NCBI GenBank assembly: GCA_024636675.1
Contig: JAGXGM010000008.1
Coordinates: 1 to 48,823, forward strand
DNA: 48,823 nucleotides
Direction of reading: 5' to 3'
From: Hydrogenophilales bacterium
GTDB taxonomy: Bacteria > Pseudomonadota > Gammaproteobacteria > Burkholderiales > Thiobacillaceae
Part shown: positions 1 to 48,823 of the stretch, piece after piece
How positions within the stretch are numbered: position 1 is the first letter of the stretch
Layout: the number at the start of each line of letters is the position of its first letter
Translations under genes and position numbers: made by a program
The notes under the pieces: generated by a model
Database searches by the model: none
Told to the model about the DNA's origin: nothing
The model's input: the letters and a program-made list of their open reading frames with translations, nothing else

Positions 1-117
1 GGACGCGACGCCATCGAAGAGCGTGCGCGCAATGAACTGGGCATGATTGCGCCGGACGAATGGTTCGTCCGCGTGGTGTCCGCCCACTCCGTTCAGTCGG
101 GAAAAGTAAATGAGTGA
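1..117 (+). CDS. ftsB: Cell division protein FtsB, C-terminal end (partial)
   Basis: The first frame is open from base 1 to a TGA at 115-117 and gives the last 38 residues of a protein cut by the window edge. It contains AIEERARNELGMI followed by PDEWFVRVV, the conserved C-terminal pattern of FtsB (septum formation initiator family), an inner-membrane coiled-coil protein that joins FtsL and FtsQ in the divisome. The stop overlaps the zipA start (ATGAGTGA, 8 nt), which suggests translational coupling of two divisome genes. The N-terminal membrane segment and coiled coil lie outside the window. The residues do not resemble the SMC C-terminus that often precedes zipA in related bacteria. Confidence 0.75.
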   Translation, partial: GRDAIEERARNELGMIAPDEWFVRVVSAHSVQSGKVNE

Positions 118-1315
118 TTTGCAAATCGGCTTGTTGGTGATCGGCGCGGTCATTGTGGCGGCGGTGTTGCTGTTCAACTGGATCCAGGAGCGCCGCTTCC
201 GGAAACAGGCTGATGCGGCCTTTCAGGCGCCAGTGGGGGATGCGCTGATGCAGCCGGGTGCAGTGCCCCGCGACATGCACCAGCGGGTCGAGCCCGCGCT
301 GCGCGAGCCCGTCTTCGACGCCGGCGGACTGGACGAAGTCGCCGAAGCCGGCGAGCCCTCCTTGCAGATCGATTCGGCCGCCGCGCCGGCGGCTTCGTCG
401 CCCGCACCGCTTGGTGACGCGGCGGCTGACCTGCGCACGGCATCATCTATCCCCCCGTCGCCGCCCGCACCGTCTCGCCCGGCCGCGCCGCCGGTAGCAG
501 CGCCCTACGACGAGCTGATCGAATACCGCGTCCGCATCGGCAGCGATGGCGTACGGGCGGATGCATTTGGCGATGCCTTCAATCATGCGCGCACCCTGGG
601 CAAAGCGGTGCGCTGGATGGGACTGCCGGTCGGCGCGGCGGAATGGCAAGAAATCCAGCCCTGGCGCGAGGTGGATTACCAGCAAGTGGTGGTCACCATG
701 CAACTGGCCGACCGCAACGGCGCCGTGCAGGAAGATCAGCTCTCGGCCTTGTGCGCCATGCTGCAAAGCACGGCGCAGACGCACAACCTGCGCATCGCCT
801 GTGGCGATGTGGCGGAAGCGATCGAGCGCGCGCAGGCGATCGATCGTTTCTGTGTCGACGTCGATGTCCTCATCGGTCTGAATGTGGTGGCGCGCGGCGA
901 AGGCTCGGTGAACCTGACGCGCATCGTGCACGAGGCCGAAAGCTGCGGCATGGCGCTGGGTGTGGACGGCGTGTTCCAGTTGCTCGACAGCCGCGGCGAG
1001 CCGCTCTATGCCTTGTGCAACCATGACGCCGAGCCGTTCAGTGCCACGGTGATCGCGGGACAAGCCTCGCAAGGGATCACCCTGCAATTCGACGTGCCGC
1101 GTGTGCCGGATGGCCTCAAGGTATTTGACGGCATGGTGGCGTTTGGCCGCAAGCTGGCCAACGAAGTCGGCGGCATCCTGGTGGACGACAACCTGCGGCC
1201 GCTGACCGACAGCGGCATCGAAAAAATCCGCACTCAACTCACGCAGATCTACGAACGCATGGAAGCGCGCGGCGTGCCATCCGGGTCAAGGCGGGCGCTG
1301 CGTCTATTCTCGTGA
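110..1315 (+). CDS. zipA: Cell division protein ZipA
   Basis: This 401-residue protein tethers FtsZ to the inner membrane at midcell. Residues 5-25 form one hydrophobic N-terminal membrane segment followed by a basic stretch (QERRFRKQ). A long Ala/Pro-rich, low-complexity linker runs from about 60 to 132. From about 135 to the end lies the compact FtsZ-binding domain (starting near YDELIEYRVRIG and containing the GVFQLLD and GITLQFDVPRVP stretches). This N-anchor, P/A linker and C-terminal globule layout is typical of ZipA. The ATG at 110 sits inside the end of ftsB and is followed by ligA after 147 nt. The order zipA-ligA is common in betaproteobacteria. Confidence 0.9.
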   Translation: MSDLQIGLLVIGAVIVAAVLLFNWIQERRFRKQADAAFQAPVGDALMQPGAVPRDMHQRVEPALREPVFDAGGLDEVAEAGEPSLQIDSAAAPAASSPAPLGDAAADLRTASSIPPSPPAPSRPAAPPVAAPYDELIEYRVRIGSDGVRADAFGDAFNHARTLGKAVRWMGLPVGAAEWQEIQPWREVDYQQVVVTMQLADRNGAVQEDQLSALCAMLQSTAQTHNLRIACGDVAEAIERAQAIDRFCVDVDVLIGLNVVARGEGSVNLTRIVHEAESCGMALGVDGVFQLLDSRGEPLYALCNHDAEPFSATVIAGQASQGITLQFDVPRVPDGLKVFDGMVAFGRKLANEVGGILVDDNLRPLTDSGIEKIRTQLTQIYERMEARGVPSGSRRALRLFS

Positions 1316-3532
<2,217 letters not shown>

Positions 3533-3558
3533 ACCAAAGAACCTACAGGGATATAGAC

Positions 3559-4428
3559 ATGCAAAAAGTAAAGAAAGCCGTATTTCCGGTTGCCGGCCTC
3601 GGCACCCGCTTTCTGCCAGCCACCAAGGCCAGTCCCAAGGAAATGCTTCCCATCGTCGACAAGCCGCTGATCCAGTATGCGGTTGAAGAGGCCATGGAAG
3701 CCGGCATCACCGACATCATCTTCATCAGCAGCCGCACCAAGCGTACCGTCGAAGATCACTTCGACAAGGCTTACGAACTGGAAACCGAACTGGCCGCGCG
3801 CGGCAAGGATCGCGATCTGGAACTGGTGCAGTCAATCCGCCCGGCCGGGGTCAATTTCATCTACATCCGCCAGGCCGAAGCACTGGGGCTCGGCCATGCC
3901 GTGCTGTGCGCGCAGCCGGTGGTCGGCAACGAGCCCTTTGCCGTTATCCTTGCCGACGACCTGATCGATGGCAGTCCGGCGGCGATGAAGCAAATGGTCG
4001 ATCAATATGACTATTACCAGTGTTCAGTCCTCGGCGTGCAGCAGGTCGCCCCATCGGAAACCGCGTCCTATGGCATTGTCGATGCCAGCCCCATGGCTGA
4101 ACGCGTGTCGCGGGTGAATGCCATCGTCGAAAAACCCAAGCCCGAGGACGCACCATCCAATCTTGGCGTGGTCGGCCGCTATATCCTCACCCCGCGCATC
4201 TTCCATCACATTCAGCACCTCAAGCCCGGCGCCGGTGGCGAGTTGCAGCTGACCGATGCCATCGCCGCCTTGCTGAAGGAACAGCAGGTGCTGGCCTATG
4301 ACTTTGACGGCACCCGCTACGATTGCGGCAGCAAGCTGGGCTACCTCCAGGCCACCGTCGAATATGCGCTCAAGCACAGCGAAGTCAGCGAGGATTTTGC
4401 GGCATATCTGAAAAAGCACATTTGCTGA
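3559..4428 (+). CDS. galU: UTP-glucose-1-phosphate uridylyltransferase GalU
   Basis: The 289-residue protein makes UDP-glucose from UTP and glucose 1-phosphate, a precursor for surface polysaccharides. It begins [23 protein letters not shown], holding the nucleotide-binding GLGTRFLP loop. [10 protein letters not shown], the [13 protein letters not shown] stretch, the VILADDLID metal site and [11 protein letters not shown] follow, all as in GalU. The ATG at 3559 has AGGGA at 3547-3551 as ribosome site. An in-frame TTG at 3529 would overlap the end of ligA and lacks such a site. It lies 26 nt after ligA and converges with the GGDEF-EAL gene. Confidence 0.96.
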
Positions 4429-4430
4429 AC

Positions 4431-4451
4431 CCGGCCGGTCGGACCGGTTGG
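4431..4451 (+). terminator. Possible weak terminator hairpin after galU
   Basis: CCGGCCGGT and ACCGGTTGG form a 9-bp stem (two G-U pairs) around a 3-nt loop, directly after the galU stop and in the gap between two convergent genes. No T-run follows, so it may only stabilise the transcript end or act with Rho. Confidence 0.3.
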
Positions 4452-4528
4452 CGTGCAGAAAAGCCTGTGTTGAGACGTGTGTGAAGCAGGATGAATGTCG
4501 GACGGCGCGTGCTTGAGCCGCGCTCGAC

Positions 4529-6514
4529 TCACGCAAGAACGGCCATTTCAATCCCTGGCTGCGCCGTTTCCTGCAGCCATGCCTCCAGCTTTTCCGCCGG
4601 CATTGGTCTGGCCATCAAGTAGCCCTGCGAGCAGTCGCAACCGAGTATCTCGAGGATGTCCCAGGCAGCCCGGGTTTCCACACCTTCGGCGATGACCTTG
4701 AGCCCAAGGTTGTGTGCGAGATCGATAGTGGATCGCACGATTACGGCGCCGTTATCGTTCTCTTCCATGTCCGTTACAAAGGACTTGTCGATTTTCAGTT
4801 CGTCCACCGGCAGGCGCTTGAGGTAGGCCAGCGAGGAGTAGCCTGTACCGAAGTCGTCGATCGCGATCACCACGCCCATGCGGTCGAGTTCGGTGAGGAT
4901 GGCCAGGCCATCGCCGGGGTTGGCCATGACCGCACTCTCGGTGATTTCGAGGGTGAGCTTTCCCGGGGCGATGCCATACGCGGCAAGCAGGGTGAGGATG
5001 CTGGCGGGCAGTTCCATGTCTTGCAGGTCGCGCGCGGAGAGGTTGACTGCCATGGTCAGATCGTGGCCCTGCCGATGCAGGGTCGCCAGTTGCTTCAATG
5101 CTGTTTTGAGCACCCAGTGGGTCAGCGGTCCGATCAGGCCGGCATCTTCCGCCAGGGGGATGAACTGGTCGGGGGCGAGGAACCCCCGCGACGGGTGGTT
5201 CCAGCGCACCAGAGCCTCGACGCCGACCACGCGCCGGCTGCGGTGGTTGATTTGCGGCTGGTAGTGCAGGCTCAACTGGTCCGATTGAATGGCTTCCCGC
5301 AACTCGCTCTTGAGCGACAGGTCGCTGAGGTTGGTGTGCTCCTGATCCGGTGCGTATAGTGCATAGCCCTTGCCCGCGCGTTTCGCCACATACATCGCAA
5401 TGTCGGCACAGCGGAGCAGCCCGCTCGCATCAGTGCACTGGGATGGATACAGCGAGAAGCCCAGGCTCGCGCTGATGTCGATGCTCCGGTTTTTCCAGTG
5501 GAATGGCTTGTCCAGGGTGTCGAGAATTTTATTTGCGACGATCGGGACGTCTGTCGGCTTCAGGCTGTGAATCAACACGACATATTCGTCACCGCCCAGT
5601 CGTGCAACGGTGTCTACGGCGCGAACCGCTTCTTGCAAACGGCGCCCGACTTCACGCAGCAGTTCATCTCCCACGTTGTGCCCCAGGGTGTCGTTGACTT
5701 CCTTGAACCGGTCCAGGTCCATCAGGACCACCCCGAACGGTGTGTGCGCACGCTTGGAGAGTTCGATTTCGTGGTCCAGCTGGTCATGCAACAGCGAGCG
5801 GTTGGCCAGGCCGGTCAGCGGGTCGTACATGGCCTGAACAGCAAGTTGTTTGGCTTGCTGTGCAACCTGCCGGCTGACGAACCAGGCAATCATCATTCCT
5901 ACCAGCAATGCCGCCGCACCCAATCCCAGCATGAGGTTGCGCACGCGTTCATATGAATTCTTCGCATCGAGCACTGCAGCAGTGGTTTGCTGGCGCTGCA
6001 GATCGATCAAGGCGCTGACCTGTTCGGCGATGGCGTGTTGCTTAGGCATGGCCACGCTGCGAAGCCGGTCGAGAATTTTGGTCTGGCTGGTGCTGAAAAT
6101 GGCCGCTTCCACCAGTGCTCGCGTTTCAGACTGCGCCTCGCGGGTCAGCTTGAGGATGTGGGCAAGGATCTCTTTTTCCTGGGGGTTGAGCGGCATGCGC
6201 TCAAATCGATTTCGCGCCTGGAGGTAAATAATGCCTTGCTCCCCGAATCGCTGGACCTCGATTTCCTTTTCGAACGGGTCGGCAAGAATGGGCAGGGCAT
6301 GCATGGAGAGCGCACGCTCACGCAGTGCGCTGTGCATGGTCGTAGCGAGTTCTGTTTTTACATTGTTGTTGTGGGCAATATCCCTCAGGCGCTGGTTCGC
6401 TTCAGCCACATAATTCAAGCTGATCGCGCTGAGCGCGACCATCAGGGCGAGGACGACGACAAAGCCGGCCCCGATCCGGACACCCATTCCCAAGTGCTGT
6501 GTGTTTTTTTTCAT
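4529..6514 (-). CDS. Membrane-anchored diguanylate cyclase/phosphodiesterase (GGDEF-EAL)
   Basis: The 661-residue protein has a membrane segment at about 14-34, a helical periplasmic region to about 192 that looks like a four-helix-bundle sensor, and a second membrane segment at about 193-213. A GGDEF domain (about 228-390) has the active-site variant GGDEY at 307-311, and RAVD at 298-301 is a typical inhibitory I-site. An EAL domain (about 405-645) has EAL at 433-435, the DDFGTG loop, a catalytic lysine in DELKIDKSFV, and AEGVET. Both halves keep their key residues, so both making and breaking c-di-GMP are possible. It is transcribed toward galU and stands 156 nt from nnr. The ligand is unknown. 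Confidence 0.93.
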   Translation of the reverse strand: MKKNTQHLGMGVRIGAGFVVVLALMVALSAISLNYVAEANQRLRDIAHNNNVKTELATTMHSALRERALSMHALPILADPFEKEIEVQRFGEQGIIYLQARNRFERMPLNPQEKEILAHILKLTREAQSETRALVEAAIFSTSQTKILDRLRSVAMPKQHAIAEQVSALIDLQRQQTTAAVLDAKNSYERVRNLMLGLGAAALLVGMMIAWFVSRQVAQQAKQLAVQAMYDPLTGLANRSLLHDQLDHEIELSKRAHTPFGVVLMDLDRFKEVNDTLGHNVGDELLREVGRRLQEAVRAVDTVARLGGDEYVVLIHSLKPTDVPIVANKILDTLDKPFHWKNRSIDISASLGFSLYPSQCTDASGLLRCADIAMYVAKRAGKGYALYAPDQEHTNLSDLSLKSELREAIQSDQLSLHYQPQINHRSRRVVGVEALVRWNHPSRGFLAPDQFIPLAEDAGLIGPLTHWVLKTALKQLATLHRQGHDLTMAVNLSARDLQDMELPASILTLLAAYGIAPGKLTLEITESAVMANPGDGLAILTELDRMGVVIAIDDFGTGYSSLAYLKRLPVDELKIDKSFVTDMEENDNGAVIVRSTIDLAHNLGLKVIAEGVETRAAWDILEILGCDCSQGYLMARPMPAEKLEAWLQETAQPGIEMAVLA

Positions 6515-6670
6515 AGGCTCGCAGCGGTATTGGTCGGGGATCCATCAATGGAAACGTGATCCGGGCCAAAATTGCAAATATTACAAATATCGGCATGGGG
6601 CTGGCGTACTTTAACCGCGCCGGATGGGCGTAAATGGACCGGTCCCCGTGTGGCGGGGCGAACCCGATGG

Positions 6671-8122
6671 TCAGGTCAAGATGCCATGGAGCCAGACAGC
6701 AGCCTCCAGCGCATCCCCTGCAGCCATCCCCTGCCCCAGTAGCGCAGCCGCCATGCCGGTGAGGCGGTCGCCCGAACCGGCCTGGGCAAGCCAGGGTCCG
6801 CCGCTGGTATTGATGGCGTAGCGGCCGTCGGGGTGCGCGATGACGGTGCCAGCGCCTTTGAGTGTGGCATGCGCCTTGAACTTCGCGCTCAGATTGCACG
6901 CGGCCCCGATGCGGTTGGCCTGAATCTCGGTCACGCTCACGCCCAGCAGCCGTGCCGCTTCGCCAGGGTGCGGGGTGAGCAGGGTGGGGGCGCTGCGACG
7001 GGCCGCCTGGCTGGCCAGTTCGGGATGGCTGGCCAGCAGGTTCAGTGCGTCTGCGTCCAGCAGCAGCGGGCACGGTGCGGCGAGGGCGATTTTCAGCAGC
7101 ATATACGCGCGTGGCTGCTGGCCTAGGCCGGGCCCGATCGCCAGCACATCCGGATTCTGCGCCAGCAGATTTTCCGGCACGGCGAACATCAGCCGCGGCT
7201 CCAGATAATCGACCACGACGCGCTCGTCAAGAAGGCCGAGGGTGACGCGGCCTGCCCCCTGCTGCAACGCGGCGCGCCCGGCGATCAGGCAGGCACCCAC
7301 CATGCCGCCGACGCCGCCGAGAATGGCGATATGGCCATACTGTCCCTTGTGGCTATTTTGGCGGCGCGCGGGCAGCTGATGACGGCTTTCCCGCTGCGTC
7401 AATGCAATGCCCGGCGTGGCAGGCAGGGCGGCCGGATCGATGCCGAGCGTGTCGAGGTGAAGCTGGCCGGCGTAATCGGGGCCGTCGGCAGTGTACAAAC
7501 CCGGTTTTAATCCGATGAAGGTCAGCGTGTGATCAGCGCGTAAAGCGCTGCCGCAAATGCGGCCGTTGTCGCTATCGAGACCGCTCGGCACGTCGAGCGC
7601 GAGCTTCGGGCAGCGCATTCCATTGGCCTGCGCGATCCAGCGCGCATCCTCGCCGCTGATATCGCGTTGCAGCCCAACGCCGAACAGGCCGTCGACGATC
7701 AGGCTGTACCGACGCGCCGGCGGGATGTCCGTCAGGACCGTGCCGCCACTTTCACGCCAGGCGCCCCAGGCTTGTTCGGCATCTTGTGGCAGGCAGGCGG
7801 GATCGGCACAACTGACCACCTCCACACGGAATCCTTGTTTTGCGAGCAGTCGTGCAGCGACCAGCGCATCGCCGCCGTTGTTGCCGGGACCGGCCAGGAT
7901 CAGGACGGGCTCGCCGGATTCGTTCGCCAGCCTGCCGGCCAGTTCGGCGGCAGCCGCGCCCGCTCGTTCCATCAGCGAGATGGCTGGGTGAGCATTCGCC
8001 CAATCCCTGTCGATCGTCCGGCAATCGGCAGCCATGAACAGCGACGGAGAAACGAGGGTGCTGGGCGCGACCGGCATGGGCGCGTAGGGGTCGGGATGAA
8101 CGAGACGTCCGGGGGGTGACAT
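6671..8122 (-). CDS. nnr: Bifunctional NAD(P)H-hydrate repair enzyme (epimerase + ADP-dependent dehydratase), C-terminus short
   Basis: The 483-residue protein repairs hydrated NADH and NADPH. The N-terminal half is the epimerase (YjeF_N): LILAGPGNNGGDALVAARLL, the VDGLFGVGL loop and LDVPSGLDSDNG. The C-terminal half is the ribokinase-like dehydratase: HKGQYGHIAILGG, LLDADALN, LTPHPGEAARLLG, LKGAGTV and the GSGD signature, here GSGDRLTG rather than the usual GSGDVLxG. The protein ends at WLHGILT followed by TGA, whereas family members usually run 20-30 residues further from an HGAAAD-like helix. This may be a truncation or frameshift. The ATG at 8122 is probable; an internal start at residue 16 or 30 would also leave the epimerase intact. 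Confidence 0.88.
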   Translation of the reverse strand: MSPPGRLVHPDPYAPMPVAPSTLVSPSLFMAADCRTIDRDWANAHPAISLMERAGAAAAELAGRLANESGEPVLILAGPGNNGGDALVAARLLAKQGFRVEVVSCADPACLPQDAEQAWGAWRESGGTVLTDIPPARRYSLIVDGLFGVGLQRDISGEDARWIAQANGMRCPKLALDVPSGLDSDNGRICGSALRADHTLTFIGLKPGLYTADGPDYAGQLHLDTLGIDPAALPATPGIALTQRESRHQLPARRQNSHKGQYGHIAILGGVGGMVGACLIAGRAALQQGAGRVTLGLLDERVVVDYLEPRLMFAVPENLLAQNPDVLAIGPGLGQQPRAYMLLKIALAAPCPLLLDADALNLLASHPELASQAARRSAPTLLTPHPGEAARLLGVSVTEIQANRIGAACNLSAKFKAHATLKGAGTVIAHPDGRYAINTSGGPWLAQAGSGDRLTGMAAALLGQGMAAGDALEAAVWLHGILT

Positions 8123-8424
8123 ACGATGGGTATCCAGTCAGGACGGGAGTGGACTACATATTAGTCGCAAGACCGGTGCCGTGCGATTGACCATGCCCGA
8201 GACGCCGGACATTGATCGCAAACGACTCAATAAAGCGGCTGGCTGGATATCCATTTTTGAAGCGCCGCCGGTGGCAGTTTCGGGGCTTGACGACGATTTT
8301 CTCCCGTCGCCCGCAAGCGCGATCAGGGCATAGGGGGCACGCCGGCCGCTTGGCTGGGCAGAAGGTTGCGAGGCGATCCATATGGCCTAAACTGATATTG
8401 TTCGCTGGTGAGAGGAGTCGTCAC
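8123..8424. other. Divergent gap between nnr (-) and the DUF3330 gene (+)
   Basis: About 300 nt that must hold the promoters for two divergent transcripts. A TTGACG at about 8288 could be a -35 element on the + strand, but I cannot place a convincing -10. Short open frames on both strands show no recognisable product. Confidence 0.3.
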
Positions 8425-8667
8425 ATGAATACCCAGCATCACAATCCGGAAGGCGCGCCGGTGACGCAATGTGCTGACGAGGCCAGTTGCAAGGTGGTCA
8501 GTTGCGAAGTCTGCCTGAAGGAAATCCCTGGGGATGCCGTCAAAACGAAGGATGCACAGGACTACGTCCGTCATTTCTGCGGGCTTGAATGCCTTGACGC
8601 CTGGCGAAAGCAGGCGGCTATTCGCCAACAAGCCGGTCCGGAGAAAGGCCCCGATCAGCTAAAATAG
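8425..8667 (+). CDS. Small DUF3330-type cysteine-rich protein
   Basis: An 80-residue soluble protein starting at ATG 8425 with a strong ribosome site (AGAGGAG at 8411-8417). The frame is open further upstream, but that part is Arg-rich and has no comparable site. The core VSCEVCLKEIP, a Tyr-Val-x-His-Phe-Cys-Gly segment and LECLDAW match the DUF3330 pattern: two CxxC-like pairs suggesting a small metal-binding (treble-clef-like) fold. DUF3330 proteins are known beside mercury-resistance genes, but no mer gene is present here. The gene ends 27 nt before purL. The function is unknown. Confidence 0.8.
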   Translation: MNTQHHNPEGAPVTQCADEASCKVVSCEVCLKEIPGDAVKTKDAQDYVRHFCGLECLDAWRKQAAIRQQAGPEKGPDQLK

Positions 8668-8694
8668 CGCCTTTGCCAGTTTGCAAAGACGCAC

Positions 8695-11600
8695 ATGTCT
8701 GCCATCGTTTCTCTTCCCGGCGCCGTCGCGCTGTCCCCGTTCCGTCTAGACAAAATCCGCCGCGAGGCTGTGCAACAGGGCCTGAGCCTGGGCACGCTGG
8801 CAGCGCGTCACTGGCATTTTCTGGAAGTGGACGGTGTGCTCGACGCCGCGCAGATGCGTCTGGTCGAGCAGGCGCTCGATTACGGCACGCCGACCGACGT
8901 GCCGACCGCGGACGATCCGCTGATTCTGGTCACGCCGCGTCCCGGGACGATTTCTCCGTGGTCGTCGAAGGCCACCGATATCCTGAAAAATTGCGGCCTC
9001 GCCGGCTTCATGCGGATCGAACGCGGGGTGGCCTTTCATGTGCGGGACGCCGCCGGCCAGCCGCTGTCGGTCGAAGCGAAGGCGTGTCTGCTGCCGCTCT
9101 TGCACGACCGCATGACCGAGGCGGTGATGACGCTGGCCGACGTGGCACAGCTGTTCCGCCACGTGCCGCCGCGCGAACTGGCCCGCGTCGACGTGCTGGG
9201 CGGCGGTCGCCCGGCGCTGGAAACCGCCAACCGCAAGCTTGGCCTGGCGCTGTCGGACGACGAACTCGATTATCTGGTGGAGAATTTCATCCGTATCGGG
9301 CGCAATCCAACCGATGTCGAGTTGATGATGTTCGCGCAGGCCAATTCCGAGCATTGCCGCCACAAGATTTTCAACGCCTCATGGGTGATCGACGGCGCGG
9401 CACAGGCGAAGACGCTGTTCGGCATGATCCGCGATACCCACGCCGCGCACCCGGAAGGCACAGTGGTGGCGTATTCGGACAACTCTTCCGTCATCGAAGG
9501 CGCGCAGATCGACCGCTTCTATCCGCGTGCCGACGGCAGCTACGCCTACAGCAGCGAGCTCACTCACGTGCTGATGAAGGTGGAAACACACAACCACCCG
9601 ACGGCGATTTCGCCTTTCGCCGGCGCGGCCACCGGCAGCGGCGGTGAAATCCGCGACGAGGGCGCGACCGGAACCGGGTCGAAACCGAAGGCTGGCCTCG
9701 CCGGGTTTTCGGTGTCCAACCTCAACATTCCCGGCTTTGAACAAGCCTGGGAAGCAGGCTTTTACGGCAAGCCCGAACGTATCGTTACCCCGCTTGCCAT
9801 CATGCTCGAGGGCCCGATCGGCGCGGCGGCATTCAACAACGAATTCGGCCGTCCCAACCTGGCGGGCTATTTCCGCACGTTTGAAGAGACGGTCGCCGGG
9901 CAGCGGCGCGGCTACCACAAGCCGATCATGCTGGCGGGCGGCGTCGGCAGCATCCGCGCCGACCATGTGGACAAGAAAATGCTGCCGGTCGGCACCCTGC
10001 TGATCCAGTTGGGCGGGCCAGGCATGCTGATCGGGCTGGGCGGCGGCGCGGCGTCGTCGATGGACACCGGCGCCAACGCCGCCGACCTCGACTTCGATTC
10101 GGTGCAGCGCGGCAACCCGGAAATGGAGCGGCGCGCGCAAGAGGTCATCGACCGCTGCTGGCAACTCGGCGAGGCCAATCCCATTCTCTCGATCCACGAC
10201 GTCGGCGCCGGCGGCCTGTCGAACGCGCTGCCCGAACTGGTGCACGGCGGCGGCCGCGGCGGCCGCTTCGAACTGCGCGCCATGCCGTCGGAAGAGTCCG
10301 GCATGTCGCCGCGCGAAATCTGGTGTAACGAGGCACAGGAGCGCTATGTGCTGGCGATTCCGCCCGATCGCCTCGATGAATTTCGCGCCATTTGCGCGCG
10401 CGAGCGCGCCCCGTTTGCGGTGCTGGGCGAAGCCACCGAGGACAACCACCTGCGGGTGACCGACAGCCATTTCGGAGACGCGCCGGTGGACGTCAGCCTG
10501 GACGTGATTCTCGGCAAGCCGCCCAGGATGACGCGCGACGTTGCGCACCAGCCCGCCTTGCCCGCGCCGCTGGAGCTCGACGGCATCGAGCTCAGGGACG
10601 CCGCCTACCGCGTGCTGGCGATGCCGGGGGTGGCGTCGAAGATGTTCCTCATTTCCATTGGCGACCGCACCGTCGGCGGGCTGACCGCGCGCGACCAGTG
10701 CGTCGGGCCATGGCAAGTGCCGGTGGCCGATTGTGCGATCACGCTGGCGGGTTATCAGACGACACAGGGCGAGGTGTTTTCCATCGGCGAGAAGGCGCCG
10801 CTGGCCTTGATCGATGCCCCGGCCTCGGGGCGCATGGCGATCGTCGAGGCGATCACCAACCTGGCCGCCGCGCGCGTCGACGGCCTCACCGAGGTCAAGC
10901 TGTCGGCCAACTGGATGGCGCCGGCCGGCCACCCGGGCGAGGATGCTGCGCTGTTCGACACGGTGGCTGCGGTCTCGAAGTATTGCCAGGCACTGGGCGT
11001 CTCTATTCCGGTCGGCAAGGATTCGATGAGCATGAAGACGGTGTGGCAGGCCGACGGCGAGAAGAAGGCGGTGACCTCACCGATCTCGCTGGTGATTTCG
11101 GCGTTCGCCAACACGCCCGACGCAACGCACCACCTGACGCCGCAATTGCGCACCGACGCCGGCGAGTCCGATCTCGTCCTGATCGATCTGGGGCTGGGCA
11201 AGAACCGCCTTGGCGCATCGAGCTTTGCCCAGGCCACCAAGCAGGTAGGCGACCGCTGCCCGGACGCGCCCGCACCCGCGGCGCTCGCTGCATTCTTCGA
11301 CACCGTGCAGGCGATGAACGCTGCCGGCAAGCTGCTGGCCTATCACGACCGTTCCGACGGCGGCCTGTTTGCCGCGCTCGCCGAAATGGCCTTTGCCGGC
11401 CACTGCGGCGTGGATGTTGACGTCGACGAGTTGTGCCTCGACCAGATTCGGCACGAGGTCGAGGAGCAGAGCATGCCGGAACCGGAGGGGCTGAGCGCGG
11501 GCGACATCACGGAACGCATCTTCAACGTGCTGTTCAGCGAGGAAGCCGGTGCGCTGCTGCAGGTGCGGCGCAGCGACACCCAAACGGTGATGCAGGCCTT

Positions 11601-12648
11601 CCTCGACGCCGGCCTGCGCGGCGAATTCCATGTGATCGGCCAGCCCAATGCAGCTGACCGCCTGCGCCTGCTGCGTGGCGGCAAGGTGTTTTTCGACGAG
11701 GCGCGCGCCGAGCTGCAAAGTGCCTGGGCACGCACCAGTTACGAAATAGCGAAGCTGCGCGACAATCCGGCCTGCGCCGAGCAGGAATTCGCCCGCCACG
11801 CCGATGCCGGCGATCCCGGCCTGCGTCATGCGCCGTGCTTCGACATCGACGATGACATCGCTGCGCCCTTCATCTCTGCTGGCAAGCGGCCGCGCGTTGC
11901 GGTGCTGCGCGAGCAGGGCGTCAATGGCCAGGTCGAGATGGCTGCCGCGTTCGATGCCGCCGGCTTTGCCGCCGTCGACGTTCACATGAGCGACATCCTG
12001 TCCGGCCGGGTGCGCCTCGAAGACTTCACCGGACTTGCCGCGTGCGGCGGCTTCAGCTACGGCGACGTGCTGGGCGCGGGCGGCGGTTGGGCCAAGTCGA
12101 TCCTGTTCAACCCGCGTGCCCGGGATGAATTTGCGGCTTTCTTCGAGCGCGCCGACACCTTCGCGCTGGGCGTGTGCAACGGCTGCCAGATGATGAGCCA
12201 GCTGCACGACCTGATCCCGGGTGCGACTGCCTGGCCGCGTTTCGAGCGCAACCTGTCGGAGCAGTTCGAGGCGCGCTTTGCGCTGGTCGAGGTGCTCGCC
12301 TCACCGTCGCTTTTCTTTGCCGACATGGCGGGATCGGTGATGCCAATCGCGGTGTCGCACGGCGAGGGCCGGGTTGTATTCCGCGATCCGGCGCACGCCG
12401 GCGAGGCACAGTCCACGCTGCGTTACGTCGATCATCGCGGCGCGCCGAGCGAGGCCTACCCGGCCAACCCGAACGGCTCACCCGGCGGGCTGACCGGCTT
12501 CACCACCGCGGACGGCCGATTCAGCATCCTGATGCCACACCCCGAGCGTGTATTCCGCGCCGCACAACTCTCGTGGAGGCCGGACGGCATGCGCGGCGCC
12601 GCCCCGTGGCTGCGAATGTTCCGCAATGCGCGGCGTGCGGTTGGGTGA
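8695..12648 (+). CDS. purL: Phosphoribosylformylglycinamidine synthase PurL
   Basis: A 1317-residue single-chain (proteobacterial type) FGAM synthase. It converts FGAR, glutamine and ATP to FGAM in purine synthesis. The N-terminal PurS-like region is followed by two AIR-synthase-like halves, with [38 protein letters not shown] and the second half around [12 protein letters not shown]-terminal glutamine amidotransferase domain starts near [15 protein letters not shown]. It carries the nucleophile Cys in GVCNGCQMM and the His-Glu pair of MPHPERVFR. The length and all domains are normal. The ATG follows the DUF3330 gene by 27 nt and precedes ppc by 73 nt. Confidence 0.97.
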
Positions 12649-12721
12649 TGCGCGTCGTCTATGCGAAAATAGTAGGCTTTGCCGCATTTAAAACCCGCTT
12701 TGCCGGGCTGATTCTCTAGCC

Positions 12722-15541
12722 ATGAATGCACCCGATAATCTCCTGACGGACGATCACCTGCGCGCGCAGGTCAAATTGCTGGGCACTCTGCTGGGTCAGG
12801 TGCTGCTGCAGTTTGCCGGCGAAGACGTATTTGAGGCAGTGGAAACCCTGCGCCGCGGCTTTGCCGAACTGCACCAGCAGGAAGACCAGCAGCGCCGCAG
12901 CGAGTTGATGGCGATCATCGATGCGATGCCGGCTACCAAGGTCGAACTGGTGGTGCGTGCCTTCTCCAGCTATTTCATGCTGGTCAACGTGGCGGAAGAA
13001 AGCTTTGCCCACCGTAACCGCCGCCGCATGCTGTCGCACGGGATGCCGTTGTGGGAGGGTTCGTTCGACCGCACCATGGCCGACCTCAAGGCGCAGGGCA
13101 TTTCGGCCCATACCCTGCAGGACATGCTCAACCGGCTGCACTATGCACCGGTGTTCACCGCGCACCCCACCGAAGCGCGTCGACGTGCGGTGATGGAGGG
13201 GGTGCGCCGGGTATTTCTGATTTGCGACCAGATGTACAGCCCGACGCTGGGGGTGAACGATCAGCGCGAGCTGGAAGCGCAGCTGGCGGCCGAAATCCAG
13301 GTGATGTGGCGCACCGACGAGCTGCGCAGAGCCAAGCTGGAGGTGCGCGACGAAGTCCGCAACGGCCTGTATTACGTGCGGGAAAGCCTGTTTGAGGCGG
13401 TGCCGAAGGCATATGAATACTTCGAGAAGGCGTTGCGCAAGCATTACGGCGTGAACGCCGAGGGCGTCGCCCCGGTCAGCGTGCCGAGCTTTATCCGTTT
13501 CGGTTCGTGGATCGGCGGCGACCGCGACGGCAATCCCTTCGTGACGGCGGACGTCACCGAATGGACCGTGCATCGGCAGACGCAGCAGGCGCTCGATGAA
13601 TACCGTGAGCGGGTGCTGGAACTGCGCAAGACGCTTACCCACAGCAGCGACTGGTGCACGCCTTCCGCCCGCTTTCTGGCGCGCCTTCTGGAATACGAAA
13701 ACGAATTCGGCGAGCAGGTGTTCCGCGGCACCGCGGTGCAGATTTACAGCCGTGAACCCTACCGCCGTATGGCGGCGATGATGCTGGCGCGGCTGGACGC
13801 CAACCTGTCCTACGTCCACCAGTGCCTGGCAGACGTGCCGAGTCTTACCGCACATCTGGCGTACGAAAACGCTGCCGCTTTCCTCGACGACCTCTACCTG
13901 CTGCGTGATTCGCTGATCAGCCATGGCGACCGCATTGTCGCCATGCAGGATCTGCGGGCGTTGATCCGTCTGGTCGAAAGCTTCGGCTTTCATTTGCTGC
14001 AACTCGATATCCGCCAGGAATCGACGGTGCATACGCGCACGGTCGCCGCAATTTTGCAGCAACTCGACCCCGATTTCGATTACACCGGTGCCGCCGAAGC
14101 CGAGCGGCTGGAGCGGCTGGCCGTCTGGGTCGCCCGTATCGACCCGATCGAGGTGGACGATGCGGCACTGGACGACGAAGCGCGAGAAACACTCGCGGTG
14201 TTCCGCCGCATGGTCAGGCTGAAGGCCGAAGTGGGCGACGACGTCTTCGGTACTTACGTGATTTCGATGACCCACAACGCGTCGCACGTGATGGAAGTGA
14301 TGCTGCTGGCACGACTGGTCGGCTTGTGCGGCCACAACGGCTATGCGTGGTTCTGCCGCATTCTGGTGGCGCCGCTGTTCGAGACGGTGGACGACCTGCA
14401 GCGCAGCCAGGCGATACTCGACCAGCTGTTTTCCAACAAGGTCTATCGTGCGCTGGTGGCGTCCGATGGCAATCGCCAGGAAGTCATGCTCGGTTATTCC
14501 GACTCGTGCAAGGACGGCGGCATCCTGGCGTCGAACTGGAACCTCTATCAGGCGCAGCTTTCCATCATCGCGCTGACCAAGCAGTACGGCGTCGAGTGCC
14601 GCCTGTTTCACGGCCGTGGCGGCACCGTCGGGCGCGGCGGCGGCCCCACCCACGATGCGATCCTGTCGCAGCCGCCCGGTACCGTGAACGGTGAAATAAA
14701 GTTCACCGAACAGGGCGAGATGCTTTACTACAAGTACAGCAATCCGGAAACCGCCAACTACGAAATCGGCATGGGCGTCACCGGTCTGCTCAAGGCCAGT
14801 GCCACCGCGCTGGCGCATTGCGAGGTGCATTATCCGCAGGACTTCCTCGACTGGATGCGCGACATCTCAGCGGCAGGTGAGACTGCCTACCGTGCGTTGA
14901 TCGACACGCCGGGCTTCATCGATTATTTCTACGAAAGCACCCCGGTCACCGAAATCGGCTTGCTCAATATCGGTAGCCGGCCGTCGCACCGCAAGAAGGC
15001 CGACCGTTCACTCGGATCGATCCGCGCGATTCCGTGGGTATTCGGCTGGGCGCAGTCGCGCCACACGCTGCCTGCGTGGTATGGCATCGGCAGCGCATTG
15101 CAGAGCTTCATCGATCGCCAGCCGGACGGCCTCGCGCACCTGCGGGTGATGTATCGCGAGTGGCCGTTTTTCCGCAGCCTGTTGTCCAACGTGCAAATGG
15201 CGCTGACCAAGGCCGACATGGAAATCGCCGAGGAGTACGCGCGCCTGTGCGACCATCCCAACATCATGGTGGTCTACCGCACGATTGCGGACGAATTCGC
15301 GCTCACCGTGGCCGGCGTCAAGCAGGTCGTGCAGATCGAGACCTTGCTGGAAGACAACCCGTCGCTGGCGCTGTCGATTTTGCGTCGCCGCCCCTACATC
15401 GATCCGATCAACCACATCCAGGTGCTGATGCTAAAGCGCTACCGCACCGATAGCGTGTGGGAATCCGAGCAGGACAGCTGGCTGACCCCGCTCAAGCGAT
15501 CGATCAATGCCATCGCCGCCGGAATGCGCAACACCGGTTGA
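12722..15541 (+). CDS. ppc: Phosphoenolpyruvate carboxylase
   Basis: The 939-residue enzyme adds bicarbonate to PEP to form oxaloacetate, refilling the TCA cycle or supplying carbon-fixing cells. Landmarks are VFTAHPTEARRR (the first signature with the catalytic His), the SWIGGDRDGNPFVT loop, QLDIRQES, GYSDSCKDGG, the FHGRGGTVGRGGGP loop, FTEQGEM and the C-terminal MRNTG that closes PEPC proteins (QNTG-like). The length is in the usual 880-950 range. It starts 73 nt after purL and is followed after 14 nt by a small membrane-protein gene, so co-transcription is likely. Confidence 0.97.
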   Translation: MNAPDNLLTDDHLRAQVKLLGTLLGQVLLQFAGEDVFEAVETLRRGFAELHQQEDQQRRSELMAIIDAMPATKVELVVRAFSSYFMLVNVAEESFAHRNRRRMLSHGMPLWEGSFDRTMADLKAQGISAHTLQDMLNRLHYAPVFTAHPTEARRRAVMEGVRRVFLICDQMYSPTLGVNDQRELEAQLAAEIQVMWRTDELRRAKLEVRDEVRNGLYYVRESLFEAVPKAYEYFEKALRKHYGVNAEGVAPVSVPSFIRFGSWIGGDRDGNPFVTADVTEWTVHRQTQQALDEYRERVLELRKTLTHSSDWCTPSARFLARLLEYENEFGEQVFRGTAVQIYSREPYRRMAAMMLARLDANLSYVHQCLADVPSLTAHLAYENAAAFLDDLYLLRDSLISHGDRIVAMQDLRALIRLVESFGFHLLQLDIRQESTVHTRTVAAILQQLDPDFDYTGAAEAERLERLAVWVARIDPIEVDDAALDDEARETLAVFRRMVRLKAEVGDDVFGTYVISMTHNASHVMEVMLLARLVGLCGHNGYAWFCRILVAPLFETVDDLQRSQAILDQLFSNKVYRALVASDGNRQEVMLGYSDSCKDGGILASNWNLYQAQLSIIALTKQYGVECRLFHGRGGTVGRGGGPTHDAILSQPPGTVNGEIKFTEQGEMLYYKYSNPETANYEIGMGVTGLLKASATALAHCEVHYPQDFLDWMRDISAAGETAYRALIDTPGFIDYFYESTPVTEIGLLNIGSRPSHRKKADRSLGSIRAIPWVFGWAQSRHTLPAWYGIGSALQSFIDRQPDGLAHLRVMYREWPFFRSLLSNVQMALTKADMEIAEEYARLCDHPNIMVVYRTIADEFALTVAGVKQVVQIETLLEDNPSLALSILRRRPYIDPINHIQVLMLKRYRTDSVWESEQDSWLTPLKRSINAIAAGMRNTG

Positions 15542-15555
15542 GCAGGGCGCACGAC

Positions 15556-16113
15556 ATGGCGAGCGCTCCGAGCCAGCCGAAGCGGCGTGGACTGGCCGTC
15601 TCCATCGGCCTGAATGCCGTGCTGCTGGTGCTGGTGTGCGGCCTGGCACTGTATGCCTTCATGCTCAAAGTGGACCTGGGCGACCTCAAGCAGCGACTGT
15701 CGAAGGAAGTCGAAACGCGCCAGCAGGCTGAGCGCCATCTGATCGAAACGCGCAATCAGTTGACCGACGGCATGCGCGAAATCGAGCAGCTCAAAGCGCA
15801 ACTGGCCTTCCAGAAAACCGATGCCCAGCAGGCGGCAGCGGCCAGGCCTGCGCTGCCGGTGGTGGTGGGTTTCCGTTCGTCGATGCTGGGCCAAGGCCTG
15901 GTTGCGGTAATTGAAAACACCAGCGATCGCCATTTGACCGTGATGCTGGCCGTGCGCAGCCTCAATGTGCCGACCGCCAGGCGCTTCACGCTTGAACTGG
16001 CGCCGAACGCCAGCACCGAGTTCGGTCACCTGGAAGGCTGGCAGTTCGCGCCGGGCGACGAAGTGCGGCTGTTTAGCGATCGGTTCGGCGCGCTGAACAT
16101 CACGGTGCCGTAA
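15556..16113 (+). CDS. One-pass membrane coiled-coil protein, function unknown
   Basis: The 185-residue protein starts at ATG 15556, with GAGCAGGGC overlapping the ppc stop as ribosome site. A short basic N-terminus (QPKRRG) is followed by a membrane segment at about 13-35. A charged coiled coil at about 38-85 (LKQRLSKEVETRQQAERHL and onward) and a beta-rich C-terminal domain follow (ALPVVVGFRSSMLGQGLVAV, LELAPNASTEFGHLEGW). The topology suggests an inner-membrane anchor with a periplasmic domain. No family is recognised with confidence. Its last 14 nt overlap tail-to-tail with the RND gene. Confidence 0.75.
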   Translation: MASAPSQPKRRGLAVSIGLNAVLLVLVCGLALYAFMLKVDLGDLKQRLSKEVETRQQAERHLIETRNQLTDGMREIEQLKAQLAFQKTDAQQAAAARPALPVVVGFRSSMLGQGLVAVIENTSDRHLTVMLAVRSLNVPTARRFTLELAPNASTEFGHLEGWQFAPGDEVRLFSDRFGALNITVP

Positions 16114-18388
16114 CAGCCTGCTCTGGCTTGCGCAAGCGCAGACCGAGCAGGGCAGGCATCAACAGCATTTCAAACAGCTGGCCGGCGAACAGGCCGACCG
16201 CGCACAGCATGCCGAAATGCGCCGTGGGGCGGAAGTCGGACAGCCCCAGCAGACTGAACTGCACAATCAGAATGATCGAGATGGCGATGATCGCGCGTCC
16301 CGAGCTTTCCACGCTGCGGATGATGGCGAACACTGGACTGACGCCATGCTGGATGCGGCGCAGATAGCCGTGATAGAGATGGATGGTGTCGTCCACCGTG
16401 ATGCCGAGGATGACGCCAGCGATCAGCACGGTGGCTACATCGAGTGCGATGCCGGTCACTCCCATCATGACGAAAATGAAAAACAGCGGCGCCAGGTTCG
16501 GCACCAGGCAGATCAGGGCGCCGCGGAAGGAGCGGAACAGAAAGGTCATCAGCAGCAGGATCAGCAGAAAGGCGGACGTGAAGCTTTTCACCTGGCCGTC
16601 GACGATGCGATCTTCCTGATCCGAGAACAACCGCCCATAGCCTGCAAGATCGATCTCCACACCCGCAATCGGCTTCGCCGCGACACGTGCGCGCACCTTG
16701 TCGATCACCCGGCTGATCTCGTTGGCGCCATGCACGTTGAGGCTGAGCGTGATGCGTCCGCGCTGGAATTCGCGGTTGACCAGCTCATATAAATCCTCGC
16801 CGTCATAGATCAAAAGCAGTTGCTCGACCAGCCTGCGGTTGTCCGGCAGTGCGTTCTCGCCGAGGTCCTCGCCGCTAAGGGCGCGGTTCATTTCTTCCAG
16901 CACATCGATCAGCGAAAAACTGCGGTCGACTTCGGGTAGTTGTTCCACCCAGGTTTGCAGCGCTTTGATCTGCGCCAGCCTGGCCGGATCCTTGAGACTG
17001 TCCCGGCCATCGCCGGTGAGGATGATTTCGAGCCCGGTCACGCCGGAAAGCGCGTCTTCCACGCGGTCGGTACTACGGCTGATGCTGTGGTCAGGCGCAA
17101 AGAACTCGATCAGGTTCGACTCCACCTTGACCTGCATCACCAGGGGAATAGTCGCCAGCACGACGAGGGCGGTGCTGGCCAGCACCGCCCTCGCGTTGCG
17201 CAGGCTGAACACCGCCACCGCCGCCGCCACATGCCGTGCGAAAGCCAGCCCAGAGCCGCGCCGCGGCCAGCGCGGGGTGTCCCATTTCAGCAGAATCGGC
17301 GGCACCAGAATGAACACCACCAGGAACACCATCAGCGTGCCGATTGCGCCCGACAGGCCGAAGGCCTGCACCGGCGGAATGTCCACCCACAGCAGGCTCA
17401 ACAGCCCGGCGCCGGTGGTCAGCACATTGAACAGGCCGGGCTTGAGGGTTTCCTTCAATGCGCGCGCGATGCGTTTCGGCCGCGGCAACAGCGCGATGCG
17501 CCCTCGCTGAATGGCCGCATACAGGTGCAGCAGCGTGGCGGTGGTATAGGCCGCCATCAGGGTGGGGATCATTGCGGTGATCGGCGTGTAGGGTTGTCCG
17601 GAGATCACTAGGCCGGCAACGCTGGCCGACACCACCGTGCCCATGGCCAGGCCGCCCACCACCATCGGGCGCACGCGTCCGACCACCCACCACATCAGCG
17701 CCAGGCCGATGACAACGGTGAGCGGAATGAATATCGCACTGTCGCGCCAGATCGAGCGCAGCTCCTCTACGGTCTGCGCCACGCTGCCGGCGGTGGCAGT
17801 ATGGTAGGCATCCAGTTTTTCGGCGGCAATGGCGGCATCGAGCGCGATATGGATGTCGCGCCGGGCGAGGCTTTCCTTGAGGATGATGGGGCGCACCACC
17901 AGCGCCACGGCCCTGCCGTCGGGCGAAGCGATCAGCCCCGGCGCAAACGTATCGCCCAGCACGCGCGCCTGCCATTGCGCAGGGGCGCGGGCATCCAGTT
18001 CATCGGGGTCGACCAGTAGCGACACGCCAAAACCATCGTCGGTGGCTTCAATATGCTCCACCGTAGTCAGCGTCAGCACCCGGTCGACCGAAGGATGCGC
18101 CTGCATTCTTTCCGCCACGCGGTGGAGCGCGGCCAGAAAGGCCGGCGTGTAGAGCGAGTCGCCCTCGAACAGGGCGATTAGCGTTTCGTCGCCGGGAAAC
18201 TCGCGGAACAGCGATTCGCGCAGCTGGATGATGGGGGCATCGGGCGGGGAGTAGATGTCCCCCGCATTGTTGAAGTGGATATTCAGCACAAACGGCAGGG
18301 ATGCCAGCTGGATGCCGAGCAGCAGCGCCAGCGCCAGCCACGGCGGCAGCATGCGGCTGCCGTTGAGCCAGGATTTCAACATCGTCAT
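16100..18388 (-). CDS. RND/MMPL-type transporter permease
   Basis: A 762-residue inner-membrane permease with a duplicated layout. One membrane segment (about 16-35) is followed by a periplasmic loop of some 190 residues, then five or so membrane segments, and this repeats in the second half. Recognisable parts are the FPGDETLIALFEG segment in the first loop, PITAMIPTLMAAYTTATLLH in the first membrane block and TVDDTIHLYHGYLRR in the second, the last being the MMPL/Patched-like counterpart. Such permeases move lipids or hydrophobic solutes. It is the last gene of a three-gene operon, 13 nt after the barrel gene, and shows no membrane-fusion protein partner. The cargo is unknown. Confidence 0.88.
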   Translation of the reverse strand: MTMLKSWLNGSRMLPPWLALALLLGIQLASLPFVLNIHFNNAGDIYSPPDAPIIQLRESLFREFPGDETLIALFEGDSLYTPAFLAALHRVAERMQAHPSVDRVLTLTTVEHIEATDDGFGVSLLVDPDELDARAPAQWQARVLGDTFAPGLIASPDGRAVALVVRPIILKESLARRDIHIALDAAIAAEKLDAYHTATAGSVAQTVEELRSIWRDSAIFIPLTVVIGLALMWWVVGRVRPMVVGGLAMGTVVSASVAGLVISGQPYTPITAMIPTLMAAYTTATLLHLYAAIQRGRIALLPRPKRIARALKETLKPGLFNVLTTGAGLLSLLWVDIPPVQAFGLSGAIGTLMVFLVVFILVPPILLKWDTPRWPRRGSGLAFARHVAAAVAVFSLRNARAVLASTALVVLATIPLVMQVKVESNLIEFFAPDHSISRSTDRVEDALSGVTGLEIILTGDGRDSLKDPARLAQIKALQTWVEQLPEVDRSFSLIDVLEEMNRALSGEDLGENALPDNRRLVEQLLLIYDGEDLYELVNREFQRGRITLSLNVHGANEISRVIDKVRARVAAKPIAGVEIDLAGYGRLFSDQEDRIVDGQVKSFTSAFLLILLLMTFLFRSFRGALICLVPNLAPLFFIFVMMGVTGIALDVATVLIAGVILGITVDDTIHLYHGYLRRIQHGVSPVFAIIRSVESSGRAIIAISIILIVQFSLLGLSDFRPTAHFGMLCAVGLFAGQLFEMLLMPALLGLRLRKPEQAVTAP

Positions 18389-18401
18389 GCCGTGCGATTC
18401 A

Positions 18402-19838
18402 TCAGAAGCGGGTACGCAGGCCCAGCGTGATCAGCGAGTGATCCTGGTGGAATCCGCCCAGGGTGCGCGCATCGCCGTCGAAATAATGCGCCGCGACATA
18501 GAGCTCGTGAGGCTCCCAACCGACGTAGCTGAGCTTGGGGCTGAGATAGATATCCTGCACGTTGATGCCGCTGGAAAAGCGCAGGCCGGCCCGCCAGCGA
18601 CCCTGGCCGAAGCTCGTCTCGACTTCGCCGTTGGCGCCGTAATATTCCTTGAGTTCGAGGATGCTGCGGTCGGTTTGCAGCGCATGGGCGACCAGTTGCA
18701 GATTGACGCGGGTGTCGCCTCCGCCCGGGAAAAACTCCACCGCGCCGATCCAGTCGAGCGTATGCGTGGTGTCCATTGCGGTGGTGCTGGCCAGGGTCAC
18801 CGGTACGTTGTCGGTGTAGCCGAGTTCCGTGCGCCAGGTGAGACCGCCGCTCACCAGTTCCAGGTCGGCGCCGACAAAGGTGTTGTAGGGATGCACCGCG
18901 GTGAGCGCCAGATTGGTCAGGTCGACCCGGTAGTACGGCAGCGACTGCCGGGTGCGCGCCAGCGTCACGCCGAAGTCGAACGGTTCGCCGGTCCTGGTCA
19001 GGCGCAGGGCGCCGCCGCCGCTGCCGTGTTCGTCCTCGTCGATGCGCGCGCCACTCACCCACCCGGTAAGTGCCGGATCGATGCCGATGATCTGTCCGCT
19101 GGTGCGGTTGATCGGGCTCCAGATGCTGGCGACGTCCGGCAACTGCGCGCCGCGGAACAGCGGCAGCCACACCGCGTCCAGCTTGTACTCGCCGAAGGTC
19201 TGTTCCCAGCGCGCGGCCAGCTGCGCGCGGCGGCGGTCGGCCAGATCGTCGAGGACGAAGCGGGTGAGGTCGGCGCGGCTGACGCGGTCGGCCAGCGGAA
19301 TTTCGTCGGCGCGACCCCAGATGATGGTCTGTGCGCCCAGGGTCAGGCGGGTGTCGCCGCTGCGGTAGCGCACATAGGTGTCGGTGTAGTCGGCCAGCAT
19401 TTCATCGTGGTCGGCGGCACCCCCGGCCTGCATCATGCCGTCAAGCCGCGCGCCGGCGCGGAATTCCCAGTCGCGGCTGGGCTGCCACAGCACATAGGCG
19501 CTGGCGCGCAGGGTCGAGTAGGTGTCGGCCTCGGGCGCGTCGGGCAGGCCGCCGGCCTCCAGCTGCAGGTCGTCGACCCCGGCCTTGAACACCGGCTGAA
19601 AGCCACGTGCAGTCGCTCTGCGGCTGCGTGCGGCGGGCGGCGGCAGATCGTCGGCGACGCCGGTGTGCGGCGTCGTCTCGATGGGGGCTGCCACACCCGG
19701 TCTGCGCGGGGTGGTGCGCGGCGGCGGCAGGTCATCCGCCGTGTCCTGAACGGTGGCCCGCGGCGGTGGCAGATCGTCGGCGGCGTAAACGGGCAGGGCG
19801 GCAAGCGAAAGGCTCAGGGCCAGCAACAGCTTTTTCAT
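18402..19838 (-). CDS. DUF1302-like outer-membrane beta-barrel protein with DDLPPP repeats
   Basis: The 478-residue protein has a Sec signal (MKKLLLALSLSLAALPVYA) and an N-terminal tail holding DDLPPP three times (21-26, 35-40, 63-68). From about 80 on, alternating beta strands rich in Tyr, Trp and Gly fill the rest, and it ends in LGLRTRF, the terminal-Phe pattern of outer-membrane barrels. The strand pattern (YVLWQPSRDWEFRAGARLDG, QTIIWGRADEIPLADRVSR) is like DUF1302 proteins. It overlaps the LolA-like gene by 4 nt (ATGA) and precedes the RND permease by 13 nt. A role as the outer-membrane end of the same export or import route is inferred. The exact Pfam family is not certain. Confidence 0.72.
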   Translation of the reverse strand: MKKLLLALSLSLAALPVYAADDLPPPRATVQDTADDLPPPRTTPRRPGVAAPIETTPHTGVADDLPPPAARSRRATARGFQPVFKAGVDDLQLEAGGLPDAPEADTYSTLRASAYVLWQPSRDWEFRAGARLDGMMQAGGAADHDEMLADYTDTYVRYRSGDTRLTLGAQTIIWGRADEIPLADRVSRADLTRFVLDDLADRRRAQLAARWEQTFGEYKLDAVWLPLFRGAQLPDVASIWSPINRTSGQIIGIDPALTGWVSGARIDEDEHGSGGGALRLTRTGEPFDFGVTLARTRQSLPYYRVDLTNLALTAVHPYNTFVGADLELVSGGLTWRTELGYTDNVPVTLASTTAMDTTHTLDWIGAVEFFPGGGDTRVNLQLVAHALQTDRSILELKEYYGANGEVETSFGQGRWRAGLRFSSGINVQDIYLSPKLSYVGWEPHELYVAAHYFDGDARTLGGFHQDHSLITLGLRTRF

Positions 19839-20644
19839 GGGCGGTACTCCGATTCCAGGCTCTCGTCGGCCAGGGCTTGTGGGCTGAACAGTTTGGCGGG
19901 CAGTTTCTGGTCGTACAGCGCAACATCGACGACCATTCGGGTTTCATGCCCGCTGGACAGGTCGATCATGCGGCTGTCGGTCAGCGTCCAGTAACCCTGG
20001 TTGCGTTTCTTGCTGCGCAGCAGCCAGCGCTTGCTGGGGCTGCTGGCGTCCTTCTCGAAATAGTCCACCCGCTGCGGAATGGCGGTGGCGGGATCGATCC
20101 AGCTGATGCGCTTGCTGTAGACCGAATCCCCGGGGTCTCTCGGTACGCTTTCGAGCACCTCGCAGAGGATGCCGTTTTCGGATTGCCGGCCGAGCAGGCG
20201 GTGGCGGTCTTTCGACGGCTTGCGCTCCTGCAGGTCTTCGAAATACAGGTCGGAACCGACAAAGCGGCCGCCCTTGCGGTCGCTGGAAATGCGCCGCACC
20301 CGGTCGAGCGCGGGCAGATACAGCCACTGGTCGGTAGTGCCGTCGGCCTTGTCCAGGCTGAGCAGACCGGTTCCGGCGATGTCCTCCGGATAGACAAAGC
20401 GGATCAGGTTGGCGGTTTCGCCGCCCGATCGGTCGAGGCGATAGGTGACGATTTCACGGATGCGCGGCGCGCGACCTTTTTCGGTCAGCACCATGCGCCC
20501 CAGCGTGGTGAGGTCGCGGCCGTTGGGGCGGTCGTGGACCTTCTGCGCCAGCTCGGCGGCTTCGTCGGCGCGCGCGGGCGCGGCGCCAAGCAGCAGGGCA
20601 AGCAGCAGGAAACGGATGAGGTTCAGCAGGGGGATGGGGGACAT
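19835..20644 (-). CDS. LolA-like periplasmic outer-membrane lipoprotein-sorting protein
   Basis: The 269-residue protein has a Sec signal of about 25 residues ending APARA. The mature part resembles the 'outer membrane lipoprotein-sorting protein' group with a LolA/LolB-like fold: IVTYRLDRSGGETANLIRFVYPEDIAGTGLL, DQWLYLPALDRVRRIS, GSDLYFEDL and SKRISWIDPATAIPQRVDYFEKD. ATG 20644 has GGAAA about 8 nt upstream; the frame is open further upstream but without a signal sequence. It is the first gene of the operon, overlapping the barrel gene by 4 nt. A periplasmic shuttle role for a hydrophobic cargo is inferred from the fold and its partners. Confidence 0.8.
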   Translation of the reverse strand: MSPIPLLNLIRFLLLALLLGAAPARADEAAELAQKVHDRPNGRDLTTLGRMVLTEKGRAPRIREIVTYRLDRSGGETANLIRFVYPEDIAGTGLLSLDKADGTTDQWLYLPALDRVRRISSDRKGGRFVGSDLYFEDLQERKPSKDRHRLLGRQSENGILCEVLESVPRDPGDSVYSKRISWIDPATAIPQRVDYFEKDASSPSKRWLLRSKKRNQGYWTLTDSRMIDLSSGHETRMVVDVALYDQKLPAKLFSPQALADESLESEYRP

Positions 20645-20783
20645 ATGATTTCCAGACGCTCGGCATGCTTGATCAACGGTTTGCCAGTGTTGAACTTTAC
20701 CGCAAAACCGGGCGGTCGCCCCGGTCAGGCGGCGCACTGGCTTTCAGGTCTTCGCTGTGATAAAAAGACACCATTATCTGTTG

Positions 20784-22166
20784 ATGGACGCCAAGATGAC
20801 GTCGACCACCCTGGACCTCCTCCGCAAGTACAGCGTACCCGGCCCGCGTTACACCTCGTACCCCACCGCGCCGTACTTTCATACCGGTTTTGGCGAAGCG
20901 GACTGGGTCGAGGCACTGGCCGCGCCGGCGCCGGATCGCGAGCTGTCGTTGTATGCCCACATCCCGTTCTGCGATTCGCTTTGCCACTACTGCGGCTGCA
21001 ATATGGTGGCGACGCGCGACTACAGCAAGACCCAGCCCTATCTGGCGACGCTCGACCGCGAAATGGCGCGCACCGCACAGCTGGTCGACCCGAAGCGCGT
21101 GGTGCACCAGCTGCACTGGGGTGGCGGTACTCCCACCTATCTGAATCCCGACGACATCCGCCGCTTGATGGCGATGATGCGGCAGCATTTCAGCGTGGCC
21201 CCCGATGCCGAAATCAGCTGCGAAGCCGATCCGCGCGACCTGACGCGCGCGCATCTGGTGGCGTTGCGCGAATCCGGCTTTAACCGGGTGTCGTTCGGCG
21301 TCCAGGACATGGACCCGGACGTGCAGCAGGCGGTCAACCGCATCCAGGCCGAAGCCCTGATCCGGCAGGTGCTCGACTGGTCGCGTGAACTGGGTTTTTC
21401 CAGCATCAACCTCGACCTGATCGTCGGCTTGCCGAAGCAGACCGTCGACAGCTTCAGCCGCACCTTGGAGCGGGTGGCGGTGTGGGCGCCCGACCGCCTG
21501 GCGGTGTTTGCCTACGCCCACGTGCCGTGGATGAAGAAGCACCAGCGCCTGATCAATGAAGCCGATCTGCCCGATTCGGCGACCCGTCTGGGTCTGCAGC
21601 AGGCAGTGAACGAGGCGCTGGGCGCGGCAGGCTACGTCAACATCGGGCTCGACCATTTCGCCCGTCCCGACGACGAACTGGTGCGCGCACAGCAGAACAA
21701 GACGCTGTGGCGCAATTTCCAGGGCTACACCACGCACAAGAACAGCGACATCCTCGCTTTCGGCGCATCCAGCATCAGCCAGACCGCCGACGCCTACATG
21801 CAGAATGAAAAGAACCTCAAACGCTACCAGGAACGCGTCGCCGCCACCGGCCTTGCCGTCGAGCGTGGCATTAAGCTCACCCGCGACGACCAGATTCGCC
21901 GCGAAGCGATCACCCGCGTGATGTGCGATCTCGAGCTCGATTTCGCTGTGTTTGGTGAAGAATGGGGCATCGCGTTTGCCGATTATTTCGCCGATGCACT
22001 GGCCGACCTGCGCCCGCTGGCGAACGATGGTCTGGTCGATATCGCGGCGGACAGGGTCAGCGTCACGCCCGCTGGCCGCCTGTTCCTGCGCAACATCGGC
22101 ATGTGCTTCGACCGCTACCAGAAGGACGCCTCAAACGAGCGCCCGCGCTATTCGCGAACGGCTTGA
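20784..22166 (+). CDS. hemN: Oxygen-independent coproporphyrinogen III oxidase HemN
   Basis: This radical-SAM enzyme converts coproporphyrinogen III to protoporphyrinogen IX without oxygen, fitting its place beside a haem-rich, low-oxygen oxidase. It opens with RKYSVPGPRYTSYPTAPYF and has the 4Fe-4S motif CDSLCHYCGC, HWGGGTPTYL, the substrate loop GVQDMDPDVQQAVNRIQ, LDLIVGLPKQT and the C-terminal HemN domain (RREAITRVMCDLELDF). The length (460 residues from this ATG) is normal. The ATGs at 20784 and 20796 are both possible starts, and a GTG at 20757 is a third; none has a strong ribosome site. It converges with the small membrane protein downstream, 31 nt away. Confidence 0.95.
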   Translation: MDAKMTSTTLDLLRKYSVPGPRYTSYPTAPYFHTGFGEADWVEALAAPAPDRELSLYAHIPFCDSLCHYCGCNMVATRDYSKTQPYLATLDREMARTAQLVDPKRVVHQLHWGGGTPTYLNPDDIRRLMAMMRQHFSVAPDAEISCEADPRDLTRAHLVALRESGFNRVSFGVQDMDPDVQQAVNRIQAEALIRQVLDWSRELGFSSINLDLIVGLPKQTVDSFSRTLERVAVWAPDRLAVFAYAHVPWMKKHQRLINEADLPDSATRLGLQQAVNEALGAAGYVNIGLDHFARPDDELVRAQQNKTLWRNFQGYTTHKNSDILAFGASSISQTADAYMQNEKNLKRYQERVAATGLAVERGIKLTRDDQIRREAITRVMCDLELDFAVFGEEWGIAFADYFADALADLRPLANDGLVDIAADRVSVTPAGRLFLRNIGMCFDRYQKDASNERPRYSRTA

Positions 22167-22197
22167 GGGGTTTGCTGGGGTTTGGGGGGCGTTATCG

Positions 22198-22497
22198 TCA
22201 GCAGCAACCGCTGCCTTCGTCGCGCTTGGGGCAGCCTTCCGGCCGGTTGGAAGGCGGCAGCGGGCAGCGGTTGATCTCGTTGGCGCCGCGCTGGAAGTAG
22301 CAGGTCAGCATGCTGGACGAGATGCCCAGCAGCCAGAACACGAAAAAACCGATGGTGTAGGCGGCGATGCGATGCTCGATCAGCGGCTCGCCGCGATAGA
22401 CGATCTCCAGCGGGTCGAACAGGGTGGTGAAGATGATGTCCGCCACCCCGGCAACGAGGAAGGACGGCCACAGAATGTGGATCAGGCGCTGAATCAT
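22198..22497 (-). CDS. Small two-TM membrane protein with cysteine-rich tail
   Basis: The 99-residue protein starts at ATG 22497 with GAGGAG about 7 nt upstream. It has two hydrophobic segments (about 8-26 and 45-66) and a hydrophilic C-terminal tail holding four Cys (NRCPLPPSN, EGCPKRDEGSGCC). The tail could bind a metal or form disulfides. It follows the DUF3149 gene by 25 nt at the end of the cco/fixH block and is probably co-transcribed. I do not recognise the family. A link to oxidase assembly is only suggested by position. Confidence 0.75.
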   Translation of the reverse strand: MIQRLIHILWPSFLVAGVADIIFTTLFDPLEIVYRGEPLIEHRIAAYTIGFFVFWLLGISSSMLTCYFQRGANEINRCPLPPSNRPEGCPKRDEGSGCC

Positions 22498-22522
22498 GGC
22501 GTGCTCCTCGTCTGACTGGCGA

Positions 22523-22657
22523 TTATTCGTCCGGGTCGTTCATCTTGCGCTTGTACCAGCTCACCAGATAAATCGCCATGCCGATCATGAACAGGATGGT
22601 GAACAGGCTCAACAGGCCAATCGGGTGAGTAAACAATAAATCAAATACGACGTCCAT
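22523..22657 (-). CDS. DUF3149-type single-pass membrane peptide
   Basis: A 44-residue gene not easily found by length-filtered gene calling. ATG 22657 is preceded by AGGGAGA (about 7 nt). The peptide begins MDVVFDLLFTHPIGLLSLFT, continues as one membrane helix to about residue 34, and ends with a charged tail (WYKRKMNDPDE). The DLLFTHPIGLLSLFT opening is the hallmark I recall for DUF3149. It sits immediately after fixH, in the slot where ccoS often lies, but has no CcoS-like features. The function is unknown; position suggests an oxidase-associated peptide. Confidence 0.8.
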   Translation of the reverse strand: MDVVFDLLFTHPIGLLSLFTILFMIGMAIYLVSWYKRKMNDPDE

Positions 22658-22658
22658 T

Positions 22659-23189
22659 TCAGTCTCCCTTATGTTGAACGGTGGTTTCAGCATCCGTCGT
22701 CAGGATGACGGGCTGGCTGAACGGGGTGTGCAGCACGCCGGAAAGCCGCCAGGTGGCAGCGGAATCGGCTAGCTGGGCGTGCCACTTGCCGGCCGTCATG
22801 GCGGGCAGCGCGGCGCGATAATGTCCGCCGCCGCCATGGCTGAGGACAAGCGTCTGGTCCTGGCCCTGCCGGGTCGGATGGGCCAGCGTGAGGCTGAGCT
22901 GATCCGGAAAGATCTGCAGGCGTCCGGCCAGCGTCAGCGCCAAGGCGTCGCCGGCGCGCTGCAGGGTGGCCGTCAGTGCCAGCGCATGCGCCGTGTCGTC
23001 GCGCGCCAGCGTCTGGTTGATCGCCAGGCCGGCCTTGTAGTAATCGCCGACCACCAGGCCATCGGCGCTGGTAACCGCGAGCCATATCGTGGCCACGCCG
23101 GCGATGACTGCGGTGGCGGGCAAGCTGATGAGAAACCACGGCCAGGGTTCGCGATACCACGGTTTGCTTGCGGGTGAGAGTGTGTTCAC
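22659..23189 (-). CDS. fixH: FixH/CcoH family cbb3 oxidase assembly protein
   Basis: The protein is 176 residues from GTG 23189. The perfect ribosome site AGGAGG at 23196-23201 lies 6 nt upstream of that GTG; the in-frame ATG at 23204 would place this site inside the gene, so the GTG is preferred. The N-terminus WYREPWPWFLISLPATAVIAG gives one membrane helix. VVGDYYKAGLAINQTLARD is the typical FixH motif, followed by a periplasmic beta domain. FixH is needed for cbb3 oxidase assembly. It follows ccoG by 20 nt. Its stop lies 2 nt before the DUF3149 start. Confidence 0.88.
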   Translation of the reverse strand: MNTLSPASKPWYREPWPWFLISLPATAVIAGVATIWLAVTSADGLVVGDYYKAGLAINQTLARDDTAHALALTATLQRAGDALALTLAGRLQIFPDQLSLTLAHPTRQGQDQTLVLSHGGGGHYRAALPAMTAGKWHAQLADSAATWRLSGVLHTPFSQPVILTTDAETTVQHKGD

Positions 23190-23209
23190 GACGGGCCTCC
23201 TCATGAAAG

Positions 23210-24628
23210 CTAGCGGTTGAAGAATTTGGTGGCGACGTCGTCCTTGATGCGCGGATCGTCGGTCGCCTGGATGGTGAACGTCACCTCGATCGAGCGGCCT
23301 TTCAGTTCGACCGGGTCGGCAATCAGGCTCACGGGAATGTCGATGGTCTGCAGCGGGTCGGCTGTAATGTCGCGTCTGGCCGGCACCACCTGCAGACCGT
23401 CGATGCCTTGTGCCTGAATGGTGTAGCGATGCGTCTGGCCGTCCTTGTTGATGATCTGCAGGCGATAGACGTTTTCGATCAGGCCCTCGTCGGTTTCCTT
23501 CGACAGCGCCACGCGGTCGCGTATCACATCGACGCGCAGTGGCACGCGGGTGGCGAGGCTGTAGACGAAGGCGCCGGAGAGCAGCGCCAGCAGCACGGTG
23601 TAGATGATCGTGCGCGGGCGCAGGATATGCTTGACGATGCCGCTGTCGGGGTATTTCCCTTTCACCACGTTCTCGGTGGTGTAGCGAATCAGCCCGCGCG
23701 GGTAGCCCATCTTGTCCATGATCTGGTCGCAGCCGTCGATGCAGGCGGCGCAGCCGATGCACTCGTATTGCAGGCCTTCGCGGATATCGATGCCGGTGGG
23801 GCAGACCTGCACGCAGACCTTACAGTCGATGCAGGTGCCGAGGCCTGCCGCCTGGTAATCGGTCTTCTTGCTGCGTGGCCCGCGCGGCTCGCCCATTGAG
23901 CTGTCGTAGGTTACCGTCAGCGTGTCGGAATCGAACATCACGCTCTGGAAGCGCGCATACGGGCACATGTATTTGCATACCTGTTCGCGCATGAAACCGG
24001 CATTGCCCCAGGTGGCAAAGCCGTAGAACAGGATCCAGAAGGTTTCCCACGGGCCGAGGCTGGCGCTTATCACTTCGGCGGCCAGGAACTGGATCGGGGT
24101 GAAATAGCCGACGAAGGTGAAGCCGGTCCACAGCGCGATCAGCACCCAGACAACATGCTTCAGGCCGCGGCGGCGCAGCTTGACCGCATTCCACGGCGAC
24201 TTGTCGAGTTTCTTGCGCGCGATGTGGTCGCCTTCCAGCCAGTTTTCCACCCACATGAAGATTTCGGTGTACACGGTCTGCGGGCAGGCGTAACCGCACC
24301 ACAATCGCCCGGCCACCGCAGTAAACAGGAACAGCGCCAATGCCGACAAAACCAGCAGGCCCGTCAGGTAAACGAAATCCTGCGGCCAAAATACCAGTCC
24401 GAAAATGTAGAACTTGCGCGCAGCCAGGTCGAACAGCACCGCCTGGCGGTCGTTCCACTGCAGCCAGGGCAGGCCGTAATACACCGCCTGCGTCAGCAGC
24501 ACCAGCGCAATGCGCCAGTTGGCGAACACCCCATGCACCGTACGCGGCTGGATGGTTTGCCGGATCGCATAGAGCTGCTGTTCGATCGGGGCGTCGGCGG
24601 ATGGTGAAACGGGCTTGTCGTCTGTCAC
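23210..24628 (-). CDS. ccoG: Cytochrome c oxidase accessory protein CcoG (FixG/RdxA family)
   Basis: The 472-residue membrane ferredoxin acts in cbb3 oxidase assembly and is linked to copper reduction. Several N-terminal membrane segments include the LWCGYACPQTVYTEIFMWVE motif. Two cytoplasmic 4Fe-4S clusters are coordinated by CIDCKVCVQVCPTGID and CIGCAACIDGCDQIMDKM. A C-terminal Ig-like domain follows (IINKDGQTHRYTIQAQG). The start is GTG 24628 with only a weak upstream site. It is separated from ccoP by 99 nt containing a strong hairpin. Confidence 0.95.
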   Translation of the reverse strand: MTDDKPVSPSADAPIEQQLYAIRQTIQPRTVHGVFANWRIALVLLTQAVYYGLPWLQWNDRQAVLFDLAARKFYIFGLVFWPQDFVYLTGLLVLSALALFLFTAVAGRLWCGYACPQTVYTEIFMWVENWLEGDHIARKKLDKSPWNAVKLRRRGLKHVVWVLIALWTGFTFVGYFTPIQFLAAEVISASLGPWETFWILFYGFATWGNAGFMREQVCKYMCPYARFQSVMFDSDTLTVTYDSSMGEPRGPRSKKTDYQAAGLGTCIDCKVCVQVCPTGIDIREGLQYECIGCAACIDGCDQIMDKMGYPRGLIRYTTENVVKGKYPDSGIVKHILRPRTIIYTVLLALLSGAFVYSLATRVPLRVDVIRDRVALSKETDEGLIENVYRLQIINKDGQTHRYTIQAQGIDGLQVVPARRDITADPLQTIDIPVSLIADPVELKGRSIEVTFTIQATDDPRIKDDVATKFFNR

Positions 24629-24689
24629 TGCATTGTCCGTGGAAGCTCTGAGCCGCTTGAACGTACTGTCGGGTCACACAATACGCTCA

Positions 24690-24721
24690 AGCGGCTCGCC
24701 GGAACCGGTCCGGCGAGCGCT
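24690..24721 (-). terminator. 32-nt hairpin between ccoP and ccoG
   Basis: A near-perfect GC-rich inverted repeat lies 6 nt downstream of the ccoP stop. Ten bp (GCTCGCCGGA/TCCGGCGAGC) close a 5-nt loop, and the stem extends by four more bp with a single bulged G. No T-run follows on the minus strand, so it is not a textbook intrinsic terminator. It could protect the ccoNOQP message or reduce read-through into ccoG. Confidence 0.6.
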
Positions 24722-24727
24722 GTTCAA

Positions 24728-25648
24728 CTACTGCCGTTGCGACAGCCCATACACATAAGCCGTCAGCAAATGCAGCTTGGCTTCCTTGTTCGAGGTGGTG
24801 CCGAGCGTCTGGTCGATGCCGGGCATGACGCCGTTGCGCCCCTTGGCGATGCTCTCGATGATGGCCGCTTCGGAACCACCGTACAGCCAAACCTTGTCGG
24901 TGAGGTTGGGCGCGCCCATCGCCTGCATGCCGGTGCCGTCCGGCATGTGGCAGGCGGCGCAGGCTTCCGCGAATTTCGGTCTGCCTGCCTCGGCCAGCGC
25001 GGCGTCATGCGGGCGACCCGACAGCGACAGCACGTAGTGCGCCACTTCCTTCGTTCCTTCAGCGCCGAGCACCTCGCCCATCGGCGGCATCATTCCCGAG
25101 CGTCCCTCGGTGAGCGTCGTCTTGATGGTCTCGGGGTCGCCGCCGTACAGCCAGACGTCGTCAGTCAGGTTGGGAAAGCCCCGCGCGCCCGCTGCATCCG
25201 AGCCGTGGCACTGCGAGCAATAGGTCAGGAACAGGTTCCTGCCGATGGCGCGTGCATCGGGGTCGGCGGCCACGGTGGCGATGTCCTGCTGCATGAAGCT
25301 GGCATACACGGGCTGGAATTTGGCTTCGGCCTTTTGCACTTCGGCCTCGTATTCCCCTTTCGAGGTCCAGCCCAGCAAGCCGGGATAATTGCCCAGACCC
25401 GGCCACAGCACCAGATACACCCCGGCGAACACCAGGGTGCCGTAGAACAGGCCCAGCCACCAGCGCGGCAGCGGGTTGTTCAGGTCCTGCAAATCGCCGT
25501 CCCAGGTATGTTTCATCAGCTCGGGCTTTTCGCCGGGCGCGAGCTTGCGGGTGGTCTGCGACTTGAGAAACACCCAGGTGCCAACGATGCTCACCACAGT
25601 GAGGACGCTGATGTAAATCGGCCAGAAGCCGTGTGTGAAATCACTCAT
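24728..25648 (-). CDS. ccoP: cbb3 oxidase dihaem subunit III CcoP
   Basis: A 306-residue membrane-anchored dihaem c-type cytochrome that passes electrons to CcoO/CcoN. Two N-terminal hydrophobic segments (about 8-28 and 63-85) enclose a motif typical of CcoP (HTWDGDLQDLNNPLPRWW). Two haem c sites, CSQCH and CAACH, each sit in a cytochrome c domain with its own downstream methionine (GMMPPMGE, NGVMPGI). The start overlaps the ccoQ stop by 4 nt (ATGA). The gene closes the ccoNOQP operon. Confidence 0.96.
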   Translation of the reverse strand: MSDFTHGFWPIYISVLTVVSIVGTWVFLKSQTTRKLAPGEKPELMKHTWDGDLQDLNNPLPRWWLGLFYGTLVFAGVYLVLWPGLGNYPGLLGWTSKGEYEAEVQKAEAKFQPVYASFMQQDIATVAADPDARAIGRNLFLTYCSQCHGSDAAGARGFPNLTDDVWLYGGDPETIKTTLTEGRSGMMPPMGEVLGAEGTKEVAHYVLSLSGRPHDAALAEAGRPKFAEACAACHMPDGTGMQAMGAPNLTDKVWLYGGSEAAIIESIAKGRNGVMPGIDQTLGTTSNKEAKLHLLTAYVYGLSQRQ

Positions 25649-25812
25649 TGCTTGTCTCCTTGTTGGGCGGGCTTGTCGTCTTCGTCAAAAGGCAGCTTGC
25701 CGGCGTCTTCGAAACGCTGCTTGTTGCCTTTGCTGAAGGCCCACCAGACGATGCCGATGAACACCACGATGAAGATAATCGTGACAATGCCGCTGACCAT
25801 TCCGCTGTCCAT
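25645..25812 (-). CDS. ccoQ: cbb3 oxidase small subunit CcoQ
   Basis: A 55-residue subunit starting at ATG 25812 (MDSGMVSGIV). One membrane helix (about 9-25) ends WWAFSKGNKQRFEDAGKLPF, a highly typical CcoQ pattern, followed by an acidic tail. It is 7 nt downstream of ccoO and overlaps ccoP by 4 nt. It stabilises the CcoP-core interaction in characterised cbb3 oxidases. Confidence 0.93.
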   Translation of the reverse strand: MDSGMVSGIVTIIFIVVFIGIVWWAFSKGNKQRFEDAGKLPFDEDDKPAQQGDKQ

Positions 25813-25819
25813 GGTTTTC

Positions 25820-26425
25820 TCAGTTCTTCGGGGCGTGAATGCCCAGCACCTGCAGGTAGGCGATGACCGCGTCGAGCTCGGTCTTGCCTTCCAGTTCGGC
25901 GGGCGCATCGTTGATTTCCTGCTCGCTGTAGCCGTGGCCGACCATGTTCAGCGTACGCATCTTGCGCTGGATGGCGGCGTCCTTCAGCGGCCGGTCGAGC
26001 CAGGGGTAGGCCGGCATGTTGGATTCCGGGACCACGTCGCGCGGGTTCAGCAGGTGCGCCGCGTGCCAGGCATCGGAATAGCGTCCGCCGACACGGTGCA
26101 GGTCGGGCCCGGTCCGCTTGGAGCCCCACAGGAAGGGGCGATCGTAGGTGAACTCCCCCGCCACCGAGTAGTGGCCATAGCGCTCGGTCTCGGCGCGGAA
26201 CGGACGCACCATCTGCGAGTGGCAGCCGACGCAGCCTTCGCGGATGTAGATGTCGCGCCCCGACAGTTGCAGCGCCGTGTAGGGTTTCAGGCCCGCCACC
26301 GCGGTGGTGGTCGAGGTCTGGAAGAACAGCGGCACGATCTGCACCAGGCCGCCGACACTGACGATGAGGATGGTCAGCACGATCAGCAGACCGAGGTTCT
26401 TTTCGATGGTTTCATGCGAAATCAT
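25820..26425 (-). CDS. ccoO: cbb3 oxidase monohaem subunit II CcoO
   Basis: The 201-residue subunit has one N-terminal membrane helix (about 12-33). The single haem c site [12 protein letters not shown] is followed by [31 protein letters not shown], all standard for CcoO. A methionine ligand lies in the SNMPAYPWL stretch. It is 11 nt after ccoN and 7 nt before ccoQ. Confidence 0.97.
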
Positions 26426-26436
26426 GTTCGGTCTCC

Positions 26437-27858
26437 TTAGGCGTGGACAGCTTGCGGGATGGGAGCGTCATTGACCACGCGGCCTATCTTCACGGTTTTC
26501 CAGACGTTCCAGGCCATCATCAACATGCCGCCAAAGAACAGCACCCCGCCCAGCAGACGAATGCCGTAGAACGGATACATGGTATTGAGCACCTGGGCGA
26601 AGCTGTAGGTCAGCGTGCCGTCGGCGTTCGACGCACGCCACATCAGGCCCTGCGCCACCCCGGCGATCCACATCGAGGCGATATACAGCACCACGCCGAT
26701 GGTGGAGAGCCAGAAATGCCATTCGATCAGCCTGGTGCTGTACATCGACTCGCGGCCGAACAGGCGCGGAATCAGGTAGTACATGGAGCCGATGGTGATC
26801 ATCGCCACCCAGCCCAGCGCACCGGAGTGCACGTGCCCAACAGTCCATTCGGTGTAGTGGGAGAGCGCGTTGACCGTCTTGATCGACATCATCGGGCCTT
26901 CGAAGGTCGACATGCCGTAGAACGACAGCGCGGTAACGAGGAACTTGAGGATCGGGTCGGTGCGCAGCTTATGCCAGGCGCCCGACAAGGTCATGATGCC
27001 GTTCATCATGCCGCCCCAGGAAGGCGCCAGCAGCATCAGCGAGAACACCATGCCGAGCGACTGCGCCCAGTCCGGCAGCGCGGTGTACTGCAGGTGGTGC
27101 GGGCCGGCCCACATGTAGATGAAGTTAAGCGACCAGAAGTGGACCACCGACAGGCGGTAGGAGTAGATCGGACGGCCGGCCTGCTTCGGAATGAAGTAGT
27201 ACATCATCCCGAGAAAGGCCGTGGTAAGGAAGAAGCCCACCGCGTTATGGCCGTACCACCACTGCACCATCGCGTCCTGCACCCCGGCATAGGCCGAGTA
27301 CGACTTGGTCATCGTCACCGGCAACTCGGCGCTGTTGACGATGTGCAGCAGCGCGATCACCAGGATGTAGGCGCCGAAGAACCAGTTGGAAACGTAGATA
27401 TGCTTGACCTTGCGCTTGATGATGGTGCCGAAGAACACCAGCGCGTAGGCCACCCACACCACCGTGATCAGCAGATCGATCGGCCATTCCAGCTCGGCGT
27501 ATTCCTTGGAGCTGGTGTAGCCCAGCGGCAGCGTGATCGCGGCCAGCACGATCACCGCAGTCCAGCCCCAGAAGGTAAACGCCGCCAGTTTTTCGCCCCA
27601 TAGCCGCACCTGGCAAGTGCGCTGCACGATGTAGTACGACACCGCGAACATCGCCGATCCGCCGAAGGCGAAGATCACCGCGTTGGTGTGCAACGGCCGG
27701 AGACGTCCGTACGAAAGCCACTCGATTCCAAAAGTCAGATCCGGCCAGATCAGTTGCGTCGCCAGGATCACCCCCACCAGCATCCCGACGATCCCCCATA
27801 CCACCGTCATGATGGCGAACTGGCGGACGACCTTATAGTTGTAGGTTGTCGCTTCCAT
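26437..27858 (-). CDS. ccoN: cbb3 oxidase catalytic subunit I CcoN
   Basis: The 473-residue, twelve-helix haem-copper oxidase subunit holds the low-spin haem b and the b3-CuB site. Its histidines occur in [29 protein letters not shown] (CuB His and the neighbouring Tyr region), [16 protein letters not shown] and [12 protein letters not shown]. The start is ATG 27858 ([14 protein letters not shown]) with GGGAGGGG about 5 nt upstream; a longer reading to 27891 lacks such a site. It is the first gene of the oxidase operon and is transcribed away from the phosphatase pair at 28.1 kb. High-affinity oxidases of this type serve low-oxygen respiration. Confidence 0.97.
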
Positions 27859-27898
27859 ACACCCCTCCCTTGATTGAAAACTTGATCTCAATTAGTAC

Positions 27899-27937
27899 AT
27901 GCGAATGCGATGATGATTCGCATATTTAGATAAATAT
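27899..27937. promoter_or_regulatory. Twin palindromes in the ccoN/phosphatase divergent region
   Basis: Two perfect inverted repeats abut and share 2 nt. ATGCGAAT-N9-ATTCGCAT spans 27899-27923 and ATATTTA-GA-TAAATAT spans 27922-27937. They lie 41-79 nt upstream of the ccoN ATG in an AT-rich patch that stands out from the GC-rich surroundings. Dyads at this place are typical of operators for dimeric regulators. The identity of the regulator cannot be read from the sequence. Confidence 0.55.
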
Positions 27938-28074
27938 ATCCGCTTATAAAAGGACGTGTCAAGTTGACGCACCCTTGCATGCGGACCGTCGGTGAAAAGT
28001 GTTGTTTGCTCGCTAAAACAGATGTCATTCCGTATTTTTTATGTCAGATTTATATTTGGTATAGCCCGGGTCGC

Positions 28075-28737
28075 ATGACATTGATGTCTCACTTTCACAA
28101 ACCAATCACGACGCGCATCTGCATCATCCGCCACGGTGAAACCGACTGGAACGTGGAGAAGCGGATCCAGGGGCATACCGATGTTCCGCTCAACGAGACC
28201 GGGCGGGCGCAGGCGCTGGCGATGGCGTTCAATGCGGCGCACCAGCGGTTTGCCGCGATCTACAGCAGCGATCTGGTGCGGGCGATCGATACGGCGCAGG
28301 CGCTGGCGCAGCGCGAGGACCAGGAGGTGAAGCTGCTGCCGCAGTTGCGCGAACGGCATTACGGTTTGTTCCAGGGCATCACTGCCGAGCAGGGGGCCGC
28401 GTTGCATCCGGTGGCGCATGCGCACTATGTGGCGCGCGACCTGGAATACGATTTCGAGACGGGCGAGTCGCTGCACCGGTTTGCCGAGCGGGTGGCCGAC
28501 GGCATTGACTGGCTGGTGCGGCATCACAGCGGGCAGACGATTGCGGCGGTGAGCCACAGCGGAGTGCTGGATGTGGTCTATCGCCGCGCGACCGGCCGTC
28601 CGTTGCACACGCCGCGCGATTTCGTGATCCCCAACTGCGCGCTCAACTGGTTTCATTTCGATGGCCAGGGCTGGCATCTCGACACCTGGGCCGACCGCCA
28701 TCATCTGCACGAAGTATTGACGGAATCCCCCGAATGA
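28075..28737 (+). CDS. Histidine phosphatase family protein (phosphoglycerate mutase-like, GpmB/CobC type)
   Basis: The protein is 220 residues from ATG 28075; ATG 28084 is equally plausible. The motif IIRHGETDWN with the phosphohistidine, YSSDLVRAIDTAQALA, RERHYGLFQGITAEQ and VSHSGVLDVVYRRA are the histidine phosphatase hallmarks. The DWNVEKRIQGHTDVPLNETG segment is that of the small GpmB/CobC-like phosphatases rather than true GpmA. The substrate is unknown. Its stop overlaps the start of gpmA (ATGA), which suggests that one operon carries two members of the same superfamily. Confidence 0.88.
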   Translation: MTLMSHFHKPITTRICIIRHGETDWNVEKRIQGHTDVPLNETGRAQALAMAFNAAHQRFAAIYSSDLVRAIDTAQALAQREDQEVKLLPQLRERHYGLFQGITAEQGAALHPVAHAHYVARDLEYDFETGESLHRFAERVADGIDWLVRHHSGQTIAAVSHSGVLDVVYRRATGRPLHTPRDFVIPNCALNWFHFDGQGWHLDTWADRHHLHEVLTESPE

Positions 28738-29474
28738 GCGCGCCGGCACAATGGGTGGTGCTGTTCCGCCACGGCCACAGCGAATGGAATCTTTCTGACC
28801 GCTTTACCGGCTGGACCGACATCCCGCTGACCGAGGTTGGCCTTGCCGAAGCGGCCGCGGCGGGGCGGCGGCTGGCAGAGGCGGGGTTTACCTTCGACGA
28901 GGTGCATGGCTCGGTGCTGCAGCGCACCCGCCAGACGGCCGAGGCGCTGCTGGCGGCGATGGGTACGCCCGGGGTACCGCTGTTCACCAGCTGGCGCCTC
29001 AATGAGCGGCATTACGGCGCACTGCAGGGAATGTACAAGCAGGATATTTTTTCGACTTGGGGCGAGGATGCCTCGCGTCGCTGGTGGCGCGGCTACCATG
29101 AATCGCCGCCACCGCTGGAGTGGGATGACCCGCGCCATCCGCGCTTCGACCCGCTGTACGCAACGCTTGATCCCCACGATTTGCCGGCCAGCGAAAGCCT
29201 GCGGGATTGCCAGCATCGCACCCTGCCGTACTGGAACGAAGTGCTGGTGCCAAGGTTGCGCGAAGGGCGCCGCCTGCTGGTGGTGAGTCACGGCAATACC
29301 CTGCGCGGGCTGGTGATGCATCTGGATCAGCTCACCCCGGAGGCGATGGAGCGGGTGGAGATTCCGTCCGGGGTGCCGCTGGTGGTTCGCCTGGCGCCTG
29401 ATTTGAGCGTGACGGGGCGGGCATGGCTGACGCTGCCTCCCGCGCCTGTTCAGCGGAGCGGGATGGGCGGGTAA
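28734..29474 (+). CDS. gpmA: 2,3-bisphosphoglycerate-dependent phosphoglycerate mutase
   Basis: The 246-residue protein interconverts 3- and 2-phosphoglycerate. It shows the dPGM layout: RHGHSEWN, DRFTGWTDIPLTEVG, RTRQTAEALL, RLNERHYGALQGMYK, PPPLEWDDPRHP, ESLRDCQHRTLPYW and VVSHGNTLRGLVMHLD. The length matches the family. The first motif reads RHGHS where RHGES is usual, so the Glu after the catalytic RHG is His. It overlaps the preceding phosphatase gene by 4 nt and converges on the PLDc_N gene, whose stop begins at the very next base. Confidence 0.9.
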   Translation: MSAPAQWVVLFRHGHSEWNLSDRFTGWTDIPLTEVGLAEAAAAGRRLAEAGFTFDEVHGSVLQRTRQTAEALLAAMGTPGVPLFTSWRLNERHYGALQGMYKQDIFSTWGEDASRRWWRGYHESPPPLEWDDPRHPRFDPLYATLDPHDLPASESLRDCQHRTLPYWNEVLVPRLREGRRLLVVSHGNTLRGLVMHLDQLTPEAMERVEIPSGVPLVVRLAPDLSVTGRAWLTLPPAPVQRSGMGG

Positions 29475-29666
29475 TCAGCTCGCGGTGCTACGCGAGGGGC
29501 CGAACAGGAACCACAGGATCAATCCCAGCAACGGGAGTATCAGGATCAAGATGACCCAGAGCACCTTGGTCCCGGTGGAGGCACCGCTGTTGACGGTTTT
29601 GATAATGGCCCAGATATCGACAATCAACAGAATCAATCCGAACAGGCCACCAATTTCGATACTCAT
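29475..29666 (-). CDS. PLDc_N domain small membrane protein
   Basis: The 63-residue protein has two hydrophobic helices (about 7-24 and 34-56) separated by IKTVNSGASTGTKVLW, and it ends LFGPSR. This is the pattern of the PLDc_N domain, found alone or at the front of cardiolipin synthases. ATG 29666 has GGAGTG about 8 nt upstream. No synthase domain follows. The function of the stand-alone form is unknown. Confidence 0.85.
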   Translation of the reverse strand: MSIEIGGLFGLILLIVDIWAIIKTVNSGASTGTKVLWVILILILPLLGLILWFLFGPSRSTAS

Positions 29667-29937
29667 ATTTAGATCACTCCTTCGTTTAGCCGACGTGGCG
29701 CAGATAACGGGCGAGGTTGGGTCGCGTGGCTGCGGCAGCCAACCCGTGCCGGCTTGTTTACCGGCGTTCTGAAATCACTATAGCACCCGGCGGCCGACCC
29801 GTTTGGGCGCACGGGGTGGCACCGAACGCCCGCGATAGCGCGGGTGGGATTCCCTTGGGCATGCCGCGGGTGTGCCGCCTGGCGCACGTTTGAGCGTGGC
29901 GGACGGTGCCAGCCGCTGCACCCCCTCCCGCCTTGAT
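29667..29937. other. Intergenic gap upstream of the PLDc_N gene and downstream of ald
   Basis: About 270 nt without a gene. It must hold the PLDc_N promoter. A small hairpin (CCCGCG/CGCGGG, 4-nt loop, 29829-29844) about 95 nt after the ald stop has no T-run. Nothing else is recognised. Confidence 0.4.
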
Positions 29938-31020
29938 CTAGCCGACCCCCAGGTCCTGCGCCAGTCCGGGGTGAGTGATTGTTCCGGCATGGATCTGCAG
30001 GCCCGCCTTCAGCCCGGCATCGGCCTCCAGCGCGGCCAGGCCCTGCGCCGCGAGCGCCCGTACATAGGGCAGGGTGGCATGAGTGAGCGCTTCGGTGGCG
30101 GTGCGCGCCACTGCCCCCGGCATGTTGGTGACGCAGTAGTGGACGACGCCTTCGGCGACGAAGAACGGATCGCTGTGGGTGGTGGGGCGCGAAGTGGCCG
30201 CGATGCCGCCCTGGTCGATCGCCACGTCGACCAGTACCGATCCCGGCGACATCCGCTTCAAGGATTCCAGACTGATCAGGCGCGGCGCGTGGCGGCCGGG
30301 AATCTGCGCGGCACCGATGACGATGTCGGCAGCGGCGAGGCTGTCGGCGATCGCCTGCCGCGAGGAGAAGCGCGTTTCCACCCGCGCGCCGAACAGCGTT
30401 TCGGCGTGCGCAAGCTTGTCGGCCAGGTGATCGATCAGGGTGACGCGCGCGCCGAGTCCGACCGCCGTGCGCGCAGCGCTCATTCCCACTACTCCGGCGC
30501 CGATGACGACGACATGCGCGGGCGGCACGCCGGGCATGCCGCTGATCAGCTTGCCGTTGCCGCCGTGCGGCTTGTGCAGCCCCAGCGCGCCCATCTGCGG
30601 CGCAAGCCGCCCGGCGATGTCGGACATCGGCTGCAGCAGCGGCAAGCCGCCGGCAGGCCGGGTCACGGTTTCGTAGGCAATCGCGCTCACCTCGCGCGCC
30701 ATCAGTGCGCGCGCGAGTTCGGGCGCGGCGGCCAGATGCAGGTAGCAGAACAGCAGTTGTCCGCTGCGCAGATGGGTCAGCTCGGAGGGCTGCGGCTCCT
30801 TCACCTTGACCACCAGCCCGGCACTCCAGGCCTCGGCAGCCGTGGCCACGATGACCGCATCGGCTGCACGGTAGGCGTCGTCGCCGAATCCCGCCATGGC
30901 GCCCGCGCCGGACTCGACGCTGACGCTGTGACCGGCCTGGGTCAGCTCACGCGCGCCCTCGGGTGTGAGCGCCACCCGGTATTCGTGATCCTTGATTTCT
31001 TTGGGAATGCCGATGTGCAT
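29938..31020 (-). CDS. ald: Alanine dehydrogenase
   Basis: The 360-residue enzyme interconverts L-alanine with pyruvate and ammonia using NAD+. It opens MHIGIPKEIKDHEYRVALTP, with the Arg and Lys substrate contacts, and continues with VKVKEPQPSE, LFCYLHLAA and AYETV. The Rossmann motif VVVIGAGVVGMSAARTAVGLGA and VDVAIDQGG follow, with the proton-donor His region near TTHSDP and VTNMPGAV. ATG 31020 fits the family N-terminus; the open frame reaches further upstream to 31071 without support. It lies 69 nt downstream of the TIGR03790-like gene. Confidence 0.93.
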   Translation of the reverse strand: MHIGIPKEIKDHEYRVALTPEGARELTQAGHSVSVESGAGAMAGFGDDAYRAADAVIVATAAEAWSAGLVVKVKEPQPSELTHLRSGQLLFCYLHLAAAPELARALMAREVSAIAYETVTRPAGGLPLLQPMSDIAGRLAPQMGALGLHKPHGGNGKLISGMPGVPPAHVVVIGAGVVGMSAARTAVGLGARVTLIDHLADKLAHAETLFGARVETRFSSRQAIADSLAAADIVIGAAQIPGRHAPRLISLESLKRMSPGSVLVDVAIDQGGIAATSRPTTHSDPFFVAEGVVHYCVTNMPGAVARTATEALTHATLPYVRALAAQGLAALEADAGLKAGLQIHAGTITHPGLAQDLGVG

Positions 31021-31089
31021 GGCGAGCCTCGCGGGGAATGGGACATGCTCCAGCATAACCAATGCGGTCACGCCCCAGAAGTGCGATGG

Positions 31090-32334
31090 TCAGCGTGCGG
31101 GCACAGGACCGGTGCGCTCGAAGCGGTAATACGCCGGCGGCAGCTTCTCGAGTTTGATCTCGCGCGTGCCCCAGGCGACGGGCACGCGGCCGACGCTGCG
31201 GTACGGCCCGATCATCGACGGCGCGGCTTGTACGTCGTAGCGCCCGGGGGCGAACAGGCGCGCCGAAAGCACAACGCCGCCGTCGCGGGCGTGGTGGCGG
31301 ATGCCGGCGAACGGACGTGCCAGCGGCTCGCCGATGAAAAGTCCCTGTCCCGGCATCTGCACGCTTTTCCAGTAGGCCTCGATCAGGGTTTCGCCCTGCA
31401 GGTAGTGCGCCATGACGATGGCGGGCACCGGAAACTTGGCCGGGAAGTTGCACGGTTCGACCACCGCGCCGTAGCTGCCGGTGGCGCCTGCCTGCAACCA
31501 GCGCAGGCTGCTCATCTGCGAGCCGCCGAACAGGTCGCCGCCGGCGGAGGTGAGGTGGTCGCCGATGGCGCCGGGCAGGAAGGTGTTGCTGTCGAGCGAA
31601 GGCACGTGGGTCTGCCCGGTGAAGTAGAACATCACGTCGGGTTTGTTTTCGAGCGTGTTGGCCGCGATGATTTCAGTCGGCATGATGGCCTGCATCCCGG
31701 TGCGTAGCGCGTCGTATCCGGCGGCCCGCACGTTGCGGGCGCGGTCCCCGGTGCTGACGAGATACGCGGTGCCGCCCGGATTGCTGCCGTCGGATGCCAC
31801 GCCGCGGTCGATCAGTTGTTTCGCTTCAGTGACGCTGGCGGCGGCCAGGCTCATGGTCGGGCGGATCTGATACGCGGCATGGGGAAGCACTACGCTGCTG
31901 TTGAAATAGGGGCTGGGCCGCGTCGGCTTGCACGTGCTGGCGCAAAAGGCGGGGTCGAAGCCGAAAGCGAAGGCGGAGGTGATCGACATGCAGCCCACCC
32001 GGTATGGCTGTGCCCAGGTCAGCGCGTAGGCCTGAATGTTTCCGGGGGTCGTGCGGTCGACCTGGCGCTTGAGCGCGGTGAATTCCTCGCGTGAGAGCGT
32101 GCTGCGTCCGGGCCTGAAGCGCACGTGAATCAGGTTGGCGGCGGGAATGCCGCGTTTGTCGCGGTAATACGCGGCGATTGCGACGCTGTCAGGATCGTCG
32201 TCGTTGACGATGACGCCCAGCTGGCCGGCGGTGAGGCCGGGCTGGGAAAGGCTGGTGACGATGGCGTGTTCGGGAGGCGCGGCATGCGCAGCCTGCAGCA
32301 GCAGACCGGCTGCGAGTGCAAGCAACAGCCGCAT
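31090..32334 (-). CDS. TIGR03790-like secreted protein, function unknown
   Basis: The 414-residue protein starts at ATG 32334 with a Sec signal (MRLLLALAAGLLLQAAHA). The mature part has VIVNDDDPDSVAIAAYYRDKR, IPAANLIHVRF, IQAYALTWAQPYRVGCMSITSAFA, an FCASTC segment (two Cys spaced by three) and a C-terminal part with DVMFYFTGQTHVPSLD, GATGSYGAVVEPCNFPAKF and LIEAYWKSVQMPGQGLFIGEP. This resembles the TIGR03790 family. At least five Cys suggest disulfides in the envelope. The stop-to-start distance from pyrD is 5 nt, so the two are co-transcribed although no functional link is known. Confidence 0.78.
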   Translation of the reverse strand: MRLLLALAAGLLLQAAHAAPPEHAIVTSLSQPGLTAGQLGVIVNDDDPDSVAIAAYYRDKRGIPAANLIHVRFRPGRSTLSREEFTALKRQVDRTTPGNIQAYALTWAQPYRVGCMSITSAFAFGFDPAFCASTCKPTRPSPYFNSSVVLPHAAYQIRPTMSLAAASVTEAKQLIDRGVASDGSNPGGTAYLVSTGDRARNVRAAGYDALRTGMQAIMPTEIIAANTLENKPDVMFYFTGQTHVPSLDSNTFLPGAIGDHLTSAGGDLFGGSQMSSLRWLQAGATGSYGAVVEPCNFPAKFPVPAIVMAHYLQGETLIEAYWKSVQMPGQGLFIGEPLARPFAGIRHHARDGGVVLSARLFAPGRYDVQAAPSMIGPYRSVGRVPVAWGTREIKLEKLPPAYYRFERTGPVPAR

Positions 32335-32339
32335 GGTCG

Positions 32340-33350
32340 TCAGGCCAGGCGCTGCACGCATTCGCGCACCAGTTCCGGGCCGCGGTAAATCAGGCCCGTA
32401 TACACCTGCACCAGCGACGCGCCGGCGGCGATCTTTTCCGCGGCGTCGGCGCCCGAGAGGATGCCGCCGACACCGATGATCGGCACTTCGCCCCGCAGAT
32501 GGTGCGCCAGCGCCTCGATCACGCGGGTCGACGCCGCGCGCACCGGCGCGCCCGACAGGCCGCCGGCTTCGTCTGCATTCGGCTGGCCGGCGACGGCGTC
32601 GCGGCAGATGGTGGTGTTGGTGGCGATCACCGCGTCGATGCGATGCATCATCAGCAGCGCGGCAATCGCGGCGGTCTGGGCGTCGTCGAGGTCGGGCGCG
32701 ATCTTCAGCGCAATCGGCACGTACTTGCCGTGCTGCTGCGCGAGTTCCGACTGCCTGAGCTTGATCGCCGACAGCAGCGCGTCGAGCGCCTCGTCCTTCT
32801 GCAGCTCGCGCAGCCCCTGCGTGTTGGGCGAGGAGATGTTCACCGTCACATAGCGGGCGTGCGCGTAGACCTTGTCGAGGCAGGCCAGGTAGTCGTCGAT
32901 TGCCTGCTCGTTCGGCGTGTCCTTGTTCTTGCCGACGTTGATGCCGAGCACGCCGGTGAAGCCGCTCGCCCCGACGTTTTTCACCAGATTGTCGACGCCG
33001 AGGTTGTTGAAGCCCATGCGGTTGATGATGGCGTTGGCTGCCGGCAGACGGAACATGCGCGGCGTCGGGTTGCCCGGCTGCGGGCGCGGCGTCACCGTGC
33101 CGATCTCGATGAAGCCGAAGCCGAGCGCCGCCAGCGCGTTGATGTGCGCGCCGTCCTTGTCGAGCCCAGCGGCGAGGCCGACCGGGTTGGGGAAGTCGAT
33201 GCCCATCACGCGCACCGGTTTTCCCGTGGCGCGCGGCAGCAGGTTCAGCAGGCCGAGACGGTGCGCGACATCCAGGCTGGCAAGGGTGAAACGGTGCGCG
33301 TCCTCCGGGTCGAGCGAGAACAGGGCGGGGCGGAGCAGCGGATAGAGCAT
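32340..33350 (-). CDS. pyrD: Dihydroorotate dehydrogenase (quinone), class 2
   Basis: The 336-residue enzyme oxidises dihydroorotate to orotate in pyrimidine synthesis and passes electrons to quinone at the membrane. The N-terminal helix [21 protein letters not shown] is the class-2 membrane/quinone element. [31 protein letters not shown] and [12 protein letters not shown] (with the class-2 catalytic Ser) follow, then KIAPDL, ATNTT and the phosphate-binding [14 protein letters not shown]. The length is standard. It lies 3 nt after gltP, which reads in the same direction. Confidence 0.97.
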
Positions 33351-33353
33351 GGT

Positions 33354-34667
33354 TCAGGCAGCGGGAGAGGAGGGAAGGGTGTGGCGGGTGGCGGCTTCGA
33401 CCGAACCCGCCTCGGGGTCGTCGAACACGGCCTGGTCGAGCGCGTTTTCGCTCTTGGCGACGATGCAGCTCACCGCGCAGTCGCCGGTGACGTTGACCGT
33501 GGTGCGCATCATGTCGAGCAGGCGGTCGACGCCGATGATGAGCGCGATGCCCTCGACCGGCAGGCCGACCTGGCCCAGCACCATGGTCAGCGTGACGAGG
33601 CCGACCGCGGGGATCGCAGCGGTGCCGACCGAGGCCAGCGTGGCGGTCAGCACCACCAGCAGGTAGTCGGTGAGCGAGAGGTCGATGCCGTAGACGTTGG
33701 CGATGAACACCGTGGCCACGCCCTGCATCATGGCGGTTCCGTCCATGTTGATGGTGGCGCCCAGCGGCACGCTGAAGGAGGCGACGCTGTTCTTTACGCC
33801 CATCTTGTATTCCACTGTATGCAGGGTGACCGGGATGGTGGCGCCGGAACTGGCGGTGGAAAACGCGAACGCCGCCGGATCGCGCATCTTCTTCAGGAAG
33901 GTGAGCGGGTTGAGCGAGACCAGCAGGCGCAGCAGCAGCGGATAGGTGCCGAACAGCTGGATCGCCAGCGCGGCGGTCAGGGTGAGGAAATAGGCGGCCA
34001 GCGGCAGAAGCAGGTCCAGCCCCTGGGTGGCGAAAGTGCGGGAAATCAGCGCGAACACGCCGTAGGGCGCCAGCCGCATGATCCACTCGACCATGTGCAT
34101 GATGACCACGTTGAGGTCGGTGAACAGATTCAGCACATGCGTGCCGCGCGCCCCCGACATCGTGATCGCGATGCCCAGCAGCAGCGCGAACACGATGACC
34201 TGCAGCATGTTGCCTTCGGCCATCGCCGCCACCGGGTTGGTCGGCACCAGTTCGATCAGCACCTGGGTCAGCGGCGGGGCTTCCTTGCCGGCAAAGCTGG
34301 CGGTCGTCTCGCCGGCGTCGAATCCCTCCCCGGGGCCGACCACGCCGGCCAACGTCAGCGCGATCGTCACCGCGATCGCGGTCGTCATCAGGTACAGGGC
34401 CAGTGCCTTGGCGCCGATGCGGCTCAGCGCCTTCAGGTCCGATAGGGCGGTGACGCCCACTACCAGCGACACCAGCACCAGCGGCACCACCATCATCTTC
34501 AGCGCGGCCACGAACACCGAGCCGACCACGTGCAGCAACCCGTCCACTACAAAATTCTGTATCCAGGGCGCCGCGCCCAGCTGGTTGACGGCAACGCCGA
34601 GCACGATGCCCGCGAGCATCGCAATGACGATCTGGCGGGTGAGGCGGTGAGATTGGGGTGCGGCCAT
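33354..34667 (-). CDS. gltP: Dicarboxylate/amino acid:cation symporter (DAACS, GltP/DctA type)
   Basis: The 437-residue multi-pass transporter takes up glutamate/aspartate or C4-dicarboxylates with H+ or Na+. Typical parts are FVAALKMMVVPLVLVSLVVG, the re-entrant loop region ASSGATIPVTLHTVEY, the GATINMDGTAMMQGVATVF motif that forms the cation/substrate site, and GTAAIPAVGLVTLTMVL in hairpin 2. The first re-entrant tip reads SSGATIP rather than the more usual SSSATLP. It is the first gene of the gltP-pyrD-TIGR03790 unit. Substrate choice cannot be decided. Confidence 0.93.
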   Translation of the reverse strand: MAAPQSHRLTRQIVIAMLAGIVLGVAVNQLGAAPWIQNFVVDGLLHVVGSVFVAALKMMVVPLVLVSLVVGVTALSDLKALSRIGAKALALYLMTTAIAVTIALTLAGVVGPGEGFDAGETTASFAGKEAPPLTQVLIELVPTNPVAAMAEGNMLQVIVFALLLGIAITMSGARGTHVLNLFTDLNVVIMHMVEWIMRLAPYGVFALISRTFATQGLDLLLPLAAYFLTLTAALAIQLFGTYPLLLRLLVSLNPLTFLKKMRDPAAFAFSTASSGATIPVTLHTVEYKMGVKNSVASFSVPLGATINMDGTAMMQGVATVFIANVYGIDLSLTDYLLVVLTATLASVGTAAIPAVGLVTLTMVLGQVGLPVEGIALIIGVDRLLDMMRTTVNVTGDCAVSCIVAKSENALDQAVFDDPEAGSVEAATRHTLPSSPAA

Positions 34668-34832
34668 GTGGTTACCATGCAGGCGTCGACTGACGCGAGT
34701 TTAACAGGGCGATGCCGCCGGGCTGTTGCATGACGGACAGGCGATGTTATCCTGAACCTTCGCGTGCTTGCGCGTGTCTATACGCTTCAATCAATGTCCA
34801 TTCCGTTATTCTTCTCACTAAGCGACAACCCC

Positions 34833-35996
34833 ATGACGACCCCGTATTTTCTGCAGCGACTCGTATTGCTTTTCAGCGTGCTGATGGCGCCCGCCGCCTG
34901 GAGCGCCGACATCGTTCCTCCCCCGCCGCAACTGGAGGCCAAATCCTGGGTACTGATGGATGCCGCCAGCGGCAACATTCTGGTCGACCACCAAGGCAAT
35001 ACGCGCCTGCCGCCCGCCAGCCTCACCAAGCTGATGACCGCCCATGTCGCCGCGCTGGAACTCCAGCGTGGCCGGATCAAGGAGGACGATCTCGTCACCA
35101 TCAGCGAAAAAGCCTGGCGCATGGGCGGCTCGAAAATGTTCGTCAAGGTCGGCAACCAGGTCGCGGTAAGCGACCTGCTGCGCGGCATCATCGTGCAGTC
35201 GGGCAACGACGCCAGCATCGCGCTGGCCGAACACCTCGCCGGCGGCGAGGATACCTTCGCCGCATTGATGAATCAGGAAGCGAAGCGGCTGGGCCTCGCC
35301 GACACGCATTTCCTCAACGCCACCGGCTGGCCGGCCGAAGGCCATTATTCGAGCGCGCTCGACATGGCCAAGCTCGCGCGCGCCATCATCATCGAGGACC
35401 CCGAGCACTATGCGCTGTATGCCGAAAAGGAATTCGTCTGGAACGACATCAAGCAGCCCAACCGTAACCTGCTGTTGTGGCGTGACCCGACCGTCGACGG
35501 CCTGAAAACAGGCCACACCGAGGAAGCCGGCTACTGCCTGGTGGCGTCGAGCAAGCGCGACGGCCAGCGCCTGATCGCTTCAGTGTTCGGCACCGACAGC
35601 GAAGCCGCGCGGGCGACCGAAACCGCCAAGCTGCTGGCCTACGGCTTCAACTTCTTCGACAGCAAAGTCTTCTTCAAGCAGGGCGAGACGGTGCAAACCG
35701 TGGATGTGTGGAAAGGCGCCGCGCGTACCGTCAAGGCCGGCGTTGCCGCAGACTTCGCCGCCGCGCTGCCCAAGCGCACCAGCGGCGAGTACCAGACCCG
35801 TGTCGTGCTGGCCGAAGGCGACGTGGTTGCCCCCGTCCCCGCCGGTACGCCACTTGGGAAGGTCGAACTGGTGAGCCCTGACGGCAAGGTCGTCACCCAG
35901 GCGCCGCTGGTTGCGCTCGAGACGGTCGAAGAGGGCGGCTTTTTCCGCCGCGTGTGGGACAGCATCCGCCTGTTTTTCAAAGGCCTGTTAGGCTGA
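34833..35996 (+). CDS. dacC: D-alanyl-D-alanine carboxypeptidase (PBP5/6 type)
   Basis: The 387-residue protein trims pentapeptide side chains of peptidoglycan in the periplasm. A Sec signal (FLQRLVLLFSVLMAPAAWSA) is followed by the three penicillin-binding motifs: SLTK (in PPASLTKLMTAH), SGN (in VQSGNDASIALAE) and KTG (in DGLKTGHTEEAGYC). A C-terminal beta domain (QTVDVWKGAARTVKAG) follows. It ends with an amphipathic helix RRVWDSIRLFFKGLLG that attaches to the membrane surface. ATG 34833 is chosen because it gives a clean signal peptide. dacA would be an equally fair symbol. Confidence 0.94.
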   Translation: MTTPYFLQRLVLLFSVLMAPAAWSADIVPPPPQLEAKSWVLMDAASGNILVDHQGNTRLPPASLTKLMTAHVAALELQRGRIKEDDLVTISEKAWRMGGSKMFVKVGNQVAVSDLLRGIIVQSGNDASIALAEHLAGGEDTFAALMNQEAKRLGLADTHFLNATGWPAEGHYSSALDMAKLARAIIIEDPEHYALYAEKEFVWNDIKQPNRNLLLWRDPTVDGLKTGHTEEAGYCLVASSKRDGQRLIASVFGTDSEAARATETAKLLAYGFNFFDSKVFFKQGETVQTVDVWKGAARTVKAGVAADFAAALPKRTSGEYQTRVVLAEGDVVAPVPAGTPLGKVELVSPDGKVVTQAPLVALETVEEGGFFRRVWDSIRLFFKGLLG

Positions 35997-36011
35997 CCCT
36001 CAAGCGCGAAC

Positions 36012-36050
36012 AAAAAAGGCGACCCTCGGAAGAGTGGTCGCCTTTTTATT
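36012..36050 (+). terminator. Intrinsic terminator after dacC
   Basis: The stem GGCGACC/GGTCGCC is extended by flanking A/T pairs around an 11-nt loop and ends in TTTTTATT, 16 nt after the dacC stop. The A-run on the other side lets it work in both directions, so it may also stop transcripts of the signalling island. Confidence 0.9.
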
Positions 36051-36191
36051 GTCGGTGCCAGGTCCCGGGTCCGGAATCGAGCCGGAAAAGTCAGTGGTGA
36101 GGCAGGTCGAAAGCGTCCGTTTGTCGGCCTAAGCGGCCGGTGGCGTTCCTGGCACATAACCCCCTTGCCACCCATCCAGGCGGTAGAAATC

Positions 36192-36482
36192 TTAAAAGAG
36201 ACACATGGCCTGGCAGGGCGCATCGTGCAAGGATTTCCCGGCGTGCGCTCCCATGACCGGCCCATGCGTGAAAACACCATCAGGGCTGCCCTGGATTTCA
36301 TCGCCACGGCGGCCTTCACCACATCCACCAGGTTGCCATAGCGAAACTGGTGGGCCATGCTCGATCACCTCCCATCCATTTTTCGCCTCGGCGACCAGCT
36401 TGAGTTCCGGCATCAATGCCTGCACCAGGCGCAGCCCCTGGCGGACGATGGCAGGGTCATCGCCGATGAGAATGCGAAGCAT
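36192..36482 (-). pseudogene. Truncated NarL/FixJ-type response regulator
   Basis: The first 43 residues (MLRILIGDDPAIVRQGLRL, LKLVAEAKNGWEVIE) are a normal start of a NarL/FixJ receiver, except for GDDP where ADDH is usual. After residue 43 the frame turns into Gly/Pro-rich sequence (GPPVSLWQPGGCGEGRRGDEIQ) with no phosphoacceptor Asp strand, no catalytic Lys and no LuxR-type DNA-binding domain. It ends at 96 residues. Its ATG overlaps the kinase stop by 1 nt (TGATG), as in an intact kinase-regulator pair. It is best read as a remnant left by a deletion with a breakpoint near 36353. The neighbouring 150 nt holds no recognisable rest. Confidence 0.75.
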
Positions 36483-38389
36483 CAGGCCACCTCCCGGACG
36501 GATGGAATTCGAATGCGCACGGTGGTTCCGGCACCCGGCCTGGAATCAATGCGGGATTCACCGCCGAACTGGAGCGCACGCTCGCGCATACCCATCAAGC
36601 CGAACGTCTTGCGGCTTTTCACTTCCGCATGGTCAAAGCCGACGCCATCGTCGCGGATATCCATTTCAAGGAAGCCGTTGATCCATTCGATGCGCACGTT
36701 CACCTCCGAGGCGTTTGCGTAACGCGTGATGTTGGTAAGGGATTCCTGCAGGATGCGGAATGCGGCGGTGCTGCACTCATCGTCCAGATCGAGATTTTCT
36801 TCTGGCGCATGCAGATGGCAACGGATCTGGGTGCGCTCCTCAAATCCGGAAAGCAGCCACTCCGCCGCCGGCACCAGCCCCATGTCCAGCGCCGCGGGAC
36901 GCAATGAAGTGGCCAGGTTACGGACCACCCCGATCGTGGTATCGATGGTTTTTTTCATGCCGGCAACCTGGCGCGCCAGATCGGGATTGTCCGCACCAAA
37001 GTGGATTTTGAGCATGGCCGCATCCATCCGCAGAGCGGTAAGGTGTTGTCCGAGTTCGTCATGAATTTCCCGGGCGATGCGGGTTCGCTCCCCTTCCCGG
37101 ACTTTTTCATGGTGCGCAGCAAGTTCACGCAGGCTTTGCCGGGACCGCAGCAGCTCATCCTCATGCCGCTTGAGTTCGGTGATGTCCTGAGCGGTGTGCA
37201 GCATGCGCGCGTTCCACAATTTGATCCAGCCGGGCAGATCAGCTGCAGGCATCGGTCGCCCAATAAAAAAACCTTGGGCCAGGTCGCATTTTGTGCGCCG
37301 CACAAAATCCCAGTCATCCCGATCTTCCACGCCTTCGGCGACGACTGTCATACCGAGCTGCTTGCCCAGGTTAAGGCTGGCGTCGAATATCGCGCGCGCG
37401 GTGTCATCCAGCCATGCGCCGCGCACAAAGCTTTGGTCGATCTTGAGTTCATCGAATGGGATATCGCGTAACTGGGTCAGCGAAGAATGGCCCGTGCCGA
37501 AGTCATCGATTGAAAGGCCAAAGCGCTTCAGGCGCAATCGGGTCAGGACCTCCAGCGGCGCGCGCTGGTCCAGCATCAGTCGGCTTTCCGTCACTTCCAG
37601 CACGATATCCTGCGGTGCCACCCCTGCAGCGCTGGCAGCTGCGGCGACGAAATCGGCAAAAGCCACCGACGAAAGATTGTCCATCGATACGTTAACCGCT
37701 ACCCGAAGTCGGAGCCCATCCTGCTGCCAGGCCTTGCTCTGAGCCATCGCACCCTTTAGCACCACGCGCGTCAGGTCATCAATCAATCCATGATCTTCAG
37801 CGATGCTGATGAACTGCCCGGGGAATACCAACCCGTCCACCGGATGATGCCAGCGCACCAGCGTCTCCACGGCGACGATCGCGCCGGTGGTGACGGAAAC
37901 TTTGGGCTGGTAATAGTTGACCAGTTCACCTGCATCGATCGCAATGCGCAGTTCGTCTGCGTTATAAGCGTGCTTTGTCGGTTGCGGGGCAACGTGCATG
38001 TGCACTGACTTTTCCATGAGCTCGGTGAGTCGAGCCAAGCGAACAGGCTTGTTCAGATGCCCCAGCACCGTGATCCGGTGCGCCTGGATCAGTTTCACTG
38101 CCATTTGCAGAACACGCTCGTCTTCGCCACTGACCAGAATGAGATTGCCGGCGTAGTTATGCTCGACCAATTTACGGACAAACTCGATCCCATCCATTTC
38201 TGGCATCTGCAAGTCCAGCAGGATCAGATTGGGTGGGTTGACTTGGGTGTTTAAGCACGCCAGCGCAGCAGTGCCGTTATCGCAAGTCGTCACTGAGGTG
38301 AAACCCAGGTCGGCCAGCATGTGGCCGAGCAGCTTGAGCATAAAAGGATCGTCGTCGAGCACCAGGATCCGAATGATTGATTTGTTCAT
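36482..38389 (-). CDS. REC-EAL response regulator fused to a HisKA_3/HATPase kinase core
   Basis: The protein is 635 residues from ATG 38389. A receiver (1-125; acidic DDD at 12-14, phosphoacceptor D59 in LLDLQMP, K114) is followed by an EAL domain (about 145-390; ETL at 175-177, EVTES, DDFGTG, DELKIDQSFV, AEGVED). After GRPMPAADLPGWIKLWNAR comes only the tail of a PAS domain (MLHTAQDITELKRHEDEL). A full DesK/NarX-type kinase follows, with H443 in AREIHDELGQ, FRILQESLTNITRYA, DDGVGFD and FGLMGMRERA. It sits 10 nt after the giant hybrid kinase and is coupled to the truncated regulator. The join near residue 395 (about 37204) looks like an in-frame deletion that merged two genes. Both c-di-GMP hydrolysis and histidine kinase activity seem possible. 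Confidence 0.9.
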   Translation of the reverse strand: MNKSIIRILVLDDDPFMLKLLGHMLADLGFTSVTTCDNGTAALACLNTQVNPPNLILLDLQMPEMDGIEFVRKLVEHNYAGNLILVSGEDERVLQMAVKLIQAHRITVLGHLNKPVRLARLTELMEKSVHMHVAPQPTKHAYNADELRIAIDAGELVNYYQPKVSVTTGAIVAVETLVRWHHPVDGLVFPGQFISIAEDHGLIDDLTRVVLKGAMAQSKAWQQDGLRLRVAVNVSMDNLSSVAFADFVAAAASAAGVAPQDIVLEVTESRLMLDQRAPLEVLTRLRLKRFGLSIDDFGTGHSSLTQLRDIPFDELKIDQSFVRGAWLDDTARAIFDASLNLGKQLGMTVVAEGVEDRDDWDFVRRTKCDLAQGFFIGRPMPAADLPGWIKLWNARMLHTAQDITELKRHEDELLRSRQSLRELAAHHEKVREGERTRIAREIHDELGQHLTALRMDAAMLKIHFGADNPDLARQVAGMKKTIDTTIGVVRNLATSLRPAALDMGLVPAAEWLLSGFEERTQIRCHLHAPEENLDLDDECSTAAFRILQESLTNITRYANASEVNVRIEWINGFLEMDIRDDGVGFDHAEVKSRKTFGLMGMRERALQFGGESRIDSRPGAGTTVRIRIPSVREVA

Positions 38390-38399
38390 ACAGATTGGC

Positions 38400-41300
38400 C
38401 TATTTATCGTTGCGGCGATCTGCACGCTGCGCCTGCAAAGAATCGAGAAAGGCGTTCACGGCGTCGAGTTCCTGCTCGAATAGGGGCAATAGCGCCGCCA
38501 GCGCCTCAGTGCGGCCCGCTTTTCCGGCAGCTTCGATTTCTGCACACAGCTCACCCAATGCCAGCGCGCCCACGGTGCGCGCCGATGACTTGAGCTTGTG
38601 CGCATGCTGGCTTGCCCGCGCCGGTTGACGATCGACACACGCTGTTTTCAACTCGTCCCCTATCTTCGTTGCACTGATCCGAAAGTCATTTAGAAATTCG
38701 AGGATCACTGCGGGGTCGCTACCGATGATGCTTTCGAGCACGCTCACGTCCACCGCGCGATCAGCAGCCACGTAGGGAGCAACTTCAGCATAGGAATCCA
38801 GACTGGATACAGCGGGCGGCAGCCATGTATCCAGGAATTTTTTAAGCGCGTCCAGTTGCAATGGCTTGCTCAGGCAATCGTCCATGCCGACTGCCTGGCA
38901 GCGACCCGCTTCGCCTTCGTGCGTATTGGCGGTCAGGGCCGCGATCGGGATGCGGTGCGAACCCTGCTCCTGGGCACGAATCGCGGCAGTCAATGCATAA
39001 CCATCCATCTCCGGCATCTGCAAATCAGTGAGCAGCAGCGCATAGTTTCCGCTCTGCCAGCGTTCCAGCGCCAGCCTGCCGTTGTCAGCGATATCGGCAG
39101 CAAAACCGAGCAGCGCAAGCTGCCACAGGATCACCTTCTGGTTGGTCTCATTGTCCTCGGCAACCAAAATCAGCCGGCCATTGCGCAGTGCCTCATCGTG
39201 TGATGGCTGTTTGACCCCGTTCTTGTGGGACCGTGGCGTTTGTGGGTCTTCAAGTACGTGTCCGGCGGCAATAGCGACTGCTTTGAAGAGTCGGTGACGC
39301 GTCAGCACGTTGCCGTCCACCACTACCAAACCGATGTGTTTCACACGTGGCTCCCTTCGCGATCCGCGCTCAATGGCAACGATGCGGATTTCCTGGTCGG
39401 TCAGATCACGGTCAAGGGCGCGCAGTTCATTCAGCGCCAGCGGAATATCGACCGCATCGATGATCCAGATCCAGCGTCCCGGCGACAAACCGGGCATCAG
39501 CTTGCGTGCCTGCACCAGATCCGCTGCCCGCTCGACACGCGCATCGGCGTGGGCCAGATACGCAGCAAAATTTTCGGACGGTCCATCCGGGCTGCCTACC
39601 ACGAGGCAGGAGAGTCCGGCTACTTGCGATGCGGGGTGTACCGCACCTGCCTGACTTTGCGGCAGTGTGAACTGCAGGCGTACGGTGAACGTGGAGCCTT
39701 TCCCGGGCGTGCTTTGCAGCCCGAGATGCCCCCCCATCATGTTGACCAGATGGCGCGAAATGACCAGTCCCAGCCCGGTGCCGCCAAAGCGCCGGGTGGT
39801 CGAGGAGTCGGCCTGGGTGAATGCAGTGAATAGCCGCGCCTGGGTCTCTTCATCCATCCCGATGCCATTATCGGCAACGTGCATTTCCACGACTGTCTGC
39901 TCCGGATGACGCTCGATTTGCACGGCACTTACCGCTATCCGGCCCGCTTGCTCGCGGCCGCTGGAAAACTTGATGGCGTTGCCAACCAGATTCATCAGGA
40001 CCTGGCTTAGACGTAACCCATCGCCCAGAACCGCTTCGGGTATCGCGGGATCGACGAACACCGTGAGTTCCACGTTTTTATTGACCGCCAGTTCGTCCAG
40101 CATGACACAGGTCTTTTCCACCACGTCGGCCAACGAGATCGGTGCCTGTTCGATTTCCATCCGCCCCGCTTCGATCTTCGAAAAATCGAGGATGTCGTCG
40201 ATGATCGACAGAAGCGACATCGCCGACTCGTGCATGAGATCGACCATCTCCACCTGTTGATCGTTAAGTCCGGTCTGCTGCAGCACCTCGGCCATGCCAA
40301 TCACGCCGTTCATTGGGGTGCGGATCTCGTGGCTCATGGCGGCAAGAAAGCTGGACTTGGCCTGGTTGGCATGATCGGCCATGAGCCGTGCCTGCTGCAG
40401 ATCGGTGGTGCGTGTCGCGACCTTGTCTTCCAGTTCTTCATTCAGACTTCGCAGCGCCGCCTCAGCCTTCAAATACCCCATGGCATACGAAATGTCGCCG
40501 ACCAGTTCCGTCAAAAGTTTCATCTCTTCTTCATGGAAGAAGTTGCCTTCGCTCGCATAAAGCGCGAGCGCGCCAATGGTTTCGTCCGCGACGATCAGAG
40601 GCAGAATGACCATTGAGTGAACGCCGGCTTCAACATATTTTTTGCCGAACAGAACCTGGGGATCGCTTTGCGAATCGTTGGAGACGATGATTTTTTTCTC
40701 ACTGATTGCCCGGGCCACCATGGTGCGTGAAGCAAGCTCATCAGACGACAAGATGCTTTTGATGGTATCCAAGAGCGCTTCGTCCTTGCCCGCCGAGGCC
40801 ACCGGGACAATCTTCATCGTCCACCGATCCACGACGCAGATCATGGCCATGCGGAACCCGCCTGTCTCGACCGCAATCTTGCAGGCCTCCCTGAACAGTT
40901 CCTCGCTGCCTTGCACGCGCACGATCAGCGTATTGATTCCGCTCAGCATGGCGTATACCCGGTTGAGGTAGGCGAGCCGCCTCTCCGAGGCTTTGCGCTC
41001 GCTGATGTCCTGGACCGTTCCGTATAGCCCGACAACGCTGCCGCTTGCGTCCTTCCGGGGCGCCCCTCTCCAAAGAACGTCAACGGGCTTGCCGTGGGGG
41101 CGGCGTGCCAGAAGTTCATCGCCCTGTGCTTCGCCCGATGCAATTGCCAAGGCAAGCTTGTCCTTCAGGCGGGCCTGGCTCGTCGCCTCGTAGCAGGCGA
41201 TGACTTCTTCGTGGTTGCGTGGTGGTCCCAGGTGCGGATCGCGCCCCAGAATCTCAAATACTTGCGGCGACCAGGTAATTTCCCCGGTGGCAAAGTCCAA

Positions 41301-43973
41301 CTCCCAGTCTCCGATATGCGCAATGCGCTGCGCTTCGTTCAGGCGCTGCACCGCCCGCTTGATCGCTTGTTCCGAACGCTTGCGATCCGACGATTCCAGC
41401 GCGAGGGACGCCTGGTTCGCAACGGCGACCGCAAATGACTCCTCGTCGGCGGTCCACTGGCGCATGGGCCCAGCGTGTTCGTGACACAGGACGCCCGCCC
41501 CGGTGCCGCCCAGGTGGATGGGCGCATCCAGCAGGGACGTGACACCGAACGGCTGAAAGTGGCTCTCCGAGAACGCGCCAGTGCGTGGGTCACGCTGCGC
41601 GTCCTCCGCGACAATCAACTCCTGTGTCGCCAGCGCCTGGAAGTAGGCAGGAAAATCTTGGGCAGAAAACTCCATGCCGGCGGTGTGCAAGCCCGTCGCC
41701 ACCTCGTAGAGGTCCATGCATTGCAGGGCAGTGCCATCCTGGTTGTAACGCCAGATGCTGACCCGCGCGACCCCCAGGGTTTTGGCGCCCATCTCTGTGA
41801 TTCGCCGAATCGTGCCCAAGAGGTCTTCATCTGTGGCTCTCCCTCTGGCAAGTTCGATCAGGGCGTTGCGCTGGCGGAGGTGACGCTTTTCTTCCTCGCG
41901 CAGTCTCGTCTCCGCCTCCTTGCTCTCGCTGACATCTTGGAAATAGACCGCCAGACCCTGCTCGGAGGGATAGGCGCGAACGCCGAACCAGATGTCGAGT
42001 GGCGGGTAGAACGCTTCAAAATCCACGGTATGGTTGTCCGCGATCGCCCGCCGGTATTCGCGCTCGAAGGTGGATCCGATGGCCTCGGGGAACTCCGTCC
42101 AGATGTCTTGGCCGGTCAGCTCGGTGCGAGTTCGCCTGAGCAGTTGCTCGGCCTTGCGGTTGAGGAAGGTGAACCGCCATTCCGTGTCCACGGTGAAAAA
42201 CGCATCCGTGATGCTCTCGAGGGTTGTTGTGAGCCGCTCAGCCAGTCCGTAGATCTGATCCGCCGCATGCTTGCGCTCGGTGATGTCTTGATTGAGACCC
42301 AGAATGCCAATGACCTGGTTATCTTTGTCATGTAGTGGCACCTTGGAGGTGCGCAGCCAGATCGTGTTGCCGTTCGGCAATGTCCGTGGCCCTTCGAAAT
42401 CCAGCTGGGAGGCATCCGATTCCAACAATGCCTTATCGTTGGCGCGGTACACCTCGGCCTGATCCTTCCAACCCATTTCAAAATCGGTCTTGCCGATCAA
42501 TTCATCGGAGCTGGAGTACCCGGCATCATTCGCGAACTGAGTGTTGCAGCCCAGAAAGCGAGAATCGCGGTCCTTCCAGAAAATACGGGCTGGCACATGT
42601 TCGAGAACGAGTTGGAGGAAATTCTTCGTCTCGCTGAGTCTATCCACCGCCCGCTTGCGCTCGGTGATGTCGCGGAACGACCAGATACGACCGTAGGAAT
42701 GGCCCTCGCTATCCAGCACCGGTGCCGAAGAGTGGTCGAGGATGGTACCGTTCTTCATTACGACTTCGGCCTGCGAGGTTTCCTCCGGATGAGCGTCGAG
42801 GTAGTGGACGTTGCCTTTGTCGTCAGCGTGTTTGACATCGAGGATCTGGTTCATCACGTACTGCAACTGCCGGCTGTCGTCCGTGTCTTCCGCGATTTCT
42901 TCCGGAATCTTCCATAGGTCAATCATCCGCTGGTTATTCAGGATGATCCTGCCTGTCGTATCGACGACGTGGATGCCGTCCGCCGACGTTTTCACCAAAG
43001 TCTCGAAAAATGCCGTTCTCCAGCGCAGATCGATTTCCGCCTGTTTACTCGCAGTGATGTCGCGCATGACGGTGGATATGTAGTCAAGCTTACCGTCAGG
43101 CAATCTATGGGCGACTATGACCTGGGAGACCAAAATTTCCATGCCATCACGGGCCCGCAAGACGACCTCGCCGCTCCATACGCCATCGCGGATCGCGGTG
43201 GGGATCCCTACGGTCAAAGCGGGATGGCTGGAGGGGTCGGGGAGCAAGTCGGCAATCTGCACCTGTGTAATGTCTTCGTGAAGACCCACACCGAGCGCCT
43301 TGCGGGCGGCGCGGTTGAGGTAGAGGAGACGCCCTGCGGGATCGCTGAAACCGACAAGGTCGGAGGTGGACTCGAGGATCATTGCCAGGCGATTGTGCTT
43401 TGCTTCTGTTTGCACGCGTTCTGTGATGTTCAGGTGCATGACCACGATACTGCTCGGCGCGTCGTCAGTCAGGGGGGTGACCGACATCAGGAACCACCGC
43501 TGTTCTGTTGGCGAATGACAGGGATATTCCATTGAGAAGTGCTTCACCTCCCTATTCAATACCGAGCGAATGCCCCTGGCGGCCTGCTGAGCCTCGGACG
43601 CGCCCTCTCCCGCTGCGTTGTCGCATACCTCGAGATAATTGACGCCGATCCCTTCGCCCGGGCCTTGGATCGCATTTGCGCGGCCAAATCGCCGCCACGC
43701 CTCGGTCACCGAGATGATGAGACCTTGAGTATCGAGCACAGCGAGCGTCACGGGTAGCGCGTTTACGATAGCGGCCTGCATGGCAGCCTCGTTGTCACGC
43801 ATGTATTCCTGGGCGCGCCGCAACAACACCGTCCGGCCGTCACGGTCCGACACAGTGTCCACTTCGCCGGCAGTCAGTTCCTTCAAGCGTTGCTCGGTCC
43901 GGTGCAGTGTCTCGATCAACGCGGTAACTTCTTCGTTCGCGTCTACCGTAGAGGGTGTTTTTTCAGAGTTCAT
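38400..43973 (-). CDS. Giant soluble hybrid histidine kinase (6 PAS, 2 GAF, HisKA, HATPase, 2 REC-like, HPt)
   Basis: The 1857-residue protein has no membrane segment. Six PAS units begin near residues 65, 195, 320, 452, 580 and 880; four are closed by RDIT-, QDIT- or QDIS-type ends. GAF-like domains lie at about 703-860 and 1003-1165. A coiled coil (1170-1200) leads to HisKA with H1215 in [11 protein letters not shown], then HATPase ([25 protein letters not shown]). A first receiver-like segment (about 1452-1575) lacks the Asp strand. A complete receiver follows (D1650 in [14 protein letters not shown]1703), and an HPt domain with H1792 in HAHKLKSSA ends the chain. The phosphorelay is thus self-contained up to the final partner. 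The likely partner is the REC-EAL protein 10 nt downstream. The signals are unknown; a haem or flavin in a PAS is possible. Confidence 0.93.
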
Positions 43974-44239
43974 GCGACGTAACTTTCCAGGCCCAGGCCA
44001 GCAATACGGTCTTCGTCAGGCTGAGGGTGCCGACGATTCTTCGAAGGGGGACGGCACGAGCTCGCCGTGGTACAGGCCAGCAACGCTTTCTCGACCGGCT
44101 TGGCCAAGAGTTCCGTCTGTAGCGACTTCACTCGCACCTTGAGCTCTGCCTCTTCAGCATCGAGCCTGACGCGTATGGAAAGTCGGACGGATTTAATATG
44201 GGTTCCGCGGGAAGGCGCACGGAAACCGGCTTGGTCCAA
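43970..44239 (-). CDS. Possible small open frame upstream of the hybrid kinase
   Basis: An 89-residue frame with a TTG start that ends in an ATGA overlap with the kinase start. The middle ([20 protein letters not shown]) is a charged, helix-prone stretch; the C-terminal part is Ser/Arg/Pro-rich and looks less like protein. A one-base shift after KALLA would give a more protein-like end. It has no ATG and no recognised family. It may be chance or the tail of a decayed gene; the overlap is the only argument for it. Confidence 0.2.
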
Positions 44240-44593
44240 TACTGGCAGTATTTACCTGGTTGCCGTGACGGTCTGTTCGCTAATGCACACAAGCCGCTGT
44301 CGCGCAACTGCCGTGGGTGCTGCTGGACTCTTCGAATTGGAAGACACTTTCAGACGAGGGAATCTCTGATTGGTTCAATGAACCGTCATTACGAGCGAAG
44401 CGAAGCAGTTGCCCGGCAGCAGAGTCTATGGTTTGGAGATTGCTTCATTGCTATCGTCGTTTTTGGCGAGCAGGCGCCAACGGCCGCGTCTATTGAGATT
44501 CTCGAGGCGAATGGCAGGAATCGTTGTGTCGTGTTGAAAAACTGCTGTAGGGGCTTGGGCGCGCAACCTTTCGATACCGCAACGCATGACGGA
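44240..44593. other. Gene-poor stretch upstream of the hybrid kinase
   Basis: No supported gene here. Part of it is the repeat-like element at 44384-44460. The remainder has no promoter pair I can place with confidence, although the kinase operon promoter must lie in or near it. Confidence 0.4.
44384..44460. repeat. Degenerate dispersed palindromic repeat (CGTCATTACGAGCGAAGCGAAGC type)
   Basis: The left arm begins CGTCATTACGAGCGAAGCGA, a pattern I recall from intergenic repeats in many bacterial genomes. A partial right arm follows (GGAGATTGCTTC, then a damaged end near CGTCG). In intact copies the right arm usually mirrors the left as CGCTCCTCGCAATGACG; here it has decayed. It is a non-coding repeat relic beside the kinase operon. 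Confidence 0.55.
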
Positions 44594-44627
44594 AACGACA
44601 AGGGCCGCAAATGCGGCCCTTGTCGTT
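44594..44627 (-). terminator. Strong hairpin terminator of the pdh operon
   Basis: A perfect 16-bp inverted repeat (AACGACAAGGGCCGCA/TGCGGCCCTTGTCGTT) with a 2-nt centre lies 17 nt downstream of the E2-E3 stop. On the minus strand only a short T stretch (GTTTCC) follows, so termination may be partial. Confidence 0.75.
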
Positions 44628-44643
44628 GGTGCTTTCCGGACGA

Positions 44644-47600
44644 TTACTTCTTCGCCGTGCGTCGCAGCCGGTTCAACAACCGCCGCGCCAGTTCGCCGAA
44701 CAGTTCGGTCTGCGTCGGGTGCGGGAAGATGGCCTTCGCCACCTGGGTCAGCGTCATCTCGCCCGCCACCATCATCACGCCGATGCCGATCAGGGTGTCG
44801 GTGTGGTCGGCGAGGTAATGCACGCCGATGATGCGGCCCGTGGCCTTGTCGGCGACGAGCTTGATCATGCCTTCGGTCTCGCCGGTGATCATGGCCTTGG
44901 CGTCGATGCTCATCGGCATCTTGGCTTCCACCGCATCGATGCCCTTGGCCTTGGCCTGCGCGACGGACAGACCGACGAAGCCGGCCTGCGGGCGCGAGAA
45001 GGTGACGCCGCAATCCTTGTCCTGGTCGTATTCGGATGCGTGACCGAGCAGGTTGCTGGCGGCGACGCGGCCCTGTGTGGCGGCGGTGTGGGCGAGCATG
45101 TAGCCGCCTATGACGTCGCCCACCGCGTAGATGTTCGACGCGCTGGTCTGGCAGCGCGCGTCGACCTTGATCGCGGCGCCGTCGAGCTCGACGCCGACCT
45201 TGTCGAGATTGAGCCGGCTGGTGTCGGGGCGCTTGCCGGTGGCCATCAGGATGACGTCGCAGTCGAACACAGACTCGACGTCTTCCTTGTTGGCGCCGCC
45301 TTTATTTGAGTAGCGCAGCTTCATCTTGCCGGGCTTGCCGCTGGCTTCCTTGATGTCGGCGCCGGTGACGACGGTGATTTCCTTTTCCAGCGAGGCGACC
45401 AGGATCCTGGCGATTTCTTCTTCGGTTTCGGCGAGGATGCGGTCGTGGCGTTCCAGCATCAGCACCTCGGTGCCGAAGTCGCGGAAGATCTGCGCCATTT
45501 CCACGCCGATGACGCCGCCGCCGACGATGCCGAGCTTCTTCGGCGGCTGGGCGAGGTTCCAGATGGTATCGGAGGTGACCACGCCGCCGGTCGTCAGGTT
45601 CTCGCGCGCGCCGGGAATCGGCGGCACGAAGGCGGGGGCGCCGGTGGCGATGACGGCTGCGCCGAAGCTGACGGTGTAGGGCTCGCCCTCGACCGGGGTG
45701 ATCTTCAGCGTATGGGCGTCGACGAATTCGCCGTAGCCTTCGCGCACGTCGATCTTCATGCCCTTGTCGGCCTTGAGCGCCATTTCGCCGCGGCTCGACT
45801 GCACCCAGCGGCGATGCTTCTCGACCTGTTCCCAGTTGAGCTTCGGCGTGTTGGTGCCGTCGACGCCCATGTCGGCGTCGTGCGCGCGGTTGCGGATGAC
45901 GTCCGCCGCGGCGCGCCAGGCCTTGGAGGGAATGCAGCCGCGCCACAGGCATTCGCCGCCGGGGAAGGGCTCGTTGTTGACCATCATCACACGGACGCCG
46001 TGATCGGCGAGGTCGCGCGCGCAGTCCTCGCCGCCGGGGCCGCCGCCGACGACGACGACCGGGAAGTCCCAGTTACCCTCGGGGATGGGTGACACCGGTG
46101 CGCTGGTGGTCGCAGCTGCGCCGGCGACGGTTTCAGCCGCCGCCGCTCCGCCCGCCATCCAGGCTTCGGGCGCTTCGATGGTCTGCTTCAGCGTGGCCAG
46201 ATACAGCGCGACGTCAGCGCCGTTCAGCACGCGGTGGTCGCCGGTGATGGTGAAGGGCGTGCCTTGCGGTCCGTTGGCGGCAATCGCCAGGATCGCGGCG
46301 ATGCCGGGGGTGGGGATCGCCGTGAAGTGCGACACGCCCAGCATGCCCATGTTGGAAATGGTGAAGGTGGGATTGGAATACTCGGCCGGTGCCAGCTTTC
46401 GCACGCGTGCGCGCTCGACGAGGCTCGTCCAGTCGCTTTGCAGCGCGTCCAGCGGTTTTTTCTCGATGCCGTGCAGAATCGGCACGACGAGGCCGCCGTC
46501 GTTCGACATCACTGCGACGCCGAAGTCGTGGTTCGCGCGTTCGACCAGCTTGTCGACCGGCTGGTAGGCCCAGTTCATGCGCGGGAATTTCGCCATCGCG
46601 ACCGAACAGGCCTTGGCGATCGCCACCGTCACCGAGACCTTCTTCGCCTTGGCGGCGGCGGTCAGCGCGGCGGTGTTGATGTTCATCGTGACGTTGAAGG
46701 TCGGCAGCGTCAGCGAGGCGGTCATCGCGTGGGAGACGGCCTTTTCCATCGAGGTCATCTTGCGACCCTGGCCCGGCACGTCGACCTGCGGCAACGAATG
46801 CGCGACTTCCTGCATCGATGGACGCGCACGTGCCACGTCGGCGGCGACGATGACGCCCGAGGGGCCGGTTCCGGCCAGACCGGTGAGGTTCACGCCCAGC
46901 TGCGCCGCGACCTTGCGCGCATAAGGGCTGGCCTGGCGGCCCTGCGGACGGCCGACGGGCTGCTGGCTGCCTTCGGCGGAAATCTGCATCGGCGCGGCCT
47001 TGGGCATGGGGATGTGCGCCGGCTTGTCGGCCGCATGTGGCGCGACCTTGTGCGTGTCCTTGACCTTGTGCTCGGCAGAAATCGTCACGCCGGTGTCATT
47101 CGCCTTGGCGGCGTCGTCGACGATGAAGCCCATCGGGTGGCCGACTTCGACCACGCTGCCGACATCGGCGATGGGGCCGGAGAGGAAGCCGTCCTGGAAA
47201 ACCTCGACGTCCATGATGGCCTTGTCGGTTTCCACGGTGGCGACGATGTCGCCGCGCTTGATGGCGTCACCCGGCTGTTTTTCCCAGGTGACGACCACGC
47301 CTTCGGTCATGGTGTCCGACAGTTGCGGCATCACGATCGGCGTGCCGGCGTGGTGCGGGATCATCTCGGTCTGCGCCTGTTCCGCCACCACTTCGTCGGC
47401 GGCAATCGCCATGTCGCCCGCGGTGTCAGTGATGTAGCCGAGTGCTGCGCCGACGGCAATGGTCGCGCCGACGTCGGCCAGCGGGCCGGCCAGATAGCCG
47501 GCCTTGAACACTTCGACGTCCATGATGGCCTTGTCGGTCTCGACCGTGGCGACGATGTCGCCGCGCTCGACGCGGTCGCCGGGTTGCTTCTCCCAGGTGA

Positions 47601-47664
47601 CGACCACGCCCTCGGTCATGGTGTCCGAGAGCTGCGGCATCGTGATGGCGTAATGTTGGGACAT
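44644..47664 (-). CDS. Fused dihydrolipoyl acyltransferase (E2) - dihydrolipoyl dehydrogenase (E3)
   Basis: The 1006-residue chain joins two PDH-complex enzymes. Two lipoyl domains (1-80 with K45, 108-184 with K148, each in ETDKAIMDVEVF) are followed by an E3/E1-binding domain (about 243-280, SPYARKVAAQLGVNLTGLAG) and an E2 catalytic domain (about 295-500) ending in GDHRVLNGAD. That motif keeps H477 but has N481 where Asp is usual. An Ala/Pro-rich linker (about 500-530) leads to E3, with the FAD site VVVVGGGPGGED, redox cysteines C572 and C577 in GECLWRGCIPSK, a NAD site (GIVGGGVIGVEMA) and the catalytic His-Glu in PHPTQTE. E3 looks closer to the mercuric-reductase-like branch than to classic Lpd. 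It follows E1-beta in the operon. The frame is open throughout, so this is a real fusion. Confidence 0.93.
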   Translation of the reverse strand: MSQHYAITMPQLSDTMTEGVVVTWEKQPGDRVERGDIVATVETDKAIMDVEVFKAGYLAGPLADVGATIAVGAALGYITDTAGDMAIAADEVVAEQAQTEMIPHHAGTPIVMPQLSDTMTEGVVVTWEKQPGDAIKRGDIVATVETDKAIMDVEVFQDGFLSGPIADVGSVVEVGHPMGFIVDDAAKANDTGVTISAEHKVKDTHKVAPHAADKPAHIPMPKAAPMQISAEGSQQPVGRPQGRQASPYARKVAAQLGVNLTGLAGTGPSGVIVAADVARARPSMQEVAHSLPQVDVPGQGRKMTSMEKAVSHAMTASLTLPTFNVTMNINTAALTAAAKAKKVSVTVAIAKACSVAMAKFPRMNWAYQPVDKLVERANHDFGVAVMSNDGGLVVPILHGIEKKPLDALQSDWTSLVERARVRKLAPAEYSNPTFTISNMGMLGVSHFTAIPTPGIAAILAIAANGPQGTPFTITGDHRVLNGADVALYLATLKQTIEAPEAWMAGGAAAAETVAGAAATTSAPVSPIPEGNWDFPVVVVGGGPGGEDCARDLADHGVRVMMVNNEPFPGGECLWRGCIPSKAWRAAADVIRNRAHDADMGVDGTNTPKLNWEQVEKHRRWVQSSRGEMALKADKGMKIDVREGYGEFVDAHTLKITPVEGEPYTVSFGAAVIATGAPAFVPPIPGARENLTTGGVVTSDTIWNLAQPPKKLGIVGGGVIGVEMAQIFRDFGTEVLMLERHDRILAETEEEIARILVASLEKEITVVTGADIKEASGKPGKMKLRYSNKGGANKEDVESVFDCDVILMATGKRPDTSRLNLDKVGVELDGAAIKVDARCQTSASNIYAVGDVIGGYMLAHTAATQGRVAASNLLGHASEYDQDKDCGVTFSRPQAGFVGLSVAQAKAKGIDAVEAKMPMSIDAKAMITGETEGMIKLVADKATGRIIGVHYLADHTDTLIGIGVMMVAGEMTLTQVAKAIFPHPTQTELFGELARRLLNRLRRTAKK
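47197..47334 (-). repeat. Duplicated lipoyl-domain segment, copy 2
   Basis: This segment encodes residues 111-156 of the E2-E3 protein. MPQLSDTMTEGVVVTWEKQ and GDIVATVETDKAIMDVEVF are identical to copy 1 at 47506-47643, a 309-nt offset, and the DNA is also highly similar. It points to a domain duplication kept homogeneous by gene conversion or of recent origin. Confidence 0.85.
47506..47643 (-). repeat. Duplicated lipoyl-domain segment, copy 1
   Basis: This segment encodes residues 8-53 of the E2-E3 protein and is the N-terminal partner of the copy at 47197-47334. The two differ mainly in RVER versus AIKR just before the shared GDIVATVETDKA stretch. Confidence 0.85.
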
Positions 47665-47756
47665 ATTTATTTCCGTTAGGGGTTAGGGGTGAAGGGTGAA
47701 GCAGGTAATGACGCCAGCGAACGCTCCTGACGCCTTACCTCTTACGCCTTACTCAA

Positions 47757-48740
47757 TCACGCCTTGCCAAATAGCTTCAATACCGCTTTCACCACATCCT
47801 CGTGATCCGGGATCGCCGCTTTTTCCAGCGTGTGGTTGTAGGGCTGCGGCACCAGCGCCGAGTGGACGCGCACCGGGGCGGCGTCCAGTTCGAAGAAGCA
47901 CTCCTCGTTGATGATGGCGATGACTTCGGAACCGACGCCGACCGGCGCTTCGTCTTCTTCGGCGATGACGACGCGGTGGGTCTTGCTGACCGATGCCTTG
48001 ATGCCTGCGCGGTCCAGCGGCGACAACGAATACAGGTCGACCACTTCGGCCGAGATGCCGTACTGCTTGTCGAGGATTTCAGCGGCCTTGAGGCACCAGT
48101 GCACCGAGATGTTGTAGCCGAAGAGCGTCACGTCGGTGCCGGCGCGCGCGACTTCCGAGCCTTCCAGCGGGTGGAAGTATTCGCCGTCCGGCACTTCGCC
48201 CTTCATGTTGTACATGAGTTCATGTTCGTTGATGAACACCGGGTCGTCGCTGCGGATCGCCGACTTCAGCAGACCGTAGGCCTGCTTCGGGTTGGACGGC
48301 GTCACCACGCGCAGGCCGGCGATGCCCATGAACACCTTCTCCATGCGCGCGGAGTGCTGCGCGCCAAGCTGGTGCGCAGCACCGCCGGCGGAGCGGAACA
48401 CGCACGGCGCGGCCAGCTGGCCACCCGACATGTAGCGAATCTTGGCGGCGGAGTTGAACATCTGGTCCATCGCCAGCCAGGCGAAGTTGACCGACATGAT
48501 TTCGACAATCGGGCGCACGCCGAGGAAGGACGCACCGATGGCAAGGCCGGTGAAGCCGCCTTCGGAAATCGGGGTGTCCATCACGCGCAGCGGGCCGTAT
48601 TTTTCGTACAGGCCCTTGGTGGCCTTGTAGGTGCCGCCGGCCACGCCGATGTCTTCGCCCATACAGATGACCAGGGGGTCATGCGACATTTCTTCGTCGT
48701 GGGCGCGTTGGATCGCTTCCCACAGCATGATTTGAGCCAT
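47757..48740 (-). CDS. pdhB: Pyruvate dehydrogenase-type E1 component, beta subunit
   Basis: The 327-residue thiamine-diphosphate enzyme subunit pairs with E1-alpha to decarboxylate pyruvate (or another 2-oxoacid) and load the lipoyl arms of E2. It shows MGEDIGVAGGTYKATKGL with the ThDP Glu, DTPISEGGFTGLAIGAS, RPIVEIMSVNFAWLAMDQ, AGGAAHQLGAQHSARMEKVF, TPSNPKQAYGLLKSAI, and the C-terminal transketolase domain (VVDLYSLSPLDRAGIKASV, VIAEEDEAPVGVGSEV). The length is typical. ATG 48740 has AAGGA about 7 nt upstream. It starts 9 nt after the E1-alpha stop and precedes the E2-E3 gene by 92 nt. The oxoacid substrate is not proven. Confidence 0.94.
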   Translation of the reverse strand: MAQIMLWEAIQRAHDEEMSHDPLVICMGEDIGVAGGTYKATKGLYEKYGPLRVMDTPISEGGFTGLAIGASFLGVRPIVEIMSVNFAWLAMDQMFNSAAKIRYMSGGQLAAPCVFRSAGGAAHQLGAQHSARMEKVFMGIAGLRVVTPSNPKQAYGLLKSAIRSDDPVFINEHELMYNMKGEVPDGEYFHPLEGSEVARAGTDVTLFGYNISVHWCLKAAEILDKQYGISAEVVDLYSLSPLDRAGIKASVSKTHRVVIAEEDEAPVGVGSEVIAIINEECFFELDAAPVRVHSALVPQPYNHTLEKAAIPDHEDVVKAVLKLFGKA

Positions 48741-48749
48741 GTTTTTTCC

Positions 48750-48823
48750 TTAAGCTGCTTTGCCGGTGAGCCAGGGCTGCTGGCTTTCACGGTCGGCTAG
48801 AACGTATTTTTCGAGGTCTTCGA
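48750..48823 (-). CDS. pdhA: Pyruvate dehydrogenase-type E1 component, alpha subunit (C-terminal end)
   Basis: The frame is open from the window edge to TAA at 48750-48752 and gives about 23 residues, EDLEKYVLADRESQQPWLTG then KAA. The LEKYVLADRE part resembles the LLENVFADP-type C-terminus of E1-alpha, and the position directly before E1-beta is where that subunit normally lies. The rest is outside the window, so the call rests mostly on context. Confidence 0.65.
   Translation of the reverse strand, partial: EDLEKYVLADRESQQPWLTGKAA

Follow-up and report, generated by a model that had tools for sequence, protein, structure and literature searches.

Does a gene that carries a REC-EAL protein and the core of a NarX/DesK-type histidine kinase in one open frame encode a new kind of signalling protein, or is it the product of an accident, and how could it have come about? 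This question is raised by a locus within the 48,823 nucleotides of contig JAGXGM010000008.1 (Hydrogenophilales bacterium, assembly GCA_024636675.1) that were analysed here and are referred to as the window. With a probability of about 65%, we regard it as a chimera that was joined in frame by accident where a genomic island ends in a scar, i.e. as a protein with a working phosphodiesterase half and a passenger kinase half. The argument starts from three genes:

36485..38389, minus strand: fused REC-EAL-HisKA_3-HATPase open reading frame of 635 amino acids (ORF calling and Pfam)
38400..43973, minus strand: hybrid kinase of 1857 amino acids with PAS/GAF-HisKA-HATPase-REC-Hpt architecture (Pfam), upstream of the fused gene and in the same order in relatives
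36192..36482, minus strand: receiver stub of 96 codons, 42 of them homologous to a NarL-type regulator and followed by an unrelated frame

The fused gene is a single open frame that begins with an ATG at 38389, and all four Pfam domains of its product, i.e. Response_reg (residues 8-124, 1.1e-20), EAL (145-379, 6.8e-67), HisKA_3 (434-501, 3.6e-16) and HATPase_c (542-630, 7.3e-13), score above their own cut-offs. ORF calling and Pfam thus confirm what an earlier note on this DNA had read from the letters, namely an in-frame fusion of REC-EAL to HisKA_3/HATPase with the catalytic motifs of both halves. The receiver domain retains its conserved Asp and Lys and is followed by a complete EAL domain (Pfam and alignment to RocR), in which the active-site motifs (ExL, here ETL, N, E, DD, K, E and Q) are all kept when aligned to RocR (PDB 3sy8). 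Likeness to PvrR and RocR spans residues 6-384, with a match to the RocR structure of 1.1e-53, but the score of 297.6 bits against the NCBIfam PvrR model stays below the equivalog cut-off of 580 bits, and by these matches the REC-EAL half is of the PvrR type and not PvrR itself. PvrR and RocR have hybrid-kinase partners encoded nearby, and the hybrid kinase upstream of the fused gene is likely the partner of this REC-EAL half.

The second half comprises a kinase core, HisKA_3 plus HATPase_c, with its His box in place (REIHDELGQ) and its frame still open; DesK is the top-scoring kinase in a search of solved structures. This half has neither a sensor of its own nor a complete cognate regulator: the PAS region was lost at the junction (break A below) except for its last strand (QDITELK), and the adjoining receiver stub, for which a Pfam search found no match, has neither the phospho-acceptor Asp nor a DNA-binding domain. 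As noted earlier, the TGA stop of the fused gene and the ATG of the stub overlap by 1 nucleotide, the shared A, and homology in the stub is lost early, after 42 codons instead of the approximately 43 residues first given.

The fusion is seen in a single genome and a single assembly (90 contigs, 81% complete). No second protein spanning the EAL and HisKA_3 halves was found in 56 genomes of the genus (where the window's own is the only one; up to 22 candidates scored per genome), in 117 of the family (up to 10 candidates) or in 369 of the class (up to 3 candidates), sets that overlap. An established REC-EAL-HisKA_3 family, for which the same full-length protein would have to occur in many genomes, is therefore rejected within this sampling. 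The combination was also absent among ORFs of at least 250 codons in the loci compared, which include the best 80 of 428 GTDB relatives, a selection from which near relatives of the window may be missing. In the part of the literature covered, no EAL-kinase fusion was found, which is not proof of absence.

Could the two halves nevertheless work together? If so, the REC-EAL half would feed into the kinase half along an unbroken helix, with phosphorylation or c-di-GMP turnover gating autophosphorylation and phosphotransfer, the recipient being the NarL-type regulator that this genome encodes on contig C45. An AlphaFold2 model (28 alignment rows, mean pLDDT 81, pTM 0.50) indeed extends the last EAL helix across the junction as a single predicted helix (residues 382-459), but pLDDT drops to about 61-68 past residue 400, and to less than 50 at residues 133-138 and 487-496. 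The C45 regulator is uninterrupted and 75% identical to that of the relative G027; it adjoins its own kinase, which is uninterrupted as well and has a shorter N-terminus. The earlier note, which had suggested a search for such a partner, was correct in that the regulator no longer exists locally, but not for the genome as a whole. As the fused protein and the C45 kinase agree at 60 of 74 positions around the His box and the C45 pair is uninterrupted, cross-talk is conceivable, and the motifs of both catalytic halves are present.

Codon changes point in another direction. On the window branch, the REC-EAL region has accumulated 12 silent and 8 replacement changes (counted only at codons where all six relatives agree; REC 2:3, EAL 10:5), which differs from neutral with p 0.0005, whereas the kinase core, with 3 silent and 9 replacement changes (counted only at codons where G027 and G008 agree, and with G009 given no weight), does not differ from neutral, the neutral silent:replacement ratio being computed without transition bias in both cases. 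On the G027 branch, the ratio in the same core is 8:2 (against 3:9 for the window, Fisher p 0.03); the direct contrast between kinase and REC-EAL, with small numbers of 12 and 20 codon changes, respectively, gives only p 0.076. Pairwise dN/dS for the kinase half is 0.26 against G027 and 0.34 against G008, which is below 1 but well in excess of the 0.08 between these two; for REC-EAL, too, the window has slightly elevated values (0.22-0.37, versus 0.17-0.31 among relatives). Moreover, the kinase half is altered at residues that are alike in all six aligned kinases (R to H, G to A, S to P). At the level of sequence, the REC-EAL half looks maintained by selection on the window branch and the kinase half most likely changes neutrally, as a decaying passenger; some of the window-branch changes may predate the fusion. 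That the kinase half could also phosphorylate a regulator, as had been proposed, is thus possible, but this half bears no sign of selection on the window branch. With this neutral ratio, a helix of low confidence built on a shallow alignment and no second case in the genomes searched, we consider joint function of the two halves unlikely. That a new signalling protein has just emerged here, with a c-di-GMP phosphodiesterase under phosphorelay control as the input domain of its histidine kinase and with c-di-GMP turnover thereby connected to a NarL-type regulator elsewhere in the genome, would be a long shot.

Where the two halves come from can be seen in relatives. Close copies of REC-EAL alone occur in 6 of the 56 genus genomes (G008, G022, G026, G015, G031 and G021), as proteins in a 408-codon frame that are 87-90% identical to the window's, and more distant REC-EAL proteins are present in other genomes of the genus. 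Near the operon, G015 and G026 have a second, diverged REC-EAL gene (54% identical; L040:1067-2278 and L042:6919-7635), with one TGA counted inside each. Separate kinase cores with 72-93% identity are found in G027, G008, G042, G032, G031 and G009 and on contig C45. In G027, G031 and G032, kinase and NarL-type regulator lie side by side, and chemotaxis genes are found further on: G027 and G031 have a methyl-accepting protein domain and receivers, whilst G031 and G032 have CheA-type kinases. A seeming kinase-regulator fusion in G008 (frame of about 885-905 codons) crosses a run of N (L033:3702-3714) and is put down to an assembly gap. These matches support the three source genes named in the earlier note, an EAL regulator, a PAS kinase and a NarL-type regulator. 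EAL regulator and PAS kinase are indeed separate genes in relatives, but they are never neighbours among the matches listed for the 56 genus genomes. G008 and G031 have close copies of both parents, on different contigs in each, and in G031 both genes are well inside long contigs (94 and 161 kb).

At the left end of the fused gene, DNA comparison with relatives resolves a series of joins:

37190..37197, minus strand: break A, from REC-EAL to kinase
36357..37196, minus strand: kinase/regulator scrap (about 840 bp) between breaks A and B, seen as DNA matches
36302..36356, minus strand: scrap of an EAL-domain gene, 55 bp, 84% identical to G009:C128 and G010:C24
36150..36305, plus strand: scrap of a tyrosine-integrase gene, C-terminal part, about 155 bp (protein match E 3.9e-14, 67% over 51 amino acids)

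At break A, kinase homology ends at 37189-37196, depending on the relative, and REC-EAL homology begins at 37197 (37201 in G021). Break B lies at about 36356, where kinase/regulator homology stops at 36346-36358, again depending on the relative, and a different match starts at 36356. The two breaks had been placed near 37204 and 36353, i.e. within 15 bp, although 7-14 bp and about 3 bp off. On one side of break A the DNA is 89-93% identical to one group of loci, and on the other 74-97% to a second group; the two sides are, as judged from these matches, of different parentage far beyond chance. With the end of REC-EAL in G008 and the kinase of G027 taken as stand-ins for the true parents, the longest exact word common to both near break A has 7 bases, no different from 200 shuffled controls (mean 6.8, maximum 11).

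The kinase/regulator scrap is 94.1% identical to G027 over 833 bp and 96.7% to G008 over 658 bp, and 73.5% to contig C45 of its own genome. As the receiver stub is much more diverged from G027 than the kinase core (dS 0.58 versus 0.10) and matches G008 exactly over 42 bp, the donor of the scrap was nearer to G008; G008 has a gap at that place, which takes the stub out of the branch counts. Leftward from break B follow the EAL scrap, the integrase scrap on the opposite strand, a stretch of about 63 bp that recurs in five relatives and the carboxypeptidase gene. The G009 frame that matches the 55-bp scrap holds PAS, GGDEF and EAL domains, and the match falls inside EAL. The integrase scrap, for which a Pfam search found no match, is 80% identical to G039 over 104 bp of DNA; its parent gene has the domains Arm-DNA-bind_3, Phage_int_M and Phage_integrase. 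The stretch of about 63 bp within 36076-36147 recurs at 82-89% identity in G028, G054, G005, G029 and G053 and is possibly a dispersed repeat or the end of an element. A search for a plasmid source for 35997-36482 found no match. In relatives, the stop of REC-EAL falls within the start of a further gene, one that ends in a receiver; of the 42 matches of this gene in the window's genome, all start at least at residue 243 of the 384 searched, save one (120), so that no second copy of its N-terminal part turned up.

All of this lies at the left edge of an island, which is delimited as follows:

36065..44580, no strand: lower-GC island of 8.5 kb, defined by the limits of flank homology and a drop in GC
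34764..35996, plus strand: D-Ala-D-Ala carboxypeptidase (PBP5-like), left core gene (Pfam Peptidase_S11, 4.9e-81)
44644..47664, minus strand: 2-oxoacid dehydrogenase E2 fused to E3, right core gene (Pfam; conserved flank)

DNA homology between window and relatives ends at 35992-36064 and resumes at 44580-44644, and GC is 0.56-0.61 inside but 0.668 and 0.65 outside. In the six relatives followed as far as the right edge (G002, G004, G009, G010, G016 and G025), a single locus holds both edges, with 0.6-2.7 kb between them; in the compared stretch of G003, no match to the right edge was found. Against its six carriers, the operon shows 89.3-93.4% identity (measured over only 1260 bp in G022), whereas a conserved gene of the window is 81-85% identical to the same six; closest at this gene among 13 hand-picked genomes are G016 and G003 (91%), neither of which shows a close REC-EAL. 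Import of the island would be the simplest reading. An attachment site in a tRNA or RNA-family gene beside the island was considered and rejected, since the window's only tRNA lies at 14317 and an RNA-family search of 34500-38500 found no match; nor do the two edges have a repeat in common beyond short matches (8-13 bp, E no better than 0.96). At the right edge, 44062-44580 comprises about 500 bp of lower GC without a clear gene and unmatched in the loci compared. The right core gene joins E2 (lipoyl acyltransferase) and E3 (dihydrolipoamide dehydrogenase) in one ORF of 1006 amino acids; G002 has a 998-amino-acid ORF at the matching place (87% DNA identity). A search of the window's genome for AsmA was empty, which shows little because the assembly is 81% complete.

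How could such an edge have formed? An 8.5-kb island with a hybrid-kinase/REC-EAL operon would have come in from a different species of the same genus and have settled between the carboxypeptidase gene and the 2-oxoacid dehydrogenase gene. On the left, the REC-EAL gene would have lost its end, together with the partner gene downstream of it, to illegitimate joining that needed hardly any shared sequence and that put scraps of kinase/regulator, EAL and integrase genes in their place, with the kinase scrap falling in frame by chance and giving rise to one protein of 635 amino acids. The REC-EAL half is most likely still a PvrR/RocR-like c-di-GMP phosphodiesterase under phosphorelay control by the upstream hybrid kinase, whereas the kinase half, deprived of sensor and partner, would most likely be a decaying passenger, as its neutral-looking changes suggest.

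The earlier note had instead proposed two deletions, by which REC-EAL, kinase and regulator genes once side by side on the island would have been reduced, with the first two being fused and the third being cut. The pieces of all three do have the same orientation, the kinase-regulator order is inherited and at break A the outcome would look the same. However, the parents are never neighbours among the matches listed for the genus genomes and are well separated in G031, and since break B leads into the EAL and integrase scraps, i.e. two foreign pieces beyond the one between the breaks, further joins would be needed. With the parents apart in relatives and the extra scraps forming the left edge of the island, patchwork joining at this edge fits better than two local deletions, which we consider quite improbable. 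An assembly chimera, conceivable with a fusion seen once in an assembly of 90 contigs and 81% completeness, is likewise improbable, because the core flanks belong together in six relatives, so that the contig joins the right places, because the 7-base word common to both sides near break A is too short for k-mer misjoins, and because the assembler would have had to err several times independently within about 1.1 kb.

Overall, the accidental chimera would show clearly how signalling genes can be pieced together where imported DNA ends, since the breakpoints, the unoccupied site and relatives of both parents can all be identified. Should its kinase half be active, it would represent a rare coupling of EAL to a kinase; should it be inactive, it cautions against inferring function from domain order alone. 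Like the PvrR/RocR regulators, the fused protein has REC plus EAL and an adjoining hybrid-kinase gene, but it differs from them in its additional C-terminal kinase core and in scoring below the PvrR cut-off. With NarX/DesK-type kinases it shares HisKA_3, HATPase_c and the His box, but unlike these it has no sensor or PAS domain, its N-terminal partner is a phosphodiesterase and its partner regulator is truncated. Chimeric genes in general can arise at the junctions of genomic islands or of recombination, and foreign DNA of lower GC, an integrase remnant, gene scraps and little shared sequence are found here as there; in contrast to the usual chimeras of this kind, however, the join described here keeps one long frame through two catalytic units.
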